DNA of 40,922 nt from Syntrophobacteraceae bacterium (GCA_013314815.1 JABUEY010000020.1:1-40922); one strand, 5' to 3'; shown: positions 1 to 40,922, counted from the first letter of the stretch. Numbers and translations: made by a program. Notes: generated from the letters alone by a model not told the origin.

Positions 1-364
1 AGATCGCGAAAACCAGGAGCGGACTGGCCATCATGCCCGTGATGTAGATGGCAATGAAAACGGCGACCAGGTCGCATGTGATCTGGATGTGCGCAAACAC
101 TGAAAAGGGTCGAATATCGGGTTTTTCCGAATGTTCGAGCCACCTCGCCACAAATACAAAGACCACATTGTAGAGCAGGGCCGAGCTGCAAAGCATGGCG
201 AGAGGTCGAGCCGGAATATCGAAGCCCATCAGTTCGGCGGTCATGGAACCCGTCAGTGCGAGTCCGGCGAATATCCACCTGATTTTGATTACCCAAAGAA
301 CTCGTTCTTTCAGTTCCTTGCGGAAAAAGATCTGTTCCTTGATGAGTTCGTGTCCCGGCCGCAT
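1..364 (-). CDS. Membrane sensor histidine kinase, N-terminal part (cut by window edge)
   Basis: The reading frame opens at an ATG at 364 (minus), preceded by a weak purine-rich site (CAGGGA), and runs off position 1 without a stop. The visible ~121 residues begin with a charged cytoplasmic stretch (KEQIFFRKELKERV). At least three hydrophobic segments follow, at roughly residues 23-45, 55-75 and 95-118. One includes the run ITCDLVAVFIAIYITG followed by MMASPLL. This layout (short charged N-terminus, IRW motif, several membrane spans, a D before the last span) is typical of multi-span sensor kinases of deltaproteobacteria. No kinase domain is visible, so the assignment is inferred. The stand-alone receiver gene immediately upstream on the same strand fits a two-component pair. 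Another multi-span membrane protein cannot be excluded. Confidence 0.55.
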   Translation of the reverse strand, partial: MRPGHELIKEQIFFRKELKERVLWVIKIRWIFAGLALTGSMTAELMGFDIPARPLAMLCSSALLYNVVFVFVARWLEHSEKPDIRPFSVFAHIQITCDLVAVFIAIYITGMMASPLLVFAI

Positions 365-394
365 ATGGTCCCTGTATCGAGTGGGGATAAAAAG

Positions 395-424
395 GAAACA
401 GGATTCGGCGGGGAGCCGAATCCT
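395..424 (-). terminator. Intrinsic terminator after the receiver gene
   Basis: A perfect 9-bp stem (GGATTCGGC at 401-409 with GCCGAATCC at 415-423, loop of 5) lies between the receiver gene and the kinase gene. Read on the minus strand it is followed by a T-rich stretch (TGTTTCCTTTTT). On the plus strand the following sequence is only mildly T-rich. It probably ends or attenuates receiver-gene transcripts before the kinase gene, making the two at most partly co-transcribed. Confidence 0.6.
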
Positions 425-511
425 TTCTGTCCTTGACTGGATGTTGTGAAGGGTTCATGCCGGATTCCGGAGAAATCCCGACACGTACTCATGGAGATAC
501 CTCTTGTGCCG

Positions 512-925
512 CTAGCCTTTTCCCACTTCTTTCAGAACCTCTCCCACGGCAACCGCAAGCTTCTCGATGTCCATGGGTTTTTCAAAAAACCTGGCTGCAG
601 GCCAGTCATCCCCCAGGATATTCTGGAATTTCTCCGGCCCCATTTCGGCCATCTGCTGAGGGAAACCGGTCACCATGATGATGGGGATGTCCTTGTATTC
701 CGGATTGTCTTTCAGGTAATGAGCCATGTCGAAGCCTTCGGTGGGCGTGGTCATCATGACGTCCAGGATCAGGACGTCCGGTTTCTCATCCTTCAGTGCC
801 TGAATGCCTTCCTTGCCGTTGTTGGCTGTTCTTACCTTGAATTTCTTGCTTTCGAGGACTACCCTTGTAGCGTTTGCCAAATCCTTGTCATCTTCCACGA
901 TCAACACACTGTATCCGCTGCTCAT
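512..925 (-). CDS. Stand-alone response regulator (receiver domain only)
   Basis: The product is a 137-residue CheY-like receiver with no output domain. The acidic pair is E11-D12-D13, the phospho-acceptor is D55 in VLILDVMM, a signalling Thr sits in IIMVTGFP, and the conserved Lys is in FFEKPMD near the C-terminus. The ATG at 925 is chosen because GGGAGGGATTC lies directly upstream and the receiver fold starts at once (MSSGYSVLIVEDD); an in-frame start 54 bases further upstream has no such site. A loop after D55 (TTPTEGFD) and one before the Lys (LGDDWPAARF) are slightly longer than in CheY. The gene lies upstream of a probable sensor kinase, with a terminator-like hairpin between them, so the kinase is the obvious candidate partner. 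The output target is unknown. Confidence 0.9.
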   Translation of the reverse strand: MSSGYSVLIVEDDKDLANATRVVLESKKFKVRTANNGKEGIQALKDEKPDVLILDVMMTTPTEGFDMAHYLKDNPEYKDIPIIMVTGFPQQMAEMGPEKFQNILGDDWPAARFFEKPMDIEKLAVAVGEVLKEVGKG

Positions 926-1660
926 GAATCCCTCCCTCATCTCTCGAATGGTCGAAAAAGATATGTGCCGTTGCAACATAGAATCGGGTTCAACAAAGCG
1001 TTGTCCACACTTACAGCAAGCACTCCTGTTATCCCTCCTCTCTTTGAAAAGAACATGACCCGGACCGGGTTTCAGTCGATTTCAGAAAAGCACAAACCGT
1101 CATGCCCGGAGCAATACCACTTCACATTCCGCAGGCGCCCGGGATCCGCCCGTCCGAAAACCACAGCGCACGCCGACCGGCCGATCCTCCTGTTCCAGGC
1201 CTGCCGACGGTGTCCTCCGCGGTGAATGCTCTTCCCCCTCTGAACGGCACCCCGGCGAGAACCGGTCCGCCTTCACGGCATGCAAGATCGACATTTCGCA
1301 CATAGACTGGAAATCCGATTTCTTCTCCTGTATCATGCCAAACGGCAAAATCCAGCCTCTTCATCTGCTTAAGCCTTCGAAAGGCTAGCACAAAGAGGAT
1401 GATTTGCCAATTATTTTATGGACATTTTGTTGTGGACGTTCCAGGATGAAGCCCTGGGGGTTGCATACCCGGGGTCTATCCTGCATTCTCGTCAACCATC
1501 TTCTCATCCATGAACGCTTCGAGTGGCTGCGCGCTGGAGGATGCAACGGCTCACCTGCCGCGGCTGCCCCCCCCATGCTTTTCGCCTGCAGGACGATGTC
1601 CCGAAGCTGTTGCTACGGTTTTGTGATGCCGGCGGCGTCTCGGGATTTCCCAGCTGCTTT
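926..1660. other. Long intergenic region without a convincing gene
   Basis: This 735-base stretch lies upstream of the minus-strand receiver gene and beyond the end of the minus-strand Rossmann protein. It holds several short open frames on both strands, none with family resemblance. The least implausible is a minus-strand frame from an ATG at 1364 (AAGG nine bases upstream), starting MKRLDFAVWHDTGEE and ending near 1122. I cannot support it as a gene. Positions 1385-1440 are AT-richer than the surroundings and could hold promoter elements. No tRNA, repeat array or clear structured RNA was seen. Confidence 0.5.
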
Positions 1661-2359
1661 TCAGCCCTGTTCCTCCTTCCAGTCCAGTGCGTTGATCACT
1701 CCGTGGCAGCGGCAGCTGGTGCAGATGAGGTATTTCCCCCTTTTCGCGCGAATCTGTGAGATCGCCCTCCTGAGATCCGCGCCCGTGTAACCTCCGACAC
1801 CCGGAGCCAGCTGCAGGCTGCGGACCACGACCACGTCAAACCCCTGTACCCGGATCTCGCCGAACCGCTCGAAAAGAATGCCTGGCCGGGGCAGGCCGGT
1901 ATGGGTACAGACTTCATCGGGCTCGTTGCAGGCATCCGGGCAGATGAACGTCGCAAAACTCGCGTATAGGGTTCCTTCCGAAACCCTTAGAGGATTGGGA
2001 ACCTGGTGGTCGACATCTTCGGGAACGGGAAGCGCGTCTGCCTTTCCGCTTCTGCTCAGCATGTCGAGGAGGTAAAGATAGGCCACATGGACGGGGACGG
2101 CGGGGACGATCCACTGGGTATCAGCGGCGGATTCCTTTACCAGAAATCCGACAGCGCTTTCAGTGCGTACGGGGAGATGCAGCTCATCACGGATCTTGGA
2201 CGTCCTATCACTTCGATGATCGATGACAAGCAGAGCCGCTTCCGGGTAGCGGCGGCTCAACCTCCTGGCGGCAAGCGTTCCGAAGTGACCCGCACCCAGA
2301 ATCCAGATACTGCGCGGAGGAAAAGGATCAAAAAGGGGGGGAGTTCCGGTTTCGGCCAT
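1661..2359 (-). CDS. Uncharacterised Rossmann-fold protein with C-terminal cysteine clusters
   Basis: The 232-residue product has a dinucleotide-binding signature near the N-terminus (ILGAGHFG, residues 20-27), with an acidic residue ending the second strand (VIDHRSDR), as in TrkA-N/NAD-binding domains. The C-terminal part carries six cysteines in two groups: C140, C144 and C151 (ICPDACNEPDEVC), then C213, C216 and C218 (ICTSCRCHG). The spacing suggests a metal or Fe-S site, but it is not a canonical ferredoxin or CxxCH haem motif. The start at 2359 follows AAAGGAG closely. No membrane segment or signal peptide is apparent, so it is probably cytoplasmic. It is transcribed divergently from the DUF1992 gene. 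The function is unknown; a redox or ligand-sensing role is only a guess from the NAD-type fold plus cysteines. Confidence 0.7.
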   Translation of the reverse strand: MAETGTPPLFDPFPPRSIWILGAGHFGTLAARRLSRRYPEAALLVIDHRSDRTSKIRDELHLPVRTESAVGFLVKESAADTQWIVPAVPVHVAYLYLLDMLSRSGKADALPVPEDVDHQVPNPLRVSEGTLYASFATFICPDACNEPDEVCTHTGLPRPGILFERFGEIRVQGFDVVVVRSLQLAPGVGGYTGADLRRAISQIRAKRGKYLICTSCRCHGVINALDWKEEQG

Positions 2360-2387
2360 ATTCTCCTTTCATTTGATGAATCTCGAC

Positions 2388-2396
2388 TGGTATAAT
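2388..2396 (+). promoter_or_regulatory. Extended -10 promoter for the DUF1992 gene
   Basis: TGGTATAAT is a perfect TATAAT at 2391-2396 with the TGn extension, about 45 bases before the ATG at 2442. No good -35 is seen at 17 bases, which fits an extended -10 promoter. It lies in the 82-base gap between two divergent genes. Confidence 0.6.
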
Positions 2397-2441
2397 GTAC
2401 ACGTAAAATAAGACATGCGCCCTTGAGCGAAAAGGATCGCG

Positions 2442-2837
2442 ATGAGCAATATCTTCGCCATTTTCGACAAAATCGCCGACGAACGCATACGAGAAGCCAT
2501 CGACCGCGGGGAATTCGATGATCTTCCAGGCAGGGGAAAGCCTCTTAAACTGGAAGATGACAGGCATCTTCCTCCGGACCTGCGCATCGCCTATAAGATC
2601 CTGAAGAACGCGGATTGCCTTCCGCCGGAGATCGAACTTCGGAAAGAAATACGAAACACCGAGGCTCTGCTGGAAGGGATCCAGGATGCCCAGGAAAAAT
2701 ATCGACAATTAAAGAAGTTGAATTATCTGGTCATGAAGCTCAACATGACTCGCCGGGTTTCTGCCGCGCTGGAAGAGAACCAGTATTATCTTGAAAAGGT
2801 GCTGGACAAGGTGCAAACGAAAAAACCCGTCGAATAG
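2442..2837 (+). CDS. DUF1992 (DnaJ-homologue C28-type) domain protein
   Basis: The 131-residue product matches the DUF1992 family. It has the conserved opening IADERIREAIDRGEFDDL, then PGRGKPLKLEDD and a glycine/proline-poor helical remainder with IAYKILKNADCLPPEIELRKEI. Family members are small cytoplasmic proteins, found alone in bacteria and fused near J-domain proteins in eukaryotes; their biochemical role is not established. The ATG at 2442 has AAAGGA at a good distance. The length is in the usual range for the bacterial form. It appears monocistronic: a promoter lies just upstream and a strong hairpin follows the stop. No membrane segment or signal peptide is present. Confidence 0.85.
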   Translation: MSNIFAIFDKIADERIREAIDRGEFDDLPGRGKPLKLEDDRHLPPDLRIAYKILKNADCLPPEIELRKEIRNTEALLEGIQDAQEKYRQLKKLNYLVMKLNMTRRVSAALEENQYYLEKVLDKVQTKKPVE

Positions 2838-2852
2838 CCGGGTCCCCGCCCT

Positions 2853-2881
2853 ATAAAAAGGGGAGCCGCTTTGGCTCCCCT
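2853..2881 (-). terminator. Intrinsic terminator between convergent genes
   Basis: A 9-bp perfect stem (AGGGGAGCC at 2859-2867 with GGCTCCCCT at 2873-2881, loop GCTTT) is followed on the minus strand by CTTTTTATAG. It therefore suits the minus-strand UPF0182 gene that stops at 3027. It may also serve the convergent plus-strand gene, though no T-run follows on that side. Confidence 0.75.
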
Positions 2882-3026
2882 GTACCTGTCGTATTCCTGT
2901 CATCCTCTGATTTGGCGCTGGTTCGTGAGTGCGGAAGGTGGGATTCATTCCGGATTTCCGGTTTCGACGCTCCCACACCGGCCCTATTCGGTGCGCCCCT
3001 GGGGTACGAACCGCTCACGCGTACCG

Positions 3027-5699
3027 TCAGGGCCGCGGCTGGTGAGCACCCGGCTGACCAGGCGAGGGGACTCCGCTTTCCGATTGAGACGAGCCGGGCA
3101 TAAGCGGGCCAAAGCGCCATTCGATCCTTTCGGCTTCAAACTTGATGCGCTCCTGAAGCTTGGCATAGGCTTCTTCGAGGGAGGATTCCATGACCACGAA
3201 CTGCCCCTGGCTCATGATGAGACGTTTGAGTTCGGGGATCTTCAAACGGGTAGCCGCCTTGAGATATACCGGCTGGATGTAAATGATGACGTTGCTGATG
3301 GGAAGAATGATCATCTTTCCCCTGTCCACCTGGGATCCTATCTGGTCCCAGAGTGTGAACTGCTCCGCGATGGTCGTATCCTGGTTGATGAGAGCGTAGA
3401 TCTGGGACGGGCCGTAGATGAGTTCACCCTTGGGAAAGCTGTAGACGATGATCTTTCCGTAGTGAGGGGGATCCGAGCCCGCAATGGCGAGCGCCCTCAG
3501 GTTGTCTCGACCCTTCGGGCTCATGGGCAGAAGCAGGAGGAAATCGAACCTCGCCGGGTCGATGAGATCCAGGGTCAGGTAGTAAGGCGTAATGGTCGCA
3601 GGGGTCTTGCCGTGGAAGGTCTTGGCGAACTCCCAGATGTCCTCCTGCTGATAGAAAACATCGGGGTCCCGCTGCTGATACCTCGTGTAGATGCTCATCT
3701 GGATTTCAAAGATGTCCTGCGGATACCTCACCTGCGTAGCCAGTTCGGGCGGCAGTTGAGCGCTGCTTTTGAAGACGCCCGGGTAGATCCTGGAATAGGC
3801 TCGCACGATGGGGTCCTTCGGGTCGAAGATATAATAATCGACGTTACCGTCAAAGGCGTCCACCACGATCTTCACCGAGTTCCTGATGTAATTCAGGTCT
3901 CCCGATTCAGAGGAATACGGCATGGCATTGGGATAATGGCTGGATGTGGTGTAGGCGTCCTGGATCCAGTAGAGCTTCTTGGGGGTCACCACCAGGTAGG
4001 GGTCCTTGTCCAGCATGAGGTAAGGAGTGAGGGTGGTGATGCGTTCCACGATGTTGCGCCTGAAAAGAATCTTGCTTTCCCTGTTCGTCTTGGTGGTGAA
4101 GAACACGTTCCGATCGCCGAAATAATAGGCAAAGAGAAGTTTCCTGAAGAGCGAGGACATGGGGACTCCATCGTTGCCGGAGTAGTTCACCATGACGTTG
4201 GTATCCCCTTTGGGGTAATCGATCTGACCCGCGTCGTTGGGGGCTATGATGTACGTGTAGGACCCCAGTCCGAGATAGATGCCCGGCTGTTCGATGCTGA
4301 AACCATATTCGGATTCGGGAGGAATCCCGCGAAGAAACCAGGTCATCGGTTCGTCCCCTCCCTGTCCGGCCGGTGTCATTACCGCGCCGTAGCCGTGAGT
4401 ATAGGACAGGTGCTGGTTTACCCAGTTCTGGGCGGCTTCGGGGATGAGGGTATAATCCAGTTCACGGGCGCTGAGGAAAACCTGCTGGTAGACGTTGTTG
4501 ACGGTGTACCTCCCTACGTCCACCGTGGGAAATGAATAATAGGTGCGGAGTTGCTGGAGTTGCTTGTAGACGTCCTCGAGCAATTCCCCGTCCCAGACGG
4601 GAATGTTTCTCAGTTCGGCCCTGATCTTCGGAGTGGCGATGTCGCCGGGGATGCGGGCCGGAGTGAACTGCCTGGTTTCGACGTCCGTAAGGTTGTACGC
4701 GGCGAGGGTCGCCCTGATGTTGTTGTCGATGAAGGGCCTTTCCCTCGAAATCTCGTTGGGCATGACGATATACTTCTGAACAAGGTTCGGCAGAAGCGCG
4801 GAGTGGCGGATTCCCATCGCCAATGCAAAGCAGACGGCGAATCCGACGAAGATCTTGAGCCCCTTGCGCCGCTGAATGTAATAGACGCAGGAGAGAGCCG
4901 TTCCCATGAGAAGCAGCAGGGTCATCCAGATCAGGGGCAGGATGATGCGTATCTCGGTGAATCCCGGTCCATAGAACAGCGGCAGGTGGCTGGAGCTGTA
5001 AACCAGCCCATGGCGCTGCAGAATGTAGTCCCAGATCTCGATGAGAAAGATCAGAAGGACCAGGTTGCTGAGATGCCATTTGGCGCCGACGGGCAGCTTC
5101 TGGTCCTGCTGGGACAGCAGGCGCCGCTCCATCCAGTACAGAAAGACCAGGCCGAGCAGAAGGAGGAGGAAGGCGAAAAGCAGACGTCGCTGCAGCAGCG
5201 TGTAGATGGGATAAGAGAAGAGGTAATAGCTGATGTCCTTCCCGTACACAGGATCCTGGGCACCGATGGGGGGAGCCGTGATATAGAGCAGAAAGGCTTC
5301 CCACTGTTCGAAAAGGGGCAGGGCGATAACGATGGAGAGAATGAGGGACAGGGGGGTATAAACCCAGAGGGACCCGGTTCTGAACATCTTGAAGAGGTCT
5401 TTATACGCCTTGATGGCAGAACTCCTGGATGTCGAAGGCTTGGGCTCCGTCGTGCCGAGGTACCTGGACGCCACCCAGAAGTTCAGGAAGAAAATCAGGA
5501 AGAACACCACGGTGACTGCGACGAAAACGAAGTAGCGGTAGAGCAGTCTCTGCCAGTAATAGAGGCCGTAACCCAGGGAATCGAACCAGAAAATGTCGAC
5601 CAGGTAATTGACTGCGGCGAGGCTGCTCACGAGAAGGATTATCCCGAGACCAAGAATGCCAGCTCCCGACAAGAACAACCAGCGCTTCAAACGGCTCAT
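3027..5699 (-). CDS. UPF0182 family membrane protein
   Basis: This is the largest gene here (890 residues), a member of the UPF0182/COG1615 family. The N-terminal third has about seven hydrophobic segments, the first at residues 7-32. The family's motifs VDIFWFDSLGY and YWQRLLYRYFVF follow at about residues 34-60. The remaining ~570 residues are a large soluble region containing family-typical stretches such as WFLRGIPPES, YFGDRNVFF, LDKDPYLVV and MPLSPKGR-like MSPKGRDN. The C-terminal ~25 residues are proline- and serine-rich. The soluble part is probably outside the membrane by family topology predictions; no function is established. The ATG at 5699 follows a GGAGAGGAAA site. The gene stands alone, ending in a strong terminator and facing away from the cobalamin operon. 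Confidence 0.9.
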   Translation of the reverse strand: MSRLKRWLFLSGAGILGLGIILLVSSLAAVNYLVDIFWFDSLGYGLYYWQRLLYRYFVFVAVTVVFFLIFFLNFWVASRYLGTTEPKPSTSRSSAIKAYKDLFKMFRTGSLWVYTPLSLILSIVIALPLFEQWEAFLLYITAPPIGAQDPVYGKDISYYLFSYPIYTLLQRRLLFAFLLLLLGLVFLYWMERRLLSQQDQKLPVGAKWHLSNLVLLIFLIEIWDYILQRHGLVYSSSHLPLFYGPGFTEIRIILPLIWMTLLLLMGTALSCVYYIQRRKGLKIFVGFAVCFALAMGIRHSALLPNLVQKYIVMPNEISRERPFIDNNIRATLAAYNLTDVETRQFTPARIPGDIATPKIRAELRNIPVWDGELLEDVYKQLQQLRTYYSFPTVDVGRYTVNNVYQQVFLSARELDYTLIPEAAQNWVNQHLSYTHGYGAVMTPAGQGGDEPMTWFLRGIPPESEYGFSIEQPGIYLGLGSYTYIIAPNDAGQIDYPKGDTNVMVNYSGNDGVPMSSLFRKLLFAYYFGDRNVFFTTKTNRESKILFRRNIVERITTLTPYLMLDKDPYLVVTPKKLYWIQDAYTTSSHYPNAMPYSSESGDLNYIRNSVKIVVDAFDGNVDYYIFDPKDPIVRAYSRIYPGVFKSSAQLPPELATQVRYPQDIFEIQMSIYTRYQQRDPDVFYQQEDIWEFAKTFHGKTPATITPYYLTLDLIDPARFDFLLLLPMSPKGRDNLRALAIAGSDPPHYGKIIVYSFPKGELIYGPSQIYALINQDTTIAEQFTLWDQIGSQVDRGKMIILPISNVIIYIQPVYLKAATRLKIPELKRLIMSQGQFVVMESSLEEAYAKLQERIKFEAERIEWRFGPLMPGSSQSESGVPSPGQPGAHQPRP

Positions 5700-6130
5700 T
5701 TTCCTCTCCTCTTCCTTTCACGACTTCCTGCAATTCGTAGGATAGTGTTTCGCGCGGTGAACACCGGAATCTAACCACAACAAGGCAGGAGGGTCAAAGA
5801 GTTTTCAACGGGAATCTGTCCAAAGATTCGGCTCTTCCGGGGAATGAAACCAGGCGGTTGTGAGAAAAACAGGGTCGTCCGGCACCCTCGATCATAGATT
5901 GCCATTCTTTCTTTGAGAGGTACTCGCCACTTGGAGGAGGCAACGAGGTGATTTGCCTTGGCCGTCGATCCAATAAGATTGACGTGGAACTTCAAATACG
6001 ATACAGATAATCCGATTCATCCTGAGAAGCAAGAGGATTGTGTAAACTTTCGGAGTGACAAGAAGCACTTGGAGTTCCCCTCACAGGGTTTCTGCGGCTG
6101 GGAGGGGGGCCGGTTCTTTGATATTCTGCG
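5700..6130. other. Divergent intergenic region before the B12 riboswitch
   Basis: This 431-base gap separates the minus-strand UPF0182 gene from the cobalamin riboswitch. I see no gene in it. It must hold the promoters of both divergent units; the best plus-strand candidate is listed separately. The first ~20 bases contain the ribosome site of the UPF0182 gene. Confidence 0.6.
5979..6007 (+). promoter_or_regulatory. Candidate promoter of the cobalamin operon
   Basis: TTGACG (5979-5984) and TACAGA (6002-6007) are separated by 17 bases, about 125 bases upstream of the riboswitch aptamer. The -35 is close to consensus and the -10 is mediocre. The position fits a leader transcript that carries the aptamer. 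Confidence 0.4.
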
Positions 6131-6301
6131 GGTTCAGGTATCCGGAAAACGGATTTAAGAGGGAAGACGGTGAGATACCGTCGCGGTCCCGCCGCTGTGA
6201 ACGGGAACGAAAGCCATGAGGACCACTGGTCTGATCTGCATGCGGACTGGGAAGGTGTGGCGAGTAGGATGATCCGTGAGTCAGAAAACCTGCCTGAATC
6301 C
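6131..6301 (+). promoter_or_regulatory. Cobalamin (adenosylcobalamin-type) riboswitch aptamer
   Basis: The conserved blocks of a B12 riboswitch appear in the right order: GAGGGAA (6160-6165 region), then GGTGAGATACCGTCGCGGTCC, CCGCCGCTGTGA, GAAAGCCATGAGGACCACTGG, and finally the B12 box AGAAAACCTGCCTGAAT (from about 6283). The outer stem pairs GGTTCAGG (6131-6138) with CCTGAATCC (6293-6301). The aptamer is followed by an intrinsic terminator and then cbiC, the first gene of a corrin-ring operon. That predicts repression of the operon when coenzyme B12 is plentiful. The assignment of the motif class is firm; the ligand specificity is by family. Confidence 0.93.
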
Positions 6302-6392
6302 AACTTCGTTCTCGGGCAGGCTCCGGGAGCGCTTGTTTCGGGGAACGCGGTTTTCCCTGAAGAAACATGAGGATCAAGTTGAGCCGGGTGCA

Positions 6393-6439
6393 GTCCTTGT
6401 GATCCCCGCATTGGGGATTCGAGGACTTTTTTCGTTTTT
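6393..6439 (+). terminator. Riboswitch-controlled intrinsic terminator
   Basis: A two-part hairpin is visible: GTCCT (6393-6397) pairs with AGGAC (6422-6426), and inside it ATCCCC (6402-6407) pairs with GGGGAT (6413-6418) around the loop GCATT. It is followed directly by TTTTTTCGTTTTT (6427-6439). It sits about 90 bases after the aptamer and about 40 bases before the cbiC start. This points to control by premature transcription termination rather than by hiding the ribosome site. Confidence 0.85.
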
Positions 6440-6476
6440 GGGGGCCCGACTTGACGGGCCGGAAGGGATAAAGGGG

Positions 6477-7151
6477 ATGCTTTCACGCAGGGAGCACAAT
6501 CCGGAAATCGATCGGCCGGGTCTCGTCGAGGCAGGAAGGGATATCGAGAAGGAGAGCTTTCGCATCATCGATGAAGAGATGGGGGAGCATTCCTTTCCTC
6601 CCGAGCAGTGGCAGGTGGTTCGACGAGTCATACACACCACGGGGGACTTCGATTATGCCGGCCGGATTCGGTTCCATCCACATGCCGTCTCATCGGGAGC
6701 CGCGGCGCTGCGTTCGGGAGCCCCGATATTCACGGACACTCGCATGATACGGGCCGGCCTTTCCCCATGGCGGCTGAAATGGTTCGGCAATGACGTGGTG
6801 ACTCCGTCGGCCGTGCCTGAAAGTCACCGGTGGGCCGAGGAGGAAGGGGTAACGCGTTCCGTCGCGGCATTCAGGCACTTTGCCGAAAAGTTTCAGGGAA
6901 GCATCGTCGCCATCGGCAATGCCCCCACGGCGCTGCTGGAAATGATCCGCATAGTCGAAGAAGATGGAATCCGGCCTGCATTGATCGTGGGTGTTCCCGT
7001 TGGATTCGTCAAGGCTGCCGAATCCAAGGATGCACTGCTGGAAATCATGGACCAGCCGGCTGTTACGGTACTCGGGCGCAAGGGCGGGAGTTCGGTGGCG
7101 GTGGCCATTTTGCACGCACTGCTCGAATGGGCCAGGACGGAAGACAGATAA
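6477..7151 (+). CDS. cbiC: Cobalt-precorrin-8 methylmutase (precorrin-8X methylmutase)
   Basis: CbiC/CobH moves the C11 methyl group to C12, giving cobyrinate. The 224-residue product contains the catalytic His in VIHTTGDFDY (H53), followed by family motifs GAPIFTDTRM, AIGNAPTALL and GVPVGFVKAAESKD. The length is that expected of the family. Longer upstream frames exist, but the ATG at 6477 is chosen because GGAAGGG lies upstream at 6461-6467, and a farther start would lie inside the riboswitch and terminator. It is the first gene of the operon, 12 bases ahead of cbiL, and is controlled by the B12 riboswitch and terminator just upstream. Leading with a late-pathway enzyme is not unusual in these operons. 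Confidence 0.94.
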   Translation: MLSRREHNPEIDRPGLVEAGRDIEKESFRIIDEEMGEHSFPPEQWQVVRRVIHTTGDFDYAGRIRFHPHAVSSGAAALRSGAPIFTDTRMIRAGLSPWRLKWFGNDVVTPSAVPESHRWAEEEGVTRSVAAFRHFAEKFQGSIVAIGNAPTALLEMIRIVEEDGIRPALIVGVPVGFVKAAESKDALLEIMDQPAVTVLGRKGGSSVAVAILHALLEWARTEDR

Positions 7152-7163
7152 GGATGAGATGAT

Positions 7164-7883
7164 ATGCTCGGCACACTCTACGGCATAGGTGTTGGACCCG
7201 GTGATCCGGAGCTGCTGACGCTCAAGGCGGTCAAGGTACTGAAACAGGTGGCTCACGTATTTGCCGCCTCGTCCAGCAACAACGACTACAGCCTCGCTCA
7301 CCACATCGTTCGGGACCACCTGTCACCGGATACGCCCCTGGACCAGCTTGCCTTTCCCATGACTTTCAATTCCGAAAGACTCGAGGATGCATGGCAGGCC
7401 AACTGCGAAAAGGTGGTGGAGATCCTGCGGCAGGGCAAGAACGTGGCTTTTCTCACGCTGGGAGACCCTCTTACGTTCAGTACTTTCATCTATCTCATGC
7501 GCAAGATCAAAAGCAGGCTGCCGGAAGTTGTCGTTACGGTCATCCCGGGAGTGACTTCCTTCCAGGCTGCGGCAGCCTGTGCCGGATTGCCCCTGGGCGA
7601 AGGGGAGGAAGCCATCACCATCATTTCGGGTGCCAAGGGCGCGGATCGGCTCAAGGAAGTGGTTTCGGTGGCCGACAACGTGGTCCTGATGAAAACCTAC
7701 AAGCAGTTTCCGCAGATTCTCTCGCAGATCAGGGAATCCGGGCTCGAGGACCGCTGCTGTTTTGTGAGCCGCTGCGGGCTGGAAGGGGAAATCGTGGAAC
7801 GCGATTTCGAGAGGCTTTCAGCCATGGGGCAGCCTCATTATCTGTCACTCATGATCATCAAGAAGCGCGGCATCGAGTCTTAG
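7164..7883 (+). CDS. cbiL: Cobalt-precorrin-2 C20-methyltransferase
   Basis: The 239-residue product is a SAM-dependent tetrapyrrole methylase of the CbiL/CobI type. It has the N-terminal GIGVGPGDPELLTLKAV loop, the TLGDPLTFST motif near residue 96, VIPGVTSFQAAAA and the C-terminal LSLMIIKK strand. FNSERLEDAW and NVAFLTLGDP favour C20-methyltransferases over the other corrin methylases. The length matches the family. The ATG at 7164 follows AAGGATGAGATGAT. It lies 12 bases after cbiC and 45 before the importer genes, in one apparent transcript. Confidence 0.92.
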   Translation: MLGTLYGIGVGPGDPELLTLKAVKVLKQVAHVFAASSSNNDYSLAHHIVRDHLSPDTPLDQLAFPMTFNSERLEDAWQANCEKVVEILRQGKNVAFLTLGDPLTFSTFIYLMRKIKSRLPEVVVTVIPGVTSFQAAAACAGLPLGEGEEAITIISGAKGADRLKEVVSVADNVVLMKTYKQFPQILSQIRESGLEDRCCFVSRCGLEGEIVERDFERLSAMGQPHYLSLMIIKKRGIES

Positions 7884-7928
7884 GAACGGCCCGGCCCAGG
7901 CCGGATACCGATTGAAAAGAAGCGGAAT

Positions 7929-9044
7929 ATGGCGGGAGGACGAGGGAACATAGAAAGCGAGCACGTCGACGGTCGAAGTCCGCTCCCGCATTCTTCCCCG
8001 GTTTCCCGCATTCCTTCGCGGGCCGTCCTCTGCTGGGGATCCCTTCTGCTCACCATTGTCCTGGCGGCCTTTCTCACCTCGGGCATAGGCTCCTTCGAAA
8101 CTCCCTACAAGACCGTGTGGAGACTCCTGCTCTCCCTTCTTTCCCCTGCCGCTGCAGCGGACATCGACGATACGGTGCGCTACATCGTTATTCATGTACG
8201 GGTGGCCAGGGTTTGCCTGGCGCTGACGGTAGGCGCCGCGCTGGCTCTGGCGGGAGCGGTCTACCAGGGGGTACTGCTCAACCCGCTGGCGGATCCCTTT
8301 ACACTGGGAGTCTCGACGGGGGCGGCATTCGGTGCCTCCCTGGCGATTCTGCTCGGCTGGGGAGGCATTCATTTTCTGGGAATCAGCGCCCTGCCCGTGG
8401 CCGCTTTTGCGGGTGCCGTGGGAGCCCTTTACCTGGTGTATCTCCTGGGGCGCATGGACGGCCGCATACATGCCACCACCCTGGTCCTGGCGGGAATCAT
8501 CGTCTCTACCTTTCTGTCCGCCTGGATCAGCCTGCTCAAGAGCCTGAACGAGGATTCCGTTTCAACCATCGTCTTCTGGATCATGGGGAGCCTTTCAGGA
8601 AAGAGCTGGTCGCACGTGATGCTCGTGATTCCCTACCTGCTGGCGGGAGGACTGATCATCGCGTGCTTTTCGAGGGAACTCGATCTTCTCAGCCTGGGGG
8701 ATGTGCAGGCCCAGCAGCTGGGAGTTGACGTACAGCGTGTGCGATTCCGGCTTCTGCTGGCGGCGTCGCTCGTCACGGCAGCCGCAGTGGCTGTGAGCGG
8801 AATCATCGGCTTTGTGGGGCTTGTGGTTCCCCATCTCGTGCGCCTTTCTATAGGGCCGGGTCACCGCAGGCTGCTGCCCGCGGTCGCACTCCTCGGGGGA
8901 CTGCTCGTTCTTGTTTCGGATACCCTTGCGCGGAGCCTCCTTCCGGGCGGGCAGGAGGTGCCCGTCGGAGTCGTGACCGCCATCCTGGGAGGACCTTTCT
9001 TTTGCTATCTGCTTCTGCACCGCAAGAAATACCTCCAGCTGTGA
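7929..9044 (+). CDS. btuC: BtuC-like FecCD-family ABC transporter permease
   Basis: The 371-residue product is a polytopic membrane protein of the FecCD family, with about ten hydrophobic segments. Hallmarks are the LARVCLALTVG-type region (here VARVCLALTVGAALALAG), the motif NPLADPFTLGVSTGAAFGAS, and VSGIIGFVGLVVPHLVR near the C-terminus. A hydrophilic N-terminal stretch of about 35 residues precedes the first span and makes it slightly longer than usual. Its stop overlaps the likely GTG start of the ATPase gene. The family imports cobalamin, haem or ferric siderophores; the position inside a riboswitch-controlled corrin operon makes a corrinoid the best guess. The ATG at 7929 has AGAAGCGG upstream. 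Confidence 0.88.
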   Translation: MAGGRGNIESEHVDGRSPLPHSSPVSRIPSRAVLCWGSLLLTIVLAAFLTSGIGSFETPYKTVWRLLLSLLSPAAAADIDDTVRYIVIHVRVARVCLALTVGAALALAGAVYQGVLLNPLADPFTLGVSTGAAFGASLAILLGWGGIHFLGISALPVAAFAGAVGALYLVYLLGRMDGRIHATTLVLAGIIVSTFLSAWISLLKSLNEDSVSTIVFWIMGSLSGKSWSHVMLVIPYLLAGGLIIACFSRELDLLSLGDVQAQQLGVDVQRVRFRLLLAASLVTAAAVAVSGIIGFVGLVVPHLVRLSIGPGHRRLLPAVALLGGLLVLVSDTLARSLLPGGQEVPVGVVTAILGGPFFCYLLLHRKKYLQL

Positions 9045-9811
9045 TCCAGGTGGAAGACGTCCATTGCGGGTATCCCGGCCGGGATGTGCTGAAGGGCGTT
9101 TCATTCACGGTCCGGCGCGGTGAGTTTGTGGGTGTACTCGGGCCGAATGGAGCGGGGAAGACGACGCTGGTACTGGCGTTGAGCGGTGTGGTGCCGGCTC
9201 GGAAGGGGAGTATCGAGATCCTCGGGACCCCGGTCGACCGCCTCAAACACAAGGATCGCGCAAGGCGCATGGCTGTCGTGGCCCAGGACGGCGAACTGCG
9301 TTTTCCTTTTTCCTGCATGGATATTGTACGGATGGGCCGCTATCCTCACCAGGGCCGGTGGCAGCTCGATACGCTGAGGGACGAAGAGGCCGTGGAGCGT
9401 GCCATGGACATCACCGATACCGTCATGTTTGCCCAGCGTCTCATCACGGCTCTGAGTGGAGGAGAACGCCAGCGTGTGATCATGGCCAAGGCGCTTGCAC
9501 AGGAGACCCCGGTCCTCCTGCTGGATGAAGCCACTTCGGCCATGGACATTCACAGGAAGCTGCAGGTGTTCCGGGTGCTCGATCGCATGAACCGCCACGA
9601 AGGAATAACAGTCATTGCCGTTATGCACGATGTGAACCTGGCTGCACTCTTCTGCCGGAGGATGCTGTTTCTGAAAGAAGGCTGGCTGGCCGCCGATGGC
9701 CCGGTCGATTCCGTGCTCACCTCCGAGCTGCTGGAAAAGATCTACGAAACGCCGGTCATGGTCCAGGCCATCAGCGGCACGAACAAAAAACAGGTCGTTT
9801 TTCTGCCCTGA
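9041..9811 (+). CDS. btuD: BtuD-like ABC transporter ATPase
   Basis: This is the nucleotide-binding subunit of the corrinoid-type importer. Counting from the GTG at 9041 it has 256 residues: Walker A GPNGAGKTT (34-42), Q-loop VVAQDGELRF, signature LSGGERQRVIMAKAL, Walker B VLLLDEATSAMD and the H-loop VMHDVN. The GTG overlaps the permease stop as GTGA, typical of translational coupling, and the protein then begins at the first beta strand (VIQVEDVHCGYPG). A TTG 39 bases upstream (9002) is possible but would add residues encoded inside the permease. The FecE/BtuD subtype is supported by its permease neighbour. It acts on the inner face of the membrane. Confidence 0.9.
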   Translation: MIQVEDVHCGYPGRDVLKGVSFTVRRGEFVGVLGPNGAGKTTLVLALSGVVPARKGSIEILGTPVDRLKHKDRARRMAVVAQDGELRFPFSCMDIVRMGRYPHQGRWQLDTLRDEEAVERAMDITDTVMFAQRLITALSGGERQRVIMAKALAQETPVLLLDEATSAMDIHRKLQVFRVLDRMNRHEGITVIAVMHDVNLAALFCRRMLFLKEGWLAADGPVDSVLTSELLEKIYETPVMVQAISGTNKKQVVFLP

Positions 9812-9846
9812 CCGGAATCCGCCAGGCACCGGAGAAAGGAAATATC

Positions 9847-10764
9847 GTGAATCGTTTGTCCATGACATGCCGGGCTGGAGTCCTCCTGATTGCGGCCGTC
9901 ATAATGGTATTGCCGCGGAATGCCTCCGCGTCTGTTGTCATCGAGGATGACACGGGGAGCAGGGTATCCCTGAATCAGCCGGCCCGGCGCATTATACCGC
10001 TCTACGGAGCCTTCGCCGAAATGCTGTTCACCATTGGAGCCGGAGACCGGCTGGTGGGGCGCACGCAGGCCGATCAATACCCGCCTGGCATCGAAAAGCT
10101 GCCGTCTGTGGGAACGCACATGAGGCCCAATATCGAGATGATTATCGGCTTTAAGCCTGACCTGGTGATTCAAAGTGCGACCCGGGGAGATACTGCCGTC
10201 GACCTCGAACGCCTTCGGGCTGCGGGCATCCCTGTCGCCGTGTTTGCCCCCAGGACTTTCGAGGGAATATTTTCCACCATGACCAGGCTGGGTACTCTTG
10301 CAGGGAAGGAGAAGGAAGCCGGCAAGGTCGTTTCCGGGCTCGAGGAAAGGCTGAACGAAGTGAAGAAACGCCGGTCCGGGGCGGGCGGTGTTCCTCGGGT
10401 TTTTTTCGAGATCCGAGCCGAACCGCTCACCGGTGCAGGCCAGGGTTCGATCGTCGATCGGATCATCGAGGCGGCCGGCGGGATCAACGTCCTGAGAAAC
10501 GAAAGGGCCATCGTGCAGTACAGCCTGGAAGCCCTTCTGCTTGAGGCCCCGGATTTCTACGTGGTGCAGGTGGGGCCCATGAACAGGAATCCCGTGGATC
10601 CCGCAAAGAGGACTCACTTCGATCGCCTGAAAGCGGTTCGCGAGGGCAGGGTCATGTTTGCCGATGAATTCATCTTTTCACGTCCGGGTCCCCGGTGCGT
10701 GGATGCTGTCGAACAGCTGGCCGACATGCTCCACCCCACAGGCCCCCGGTCCGTTTCCAGGTAA
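9847..10764 (+). CDS. btuF: BtuF-like periplasmic substrate-binding protein
   Basis: The 305-residue product begins with a Sec signal peptide (MNRLSMTCRAGVLLIAAVI, cleavage likely after ASA near residue 29). It lacks a lipobox cysteine, so it is probably a free periplasmic protein. The mature part has the class III binding-protein pattern: VIEDDTGSRVSL, RIIPLYGAFAEMLFTIGA, GDRLVGRTQADQYPP, IIGFKPDLVI and RVMFADEFIFSRPGPR. The start is a GTG at 9847 with GAAAGGAAAT upstream. It completes an importer with the two preceding genes. Its likely substrate is cobalamin or a corrinoid precursor, judged from the operon; a siderophore or haem is the alternative. Confidence 0.87.
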   Translation: MNRLSMTCRAGVLLIAAVIMVLPRNASASVVIEDDTGSRVSLNQPARRIIPLYGAFAEMLFTIGAGDRLVGRTQADQYPPGIEKLPSVGTHMRPNIEMIIGFKPDLVIQSATRGDTAVDLERLRAAGIPVAVFAPRTFEGIFSTMTRLGTLAGKEKEAGKVVSGLEERLNEVKKRRSGAGGVPRVFFEIRAEPLTGAGQGSIVDRIIEAAGGINVLRNERAIVQYSLEALLLEAPDFYVVQVGPMNRNPVDPAKRTHFDRLKAVREGRVMFADEFIFSRPGPRCVDAVEQLADMLHPTGPRSVSR

Positions 10765-10770
10765 GGTCGC

Positions 10771-12036
10771 ATGAAACCAGGTGCGGAGAAAGACGGGGAC
10801 AAGAGCTCCAAAAAAAGGAAAAGGCTGCGCTGCGGGTTCAGCACCGGCACGGCGGCAACTGCCGCCGCCAGGGCCGCATTGCGGCTTCTTCTGACGGGCC
10901 GGTCTCCTTCCGTTGTCGCAGTTCGGCTGCCTCTTGGATATTATCTTCCAGTCTTCGTTGACGGCTGCGGCTTCGACGGGCTGAAGGCGTGGGCCCGGGT
11001 GATCAAGGACGGCGGGGACGACCCCGATGTGACACACAGAGCGGAAATCAAGACGTCGGTGAGATGCTCCCGCAACAGAGCGGACGGTTCCCGAATGCTT
11101 GACGGGATCACAGGGGAAGGCGGCTGCGCGGGGATATGCGTGCTTGCGGGCAAGGGAGTGGGAGTGGTCACCAGGCGGGGGCTGCCGGCGGCTGTCGGGG
11201 AGCCCGCCGTCAATCCCGTGCCCCGGCAGATGCTTGCCCTGAATCTGGTCGAAGAATTGAAGCTGCACTCCTGTACTGCTCTGCCAGGGCATTCGAAGAA
11301 CACTGAGCCCTGCCGTTCATCCATGCCGCACATCCTGCTGCCTTTCGGGGAGCCGTTTCCCGGTTCGAACGGTCTGCTGGTCGAGGTGGAGATCGAGGTT
11401 CCCAGGGGAGTAGAACTGGCGCGGCATACTCTGAACCCGCGGCTGGGTGTTGCCGGTGGGATATCCATCCTGGGAACCACAGGGATTGTGAAGCCTTTTT
11501 CACATGAAGCATACGAGGACACCGTACGGGTGTCGCTTTCGGTTGCGGCATCCGCAGGGTGCAGGCAGGTGGTTCTTGCAACGGGCGGAAAGAGCGAGAA
11601 GCTGGCTGGTCGGATCCTGCCGGGGCTGCCTCCCGAATCCTTTGTCCAGGTCGCGGATTTCTTCGACTTTTCGGTGAGGGAGGCTTCCCGCAAGGGTTTT
11701 CGCGGTATCATCCACAGCGCCTTTTTCGGAAAGGTAGTCAAGATGGCACAGGGACATCCGTATACTCATGCCCATACCGTGCCGCTCGACCTGGGTCCTC
11801 TGGCCGATGCGGCTCGACGCAGAGGCTTCACAGCCGGATTCTGCGACGAAATCAGGTCGGCCAACACCGCCCGCCACGCCCTCGAACTGCTGCTCGAACA
11901 AAAGGCTATAAGTGTGATCGAAGACGTCTCCCGGGAAGCGCTGAGGCAGTCGGCGCAGATCGCGGGAGAGGCCTGTTCGGTGCGTCTGCTGCTTTTCGAT
12001 TACAGCGGAAACCTCCTGATGGATGTGACCCAATGA
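10771..12036 (+). CDS. cbiD: Cobalt-precorrin-5B C1-methyltransferase
   Basis: CbiD methylates C1 of the corrin ring in the anaerobic pathway. The 421-residue product opens with a basic stretch (SKKRKRLRCG) and then the family's GFSTGTAATAAARAAL block. Later motifs include GDDPDVTHRAEI, KGVGVVTRRGLP, GEPAVNPVPRQM, LGVAGGISILGTTGIVKPF and FVQVADFFDFSV. It is longer than many CbiD proteins (about 360-380), with extra sequence around residues 170-190 (HSKNTEPCRSSMPH). The ATG at 10771 follows the btuF stop by six bases and uses AGGTAAGG, which overlaps that stop. Its own end overlaps the next start (ATGA). Confidence 0.93.
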   Translation: MKPGAEKDGDKSSKKRKRLRCGFSTGTAATAAARAALRLLLTGRSPSVVAVRLPLGYYLPVFVDGCGFDGLKAWARVIKDGGDDPDVTHRAEIKTSVRCSRNRADGSRMLDGITGEGGCAGICVLAGKGVGVVTRRGLPAAVGEPAVNPVPRQMLALNLVEELKLHSCTALPGHSKNTEPCRSSMPHILLPFGEPFPGSNGLLVEVEIEVPRGVELARHTLNPRLGVAGGISILGTTGIVKPFSHEAYEDTVRVSLSVAASAGCRQVVLATGGKSEKLAGRILPGLPPESFVQVADFFDFSVREASRKGFRGIIHSAFFGKVVKMAQGHPYTHAHTVPLDLGPLADAARRRGFTAGFCDEIRSANTARHALELLLEQKAISVIEDVSREALRQSAQIAGEACSVRLLLFDYSGNLLMDVTQ

Positions 12037-13322
12037 TACATGATCGTTCGAGGCTCGATCCTGACAGCTGGCATCCACCCCTGTTGGTTCTCGTGGGGAT
12101 GGGGATGGGGAAGGCCGATCTCAGCGAAAAGGCTTTGAGCTGGATTCGACATGCCGAAGTGCTGGCGGGTGGCGGAAGGCACCTGGACGAATTCCCCGAA
12201 CACGGGGGGGAGAGAATCCCGATCGATTCGTCCCTCGATACATTCCTTCATCGAGTGGCACAGGCTTCGAAAGATCGGCGCACGGTGGTGCTCGCATCGG
12301 GGGATCCCCTCTTCTTCGGCATAGGCAGAAGGCTCGTGCAGGCCGTTGGAGAAGACCGGGTGCTGGTCCTGCCCAACATCACCAGCGTGCAGGCCTTTTT
12401 CTCCCGGCTGGCGGAGCCGTGGGAGGACGTACGGGTGTTCAGTCTTCATGGGAGGAGCGGTTCACACGCCGGGGTTTCCTGGTTGGATGAATTGACCTGC
12501 TGTGACAGGATGGTCCTGTTCACCGACCCCGGGCATACACCCGAGTGGATTGCCCGGGAGTTGATCCGCGAAGGATTCAGTGATCGATTCCTCGTGGTGG
12601 CCGAAGACCTTGGTCTGCCCGGCGAGAAGGTGCGGCGGTTTTCTCTCGAAGAAGCCCTCGATGGCCGGTTCTCCCCTCTCAACCTGGTTGGGGTTTTCAG
12701 AGAACCAGGGTCGCCGGGCGTTCAGGAACCACTGCCCCGGCTGCCGGTGTTCGGACTGCCCGAGGAAGTTTTTTCCCACGAGGCCGGACTCATCACCAAG
12801 CTCGAAATCCGGGCGGTGGTCCTGGCTCTCCTCGGCCTCGAAAGGGGGCTCGTACTTTGGGACTTGGGTTCGGGGAGCGGGTCTGTCTCCATTGAGGCCT
12901 CTCGCATCGCTTCTTTGGGGAAAATCTTCGCCGTGGAAAGGAACAAGGCGCGTTATCGTGACCTGGTCGAAAACGTCAGACGGTTCGGCTGCCGGAATGT
13001 TCAGCCGGTCCACGGCAGCGCGGCCGATGTGATGAGCCGGCTGCCCGATCCGGACCGGGTTTTCATCGGGGGCAGCGGCCCGGACCTGGTGGAAATACTC
13101 AACCAGGCAGCCTCCCGCCTTCGACCCGGTGGCAGAGTGGTCCAGACTGCTGTGACCCTCGATACGCTCGAGGCTGCCCGGTCCTTCTGGCAGGACAGGT
13201 CTTTCGATATGTCCGTTTTGCAGCTCCAGGTGAACCGTTCCCTTCCCATTGGCAGCAGCATGCGCCTGCACGCCCTCAATCCCGTATTCGTGGTCAAGGC
13301 CTGCAGGAGCGAGTCGGCCTGA
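12033..13322 (+). CDS. cbiET: Bifunctional cobalt-precorrin-7 C5- and precorrin-6B C15-methyltransferase (CbiE-CbiT fusion)
   Basis: The 429-residue protein joins two enzymes. Residues ~1-210 are CbiE: LLVLVGMGMGKADLSEKAL, VLASGDPLFFGIGRRL and LPNITSVQAFFSRL. Residues ~225-425 are CbiT, a Rossmann SAM methyltransferase with HEAGLITKLEIRAVVLALL, LWDLGSGSGSVSIEAS (motif I), IFAVERN and RVFIGGSG. Together they methylate C5 and C15 and decarboxylate the C12 acetate side chain, as CobL does. The ATG at 12033 overlaps the cbiD stop as ATGA; an open frame extends upstream inside cbiD but has no family similarity. A 94-base gap with a stem-loop follows before cbiF. Confidence 0.93.
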   Translation: MIHDRSRLDPDSWHPPLLVLVGMGMGKADLSEKALSWIRHAEVLAGGGRHLDEFPEHGGERIPIDSSLDTFLHRVAQASKDRRTVVLASGDPLFFGIGRRLVQAVGEDRVLVLPNITSVQAFFSRLAEPWEDVRVFSLHGRSGSHAGVSWLDELTCCDRMVLFTDPGHTPEWIARELIREGFSDRFLVVAEDLGLPGEKVRRFSLEEALDGRFSPLNLVGVFREPGSPGVQEPLPRLPVFGLPEEVFSHEAGLITKLEIRAVVLALLGLERGLVLWDLGSGSGSVSIEASRIASLGKIFAVERNKARYRDLVENVRRFGCRNVQPVHGSAADVMSRLPDPDRVFIGGSGPDLVEILNQAASRLRPGGRVVQTAVTLDTLEAARSFWQDRSFDMSVLQLQVNRSLPIGSSMRLHALNPVFVVKACRSESA

Positions 13323-13364
13323 CGAAGGATATGGGCCGCTCTTTGCCGGGCAGGTGGGTTGTTT

Positions 13365-13385
13365 GACGGGCAGGGCTGGCCCGTC
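13365..13385 (+). other. Intercistronic stem-loop between cbiET and cbiF
   Basis: GACGGGC (13365-13371) pairs with GCCCGTC (13379-13385) around a 7-base loop. No T-run follows, so it is not an intrinsic terminator. It may stabilise or process the operon mRNA. It lies in the longest gap within the operon. Confidence 0.35.
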
Positions 13386-13416
13386 TGCATCACGGCCGGA
13401 CTTGAAAGGAATTTCT

Positions 13417-14196
13417 ATGAACTATCCCGTATATTTTGTGGGAGCCGGACCCGGAGATCCGGAGCTCATCACGGTGAAGGGCCAAAGACTGCTGCAGGAA
13501 GCCGATCGTATTGTCTATGCGGGCTCCCTCGTTCCGGAAGTGCTGCTCGAACAGCGAAAAACAGGATGCCGGGTATTCAACAGCGCGGGTTTGACTCTCG
13601 ATGAAACCCATGCACTCCTTGTCGAGGGATATCGCGGCGCTGAAAAGGTGGTGCGCCTGCATACCGGGGATCCGAGCCTTTACGGGGCTATCCGGGAGCA
13701 GATGGAACTCCTGGACCGGGATGGAATTCCCTGCTGCGTGGTGCCGGGAGTCTCGGCGGTTTTCGCGGCGGCGGCGGCTCTCAAACAGGAACTCACCCTG
13801 CCCGAGGTTTCCCAGACGCTGATTCTCACCCGCCTGGCGGGAAAAACTCCTGTCCCGGAGAAGGAAAACCTTCGATCTCTCGCTGCCCACCAGGCCACTC
13901 TCGTGATATACCTCAGCGTGGGACAGATCGAGAAGGTGGTTTCGGAGGTCTCTTCGACGTATCCTTCGGAGACCCCCGTTGTGGTTGCCTACAGGGTGGG
14001 ATGGCCCGATGAACTGTTGATCGAAGGCACACTGGAGGATATAGCCTCGAAGGTCAAGGCCGAGGATATCAGGCGCCAGGCAATCATCATGATCGGAGAA
14101 GTCTTTGCCGCACACAAGGGGACTCCGGTCAGGAAATCGAAACTTTATGACGCATCGTTCAGCCATGGATTCCGAAAGGCGAAACACAACACCTGA
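13417..14196 (+). CDS. cbiF: Cobalt-precorrin-4 C11-methyltransferase
   Basis: The 259-residue SAM-dependent methylase has the family start YFVGAGPGDPELITVKGQRLL, then DRIVYAGSLVPEVLL, VRLHTGDPSLYGAIREQM, CVVPGVSAVFAAAAALKQELTLP and the CbiF/CobM block QTLILTRLAGKTPVPE. That last block separates it from the other corrin methylases. The ATG at 13417 follows GAAAGGA and gives the expected N-terminus; upstream in-frame starts would lie in cbiET. The last ~20 residues (KLYDASFSHGFRKAKHNT) are typical of the family end. The cbiG frame begins inside its 3' end. Confidence 0.93.
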   Translation: MNYPVYFVGAGPGDPELITVKGQRLLQEADRIVYAGSLVPEVLLEQRKTGCRVFNSAGLTLDETHALLVEGYRGAEKVVRLHTGDPSLYGAIREQMELLDRDGIPCCVVPGVSAVFAAAAALKQELTLPEVSQTLILTRLAGKTPVPEKENLRSLAAHQATLVIYLSVGQIEKVVSEVSSTYPSETPVVVAYRVGWPDELLIEGTLEDIASKVKAEDIRRQAIIMIGEVFAAHKGTPVRKSKLYDASFSHGFRKAKHNT

Positions 14197-15340
14197 ATCC
14201 TCCGTAGCTATTGTCGCTCTCACCCGCGCTGGAGGAGAGCTGGCCCTGGAGCTTGCGTCCCGGTTTGAGGGGAGCGACTGTTTTCTGCCGGCGTGGCATG
14301 GGATGCAAGGATGCAGGAGCTTTGATCGCCTGGGGGACCTCCTTCCCGGCATCTGGGAGTCCTACGACGGAATCGTGTGTATCATGGCGGCGGGCATCGT
14401 CGTTCGCCTCATCGCGCCGCTCCTCTCCCACAAAACCGTGGATCCCGCCGTGGTGGTCGTGGATGAAAACGGGGAATACGCCGTCAGCCTGGTTTCAGGG
14501 CACCTGGGGGGAGCCAACCTGCTGGCGAAAAAGGTGGCTGAGAAGGTGGGCGGCAGGGCTGTCATCACGACTGCTTCGGATGTCCGAGGCAAACCGGCCG
14601 TCGACATGGTCGCCGTGCAGGAGGGTTTCGATATCGAAAACATCGGGATGGTGAAGCAAATCAGCCGAGCCGTTCTCGAAGACGAAGCCACCTGGATCTA
14701 TGATCCGGGCGGAAGAATCAGGCCCTTTTTCGAATCTTTTCCGAACGTGATGTGCTGCCCCGGTTCCGCTCCTTCCAAAGAGGAATCACCGGGAATCTGC
14801 AGATCGGTGCGGAGGGGGAACTCGATCGACAGTGCGCCGGTTTCCTCGCCGGATTGGGCGGGACAGACGATGGAGGAACACCGATTCATCCGGTCAGTTC
14901 CTGGAGTCTGGGCCTCCGAGCGCCTCGCTCCCCGGCGGGTGAGATGCCTCAAGCTGCGCCCTCGCAACCTGGTGATCGGCGTTGGATGCAATCGGTCGAC
15001 GGCTTCGGATGAGATCGTGGGCTTGATCAGGAAGGTTTTTCTCAAATTCGGGCTCTCACTGCTTTCCGTGAGAAACCTTGCAAGCGTGGATTTGAAGGCG
15101 GACGAGCAGGGGATTATCGAGGCTGCTGAAATACTGAACCGGCCGATCTACTTTTACTCGAGGGACGAAGCCGGGAAGATTTCGGTTCCCAACCCATCGG
15201 ACATGGTGGGAAAACATATAGGAGTTCAGAGTGTATGCGAAGCGACAGCCAAGTTGAGTGCCCGGGCGGACGAAATCCTCATTCCGAAACAGAAGACGGC
15301 AAACGCCACCGTGGCCGTGGCCCGGGTGAGCTCTCCGTAA
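14147..15340 (+). CDS. cbiG: Cobalt-precorrin-5A hydrolase
   Basis: CbiG opens the delta-lactone of cobalt-precorrin-5A and releases acetaldehyde. The 397-residue product has an N-terminal region with SVAIVALTRAGGELALELASR, then the central block IVCIMAAGIVVRLIAPLLSHKTVDPAVVV, SLVSGHLGGANLLAKKVA and VITTASDVRGKPAVD. The C-terminal domain has NLVIGVGCNRSTASDEI, LASVDLKADEQGIIEAA and VCEATAKLSA. About 60 residues between the two halves (PGSAPSKEESPGIC to RSVPGVWASE) look poorly conserved. The ATG at 14147 (AGGAAA ten bases upstream) overlaps cbiF by 50 bases; an ATG at 14165 is possible but has no ribosome site. Confidence 0.9.
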   Translation: MTHRSAMDSERRNTTPESSVAIVALTRAGGELALELASRFEGSDCFLPAWHGMQGCRSFDRLGDLLPGIWESYDGIVCIMAAGIVVRLIAPLLSHKTVDPAVVVVDENGEYAVSLVSGHLGGANLLAKKVAEKVGGRAVITTASDVRGKPAVDMVAVQEGFDIENIGMVKQISRAVLEDEATWIYDPGGRIRPFFESFPNVMCCPGSAPSKEESPGICRSVRRGNSIDSAPVSSPDWAGQTMEEHRFIRSVPGVWASERLAPRRVRCLKLRPRNLVIGVGCNRSTASDEIVGLIRKVFLKFGLSLLSVRNLASVDLKADEQGIIEAAEILNRPIYFYSRDEAGKISVPNPSDMVGKHIGVQSVCEATAKLSARADEILIPKQKTANATVAVARVSSP

Positions 15341-16128
15341 TCAGTCTCGGACCGGGCCACCGCTCATACATGGTCCCTGAAGCCCTCGACGCACTGCTTT
15401 CTGCCTCGATCGTGTTCGGCTACAAGACTTACATCGAACTGATCGCCGAACTGGTCGAGGGCAGGACAGTCGTTTCGAGTGGAATGCGCAAGGAGGTCCA
15501 ACGTTGCCAGCAGGCCATCGATCATGCCGTGGCAGGTGAAAAGGTCGCGCTGGTATCGAGCGGAGACGCCGGGATTTATGGTATGGCCGGCCTGGTTTTC
15601 GACCTCTGCAGGGAAAGAGATCTGCGAACGGCGCCGCCGGATGGACAACCGGAGGGACCGGTCGACCTGTTCATACGCGTGATCCCGGGAGTAGCGGCGT
15701 TCAACGCGGCGGCGTCCCTGCTTGGAGCGCCCCTGATGCATGATTTTGCAGCCGTCAGTCTGAGCGACCACCTCACTCCATGGCCATTGATACAGGAAAG
15801 GCTGACAGCCGCTTCATCCGCCGATTTTGTTCTCGCAATCTACAACCCCCGCAGCAAAGCCCGGCCGGATCTCCTTGAAGCCGCTCAACAGGTGCTGCTC
15901 CGCCATCGTTGCCCCGAGACTCCCGTCGCCATTGTTCGGCAGGCCATGCGCAAGGGCCAGTGGAAACACCTTACCACCCTGGAGGAAATCCCTTTCGATG
16001 AGGTAGACATGCAGTCCGTAGTCATTGTAGGAAACAGCAGAACCTATGTCTGGAACGGCTGGATGGTCACGCCTCGAGGGTACCTCGAAAAGTATTCCCT
16101 TTCCGACAGGCAGGGGATGCCCGATTAA
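15235..16128 (+). CDS. cbiH: Cobalt-precorrin-3B C17-methyltransferase
   Basis: CbiH/CobJ methylates C17 and contracts the ring. The 297-residue product carries SVISLGPGHRSYMVPEALDAL, SIVFGYKTYIELI, GMRKEVQRCQQAIDHA, VALVSSGDAGIYGMAGLV, VIPGVAAFNAAASLLGAPLMHDFA and LAIYNPRSKARPDLL, all characteristic of this subfamily. The catalytic domain starts only at about residue 33. The preceding residues (RSDSQVECPGGRNPH and onward) are encoded within the last 106 bases of cbiG. The ATG at 15235 has AGGAG 11 bases upstream, and no closer start codon exists in this frame, so the overlap seems real. It is the last gene of the cobalamin operon and is followed by a stem-loop. Confidence 0.91.
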   Translation: MRSDSQVECPGGRNPHSETEDGKRHRGRGPGELSVISLGPGHRSYMVPEALDALLSASIVFGYKTYIELIAELVEGRTVVSSGMRKEVQRCQQAIDHAVAGEKVALVSSGDAGIYGMAGLVFDLCRERDLRTAPPDGQPEGPVDLFIRVIPGVAAFNAAASLLGAPLMHDFAAVSLSDHLTPWPLIQERLTAASSADFVLAIYNPRSKARPDLLEAAQQVLLRHRCPETPVAIVRQAMRKGQWKHLTTLEEIPFDEVDMQSVVIVGNSRTYVWNGWMVTPRGYLEKYSLSDRQGMPD

Positions 16129-16136
16129 AGGACAGC

Positions 16137-16163
16137 CGGGCCGGTGAATGACCTCCCGGCCCG
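16137..16163 (+). terminator. Stem-loop at the end of the cobalamin operon
   Basis: CGGGCCGG (16137-16144) pairs with CCGGCCCG (16156-16163), eight perfect base pairs beginning nine bases after the cbiH stop. The T-run expected of an intrinsic terminator is missing, so it may act as a 3' mRNA barrier or a weak terminator. Confidence 0.45.
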
Positions 16164-16203
16164 ATCCCTGGGTCGCTGTTGAAGGAAAAACGGGGATGAA
16201 GGG

Positions 16204-16389
16204 GTGATCATGCCGAATCATTTACATGGAATCATTGTAATCACGGGTGATTGCAGGGGCGGTTCGCGAACCGCCCCTGCCGGATCCGCCTTCACGGGAA
16301 GAAATGCCCCTGCGGGCGCCCCTGCGGGATACCGCCGCAGACCCATTGGGCGCTTGAATGGCGCATACAAGGAGGATCTCGATGTATGA
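16204..16389 (+). pseudogene. Remnant of a REP-associated (RAYT / Y1) transposase
   Basis: The short frame reads VIMPNHLHGIIVITGD near its start, the HUH-type hallmark of RAYT/Y1 transposases (MPNHxH, the two histidines binding the metal). It ends with RPIGRLNGAYKED, which resembles the LGRLVGAFK block of the same family. Between them lies a repeat-like insert (GGSRTAPAG, APAGAPAG) encoded by a palindrome and a direct repeat. The N-terminal strands and the catalytic tyrosine region are absent, and the frame stops after 61 residues. It is therefore a degraded fragment, not a gene. About 75 bases lie between the cbiH stop and this fragment. Confidence 0.65.
16253..16328. repeat. 28-bp perfect palindrome followed by a 12-bp-period direct repeat
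   Basis: Positions 16253-16280 form a perfect palindrome: GCAGGGGCGGTTCG followed by its exact reverse complement. After a short spacer, GCCCCTGCGGG occurs twice (16306-16316 and 16318-16328). Both lie inside the transposase remnant. Palindromes of this GC-rich kind are typical REP-like elements mobilised or associated with RAYT proteins. Confidence 0.75.
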
Positions 16390-16475
16390 ACTGCCGCCAG
16401 CACAGACATCAACGGCAATCCATTCGACTGCCCGGTTACGACTAGTCGCAGAGTGGCGCCTGTTTCATCGCCGTC

Positions 16476-16808
16476 CTAGGTTGCAGAGTGAGAAGCTTCT
16501 GCACTCCCCCCCGTTCCAGGCTTGGATTCCTGGGGAGTCGCAGGCTGCTTTTTCTCCTGTCTTTCCACGGCAAGCTGGCGGCGGACATGGAGATAAGGGC
16601 GCATCGCCACAACGACACCTACGAAAAATCCCAGTGCGGCCGTGAGAATCAGAAGCGTGTAAAGGTGATGGCTCCATTCGATCTTCTGAGTGATATACAG
16701 GTTCAGAGAAAAAGGTATGGGGTTTCGAAAGGTGGACAGATTCTGGTTGATGAACAATGCGATGAGACCCACGACTAGAGCAGTAGTGCCCAGCTTAAAC
16801 CACCTCAT
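16476..16808 (-). CDS. LapA-domain (DUF1049) small membrane protein
   Basis: The 110-residue product has two membrane segments (residues ~6-22 and ~50-70) separated by a periplasmic-type stretch that includes NQNLSTFRNPIPFSLNLYI. A basic, glutamine-rich cytoplasmic tail follows (RRQLAVERQEKKQ, then PATPQESKPGTGG). This is the LapA/YciS arrangement; in enterobacteria such proteins act with LapB in lipopolysaccharide assembly control, but no LapB is in the window. The ATG at 16808 has AGGAGAG upstream and overlaps the end of the HIT gene by 14 bases, so it is the last gene of a three-gene unit. Function is inferred from the domain only. Confidence 0.8.
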   Translation of the reverse strand: MRWFKLGTTALVVGLIALFINQNLSTFRNPIPFSLNLYITQKIEWSHHLYTLLILTAALGFFVGVVVAMRPYLHVRRQLAVERQEKKQPATPQESKPGTGGSAEASHSAT

Positions 16809-17295
16809 GAATGCTCTCCTTTTTGAAATGGGGTAACAGCTTGGTATAGGACTGCTTCAGGTGCTCGGGAATACTTCTGACGTCAGACAGAACCGTAAGA
16901 AAATTGGTGTCCCCCTGCCAGCGGGGCACCACGTGAAAATGAACGTGATCCTTCACCCCGGCGCCGGCGGATGTTCCGAGATTCAGACCCACGTTGAAAC
17001 CGTCCGGCTTCATGACCCGCTTGAGAATCTTCGTGCAGTTCCTGATCCATTTCATGACGGCAAGCATCTCATCCTCGTGCAGTTCCTCCAACGTGGCGAC
17101 ATGCCTCCAGGGAGCAACCAGCAGGTGCCCGTTGTTGTACGGATACTTGTTCATCATCACCATGGTCAGCGTGCCGCTGTACAGGATGAGCCGCTCCTCG
17201 TCCGTATGTCCGCCCCCTTCGGGGCAGAATATGCAGTAGGGTTCCCTTTTCCCCAGGATATATTCCATTCGCCATGGGGCCCACAGGTTCTGCAT
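16795..17295 (-). CDS. HIT-family nucleotide hydrolase/phosphorylase
   Basis: The 166-residue product starts with LWAPWRMEYILGK, then a zinc-type pair C21-x2-C24 (YCIFC). It carries the histidine triad HVHFHVVPRW, with H117, H119 and H121. MNKYPYNNGHLLVAPWRHV and NVGLNLGTSAGAG are typical of the HIT branch related to Ap4A phosphorylase and Ap4A-type hydrolases. The likely role is hydrolysis or phosphorolysis of dinucleoside polyphosphates or adenylated metabolites in the cytoplasm. The gene follows the YfcE-like gene by three bases and overlaps the LapA gene, indicating one transcript. Confidence 0.9.
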   Translation of the reverse strand: MQNLWAPWRMEYILGKREPYCIFCPEGGGHTDEERLILYSGTLTMVMMNKYPYNNGHLLVAPWRHVATLEELHEDEMLAVMKWIRNCTKILKRVMKPDGFNVGLNLGTSAGAGVKDHVHFHVVPRWQGDTNFLTVLSDVRSIPEHLKQSYTKLLPHFKKESIHEVV

Positions 17296-17298
17296 GAC

Positions 17299-17781
17299 CT
17301 ACTCCTCGACCGAAATGATCCTGCCCCGTATCCGGTCTTCGATTTCCAGGATTCCCAGGCTCCCGGGCAGCGCTCCCCGGCCGGCAAAAACCGAGCCCGG
17401 ATTGAACCAGAGCACTCCATCCTCGATGTGCTGCAATGCCTCATGAGTATGACCGAAAAGAACAGCGTCCACACCCGTGAACTCGGACAGCAGCCTCTGC
17501 CTGAGGGAATGGGAGGGCCCCCACCCGTGAATGATTCCTATGCGCCGGCCTTCGATGCGCAGAATCTTTTTCGATGGCAGCCGTTCGCGTATGAGATGAT
17601 CGTCCATGTTCCCCGCCACGGCCTCGAGGTGATACTGCTCGAGATAATCCAGGACCGGACTTCTCTCCATGTCTCCGAGATGGATCACCATGTCCGCATT
17701 TTCACAATGCCGGGCACAAAGGTACCTCAACGGATCGGTGACCCGGCTCAGGTGGGTATCGGACATTACAACGACGCGCAT
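17299..17781 (-). CDS. YfcE/MJ0936-type metallophosphoesterase
   Basis: The product (160 residues from the ATG at 17781) has the five metal-binding motifs of the calcineurin-like family: MSDTH (D8, H10), HLGDME, AVAGNMDDH, IIHGWG and FGHTHEA, ending with NPGSVFAGRG. Family members hydrolyse phosphodiesters in vitro; the natural substrate is unknown. The ATG at 17781 has GGAGG only two bases upstream. A GTG at 17790 is in frame but has no site, so the start is uncertain by three codons. It is the first gene of a unit with the HIT and LapA genes, and a good promoter lies about 60 bases upstream. Confidence 0.88.
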   Translation of the reverse strand: MRVVVMSDTHLSRVTDPLRYLCARHCENADMVIHLGDMERSPVLDYLEQYHLEAVAGNMDDHLIRERLPSKKILRIEGRRIGIIHGWGPSHSLRQRLLSEFTGVDAVLFGHTHEALQHIEDGVLWFNPGSVFAGRGALPGSLGILEIEDRIRGRIISVEE

Positions 17782-17841
17782 GGCCTCCACGAAAGTCGGG
17801 GATGCTTAATCCATTAATTTTCATCCGTTATCAGAAATATT

Positions 17842-17869
17842 ACTATAGCAACCGACTGAGAAAACACAA
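17842..17869 (-). promoter_or_regulatory. Promoter of the YfcE-HIT-LapA unit
   Basis: On the minus strand TTGTGT (17864-17869) and TATAGT (17842-17847) are separated by 16 bases, about 60 bases upstream of the phosphoesterase start. The AT-rich setting contrasts with the surrounding GC-rich DNA. Confidence 0.5.
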
Positions 17870-17902
17870 GATCTTTTTGCAGCGCGGGCCTGGAGGAACA
17901 GT

Positions 17903-18637
17903 TCAGAGTCGCACGAGTTCGAGATTGCCCCATATTCCCATCCTGTCTCGAACCAGGATCAGGACGCCTTCGACACAGGGTATGTCGGGCGCCCTTTCCA
18001 GGGCTGCCGCAATGTCCCCGGGGCTTTTCACAAGGTTTCCGAGTGCGGTTGCGGCGGCGTCGGCCGACGCGGCATCCCGGGAAAGGACGGTCACCGCGTC
18101 CGCTTTCCCGAAGCTCAGCGAGTGTCCCAGGGTTCCGGACGACGTGCAGACGCCGATGGGAAATCGATCCGCGGTGAGCCTCAGCCCGATTTTCCCGCTG
18201 AAAGGGGACTCTTTGCCGGCATAGACCCCTATCACCGTATCCTCGTCGAGATCGAGAAAGCAGTCCCCGCCATTTTCTACGATAATGGACGGAGAGGCGG
18301 GTTCGAGGTAAACCGCGACCGCCTCGGCCATTGCCCCCGCCACCCCGGCCATGGGGCCGACTCCAGCCGCCAGGCCGGCCTGCAGCATACGGCGTACCAG
18401 CTCGGGTGCCAGCGGATCGTCGGGAAGAGGCTCCAGGGATTCGAGGAAGGAAGGAAACCTGGAAATGTAAGTTTCCAACTGATGCCGGAAGTTCACGACG
18501 GCCGAATGTGCTTCCCTGCGCAGGTCGGCATGAGCCCGGATCCACAGGTCCGTCTCCCTGTGCCGAACCTGAAAGGAGAACCAGTTCCTCCTGTCTCGAT
18601 GCTGAAACCTGTAAAATCGGAGGGTCTTCTCCCGCAT
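17903..18637 (-). CDS. UPF0280 family protein (ApbE-like superfamily)
   Basis: The 244-residue product belongs to UPF0280. It has YRDRR-like start residues (QHRDRRNWFSFQVRHRETDLWI), the glycine/alanine-rich GVGPMAGVAGAMAEAVAVYL block, ENGGDCFLDL and ADRFPIGVCTSSGTLGHS, all family hallmarks. The family is placed in the ApbE-like superfamily (flavin transfer), but its own function is unknown. No signal peptide is seen, so it is probably cytoplasmic. The start at 18637 has no strong ribosome site, and the chosen ATG is the first one giving a family-like N-terminus. It lies 103 bases after guaA on the same strand and could be transcribed with it. Confidence 0.85.
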   Translation of the reverse strand: MREKTLRFYRFQHRDRRNWFSFQVRHRETDLWIRAHADLRREAHSAVVNFRHQLETYISRFPSFLESLEPLPDDPLAPELVRRMLQAGLAAGVGPMAGVAGAMAEAVAVYLEPASPSIIVENGGDCFLDLDEDTVIGVYAGKESPFSGKIGLRLTADRFPIGVCTSSGTLGHSLSFGKADAVTVLSRDAASADAAATALGNLVKSPGDIAAALERAPDIPCVEGVLILVRDRMGIWGNLELVRL

Positions 18638-18740
18638 TGGCTGAATGTACCCACCCCCGCTGCAGGGGGCCTTCCGAAAAAAAGTTGTCGCGTTTCGTTG
18701 TCGCCGGCGTGTATGAACCCTTCACGGAAACTGGACAGGA

Positions 18741-20294
18741 TCATTCCCACTCGATGGTGCTCGGCGGCTTGGAAGATATATCGTACACCACCCGGTTGAC
18801 GCCCTTTACCTCGTTGATGATTCGATTCGATATGCGCTGAAGGACTTCGTAGGGAAGCCTGGCCCAATCAGCCGTCATGGCATCCACACTCTCGACGGCC
18901 CGCAGAGCCACCACCTGCTCGTAGGTGCGTTCATCCCCCATGACTCCCACGGACCGCACGGGCAGAAGAACCGCAAATGCCTGCCACACATGCTCGTACC
19001 ACCCCGACGCCTCGATCTCCTCGAGTATGATGCTGTCGGCTTCTCTGAGGATCTCCAGGTTTTCGGCGGTCACATCCCCTATAAGCCTGATGGCCAGCCC
19101 GGGCCCGGGAAACGGATGGCGCATGATGATGCGCTCGGGCAGTCCCAGTTCTCTGCCCACGAGCCGCACCTCGTCCTTGAACAGTTCTCGCAGAGGTTCG
19201 ATCAGGCGCAGTTTCATCCTCTCGGGAAGGCCGCCCACGTTATGATGAGTCTTGATGGTGGCCGATGGCCCTTTAAAGGAGACGCTTTCGATCACGTCGG
19301 GATAGAGAGTCCCCTGGGCGAGGTACCTGGCGTCGGCGAGTCGAGCGGCCTCCTGCTCGAACAGCTCGACGAACAGGTTCCCAATGATCTTGCGCTTGCT
19401 CTCGGGGTCTTTCACTCCACGAAGGCGTTCGAGAAAAATATTGGAGGCATCCACGTAGATCAGGTCGATTTCAAAATGATCCGAGAAGATCCTGCGCACA
19501 CTCTCCGCCTCTCCCTTGCGCAGCAGGCCGTTGTTGACAAAGATGCAGTGCAGCTGAGGGCCGATGGCCTTGTGCAGGAGCACGGCGACGACGGACGAGT
19601 CGACTCCTCCGCTGAGTGCGCAGATGACATGATCGCTCCCCACACGCTCGCGCACGTTTTCGATGGTGGATTCCACAAAGGACTTCATGGTCCAGGTGGG
19701 CCGGCAGCGGCAGATGCGGAAGAGGAAATTTTCGAGGATGTCCTTTCCACAGGGTGTATGGGCCACCTCGGGATGGAACTGCACGCCGTAAAGATGGGCT
19801 TTGGGGTTTCCCATGGCCGCGACAGGAGAGTTGCCGCTGCGGGAGAGGACGGAAAAACCGGGAGGCAGCTCCAGGATGCGGTCGCCGTGGCTCATCCACA
19901 CACGCACTCCCTCCCGTTCCACATCCCGGAAAAGCTCGACGGGATTGTCGATATCCATGACTGCGGGACCGTATTCACGCCGGTCCGCCTTTTCTACTGT
20001 CCCGCCCAGTTGTTGAGCCATGAGCTGCATCCCATAACAGATGCCCAGGACGGGAACGCCCATGGTGAGCAGGGCGGGATCGGAGAAAGGCGCCCCTTCG
20101 TCATGGACACTCGATGGACCTCCCGATAGGACGATCCCCCTGGGTTCGAAGGCCCTGATGACTTCAAGGGCCAGGTTGTATGGGTGAATCTCGCAATACA
20201 CATGGCTTTCCCTGATTCGGCGGGCAATGAGCTGAGTATACTGCGATCCGAAATCCAGGATGAGGATGCGTTCTTCATGGAGGTGATCAAACAT
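18741..20294 (-). CDS. guaA: GMP synthase (glutamine-hydrolysing)
   Basis: GuaA converts XMP, glutamine and ATP to GMP. The 517-residue product has a class I glutamine amidotransferase domain with the triad C86 (VLGICYGMQ), H174 and E176 (QFHPEV). The ATP pyrophosphatase domain follows with the P-loop [10 protein letters not shown] (about 226-235). The C-terminal dimerisation domain holds [24 protein letters not shown] and the final KPPSTIEWE. The length is typical. The ATG at 20294 follows AAAGGAAAGAATCTGCC; a longer in-frame extension would run into guaB. It is 34 bases downstream of guaB, in one operon for the GMP branch. Confidence 0.97.
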
Positions 20295-20328
20295 GGCAGA
20301 TTCTTTCCTTTGGCCGTGCGGGTGCCCG

Positions 20329-21807
20329 TTACTTGAGATCCACCTGGTAATTGGGCGCTTCCTTCGTGATGATGACGTCGTGCACGTGACTTTCGCGAAG
20401 ACCTGCACTGGTGATGCGCACCATGCGCGCCTTGGACCGAAGCTCGTCGAGGGTCTTGCACCCCAGGTAGCCCATTCCGGCTCGAAGTCCGCCGATGAGC
20501 TGGTGAACGATGTCAGCGATGGGTCCCCTGTACGGGACCTTGCCCTCGATGCCTTCCGGGACCAGTTTCTTGGGTTCGAACACTTCGTCCTGGAAGTATC
20601 TGTCCTTGCTGCCTTCCTTCATGGCTCCCAGGGAGCCCATTCCACGATAAACCTTGTAGCTTCTGCCCTGGTAGAGAATGGTTTCACCGGGGCTTTCCTC
20701 CGTTCCGGCAAACAGGCCTCCGATCATCACGCAGTCGGCACCGGACGCAATGGCCTTGACCACGTCTCCGCTGTACTTGATTCCTCCATCGGCGATGACG
20801 GGGACTCCGAGCCTGCTGCAGATCCTGTAGCAATCCATGATGGCGGTGACCTGCGGCACGCCGACTCCGGCCACAATACGGGTGGTGCAGATGGACCCGG
20901 GGCCGACTCCCACCTTCACCGCGTCGGCACCGGCGTCGATAAGCCTTTGTGCGCCTGCCGCCGTCGCAACGTTTCCCGCAATGACCTGCAGATCGGGGAA
21001 CCGGGTCTTGATCTGCCTGACCGCCTCGATGATGTTCCTGGAATGGCCGTGAGCGCTGTCCACGGCGATGACGTCCACTCCCGCCGCCTTGAGTGCCGCC
21101 GCCCTGTCGGGAGTGTCCCTGCCGACGCCGACGGCGGCTCCCACGCGAAGTCTGCCGAGATGGTCCTTGCAGGAGTTGGGATATTTCTTGATCTTCATGA
21201 TGTCCTTGATGGTGATCAGCCCCTTGAGACGCCCCTGGTCGTCGACCACGAGCAGTTTCTCGATCCTTCTTTTTTGAAGCAGCTTCTTCGATTCTTCCAG
21301 CGAGATGCCCACACGGGCCGTCACCAGGTCGTCCTTGGTCATGACCTCGGAGACTTTGATGTTTTCGTCGGTTTCGAAACGCAGATCGCGGTTGGTGATA
21401 ATGCCGACGAGCCGGTCTCCCTTGACCACCGGTACGCCCGAGATGCGGTATCTGGCCATCAGGGCGAGCACATCGCCGATCTTCTGATCGGGTTCCACCG
21501 TGACCGGATCGACAATCATGCCACTTTCCGATTTCTTGACCTTGTTGACTTCCTGGGCCTGGCGCTCGATCGACATATTCCGGTGGATAATGCCTATCCC
21601 TCCCTCGCGGGCAATGCTGATCGCCGTCTCCGCCTCGGTGACCGTGTCCATCGCCGCGCTGGTAAGCGGGATTCTCATGGGTATATCCCTGGTGAGTCGC
21701 GTCGTGACGTCGGTTTCGTGGGGCAGAATGTCCGAGAAGTCCGGAAGCAGACTGATATCGTCAAAAGTCAGTGCCTCGGGTATAGCGTGATGCTGGATAT
21801 TGTCCAT
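20329..21807 (-). CDS. guaB: Inosine-5'-monophosphate dehydrogenase
   Basis: GuaB oxidises IMP to XMP with NAD+, the committed step to GMP. The 492-residue product has the barrel start [11 protein letters not shown] and a CBS-domain pair inserted at about residues 97-205. The active-site loop [11 protein letters not shown] holds catalytic C307. The substrate-binding block [19 protein letters not shown] and the flap region [10 protein letters not shown] are also present, with the Arg/Tyr region VPYRGPI. The length is normal. The ATG at 21807 has GGAG seven bases upstream. It is followed by guaA, and 57 bases upstream lies the end of a Ppx/GppA gene on the same strand. Confidence 0.97.
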
Positions 21808-21864
21808 CGAGTTTCTCCATTCTTGATTCTAATCATGGAAACTGCACATTGTGGGGCTTTACTC

Positions 21865-22896
21865 CTATTGGAACCGCCATGTCAAGGGGGTCAGCAGCCG
21901 GCGGGGCCGACCGAGACTTTTTTCAATAAGGTCGATGAGAAGGCCTTCCAGCAGTCCTGCGTCCGAAACGGTCAGGCGGTCTGTGCCCAGGCCCCTCAGT
22001 ATCTCCCGCACGATGAGGGCTCCTCCCAGGATGATGTCCTCGCGGCCCGCTTCAAGTCCGGGCAGGCTGCGGCGGGCTGCAACGGGAAGAGCCGCCAGGG
22101 CATGGATGGTTTCCGAGAGCCAGGGTTCGTGCAGGACCAGGCCGTTGACCCGGTTCGGCTCATATTCGCTCATCCTGAGAAAAAGGGCGGCAAGTGTGGT
22201 CACCGTCCCCGCCGTTCCCACGACAAGCAGGGGGCGATCCGCGTGTGTACTCTCTTTCCTGATCGACTTCAAGGCGGCAAATGTCGACTCGAGGGATTTC
22301 CGAACATCATCTTCCGCGCTTTTCAGGCTGAGTGCCGGAGGCGGCTCGAGATCGAAGTAAGACTGGGTGAGAGTCGCGGCTCCGACAAAGACGCTGGTTA
22401 CAAAGAGAGGTTCCGGACGTTCCGTGTCGACCAGGATGAACTCGGTGCTGCTGCCTCCCAGGTCGAAAGAAAGGAGAATCCTCTCGGGCGGGGGCTTGAG
22501 AACGCTGAGAATCCCTCTTGCCGAATGCAGGGCTTCTTCCTGTTCGGACAGGACGGAGATATCCAAGCCGGTTTCTTTTTTTGCGGAATCGAGAAACACG
22601 TCCCTGTTGCGGGCCTTCCTGACCACGCCCGTCGCTCCACACGAAACCCTGTTCACCCCGAGGTGCTCGACAAGAGAGGCATATTCCTTCAGTACCTCGA
22701 TGCCGGCCCGAATGCTTTCCTGCCGAAGCGTGTCGTCCTGTTGAAAATCCCGGGCCAGCCGCGTGATTCTGCGCTCGATCCGCAGGGGACGCATGTCGTG
22801 GTCGTTCTCGAGTCGTGCTGCAAGAAGCCGGATGGTGTGAGAGCCCACATCGATGGCCGCAAAGCCCGGGTCTGACCGGACGGAACTCAATTCCAT
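21865..22896 (-). CDS. Ppx/GppA family phosphatase
   Basis: The product (343 residues from 22896) is of the exopolyphosphatase/pppGpp phosphatase family, with the ASKHA-fold motifs FAAIDVGSHTIRLL (phosphate 1), LSFDLGGSSTEFIL (phosphate 2) and VVGTAGTVTTLAAL. It is the short form, lacking the C-terminal HD-like domain of E. coli Ppx. It could hydrolyse polyphosphate or (p)ppGpp. Start choice is unsure: the ATG at 22896 has AAGGAG only one base away, whereas a TTG at 22890 has the same site at seven bases, the better spacing. An ATG at 22974 has no site. It lies upstream of guaB on the same strand, which could link nucleotide alarmone turnover to GMP synthesis; this is inference. Confidence 0.88.
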   Translation of the reverse strand: MELSSVRSDPGFAAIDVGSHTIRLLAARLENDHDMRPLRIERRITRLARDFQQDDTLRQESIRAGIEVLKEYASLVEHLGVNRVSCGATGVVRKARNRDVFLDSAKKETGLDISVLSEQEEALHSARGILSVLKPPPERILLSFDLGGSSTEFILVDTERPEPLFVTSVFVGAATLTQSYFDLEPPPALSLKSAEDDVRKSLESTFAALKSIRKESTHADRPLLVVGTAGTVTTLAALFLRMSEYEPNRVNGLVLHEPWLSETIHALAALPVAARRSLPGLEAGREDIILGGALIVREILRGLGTDRLTVSDAGLLEGLLIDLIEKSLGRPRRLLTPLTWRFQ

Positions 22897-23112
22897 GCTC
22901 CTTTTCTTATCTTGACTTTCTCTCTTCCGTGCCCTTATGCTCACTAAGGGGACCAATTCGTGTGCATTCGGCACCGGAGGCTGTCATCCTTGCCGTACTC
23001 ACACCCCCCGACTTGAAATCTACAGATTACCTTTCCAAGGCATCACAGGCAAGGGGCGCATCGCGCGCCGGGGGGAACCTGCTCCTCAACCCTGAACCAG
23101 AAAGGATTGCTC

Positions 23113-23727
23113 ATGATTCTGGAAGTCAATCCCACGCATCCTGAACCGCGAAAGATCAAGAAGATCGTTGAAGTCCTGGCAAACGGAGGGATCATAGCCT
23201 ATCCGACGGACACCTACTATGGGATTGGTTGCGATCTTTTCAACAAGAGTGCCATCGAGAAGGTATACAAGCTCAAACGTCGTTCCCAGCATCAGCCCTT
23301 CAGTTTCATATGCAGTGATCTCAAGAACATCGCCGAATATGCCCAGGTGACGAACTATGCGTACAAGACCATGAAAAGGCTTCTTCCCGGCCCTTACACG
23401 TTTGTCCTGGAAGGTTCGCGCCTGGTTCCGAAAATCATGCTGACGAAGCGCCAGACCGTTGGAATTCGGGTCCCCGATCATCCCATCTGCCTGGCTATCG
23501 TGGAGGAACTCGGCCATCCGGTGATCAGTACGAGCGCCTCGGATCCCGAAACCGGCGAAGTCCTGGGAACGCCACAGGAGATCAGGGAAAAACTCGGCCA
23601 CGCCATCGACCTCATCATCGATGGAGGAGCGGTGCCCGGCAAACCCTCCAGCGTGATCTCCCTCATCGACGACACCCCCGAAGTGCTCAGGGAAGGCACC
23701 GGGGACGTCAGTTCCTTCAAGGCTTGA
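23113..23727 (+). CDS. YciO/YrdC (Sua5) family protein
   Basis: The 204-residue product has the YrdC-fold motifs IIAYPTDTYYGIGCDL, VYKLKRRSQHQPFSFICSDL, LLPGPYTFVLEG, TVGIRVPDHPICLAI and VISTSASDPETGE. The KRR and SFICSDL segments are closer to the YciO branch than to TsaC. The TsaC branch makes threonylcarbamoyl-AMP for tRNA t6A modification; the role of YciO is less clear, so either is possible. The ATG at 23113 follows AAAGGA at six bases. It is a single plus-strand gene divergent from the Ppx/GppA gene and convergent with sppA. GACCGA/TCGGTC just after the stop could form a small hairpin without a T-run. Confidence 0.88.
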   Translation: MILEVNPTHPEPRKIKKIVEVLANGGIIAYPTDTYYGIGCDLFNKSAIEKVYKLKRRSQHQPFSFICSDLKNIAEYAQVTNYAYKTMKRLLPGPYTFVLEGSRLVPKIMLTKRQTVGIRVPDHPICLAIVEELGHPVISTSASDPETGEVLGTPQEIREKLGHAIDLIIDGGAVPGKPSSVISLIDDTPEVLREGTGDVSSFKA

Positions 23728-23914
23728 ACAGGACCGATGAATCGGTCTGCGACACCGCGAACTCCGGCGGCACCATGGCCGGCCGGCCTCCCCGGTATTT
23801 CACGGGTTCACGTGAAGGCCCGGTCATGCCGGCCGGAGGCCGATGCGGTGGATGCAGGCCGGCAGTTCACTCCTTCAAATCACGCCGCCGGACCGGGTAA
23901 GATCACCGAATGGA

Positions 23915-24787
23915 TCAAGGGTAAATGGGCAGCTGATACCTCAGGAACCCGGCCGGTCCTCCCAGCAGCACATCGACGCGTTCACTCAATTCGGTTCCCA
24001 GAAGGAGTTCCAGCAGCGAGCGTCTCTTCCGGGTCGGGTAGATGAGCTCCGGCTCTCCCGTGATTCCGGCAAGGTTCGCCGCAATGCGGACGGCGTCTTC
24101 GAAGTTTCCCAGTTCGTCCACCAGGCCGAGGCGGTGAGCTGCCTGCCCCATGAGAATGCGCCCGTCGGCCCATTCCCGGATCTTTTCCTCGGGCAGATTT
24201 CTCCCCTCCGCCACGTCCCGAATGAACTGGTTGTGTGTCTCCTCCACTGTGCTCTGAAGGAGCTGCCTTTCCTCATCGGTCATCTCCCGAGTGGGATTGC
24301 CGATGTCTTTGAATTCCCCGCTCTTGATGGTGGTCATGCCGTAGCCGATCTTGTCAAACAGCCCCTGCAGCCGAGGGAAATAGACGATGACTCCGATGCT
24401 TCCCGTTATGGTACCCGGGTTTGCGACAATCCGGTTCGCCGGAGAGGAAACATAGTATCCTCCCGAGGCGGCGATTCCCCCGAGTGAGGCCACTATGGGC
24501 TTGGCATCCCTGGTCCGCCTGACCTCCCGGTAGATCTCCTGGGACGCACCGACCCCTCCCCCCGGTGATTCGACTCTGAGCACGATGGCCTTCACGGATT
24601 CATCCTGTCTTAATTCCTTGAGAGACTTCACGGTGTCCTGTGATTTTGCAATGGTGCCCCTTACCTCCACGACCGCAATCCTGTCAGAGGAGGAAAGGAG
24701 CTCGAAATCGGACACGAGAACCCACACGATCAGTCCGAATACGATGATCAGTGCGATGAGAATGAACCAAAGGTTGCGTCGTTTCAT
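23915..24787 (-). CDS. sppA: Signal peptide peptidase SppA (short, single-domain form)
   Basis: The 290-residue product has one N-terminal membrane anchor (residues ~5-26) and one peptidase domain of the S49 family. The catalytic Ser108 lies in IAASGGYYVSSP and the general base Lys160 in IKSGEFKDIG. Their 52-residue separation equals that of the Bacillus short SppA Ser/Lys pair. VESPGGGVGASQEIY and GTITGSIGVI are also diagnostic. It degrades cleaved signal peptides at the membrane. The ATG at 24787 has GAGAGAA upstream. It lies 118 bases after rpsA with a strong terminator in between, so most transcription probably starts afresh. Confidence 0.94.
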   Translation of the reverse strand: MKRRNLWFILIALIIVFGLIVWVLVSDFELLSSSDRIAVVEVRGTIAKSQDTVKSLKELRQDESVKAIVLRVESPGGGVGASQEIYREVRRTRDAKPIVASLGGIAASGGYYVSSPANRIVANPGTITGSIGVIVYFPRLQGLFDKIGYGMTTIKSGEFKDIGNPTREMTDEERQLLQSTVEETHNQFIRDVAEGRNLPEEKIREWADGRILMGQAAHRLGLVDELGNFEDAVRIAANLAGITGEPELIYPTRKRRSLLELLLGTELSERVDVLLGGPAGFLRYQLPIYP

Positions 24788-24819
24788 TCGACATTCTCTC
24801 TATGAAATTAGCGTCGACA

Positions 24820-24869
24820 CCCGGAAAACAAACACCCGGTTTCAGGCGCGAAGACCATAAACCGGGTGT
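24820..24869 (-). terminator. Intrinsic terminator after rpsA
   Basis: An 11-bp perfect stem (ACACCCGGTTT at 24832-24842 with AAACCGGGTGT at 24859-24869, 16-base loop) is followed on the minus strand by TTGTTTTCC. It lies just downstream of the rpsA stop and upstream of sppA. Confidence 0.75.
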
Positions 24870-24905
24870 GAAGAGCAGACGGCGCGGATTCGGAGGCAGG
24901 CAGCT

Positions 24906-26696
24906 TCAGGATTTGTCGTTCGTGTTGTTGTTCGCCCGGGCTTCCAGTTCTTCCTTGAGCAGTTCGCCAAGGTTGGACGTAGCTGCTTTTGCGCTGTGCA
25001 TGTAGTCGTCGTAATTGGTGCGTTCTTCCTGTTCCTCGACTTTCTTGATGGACAGGCCGATCTTGCGGTCCTTGGGCGATATATTGATTACCTTGGCGGT
25101 GATCCTGTCGCCCGTCTTGTACTGGCCGATGGGAGACTTGATCTTTTCCTTGCTGATCTCCGAGACGTGAACGAGACCCTCGATTCCTTCTTCGAGTTCC
25201 ACGAACAGGCCGAAATCCGTCACGTTGGTGATGGGCCCGGAGATGATGCTGCCAAGGGGATAGCGATCGGGAATACTCTCCCATGGATCCGGTTCAAGCT
25301 GCTTGATTCCGAGCGAGAACCGCTCGTTTTCCTTGTCGATGTTCAAAACGATGGCCTGGACTTCCTGGTTCTTCTTGAAGACCTCGGAAGGATGCTTCAC
25401 ACGCTTGGTCCAGGAGATATCGGAGATGTGCACCAGGCCGTCGATCCCTTCGTCGATCCCGATAAATACTCCGAAATCGGTGATATTCTTGATCTTGCCG
25501 GCGATGGTAGTGCCCACGGGATACTTCTGGGCGATGATGTCCCAGGGGTTGGGTTCGAGCTGTTTCATGCCCAGGGAGATGCGTTTGTTTTCGGGGTTGA
25601 TGCTGAGAACCACCGCTTCCACTTCGTCGCCGACACTGAGGACCTTGGACGGATGCCTGACCTTCTTGGTCCACGACATTTCGGAAACATGGATGAGCCC
25701 CTCGACTCCCTCCTCGATCTCCACGAATGCTCCGTAGTCCGTCAGGCTTACAACCTTGCCCCTCACGTGTGTGCCGATGGGGTACTTGCCTTCGGCCTGG
25801 GTCCACGGATCGGCAACCAGCTGCTTGAGGCCCAGCGACACGCGTTCGTGGTCGCGGTCGAAGCTGAGTACCATGACCTTGATCTTGTCGCCGATCTGGA
25901 ACATCTCCGAAGGATGCCCCACCCGGCCCCAGCTCATGTCCGTGATATGAAGCAGGCCGTCGATGCCTCCCAGGTCGACGAAGACTCCGTAATCGGTGAT
26001 ATTCTTTACGATGCCTTCCACCACCTTGCCGTCCTCGAGGTTCGCCAGCGTCTGAGACTTCATCTGCTCGCGTTCCTTTTCCAGGAGGGCGCGGCGCGAA
26101 AGCACAACGTTGCGGCGTTTCTTGTTGTATTTGAGCACCTTGAACGGGAAGGTCTGGCCGATCAGGAATTCCAGGTTGCGTACGGGCCGGAGATCAACCT
26201 GGGATCCCGGAAGGAACGCCTGGACTCCAATGTCCACCGCCAAACCGCCCTTTACCTTGGATACCACCTTGCCTTCGATCGTACCGTCCTCGTTGTAGAT
26301 CCGGCTGATGTCGTCCCAGACCTTGATCTTGGCAGCCTTTTCCTTGGACAGGTGGATCGATCCGTCTTCGTCGTCGTGGAATTCGAGGAGTACGTCCACT
26401 TCGTCGCCGATGGCGGCCCGGACAACCCCGGACTCGTCTTTGAATTCATGTATGGAGATCTGGCCCTCGGACTTGTACCCGATGTCGACCATGACGAAGT
26501 CGTCGCTTATCTGCACGATCTTTCCACGAATCACTTCGCCTTCCTGGATGTTCCGGAAGCTCTGTTCGTAAAGATCCTGCATGGAGCCCATATCTTCGAT
26601 TTCGCTGTCGAAGGAAAGATCGTCGTTCTCCGACATCGAAGACTGCGTTTCCAGTTCTGTCGTGTCCTGTTGTGTCAAATTGTCTTTGTCAACCAT
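24906..26696 (-). CDS. rpsA: 30S ribosomal protein S1
   Basis: The 596-residue product has six S1 (OB-fold) repeats, beginning near residues 33, 118, 205, 290, 377 and 464. Repeats 3-6 carry the clear pattern G-x-V-x-x-I/L-T-D-Y/F-G-x-F-V followed by GLLH/GLVH and an S-x-x-S-W box. An acidic N-terminus of about 35 residues precedes the first repeat. It lacks the usual short-form arrangement of Gram-positives, and the six-repeat count fits proteobacterial S1. It binds mRNA on the 30S subunit during initiation. The ATG at 26696 has AGGGGG about 12 bases upstream. The gene follows cmk, the common proteobacterial order, and has its own candidate promoter. Confidence 0.96.
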   Translation of the reverse strand: MVDKDNLTQQDTTELETQSSMSENDDLSFDSEIEDMGSMQDLYEQSFRNIQEGEVIRGKIVQISDDFVMVDIGYKSEGQISIHEFKDESGVVRAAIGDEVDVLLEFHDDEDGSIHLSKEKAAKIKVWDDISRIYNEDGTIEGKVVSKVKGGLAVDIGVQAFLPGSQVDLRPVRNLEFLIGQTFPFKVLKYNKKRRNVVLSRRALLEKEREQMKSQTLANLEDGKVVEGIVKNITDYGVFVDLGGIDGLLHITDMSWGRVGHPSEMFQIGDKIKVMVLSFDRDHERVSLGLKQLVADPWTQAEGKYPIGTHVRGKVVSLTDYGAFVEIEEGVEGLIHVSEMSWTKKVRHPSKVLSVGDEVEAVVLSINPENKRISLGMKQLEPNPWDIIAQKYPVGTTIAGKIKNITDFGVFIGIDEGIDGLVHISDISWTKRVKHPSEVFKKNQEVQAIVLNIDKENERFSLGIKQLEPDPWESIPDRYPLGSIISGPITNVTDFGLFVELEEGIEGLVHVSEISKEKIKSPIGQYKTGDRITAKVINISPKDRKIGLSIKKVEEQEERTNYDDYMHSAKAATSNLGELLKEELEARANNNTNDKS

Positions 26697-26750
26697 TGAG
26701 TTTGTTACCCCCTTATCCGGATTTGGCTTGCGCCGTACTCTTAATCAATC

Positions 26751-26779
26751 AGTCTAGCCAATAATAAATAAAATTGCAA
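26751..26779 (-). promoter_or_regulatory. Candidate rpsA promoter
   Basis: In the unusually AT-rich cmk-rpsA gap, TTGCAA (26774-26779) and TAGACT (26751-26756) on the minus strand are separated by exactly 17 bases, about 55 bases ahead of the rpsA start. AT-rich sequence in and around the spacer could help polymerase binding. S1 genes commonly have their own promoter. Confidence 0.45.
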
Positions 26780-26781
26780 TG

Positions 26782-27474
26782 TTAATTTTTGTGAGAAATA
26801 GCACAATAATCTCGCTGAGCGCTCGTTCGAACGAGTTCCTTTAGTATTGCGACCACTTCCGAGATATCGAGTTCGGAAGTATCCAGCACATGGGCGTCCG
26901 GGGCGGGGCGAAGCGGAGCGAGGTTTCGGTTTTCGTCGGCTTCGTCACGTTCGCGCATGCGTTGTTCCACGGAGGAATAATCGGCGGCGATTCCCTTCTG
27001 CCGGTATTCGGCGAGCCTTCTCCCGGCCCGGACGGGCAATGTCGCCGTAAGGTATACCTTGACTGGAGCGCAGGGAAAGACCACGGTCGTCATGTCCCTT
27101 CCTTCGGCAACGACGCTGCCCTGGCGGGCGAGTTCCTTCTGTTGAAGGGTGAGATAGTCGCGCACCGACGGAATGCGGGACACGAGTGATGCAAGTTCGG
27201 ACATTTCCGGCAGTCGCAGTTCTTCCTCCAGCACGCTGTCCCGGTAGGATATGACGAGGCAGGCGTTAATGATGGAGAAGCGCAGAGGAATCCGATGCAG
27301 CTGCCTCGACACCTGTGCTTCCCGGCCCGGGTCGATCCCTTCTCGAATCAGAGCCCAGGCTACGGCCCGGTACATGGCTCCCGTATCGAGGTAGGTATAT
27401 CCCAGTTCGCTCGCAAGAAGCCTGCAAACCGTGCTTTTGCCCGCTCCCGCGGGACCGTCTATTGCTATTATCAT
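26782..27474 (-). CDS. cmk: Cytidylate kinase
   Basis: Cmk phosphorylates CMP and dCMP. The 230-residue product has the P-loop [10 protein letters not shown] (6-15), [12 protein letters not shown], the nucleotide-binding [13 protein letters not shown] block and the lid region [10 protein letters not shown], then [19 protein letters not shown] and [12 protein letters not shown]. The length is normal. The final residues ([13 protein letters not shown]) are a short extra tail after the last helix. The ATG at 27474 comes only four bases after the hisC stop, so the two are co-transcribed and translationally linked. It is followed by rpsA. Confidence 0.96.
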
Positions 27475-27478
27475 GCGA

Positions 27479-28588
27479 TCAGGCAGAACTCTTGAGATTA
27501 TCCAGAGTAAGCTTCAAGGCCTTTACAAACCGCTCGTTTTCTTCGGGAAGCCCCGCATTGATCCGAATATGACGACTCATGCCATAGGAGTTCATGGGAC
27601 GAATGATGACCCCCTGAGCCAGCATGGCTTCAAATACCCGCTTCGCATCGACGGGCACTTCGATCAGGAAAAAATTCGCCTGGGACGGCAGGCAGGGGAG
27701 TCCGAGCTTTTCGATTTCCGTGTAAAGATAACGCATGCCCTCCCACACGGCGTTCCGGGTCTGTTCCAGGAAGTCTTCGTCATCGACGGCGGCGAGCGCA
27801 GCCACCTGGGACAGGTGACCGGTGTTGAAAGGCTGGCGTACGCGGTTCAGGTAATCCGCCACCGCGGGATTCATCGCTCCATAACCGATGCGGAGCCCCG
27901 CAAGACCGTAGGCCTTGGAGAACGTTCTCAGCACAACGACGTAAGGTCCCCGGCGGTCGATGTAGTCGAATCCCCGCGGGGTGTCGGGGTCCCGGTTGAA
28001 TTCGATATAGGCTTCGTCCAGCACGACAATGGTTTCACGGGGAATCCCGTCCAGAAAGGATTCGAAGCCCGCCCTGGAAACAATGGTGCCGGTAGGATTG
28101 TTGGGGTTGTTGACAAAGATGATTCTTGTGCGGGGGGTGACTGCCCGGCTGGTTTGTTCGAGGTCAATGGCGAAGTCTTTGAGTGGAACGTGGACGGCCT
28201 TTCCTCCCATGGTCTGCACGGCCAGTTTGTAGACGAGAAAAGACGGAGCGGGCATGACCACTTCGTCACCGGGCAGAAGGAAGGTTCGTATGGCAAGTTC
28301 GATGATCTCGTTGGATCCGTTGCCCAGAACGATGCCGTCGAAAGGCAGTGCATGCTTTTCGCTCAGCCTTTTCCTCAAATAGTAGCCGCTTCCGTCGGGG
28401 TAGCGATGCAGCCTGCCGACCGCGGACTCAATGGCCTGCAGGGCCCTGGGGGATGGCCCGAGCGGGTTTTCGTTGCTGGCCAGCTTTATGGAGCCGGCAA
28501 TCCCGTATTCCCGCTCCAACTCTTCAATAGGCTTTCCGGGGGGGTACGGTATCAGGCTGGCGATATGTTCCGGTACGCGAGGTTTCAT
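27479..28588 (-). CDS. hisC: Histidinol-phosphate aminotransferase
   Basis: HisC is a PLP-dependent class II aminotransferase acting in histidine synthesis. The 369-residue product has [68 protein letters not shown] and the PLP-lysine block [16 protein letters not shown], then [17 protein letters not shown] at the C-terminus. It has no other his genes beside it and could also use aromatic amino acids, as some relatives do. The ATG at 28588 begins [20 protein letters not shown], a family-like start. It heads the hisC-cmk-rpsA cluster, with a promoter about 70 bases upstream. Confidence 0.95.
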
Positions 28589-28658
28589 GACTTCGAGCGA
28601 CTCATGCGCCTGGCCTTCCAGGAGGCTTCAGCGCCCCTTTTCTTTTGTTTGTGCGGCT

Positions 28659-28687
28659 CTTATAATAAAGACCGGTTGAAAATGCAA
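28659..28687 (-). promoter_or_regulatory. Candidate hisC promoter
   Basis: On the minus strand TTGCAT (28682-28687) and TATAAG (28659-28664) are separated by 17 bases, about 70 bases upstream of hisC. The -10 is near-consensus and the -35 is weaker. The rpoH gene starts in the opposite direction about 175 bases away. Confidence 0.5.
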
Positions 28688-28863
28688 TGCTTTTTCCACC
28701 TCGTTTCGCATACTCCACAATTTTCTTTTCAGCTTGTTTTGGTGGGTTTTGTATACTAGTATTCACAAAGGCAGGAAAGAAATGTCTTATTCTTCGCAAT
28801 AAGGGAGAGTATGTATTCTGCCGGAAAGCAAGACTCACCAGGGATTCAAGGACAGAGTTTGTG

Positions 28864-29844
28864 ATGACGAAGTCAAAGATCGCCGATATTGAAGAAAACG
28901 GTTTTTCTTCAGATCATTCGGGTAATTCGGACATCGGAGTTCAGGCCTCCAACACTCCGATTTCGGAGAGGCCTCAGACCGTTTCCTTCGATCCGTTTCG
29001 CCTGTATCTCGATGAAATCAAAAGATATCCTCTTCTCAGCAGGGAAGAGGAAACGGATCTTGCCATCCGTTACCGGGAAAAAAGCGACCTCGACGCCGGA
29101 TATAAGCTCATCACCGCCAACCTCAGGCTGGTTGTCAAGATTGCCATGGACTTCCAGAGGTACTGGATGCAGAACCTCATGGACCTGATCCAGGAAGGCA
29201 ACGTCGGCCTGATGCAGGCCGTCAAGAAATTCGACCCCTACCGGGGCTACAAGTTTTCCTACTATGCATCCTTCTGGATCAAGGCCTACATCATCAAGTT
29301 CATCATGGACAACTGGAAGCTGGTCAAGATCGGTACGACTCAGGCTCAACGCAAGCTGTTCTTCAATCTGAGAAAGGAAAAGGAACGGCTGGAAGCGCAG
29401 GGGATCGAGGCATCTCCCAAGCTGCTGAGCCATCGCCTGGACGTGAAGGAGTCGGAGATCGTCGAGATGGATCAGCGTCTGAACAGCTGGGAAATCTCCC
29501 TCGACAGTCCTTTGAAGGAGGATTCCGAGGACACACACAAGTCCTTCCTGCCCTCAGACGATCTGCCCGTCGACGACCAGATTGCAGACCGCGAAGCCAA
29601 GGCGATCCTCCACGACAAGCTCCACCTGTTCCGGCAGCAGCTCAAAGGAAAAGAGGCGGTCATTTTCGACAGGCGTCTGCTCACCGAAGACCCCATGACC
29701 CTGCAGGAAATCGGAGATCGCTTCGGAATCAGCCGCGAACGTGTGCGCCAGATCGAAAGCCGTCTGAAGAAAAAGTTGAAAGCCTACCTGGAAGAGGAAA
29801 TCGAGGATATCGATCTGTTGCAGGAAAGCATGATCGAGGTCTGA
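28864..29844 (+). CDS. rpoH: RNA polymerase sigma factor RpoH (sigma-32 type)
   Basis: The 326-residue product has a ~40-residue serine-rich N-terminus, then region 1.2 (FRLYLDEIKRYPLLSREEE), region 2 (GNVGLMQAVKKFDPYRGYKF and SYYASFWIKAYIIKFI) and the RpoH box QRKLFFNLRK. Region 4.2 is a helix-turn-helix with MTLQEIGDRFGISRERVRQIE. The RpoH box favours the heat-shock class over RpoD or RpoS. The N-terminal extension makes it somewhat longer than E. coli RpoH. The ATG at 28864 or the adjacent GTG at 28861 may be used; AAGGA lies 8-11 bases upstream. It is a single gene divergent from hisC. Confidence 0.92.
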   Translation: MTKSKIADIEENGFSSDHSGNSDIGVQASNTPISERPQTVSFDPFRLYLDEIKRYPLLSREEETDLAIRYREKSDLDAGYKLITANLRLVVKIAMDFQRYWMQNLMDLIQEGNVGLMQAVKKFDPYRGYKFSYYASFWIKAYIIKFIMDNWKLVKIGTTQAQRKLFFNLRKEKERLEAQGIEASPKLLSHRLDVKESEIVEMDQRLNSWEISLDSPLKEDSEDTHKSFLPSDDLPVDDQIADREAKAILHDKLHLFRQQLKGKEAVIFDRRLLTEDPMTLQEIGDRFGISRERVRQIESRLKKKLKAYLEEEIEDIDLLQESMIEV

Positions 29845-30010
29845 CCGAGCTTGCCGGAGCCTCGAGGTCCGGCGGCACGAGATGTGTGTCGAACCCCGTC
29901 CGTCCGGGCACGGGAAATATCGGCATGGGATCTCCGGTTCGGTCGATCGATACGACAGCAGAGGTCGAGTTTGCCCGGGCCTGGCGCGGTGGGGAGGAGT
30001 CTCTTTCGCT

Positions 30011-31135
30011 TCATCCCATGAGTCGCTTGAACAGCTTTTCAAATTCCCCTGCCATTCTGTTCACGGTCAAATTCTGAAGCACGAGGTTTCGAGCCTCCCT
30101 TCCCATCTTTTCCCGGAGGGCGGAGTCCTCGATCAGGAGGAGAAGTTTTTCCGCCAGATCGTCGGGATCGCCAACGTTTACCAGGAAACCGGTTCGACCG
30201 GGTATCACGATTTCATCCATGAATCCGACACGGCTGCAGACCTGTGGGATGCCTGCCGACATGGCTTCGATTACCGCAACCGAAAGGGTTTCCTGCCGGG
30301 GATAGGTGGACAGGACATGGATATCGACGGCGGCGAGAATATCCCCGAGCTGTCTCTGAAAACCAAGAAACCGCACATGGTTCGAGAGGCCGAATTCCGA
30401 GGCCATGTGTTCCAGCACCGGGCGTCGGGGGCCGTCTCCCAGCATCAGGAACACCGTGCCGGGAAACCTCCGGACGATGATCCTGGCTGCCTGCAGGAGG
30501 ATGTCGTGAGCCTTGTCCGGGCGGAGCACGGCTATCATGCTCACCACGTGCGCGTCGGGCGGGATTCCGAGTCGAAACCGGGCTTCCGAGCGGGACAGGT
30601 TTGTCTCGAATCTTGAAGGGTCCACAGCATTGTAGATGGTGGTCAGCTTGTCCGCGGGTACCTTTTCGACTGACGCCAGGTATTTCCGGTGCCCGTTGGA
30701 TGCGGCGACGACCTGATCCACGCCGACGTGGAGCAGGCGTCGGCCGAGCATGGTCGCCCCGTGGAAGGGATACCTTCTGAAAGTCTCGTTGTGCCAGTTC
30801 ACGATTGCTTTGACCCCCGCGATCCTGCCGGCGATCGTCCCGTAGAACAGGGTGTTCAGATGATTGACCAGAAGCAGGAGATCGGTTTTATCGCGGCGCA
30901 GAATGCCGGCCAGTCTTCGTATGCCCTTAATGTCGAATTTCGATCCGATGATGCGGCATTGGTGAGGGTATCCGAGTCTGAGGATTTCTTCCCCCAGCGG
31001 GCCGGGCTCCCGAAGAAACAGAACTCTGATCCGGAAGCGGCCGCTGTCGATGTGGCTCAAAAGTGCCAACAGGAGCTGCTCCGCTCCACCTATGGTGAGC
31101 TACGAGGTGAGTACGGCCAAGTGTATGCGCTCCAT
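30011..31135 (-). pseudogene. GT4 glycosyltransferase interrupted by an in-frame amber codon
   Basis: The frame starts at an ATG at 31135 with a strong site (AAAAGGAAG) upstream and reads MERIHLAVLTS, then TAG at 31102-31100. It continues without change of frame as LTIGGAEQLLLALL and 340 more residues. LTS-x-LTIGGAEQ is exactly the first glycine loop of GT4 enzymes, so the stop falls inside the conserved fold. The rest is intact: VNWHNETFRRYP, MIAVLRPDKAHDIL, FLMLGDGPRR, VRFLGFQ and the EAMSAGIPQVCSRVGFMDE donor-binding block. A frame without the stop can begin only at a TTG at 31069, without a ribosome site, losing the loop. It is a recent pseudogene, a sequencing error or a read-through gene. 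It follows a second glycosyltransferase. Confidence 0.8.
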
Positions 31136-31234
31136 GGGTTCTTCCTTTTCCATGTTGTCTCCATCTGTCCATTCGAAAGATCGGATGGGAGCAGCCGGAT
31201 CCGCCCGGCACCCGTCGTTTTCGACGTCTCGCGT

Positions 31235-32500
31235 TCACCGGCACCTGCTGTTCTCGATAACGGACCGGAACAAGTCCAGGAGTTGGCCGAGATGTTTTTC
31301 CATGGCATGACGGTCCAGGACAAATGCCCGCCCCGCCTCTCCCATCTTTCTCAGGCGCTGCCGGTCCGACGCCATCCATCTCAGGCCGTCGCACAGATCC
31401 GCTTCTGAATCGGGATCGAACAATCTTCCCGTAATGCCGTCCACGATCTGCTCGGGTGTTCCTCCGATGCGTGAGGCGAGAACCGGCGTTTCGAAGGACA
31501 TGCTTTCATAAATACTGATGGGTGCATTGTCGTACCATCGGCTCGGCACCACCGTGAAAAGAGCTTCTGCCACCCAGCGTGAGAATTCCTCCCCGGTCTT
31601 GAACCCTATGAAACGGATGCGGTCCTTCCATTCCGGACGTATCAGCTTTCGAAGTCTTTCTTCTTCGCCGTCGTAGCTTCTGCCCATGATCACGAGGTCT
31701 TCCGCGAGCATGGCTCGCTGGTACGCGCCGATGAGCGTGTCGAGTCCCTTTTCATAGGTTATGCGGCCAAAGTAAAGGATGTAGTTCTTTCTTGGAGATG
31801 CTGAGCTGTGACCGCTTGTAAAGACCGGATAAGGGATGAGGTGGATCCGTGATGGGGGAAATCCCGCCTGGACCAGTATGGATCCCATGAACAGGCACGG
31901 TACCACGAATGCATCGAGGTTTTGGTAAAGGCGGAGCAGTCTCTGGACGGTCATGGCTGCAACACGGACCGCTGAAGCCACTGTGCTGTTCTTGACGCAT
32001 CGATATCTCAGCCCATGATAATAAGAGCCTTTTACGCAGAGGGTGCAGGGCCTGCCGTTTCTGAGCAGTAGATAGGATGGGCAGACCAGATGGTAATCGC
32101 CGAGCTGGAGCACCACGGGTATGCGGTGATGCCTGAGGGTATGGACAATGCTCGGCGACATGTAATTGTATATGTTCAGCAGGTAGGCGATGTCCATCCG
32201 GCCGACATCGGCGATCAGTTTCGACAGGCGGACTCTCGCTTCCAGTGAATACACGGCCCGGTCAAGGTAGCGTATCCAGTTGAGCGCCCCGAGCCGGACA
32301 TTCCTGTAATGCATTTCGTCCGGGGAGCCGGGAGGCTGGAGAAAGTACCTGTTGTAAGGAGACTCCCAGCTATTGGAGTACCGGACGCTGAACGGGATCG
32401 GTTCATGCCCGTCGACGGGAAGCTGCCGCAGGAGATCCTGGAGGTATCTTTCCGTTCCCCCGTTGAGAAAGAAATACTTGTTGCACAGGAGTATTCTCAT
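31235..32500 (-). CDS. GT4-family glycosyltransferase
   Basis: The 421-residue product starts with ILLCNKYFFLNGGTERYLQDLL, the first glycine loop of GT4/GT-B enzymes. It carries a middle cysteine-rich stretch (GDYHLVCPSYLLLRNGRPC, CVKGSYYHGLRYRC). The C-terminal Rossmann domain has YILYFGRITYEKGLDTLI, IGFKTGEEFSRW, VVPSRWYDNAPISIYESMSF and TPVLASRIGGTPEQIV. GT4 enzymes transfer sugars from nucleotide donors to lipid-linked or surface polysaccharides; the substrate is unknown. The ATG at 32500 has AAGG eight bases upstream. It precedes the interrupted glycosyltransferase by 99 bases, so both probably served one surface-glycan pathway. Confidence 0.9.
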   Translation of the reverse strand: MRILLCNKYFFLNGGTERYLQDLLRQLPVDGHEPIPFSVRYSNSWESPYNRYFLQPPGSPDEMHYRNVRLGALNWIRYLDRAVYSLEARVRLSKLIADVGRMDIAYLLNIYNYMSPSIVHTLRHHRIPVVLQLGDYHLVCPSYLLLRNGRPCTLCVKGSYYHGLRYRCVKNSTVASAVRVAAMTVQRLLRLYQNLDAFVVPCLFMGSILVQAGFPPSRIHLIPYPVFTSGHSSASPRKNYILYFGRITYEKGLDTLIGAYQRAMLAEDLVIMGRSYDGEEERLRKLIRPEWKDRIRFIGFKTGEEFSRWVAEALFTVVPSRWYDNAPISIYESMSFETPVLASRIGGTPEQIVDGITGRLFDPDSEADLCDGLRWMASDRQRLRKMGEAGRAFVLDRHAMEKHLGQLLDLFRSVIENSRCR

Positions 32501-32922
32501 CTTTCAGGCCTTGCAATGAGTTTTCCACCGTTCTTCCCTTTCGGGAAGTCTGCGTGGGACAGTGAGTCGCATCTTCAGAGCACCCTGATTGCCGGCGGTT
32601 CCTGGTTTTTTCTGAGAAATTCGTTTGCACCTTGTTGATTTCTTAGAGCAATCCCGTTGAAGTTTCAAGGTAAATGCGCGCGGTAATCCCGGTTGGAGCA
32701 GTTCTGCCTCGGGGTTAAAGAATTCCTTATGCAGAAGATGCAGGAAGGATCCGGACCTTTTCGAAGCAGCCCGCACCGGTGGATTCTATCGTTTGCCTGC
32801 AGTCGGAAGCTGTGTAAGAATAGCCTGCCTTCAACTTGTTCCGCCGCCTGCCCTTTTTCTGTGCGGACCAAGGAATACCCTTGTCATGTGCCGATTTATG
32901 CCGCTGCAGGAGATGATTCCCC
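32501..32922. other. Divergent intergenic region
   Basis: This 422-base gap separates the minus-strand glycosyltransferase from the plus-strand PilT-like gene. Short open frames on both strands show no family resemblance. GCAGGAGATG at 32906-32915 is the ribosome site for the downstream gene. A possible sigma-54-like GG/GC pair at 32773-32790 has the wrong spacing. I see no structured RNA or repeat. Confidence 0.5.
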
Positions 32923-34404
32923 ATGGTCGAGTCCTATGACCTTGGCAGAATGCTGGAAGAGATCGCCGAAGACGAAAAGACGAATGTTTCGAGGGGCAGC
33001 CGTGTCACCCGGGACGAGCCTGAAACGGGGATGATAGAGAACCGGGAGACGTATGCTTTGAGGGGATTTAGGGGGCATCCGCCTGCCGGGGAACCATGGA
33101 TGGACGATCCTGGAGCACCCGGGCAGCTTCGAGATGTATCGAAAATGTTGCTGCAGGAGGGCGTTGAAGCTGGAATATCGCGTGTGGAAGCCGCGGGCAG
33201 TCCGGGAGCGCCGGGCCTGGATGACTGCAGCGATGCACAGGGAATACGCGGTGCCGATGCGATCGAGTTCGAGGCCTCGAGGAAGCCGGAGCCAAAGCCG
33301 GCAGTGATTTCGAGGGAGCTTCCTTCCGATGGCGGCGGTGGAGGAAGGGTCATGTCCCTTTGCGATCTTCTCGAAGATTCGTTCTTTCGCGAATCAACGG
33401 ATATTCTCATCGGCGAGGGGTTCCCGCCGGCCGTGAAGACACTCGGCGTGGTCAGGCGGTCCACCCTGCCGGCACTCACTTCCGCCCAGTGCGCGGCCTG
33501 TGCGAAAGGCCTGATGACCGAAGGGCAATGGGAGAGGTTTCTTGAAAAGAAGGAACTTGTTTTTTCCATCGACCTGGAAGACCTCGGGCGTTTCAGGGTC
33601 AGCGCGTACCGGCAGAGGAACACCGTTTCCATGGTCCTCAGGCACATCGCCGGCACAATCCCCACACTCGACCGTCTCGGCCTTCCCGGCTGGATCGAAG
33701 AAATCGCCCTTAAGCCGAAGGGGCTCATACTCGTCACTTCCCCCCCGGGCCACGGCAAGACCACCACCGCTGCTTCCCTGATCGACACCGTCAACCGGAA
33801 GAGGGAATGCCATATCATCACGGTTGAAGATCCGATGGAATATGTCGTCCGGCCCGAAAAGAGCATGATCAGCCAGAGGGAGGTCGGGACGGACACCGCT
33901 TCATTTTTCGAGGGGATTCGCGGGGTGTCGAAACAGGCATCGGATGTCGTCATGATCGGAGAACTGCGGGACCCGGGGACTATTGAAGCGGCCCTCGAAG
34001 CGGTTTGTTCGGGGTGCCTGGTTGTAGCCGCCACGGCTTCTTCCACGGTTGCTTCCGCCATCGAGAGCATGGTGAATCGCTTTCCCGTCCAGCGGCAGAC
34101 AGACGTGAGGCAGCGGATTTCCGAAAAGCTGCTGCTGGTCTTTTCTCAGAGGCTGGTTCCGGGGAAAGGGGCGGAGAGGGTGGTCGTTGCCTATGAAAGG
34201 CTGTTGAACAGCTCTAAAATCAGGAACCTGATCGTCGAAAACAGGCTGCGCGAGGTAACGACTCAAGTTCGAAGGGGCTCTGCAGACTATGAGTCCATCG
34301 ATCTGTGCCTGTCGAGTCTTGTCAGGGAAGGAAGAATCGACCTGGAGGATGCTCTCCGCTTTGCGGACAATTCGGAGTTCCTGGCTTCATCATCGGGGTG
34401 GTGA
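32923..34404 (+). CDS. Divergent PilT-like ATPase with long disordered N-terminal extension
   Basis: The 493-residue product is a PilT/PilU-family ATPase from about residue 143 on: MSLCDLLEDSFFRESTDILIGEG (family: SDLHL start), FRVSAYRQRNTVSMVLRHI, Walker A SPPGHGKT (273-280), Asp box VEDPMEYV (301-308) and Walker B DVVMIGELRDPGTIEAALEA (341-360). The first ~140 residues are hydrophilic, rich in Gly, Pro, Glu and Asp, and without family similarity. Walker A reads PPGHGKT rather than TGSGKST, and the His box (normally GTLHT) reads AATASS (369-374), so its histidine is lost. It overlaps or abuts a second divergent ATPase gene. Retraction motor activity is doubtful. The ATG at 32923 has AGGAG ten bases upstream. 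Confidence 0.82.
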   Translation: MVESYDLGRMLEEIAEDEKTNVSRGSRVTRDEPETGMIENRETYALRGFRGHPPAGEPWMDDPGAPGQLRDVSKMLLQEGVEAGISRVEAAGSPGAPGLDDCSDAQGIRGADAIEFEASRKPEPKPAVISRELPSDGGGGGRVMSLCDLLEDSFFRESTDILIGEGFPPAVKTLGVVRRSTLPALTSAQCAACAKGLMTEGQWERFLEKKELVFSIDLEDLGRFRVSAYRQRNTVSMVLRHIAGTIPTLDRLGLPGWIEEIALKPKGLILVTSPPGHGKTTTAASLIDTVNRKRECHIITVEDPMEYVVRPEKSMISQREVGTDTASFFEGIRGVSKQASDVVMIGELRDPGTIEAALEAVCSGCLVVAATASSTVASAIESMVNRFPVQRQTDVRQRISEKLLLVFSQRLVPGKGAERVVVAYERLLNSSKIRNLIVENRLREVTTQVRRGSADYESIDLCLSSLVREGRIDLEDALRFADNSEFLASSSGW

Positions 34405-34436
34405 CAGGGGTGCGGATCCCTGTGATCGAGGACGGG

Positions 34437-36158
34437 ATGTCGATTTCAAGGCGGGCTGTCATGACCAAGAACACGTTGTTTATGCAGATGCTGGTTTCGA
34501 GGGGAATAGTCGGCGAGGAGTCGGCGGAGATGCTCGACGAGAAATATGGGGAGGACACCTTCGCCGTCTTGATGCACCTCGTCCGGGCGGGTGTGGCGGA
34601 CAGGACATTGCTGGGAAGAATGTGGGCCGATTCCAACGGAACGGACTACGTGGATCTTGGATCCGTCATGCGCCGGGGCGAAATTGTCCGGCGATTGCCC
34701 GAATCCTTCGCCGCAAGACACCACATTCTCCTGATGCACCGGTCGGGCAGCAGCATTGTCGCGGCGCTTTCGAACCCGACGGACCCGGATGTGATCAGGC
34801 AGGCCGAGGACATTGCGGCGAGTTCCATCCAGCCGGCGTTCGCCTTTCCCGAGGAGATCGAAGAGGCGATCGAGATTGAATACAGGTCGGAAGAGCAGTT
34901 GGCGGATCTGTCCAGGAAAATTGTCACGGAGACCCTGCCCATCGATGACATCGGTGAACTCACCCGGGAGCAGCTCCACAAGGTTGCCGGGACTCAGGCT
35001 GTTGTCGGTTTCGTGCAGACTCTTCTACTGCTCGGTCTGCGTGATCGGGCCGGCGAAATACACATCGAACCGGCGGACGAGAAGATTCGAGTGCGGTTTC
35101 GGATCGATGGCATGCTGCAGGATCGCTGCCGGATGGAGAAGATTCATTTTGTCCCCGTCATCGCAAGGTTGAAGATCCTGGCCGACCTCGACATCGCCGA
35201 ACGGAATGCGGTCCAGTATGGGCGGGTGAACCTGAAACTTCCGACCCGGACGGTTGCTTTCAGGCTCTGCAGCGTACCCTCGGTGTGGGGAGAAAGAGTG
35301 GTGCTGCGCATCGAGGGGCAGCCGGTGACAGGAGATGTCCCGGACCTGTACGGCCCGTCCTTTGCCGGCTCCATTCGGGATACTCTGAAGAATATTTTCG
35401 AGGCTCCACAAGGGATCTTCCTGGTGACCGGCCCTGCCGGGTCGGGCAAGGGCTCTGCGCTTCTCGCCGTGATCGATCACCTGAAAAAAGCGGGATTGAG
35501 CATTACCGCCATCGAAGATGCCATCGAATACAGGGTCGACGGTATCACACGAATCCGGCCGGACAAGGCGGCGGGATTCGATTTCATCACTGCGTTGAAA
35601 TCGTGCATATGGCAGGATTCCGAGGTCATCGTCGTGGGGAATGCAGGTGATGAAGAGAAGGCGAAAGCCGTGTTCCAGGCCGCCTTGACGGGGCGTCTCC
35701 TTCTTGCGACGCTCGACGCGGGCAATGCGGCTCAGGCTGTGGCGAGGATTCTGGATATGGGCGTCAAACCCGTGGTGCTGGCCTCATCCCTGCTGGGAAT
35801 CCTGTCCCAGAAGCTCGTACGCAGAATCTGCGAAAGATGCAGGGAGGAATATGCTGCATCGGAGGAAGAAATGGAGAACCTGTTCAGGGGGCATGGGAAA
35901 GAAGCCCGCTTTTACAGGGGCAGGGGATGCAGATCCTGCAACTTTACCGGGTATTGCGGGACGATTGCCGTTCATGAAATCCTGTGCCCCGACGAAAAGA
36001 TGCGGAGCATGATCGCTCGAGGGGATTCCATGTACGACGTGTATGAACATGCCGGGAAGTCGGGGTTCCAGACCATGCGATATGACGGCCTGAAGAAGGT
36101 GCTGCGCGGTCTCACCACGCTGGACGAGATAAACCGGGCTGTGAATTCCGGGGGGTGA
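34437..36158 (+). CDS. Divergent PilB/GspE-like ATPase
   Basis: Counting from the ATG at 34437 the product has 573 residues. It has an MshEN/GspE N-terminal domain (~15-150), then EIHIEPADEKIRVRFRIDG (207-225), Walker A GPAGSGKG (332-339), Asp box IEDAIEYRV (359-367) and a zinc-type four-cysteine set (C465, C468, C498, C501). Several invariant residues are changed. The Walker A Thr is Gly, the Walker B GEIRD is GNAGD (401-405, so the catalytic Glu is lost), and the His box TLHT is TLDA (425-428). It is probably a weak or inactive ATPase, or a scaffold. A GTG at 34401 overlapping the previous stop (GTGA) is an alternative start. It forms a two-gene unit with the PilT-like gene. Confidence 0.83.
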   Translation: MSISRRAVMTKNTLFMQMLVSRGIVGEESAEMLDEKYGEDTFAVLMHLVRAGVADRTLLGRMWADSNGTDYVDLGSVMRRGEIVRRLPESFAARHHILLMHRSGSSIVAALSNPTDPDVIRQAEDIAASSIQPAFAFPEEIEEAIEIEYRSEEQLADLSRKIVTETLPIDDIGELTREQLHKVAGTQAVVGFVQTLLLLGLRDRAGEIHIEPADEKIRVRFRIDGMLQDRCRMEKIHFVPVIARLKILADLDIAERNAVQYGRVNLKLPTRTVAFRLCSVPSVWGERVVLRIEGQPVTGDVPDLYGPSFAGSIRDTLKNIFEAPQGIFLVTGPAGSGKGSALLAVIDHLKKAGLSITAIEDAIEYRVDGITRIRPDKAAGFDFITALKSCIWQDSEVIVVGNAGDEEKAKAVFQAALTGRLLLATLDAGNAAQAVARILDMGVKPVVLASSLLGILSQKLVRRICERCREEYAASEEEMENLFRGHGKEARFYRGRGCRSCNFTGYCGTIAVHEILCPDEKMRSMIARGDSMYDVYEHAGKSGFQTMRYDGLKKVLRGLTTLDEINRAVNSGG

Positions 36159-36528
36159 GATGCAGCGCCGTGAAAGCTGACCGACCGTCGGACCGGATTT
36201 GCCTTTCTCCGACACCTGTGAAGGTCCTTCCCCCGCCGTGGAAACATGTGGACATTTCACCTGCTTTTCGATGCGGACAGTTCGGTTGTTTCCTGCGCTT
36301 CGCCTCGACGGTGATTGAAATGCTCTTCCGCATCTGGTAGAAGTACGCAGCTTTGCTTTGCGGATTCCCATCCATAATCCGGATGACCTGTGCATCCCGC
36401 GTCACCTGCCGGTTGGAGTCCCCATGGCGGGCGAATACTGCTCGGTTGGTCGTTTCCACCGGGTCGGGGTGCAGATTCTACGGCGGGCAACAGGCAGGTT
36501 TCAGGCGAAAGGACACGGTCGGGAAGGC
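36159..36528. other. Intergenic region before mgtE
   Basis: This 370-base gap follows the PilB/GspE-like gene. An open frame continuous with mgtE extends upstream to 36358, but its residues lack family similarity and no ribosome site supports it. No magnesium-sensing (M-box) leader motif was recognised. Nothing else was seen. Confidence 0.5.
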
Positions 36529-37884
36529 ATGGTTGAACAGGCCCAGGTCGAAAGACTGCAGGAATTGATCCGTGAAGAGGACCGTGAGGCTCTGCTGGAA
36601 ATGTTTCGGGACCTCCACCCCGCCGATGCCGCGGAACGCCTGGCAGCCCTGCGTCGTCCCCGGGAAGTGGCCCGCTGCATAGAGATTCTGGGTATCCCCC
36701 ATTCCATGAACGTCTTCGAATTCGTTCCCTTCGAAATCCAGAAAGAGACGTTAAATCATCTTCCGCGACCCCTGCTGGTCGAGCTGATCAGCGTGATGAG
36801 CCCGGACGACCGGGCAGACCTGGTCGAGGAACTGGACGAGCAGTTCCAGGATCGGCTCCTCTCTCTGCTCATGCAGGCGGAACGCCAGAATATCCTCAAG
36901 CTCATCACCTACCCGGAAGGCACCGCCGGAGCGTACATGACGACCGGCTACGCTCTTCTCCACGCCGATCTTCCCATCCGGGTGGCCCTCGATCAGCTCC
37001 GCCTTCAGGCGCCCAAGAAGGAAACTATCTACTATTCCTACGTGGTGGACCACGCGCGCCACCTTATAGGTTTCGTATCCCTGCGGGAACTCATCATGGG
37101 AAGGCCCGACGCCCGGGTCGAAGAGGTCATGAACAAGAAAGTGATCTCGGTTCGCGCCGACGAAGACATCGAAAACGTCGCCAAGACCATGACTCGTTAC
37201 GATTTTCTCGCAATCCCCGTGGTGGACGCAGAAGACCGCCTGCTCGGCATCATCACCTACGATGACATCTATGACGTTATGACCGAGGAGGCCACCGAGG
37301 ATATGTATTTTCTGGCCAACCTCGATGCCGATGAAAAAATCTCGACCGCGCTGCCCCGTTCGGTCAAGCTTCGAGTTCCCTGGCTGCTGGTCAACCTCTG
37401 CACGGCGCTTCTGGCTGCCTACACGGTCAGCCGCTTTTCCCACACCATCAGCCAGTTCATTGTCCTGGCATCCCTCATGCCCGTTGTTGCGGGACTTGGC
37501 GGGAATGCGGGTACTCAGGCCCTGACCGTTGTGGTTCGAGCCCTCGCCCTGGGGGAAATCAAGGTCAAGAGAAACTGGCCCGTTCTGATCAAACAGATCG
37601 GTGTTGGTTTCTTCAGCGGGCTCGTCTGCGGAATGGTCATGGCCGCCATCGCGTATCTCTGGTACGGAAATCTCTGGCTTTCCCTCATCCTCTGGATGGC
37701 CATGACGGCAAACATGATCATTGCGGGCTTCTTCGGAGCCATGGTTCCCATCACTCTTCGAAAACTGAAACTCGACCCGGCCCTGGGTTCAAGCGTATTT
37801 GTGACCATGGCCACCGACGTAGGAGGCTTTTTTACCTTCCTTGGGCTGGCAAGCATTTTTCTCCATTATATCCTGGGACAGTAG
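36529..37884 (+). CDS. mgtE: Magnesium transporter MgtE
   Basis: The 451-residue product has the three MgtE parts. The cytosolic helical N domain (~1-130) carries LHPADAAERLAAL and MSPDDRADLVEEL. The CBS-domain pair (~131-265) includes VEEVMNKKVISVRADEDIENVA and ITYDDIYDVMTEEA. Five membrane segments follow, with the pore signature LMPVVAGLGGNAGTQ and AFFGAMVP-like GFFGAMVPITL. The N and CBS domains sense intracellular Mg2+ and close the channel. The length is typical. The ATG at 36529 is chosen because the family N-terminus starts there (VEQAQVERLQELI); GGAAGG is close upstream. It is followed by a promoter and selD. Confidence 0.95.
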   Translation: MVEQAQVERLQELIREEDREALLEMFRDLHPADAAERLAALRRPREVARCIEILGIPHSMNVFEFVPFEIQKETLNHLPRPLLVELISVMSPDDRADLVEELDEQFQDRLLSLLMQAERQNILKLITYPEGTAGAYMTTGYALLHADLPIRVALDQLRLQAPKKETIYYSYVVDHARHLIGFVSLRELIMGRPDARVEEVMNKKVISVRADEDIENVAKTMTRYDFLAIPVVDAEDRLLGIITYDDIYDVMTEEATEDMYFLANLDADEKISTALPRSVKLRVPWLLVNLCTALLAAYTVSRFSHTISQFIVLASLMPVVAGLGGNAGTQALTVVVRALALGEIKVKRNWPVLIKQIGVGFFSGLVCGMVMAAIAYLWYGNLWLSLILWMAMTANMIIAGFFGAMVPITLRKLKLDPALGSSVFVTMATDVGGFFTFLGLASIFLHYILGQ

Positions 37885-37904
37885 CAGATTATGGTTCGAT
37901 ACCT

Positions 37905-37933
37905 CTTTGATCCCTGTCGAAGTGGATTATAAT
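37905..37933 (+). promoter_or_regulatory. Candidate selD promoter
   Basis: A perfect TATAAT (37928-37933) is preceded at 17 bases by CTTTGA (37905-37910), about 60 bases upstream of the selD start. It lies just after mgtE, in AT-richer sequence. Confidence 0.55.
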
Positions 37934-37993
37934 AAAAACCGATGGATGAAATCGAAAGCTGAAATGGAATGCCTTACGGGAAAGGGGGAGGCT

Positions 37994-39037
37994 GTGTCGA
38001 AAGTGGAGCTGGCGAAGAGTGTTCGGGCAGCCGGTTGAGCTGCGAAGATCTGCCCGGGGGACCTGGCGCAAATCCTTGAAGGGTTGCCTCCCGAGACCGA
38101 TCCCAACCTGATCGTCGGGCGGGAGAACTCGGAGGATGCCGGCGTATACCGGCTGACGGACGAGATCGCCCTTATTCAGACGGTGGACTTCTTCACCCCG
38201 ATTGTCAACGATCCTCGAGACTTCGGCAGAATAGCGGCCGCCAATGCCCTGAGTGACGTCTATGCCATGGGGGGCAGACCCGTTACCGCGATGAACATCG
38301 TGTGTTTCCCTGTCCGCCAGATGGACAAGGATATTCTGAAGCAGATCCTGCTCGGCGGCATAGAGAAGGTGCACGAAGCGGGAGCCGCACTGGCGGGAGG
38401 GCACAGCATAGAAGACCCTGAGGTGAAGTACGGACTTTCCGTGACCGGGGTCGCGCATCCGGACAGGATTCTCACCAACTCGGGTGCTCGATCGGGCGAT
38501 GTCCTGCTGCTGACCAAGCCCCTGGGCACGGGCATCATCTCGACCGCGGTGAAGGGGGGACTGGCGTCTGCCGAGGTGGAGAAGCTGGCCACCGAAGTCA
38601 TGGCTGCCCTGAACAGGAAGCCTGCGGAAATCATGGCGTCCCACACCGTTCATGCCTGCACGGATATCACGGGCTTCGGCTTTCTCGGCCACGGCCTGGA
38701 AATGGCGGCAGCCAGCAAGGTTACCTTTTCCATTTATGTGCACGATGTGCCACTTATACCGGAGGTCTACGACTACGCCGCCATGGGGCTGGTTCCAGCG
38801 GGAAGCTACTCCAATCGGAGCTTTTGCGCCGCCGCGCTTCGCAACGCCGACCGGATCGATCCTCTGATGCTGGATATCCTCTCCGACGCCCAGACATCCG
38901 GCGGACTCCTGATCGCCGTTCCCGAGTCCGAAGCCGAAATCCTGCTGTCACGGCTGCTTGCGGGAGGAGTCGAGGCTGCCGCCATTGTCGGAAGGGTGAC
39001 CGGGAGGAGTGAAGGAATCATCGAACTGGTCGAATGA
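37994..39037 (+). CDS. selD: Selenophosphate synthetase, itself a selenoprotein (UGA-encoded Sec15)
   Basis: SelD makes selenophosphate from selenide and ATP. From the GTG at 37994 the frame reads VSKVELAKSVRAAG, then TGA at 38036-38038, then AAKICPGDLAQIL and on to TGA at 39035-39037: 347 residues if TGA is read as Sec. The TGA sits at the catalytic Cys/Sec of the family (GC/GU-x-x-K), with the essential Lys three residues on (K18). Later motifs confirm SelD: ENSEDAGVYRLTDEIALIQTVDFF, ANALSDVYAMGG, GGHSIEDPEVKYGLSVTG and TDITGFGFLGH. The site AGGGGGAGG precedes the GTG; ATGs at 37946 and 37964 are possible starts. Stopping at the TGA would leave an enzyme without its catalytic N-terminus. 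Confidence 0.93.
38036..38038 (+). other. Selenocysteine UGA codon of selD
   Basis: In-frame TGA at the family's catalytic position (AAG-U-AAK). The following ~40 bases, GC-rich with TGCG (about 38041-38044) able to pair with CGCA (about 38070-38073) around a GGGGG run, could form a bacterial SECIS hairpin. The fold was not computed. Confidence 0.9.
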
Positions 39038-40540
39038 CGAGGGGGAAGAAGCCTGGACTTTCGGCTGCCCGGGACGCCCTGCCCGGACAATCTCCCTGTA
39101 AATCTTCATGTACTCCCTGGCAGAGCGGGTCCATGAAAAATCCTGGGCCATTGCTCTCCGCTGGATTTCTTCCCATTTTTCCTTCCTGCCGATCCAGTTC
39201 AGAGCGAGCCTGATCTTCTCGAGGAAGGCCTCGGGCGTATATTCCTCGAATTTGAAGCCCGTACCGTCATGAGGATACCTCGAAACGTCGACAACGGAGT
39301 CGTCGAGGCCTCCCGTGGCGTGCACGACGGGAATAGTCCCGTAGCGGAGGCTGTACATCTGGTTCAGGCCGCACGGTTCGTAGCGCGAGGGCATGAGGAA
39401 AATGTCTGCCGCTGCTTCGATGCGATGCGCCATGACCTCGTTGAACTGGGAGACGATCTTCAGGTGGTCCGGATACGCCTCGCCGGTCTTCTTCAGCTGG
39501 TGTTCTATCTCCCTGTCCCCGGTTCCAAGGATGACGAGCAGGATGGGAAGGGACATGAGTTCTTCAAGAATTTCGATGAGCAGATCGAATCCTTTCTGGG
39601 TTGCCAGGCGGCTGATGATCCCCAGAAGGGGCCTGTCCCGGGTCTGTTCCGGGAAGCCCAGCTCCGACAGGAGGGCCTCCTTGCAGACCTTCTTGCCGCT
39701 CATATCCGATGCGGAAAATCGTGCGGGAATCAGCCTGTCCGTTTCGGGGTTCCAGGTATCTACGTCGATTCCGTTGAGGATTCCGGAAAGGCGGTCGTGT
39801 CTTTCCTGGAGTACTCCTTCGAGGCCGTATCCGAATTCGGGGGTCTGGATTTCGCGGCTGTAGCGGGGGCTGACCGTGGTGAGGAAATCGCTGTAGACAA
39901 GGCCGGCCTTGAGGAAATTGCAGTGGCCCCAGAATTCGAGGCCGCTGGTCGAAAAGGCTTCGGGCGGAAGATGGGTGGCGTGGAAATGGTCGCCCGGGAA
40001 AAGACCCTGGTAGGCCAGGTTGTGTATGGTGAACAGGGTGCCCGACCGCGAGAAATGGGGATCGTAAATCCAGTGGAAGCGGTGATAGGCTGATATGAGG
40101 GCTGTTTGCCAGTCATGGAGATGGAAGACCGAAGGGAACCAGTTGAGCAGGGTGCAGAGGGGGTGTACGGATCGGCAAAAGGTGATGAACCGCTCCGCAT
40201 TGTCCTCGTAGTCTCCCCTGGCAGGGGATCCGTAAAGATATGAACGATCGAAATACTCGTCTTTTTCCAAAAGGTATATGGTGATCCCCGACGAGGTGCG
40301 GGCTTCCCGGATGTGGACGGTTGCCTTGTGCAGGCCCACGGGGATTTTAAGGTTTTCCAGCAGGGGTTCTGCCGACGGTATCTCGTCGCGTACGCAGCGG
40401 TAGTAAGGCAAGAAAAGCCTGACGTCGCACCCGAGCTGACGGAGTGCGCCGGGCAGTGCCCCCACGACGTCGGCGAGGCCGCCTGTCTTGGCATATGGAG
40501 AAGCTTCAGGGGAGCAGAACAAAATTTGCAAATCCGACAT
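38948..40540 (-). CDS. glgA: Glycogen (starch) synthase
   Basis: GlgA extends alpha-1,4-glucan from ADP-glucose. The 530-residue GT5 enzyme has the N-terminal glucosyl-donor loop YAKTGGLADVVGALP, FHLHDWQTAL, FTIHNLAYQGLFP, NGIDVDTWNP, ISRLATQKGFDLLIE and the C-terminal PSRYEPCGLNQMYSLRYGTIPVV block. It is longer than the usual ~480 residues. The last ~35 residues (serine/proline-rich, PSSFDQFDDSF, PPGHPSDNGG) follow the normal end and are encoded antisense to the 3' end of selD, with 90 bases shared. The ATG at 40540 gives the expected SDLQILFCSPEASPYAKT start. It is divergent from ispG. Confidence 0.95.
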   Translation of the reverse strand: MSDLQILFCSPEASPYAKTGGLADVVGALPGALRQLGCDVRLFLPYYRCVRDEIPSAEPLLENLKIPVGLHKATVHIREARTSSGITIYLLEKDEYFDRSYLYGSPARGDYEDNAERFITFCRSVHPLCTLLNWFPSVFHLHDWQTALISAYHRFHWIYDPHFSRSGTLFTIHNLAYQGLFPGDHFHATHLPPEAFSTSGLEFWGHCNFLKAGLVYSDFLTTVSPRYSREIQTPEFGYGLEGVLQERHDRLSGILNGIDVDTWNPETDRLIPARFSASDMSGKKVCKEALLSELGFPEQTRDRPLLGIISRLATQKGFDLLIEILEELMSLPILLVILGTGDREIEHQLKKTGEAYPDHLKIVSQFNEVMAHRIEAAADIFLMPSRYEPCGLNQMYSLRYGTIPVVHATGGLDDSVVDVSRYPHDGTGFKFEEYTPEAFLEKIRLALNWIGRKEKWEEIQRRAMAQDFSWTRSAREYMKIYREIVRAGRPGQPKVQASSPSSFDQFDDSFTPPGHPSDNGGSLDSSRKQP

Positions 40541-40673
40541 GATGGAGTACTCTTCAACAAACGGGTTCAGGAGATCATCCCGGATGGCCCATCCAGGGAT
40601 ATTCGTCGTTTTCCGAATCTCTATCCATTACTATGAAAAGATGTGTGCTGAAAGTGTTTTTGTTGCGGTGCGC

Positions 40674-40702
40674 TTGGCAGCACCTCACGTCTATCTTAAA
40701 TT
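40674..40702 (+). promoter_or_regulatory. Candidate ispG promoter
   Basis: TTGGCA (40674-40679) and TAAATT (40697-40702) are separated by 17 bases, about 40 bases before the ispG start. The -35 is near-consensus; the -10 is weaker. Confidence 0.5.
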
Positions 40703-40739
40703 AAAGTGTTGATATGAAATAAGGCAAGGAGTGACTACA

Positions 40740-40922
40740 TTGGATCTTCGAGTGCGCCGCGGCACGCGCCGGATTGTTGTGGGAGGGGTCCCGGTGGGGG
40801 GGGGAGCTCCCGTTGTGGTCCAGTCTATGACCAACACGGACACCCGGGATTGGGAATCAACTGTTTCTCAGATCAGGCGCCTGGAAGCGGCCGGGTGCGA
40901 GATGGTTCGAGTCGCCGTCCCG
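40740..40922 (+). CDS. ispG: 4-hydroxy-3-methylbut-2-en-1-yl diphosphate synthase, N-terminal part (cut by window edge)
   Basis: IspG (GcpE) is the Fe-S enzyme of the non-mevalonate isoprenoid pathway. The 61 visible residues have the family start [20 protein letters not shown], then [17 protein letters not shown] and [12 protein letters not shown]. The start is a TTG at 40740, chosen because AAGGAG lies eight bases upstream and no ATG is suitably placed. The codons for the conserved GGG of the family contain a run of nine G (40796-40804). The C-terminal Fe-S domain lies beyond the window. Confidence 0.93.

Follow-up and report, generated by a model that had tools for sequence, protein, structure and literature searches.

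A Remnant ATPase Pair of a Five-Gene Sensor-Motor Operon in Syntrophobacteraceae, with a PilB-like Protein Predicted To Be Hydrolysis-Deficient

Introduction

Pilus motors are tuned by c-di-GMP, PilZ/FimX, and inhibitor peptides. An ATPase-deficient PilB of M. xanthus signals without assembling pili (PMC5544727), Acinetobacter has in TfpB a second PilB of distinct phylogeny that acts in trans (PMC8213720), and PilU acts through PilT (PMC6762196). These cases are precedents for the trans, non-catalytic role proposed below. ODP acts in chemotaxis as a sensor of oxygen and shows genetic coupling to a receptor homologue, which modulates CheA (PMC7666581). The word oxygen is absent from a 2024 review of PilB cofactors (PMC11656802).

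Herein, we describe two adjacent pilus-type ATPase genes in a window of 40,922 nucleotides, the whole stretch of DNA analyzed, from a Syntrophobacteraceae bacterium. Both proteins belong to known families. Their relatives lie in operons that join ODP, a histidine kinase (HK), a response regulator (RR), and PilB, and our partial coverage of the literature on ODP, PilB, oxygen sensing, and type IV pili found no published description of this ODP-HK-RR-PilB cassette. We propose, with a probability of about 0.6, that the window pair is a non-catalytic remnant of such a sensor-motor operon, persisting to act on the canonical pilus machine.

Results

The Two ATPases and Their Motifs

Both open reading frames were confirmed as adjacent and on the plus strand. 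Frame, family, and structure searches agreed with the first-pass annotation that they encode full-length relatives of PilT and of PilB/GspE (Table 1). The start of the PilB-like gene is most likely the ATG at 34461, which lines up with the starts of all orthologues and leaves a real intergenic gap of about 57 bp. The window genome is a draft of 245 contigs, 97.7% complete. Its named relatives, Desulfoferrobacter suflitae DRH4 and Desulforhabdus sp. TSK, point to the family Syntrophobacteraceae.

Table 1. Features of the ATPase Pair and Its Upstream Neighbors in the Window
Feature	Position	Strand	Remarks
Two glycosyltransferase genes	30011-32500	opposite to pair	
PilT-like gene (P0001)	32923..34404	+	493 aa; MshEN-PilT subfamily, MshEN and His box gone
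P0001 N-terminal peptide YDLGRMLEEIAEDEK	32935..32979	+	retained in 9/9 Syntrophobacteraceae orthologues, even those without MshEN
P0001 low-complexity stretch	33100..33345	+	occupies the place of the orthologues' MshEN domain
P0001 Walker A SPPGHGKTTT	33739..33768	+	Lys and Thr retained
P0001 Walker B GELRD	33958..33972	+	intact
P0001 lost His box, AATASS	34027..34044	+	from alignment with orthologues
P0001-P0002 junction	34405..34460	+	about 57 bp in place of the relatives' ODP, histidine kinase, and response regulator genes (about 2.4 kb)
PilB/GspE-like gene (P0002)	34461..36158	+	565 aa; N1D/MshEN-like domain and degenerate T2SSE ATPase
P0002 Walker A GPAGSGKGS	35430..35456	+	Thr after Lys replaced by Gly; P-loop Lys kept
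P0002 Walker B GNAGD	35637..35651	+	catalytic Glu and Arg gone
P0002 His box GRLLLATLDAG	35691..35723	+	both His gone
P0002 four-cysteine zinc site C457/C460/C490/C493	35829..35939	+	retained

The PilT-like protein, P0001, matched the PilT/PilU family TIGR01420 at 314.2 bits (E 1e-93), narrowly under the curated cut-off of 319.1 bits, and also matched PilT structures. Its predicted structure was weak, with a pLDDT of 54 overall and below 50 for residues 1-143. In the PilT tree, it formed a fast branch inside the operon PilT-like clade described below (support 100/100). The Asp box, EDPMEY, is intact. Since Walker A, Asp box, and Walker B all survive and only the His box is gone, a loss noted earlier and confirmed by alignment, P0001 may bind ATP. 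The Walker A sequence SPPGHGKT had been singled out as noteworthy; we rejected it as an aberrant P-loop because GHGK, with its histidine, is usual in MshEN-PilT proteins. The MshEN domain is present in 6 of the 8 orthologues, partly lost in G009 and G016, and missing from the N terminus of the window protein, which in this respect departs from the operon pattern. In the retained N-terminal peptide, L7, E13, I14, and E16-K19 are invariant among the orthologues, and it could possibly serve as a docking peptide.

The PilB-like protein, P0002, matched the GspE/PilB family TIGR02533 at 384 bits as well as Pfam T2SSE and MshEN, and scored far under the GspE and PilB equivalog cut-offs. Domain search, alignment, and predicted structure (pLDDT 78) all gave a T2SSE fold, an N-terminal N1D/MshEN domain, and a zinc site. 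The closest solved structures were Thermus PilF and Geobacter PilB, a match of the predicted model that confirms the fold only. Its motifs read GPAGSGKGS, IEDAIEY, IWQDSE, GNAGD, and GRLLLATLDA, against the usual GPTGSGKTT, IEDPVEY, LRQDPD, GEIRD, and GHLVLATLHT. The earlier readings of a Walker A ending in GSGKG, of GNAGD at Walker B, and of TLDA for TLHT were all borne out. The Asp box had also been listed as kept along with the zinc cysteines; its acids are indeed retained, as are the cysteines, but its proline is lost (EDP to EDA). The Walker B glutamate, both His-box histidines, the Walker A threonine, and the pocket arginines were lost together. P0002 departs at 31 of the 92 columns found invariant across 23 other PilB/GspE proteins, compared with 0-2 for any other sequence, so the motif loss is not due to chance.

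These alignments show P0002 to be without the residues needed for ATP hydrolysis, and it could hardly act as a motor in the window genome. The first-pass annotation had stated that both ATPases lack invariant catalytic residues. This holds for many residues of P0002 and, in P0001, for the His box but not for the other three motifs. A working pilus or secretion motor that manages with unusual catalytic residues might be defended by the motifs that P0001 retains and by the P-loop lysine and zinc site of P0002. We consider it very improbable, as P0002 offers no candidate replacement for what it has lost.

A Five-Gene Operon in Relatives

Orthologues of both window genes were found in 8 of 25 other Syntrophobacteraceae genomes. 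In all eight, the order is MshEN-PilT-like, ODP, histidine kinase, single-domain CheY-like response regulator, and PilB-like. Pfam searches assigned ODP (PF19583, 149 bits), HisKA-HATPase_c, Response_reg, and MshEN-T2SSE to these operons, and the ODP of the relatives matched solved oxygen-binding diiron proteins (PDB 6qrq/6qnm). The operon lies between rpoS and mgtE in both Desulforhabdus-genus genomes (G007 and G015), which is the site of the window pair, and rpoS is directly upstream of it in G003 and G012 as well. P0002 is nested in the operon clade of the PilB tree with a support of 99/100. In the window, the signaling genes do not lie between the ATPase genes. Ancestry and site together show that the window pair is the outer two genes of the five-gene operon after loss of the middle three. 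The alternative of an orphan gene pair was thus rejected.

A defined, conserved system separate from canonical pilB and pilT had been proposed earlier. The partnership in 8 of 25 family genomes and the pair's own clades in both trees support this proposal, whereas the side-by-side arrangement did not hold up. Instead of adjacent pairs sharing the same altered residues, all eight relatives have three intervening signaling genes and intact PilB-like motifs.

The missing ODP, kinase, and regulator genes might be blamed on an assembly error in a draft of 245 contigs. This is the least credible of the explanations considered. The frames on either side have clean ends and starts, no ODP gene is present anywhere in the 97.7% complete assembly, and the closest match to the cassette kinase is only a 45% match within a larger, 664-aa frame elsewhere. 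The motif loss in P0002 is, moreover, independent of the junction.

In the window, the two glycosyltransferase genes lie between rpoS and the PilT-like gene. A link of the pair to these surface-glycan genes had been suggested and was rejected, because rpoS is directly upstream in the four same-site relatives and the glycosyltransferases occur there only in the window. The same neighborhood bears on a role as in Myxococcus, in which a PilB-type protein would signal to exopolysaccharide production via the neighboring glycosyltransferases. A hydrolysis-deficient PilB can indeed signal for exopolysaccharide (PMC5544727), and glycosyltransferases are upstream of the pair. We nevertheless give this role very little weight, as these genes are on the opposite strand and not beside the operon in syntenic relatives, and no gene of an exopolysaccharide signaling pathway was seen nearby.

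The losses form two layers. The first is family-wide: drift affected the sensor and the PilT-like protein but left the relay and the PilB motor orthodox. The catalytic residues of kinase and regulator are intact in 8/8 relatives. In these eight, the His box of the PilT-like protein has already changed, ranging from STTHS in G010 to ACVQA or AAFEA, and part of the MshEN or C-terminal domain is missing from some of these proteins; the PilT-like drift is old. The second layer is confined to the window's lineage and comprises the loss of the sensor, kinase, and regulator genes, of the MshEN domain of the PilT-like protein, and of the catalytic residues of the PilB-like protein. Because the PilB-like motor is intact in all eight relatives, its loss in the window is specific to this lineage.

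The Cassette Beyond the Family

A scan based on the ODP alignment retained 80 loci. At nine of these, the same kinase, regulator, and PilB-like gene lie after or ahead of ODP, and the PilT-like gene is missing. The nine come from Nitrospirae/Thermodesulfovibrionales, Desulfobacteraceae, other proteobacterial MAGs, and a Thiorhodovibrio MAG. Two of their PilB genes (L098 and L130) end at contig ends, and the PilB motifs are intact wherever the gene is complete. One locus is ordered RR-PilB-ODP-HK; the four genes thus remain linked even where their order has changed. Among the flanking frames listed at the cassettes, taken without a family scan, no pilin or platform gene was recognized. About 20 other ODPs sit ahead of a SpoIIE-type phosphatase gene.

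The cassette PilB-like proteins group with those of the Syntrophobacteraceae operon in a single clade, distinct from the family's canonical PilB and GspE (100/100). With ligand positions assigned by alignment to ODP sequences rather than from structure, all six presumed di-iron ligands are kept at 9/9 PilB cassettes and 20/20 SpoIIE-type loci. By contrast, the ODPs of the eight Syntrophobacteraceae operons keep only 0-4 each, and none has all six. The lone exception classed as "other" in this count merely repeats the G015 operon. The operon is one of a wider group of clusters in which an oxygen-sensor-like protein appears to be tied to a pilus motor. An operon uniting an ODP sensor, kinase, receiver, and PilB would link oxygen or iron directly to the extension of pili.

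Decay or Retention of P0002

The end branch of P0002 measures 1.03 changes per site, compared with 0.04-0.37 in the other operon members. Its codon positions 1 and 2 have drifted towards GC relative to the orthologues, and among the deep invariants lying beyond the ATP motifs, 18 of 64 are also changed. The GC drift points to a real relaxation and is expected under relaxed constraint. Ongoing decay would account for such drift: the ATPases would have lost their use with the sensor and be on the way to pseudogenes, their frames still open through luck or because the loss is recent. Intact PilB-like motifs in all relatives, the deletion of the middle three genes, fast branches for both window proteins, and the loss of the PilT-like MshEN domain favor this account as well. 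The PilT-like drift, with MshEN lost here and the C-terminal domain lost in others, could be read as family-wide decay.

We nonetheless regard ongoing decay as unlikely. P0002 has zero gaps and zero stops over 565 codons, with a normal codon-position pattern, even though it carries 73 private changes across 238 columns that are otherwise invariant. In neutral simulation, the probability of no stop was about 0.01 at 20% changed residues and did not exceed 0.002 at 30%. These private changes are also more conservative than neutral (P 0.005). Uniform neutral decay predicts equal extra divergence in every region. The extra log-distance was instead 0.49 (0.35-0.66) for the catalytic CTD, 0.33 for N2D, 0.13 for N1D, and 0.12 for the zinc/C-terminal part, with a bootstrap over columns only and one genome from the window's genus. 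The roughly fourfold excess of the CTD over the N-terminal and zinc parts argues against plain neutral decay, and two control lineages did not share this pattern. A Fisher test restricted to the motifs gave no significant sign of targeted loss (p = 0.07), whereas the domain-rate test was significant. The engine of P0002 seems to have been freed from constraint, unlike the parts expected to bind partners. Intact motifs in close relatives had been named beforehand as a sign of decay. They were found for the PilB-like protein and do point that way, but the frame, conservation, and domain-rate tests oppose plain neutral decay and favor a retained, putatively non-catalytic protein.

MshEN-PilT Proteins Elsewhere

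A search of the phylum found full-length MshEN-PilT proteins in 27 other genomes. All four motifs are present in 18 of them, and the second histidine is replaced in two. The remaining seven, all from one family, have SARGQGKDTT or a sequence close to it as Walker A (SPGGHGKGST in one), lack the Walker B glutamate and the His box, and form one well-supported clade. Catalytic loss in the MshEN-PilT subfamily has thus taken place, and been retained, elsewhere and independently of the window pair. MshEN-PilT as a part of the ODP cassette elsewhere was rejected, since no ODP or cassette PilB was near the other Desulfobacterota loci read. One Desulfobacterota MshEN-PilT locus adjoins a secretion-type GspE gene. 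The series from an intact motor to a hydrolysis-dead protein, together with an independent non-catalytic MshEN-PilT clade, should be useful for work on non-motor roles of such ATPases.

Discussion

The window genome carries, at other loci, a tandem pilT pair (C18), pilB-pilC (C50), type II secretion E-F (C107), a Tad-type locus (C1), and pilM (C73), and the motifs of these canonical ATPases are intact where checked. The window pair is therefore additional to the normal pilus machine. No other pilus genes lie alongside it, in line with the earlier proposal that it acts in trans.

The function of the pair can be inferred as follows. In other phyla, ODP, a di-iron oxygen/redox sensor, would drive the kinase and regulator, and these would govern a PilB-type extension motor of their own, which would serve the main type IV pilus in trans. 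The Syntrophobacteraceae would have gained a c-di-GMP-type MshEN-PilT and lost the ODP iron ligands, so the input has probably changed. In the window lineage, the signaling genes would then have been lost and the PilB-like protein ceased to be a motor. The retained pair would persist as non-catalytic binding proteins without input or hydrolysis, most likely acting on PilB-PilC (C50), PilT (C18), and PilM (C73) as competitor, adaptor, or signaling protein. The full sequence of events is more tentative. It would make ODP-HK-RR-PilB an undescribed, phylum-spanning relay onto a dedicated motor, which Syntrophobacteraceae converted and of which the window is the end point, a hydrolysis-dead regulator of the canonical pilus; we put this at somewhat below even odds.

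Comparison with Known Systems

P0001 shares with PilT/PilU (TIGR01420) the fold, Walker A and B, the Asp box, and a C-terminal RNLI.E-like motif. It differs in its score below the cut-off, in its lost His box, and in not lying beside the canonical pilT pair, and most of its orthologues carry an N-terminal MshEN domain, unlike PilT/PilU. P0002 has the N1D-N2D-CTD layout and zinc site of PilB/GspE/MshE (TIGR02533 and TIGR02538), but lacks the hydrolysis residues and falls in its own clade with the ODP cassettes. As in chemotaxis ODP systems, the second gene of the relatives' operon encodes an ODP-family product. In contrast to those systems, an orthodox histidine kinase, a CheY-like regulator, and PilB adjoin it, its ligands are lost, and the gene is absent from the window. 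Acinetobacter TfpB differs from P0002 in being an active motor, with no ODP-HK-RR partners described. The signaling PilB of M. xanthus is a mutant of the canonical pilB, whereas P0002 is a natural paralogue.

Results and Discussion

The SpoIIE/PP2C-type phosphatase is a second output module of ODP, the oxygen-binding di-iron family PF19583. Its gene lies directly 3' of the ODP gene in many genomes. In G010, a Syntrophobacteraceae relative carrying the five-gene operon, the N-terminal region of the phosphatase matched that of the operon histidine kinase at 35% over 65 aa.

Close ODP relatives are also carried by magnetotactic lineages (Magnetococcales and Magnetospirillum relatives), where the gene contexts are different. 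One locus among these, L164, has a PilT-like gene as well, 2.3 kb upstream.

Features in the window and ODP loci from the wider searches
Feature	Location	Strand	Context
Two glycosyltransferase genes	30011-32500	-	between rpoS and pilT-like gene
860-codon open frame	20293-22875	antisense to long frames	adjoins guaA
ODP then SpoIIE/PP2C-type phosphatase	L099, L101-L103, L106, L109, L111-L116, L118, L123, L124, L126, L131, L134, L143, L170
Close ODP relatives	L136, L138-L140, L142, L147, L148, L150, L152, L157, L160, L161, L164, L167		magnetotactic lineages

In the syntenic relatives, the interval that holds the window's two glycosyltransferases, from rpoS to the pilT-like gene, contains no genes. 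The 860-codon frame, which gave zero Pfam matches, is probably no more than a long frame on the antisense strand of GC-rich coding DNA.

The MshEN-PilT pseudo-ATPase, without the Walker B Glu and the His box, was found family-wide (L196-L202). Near its gene, several genomes have ATP-synthase c-subunit-like, HAMP-type sensor, and rnf-like genes (contexts L213-L218).
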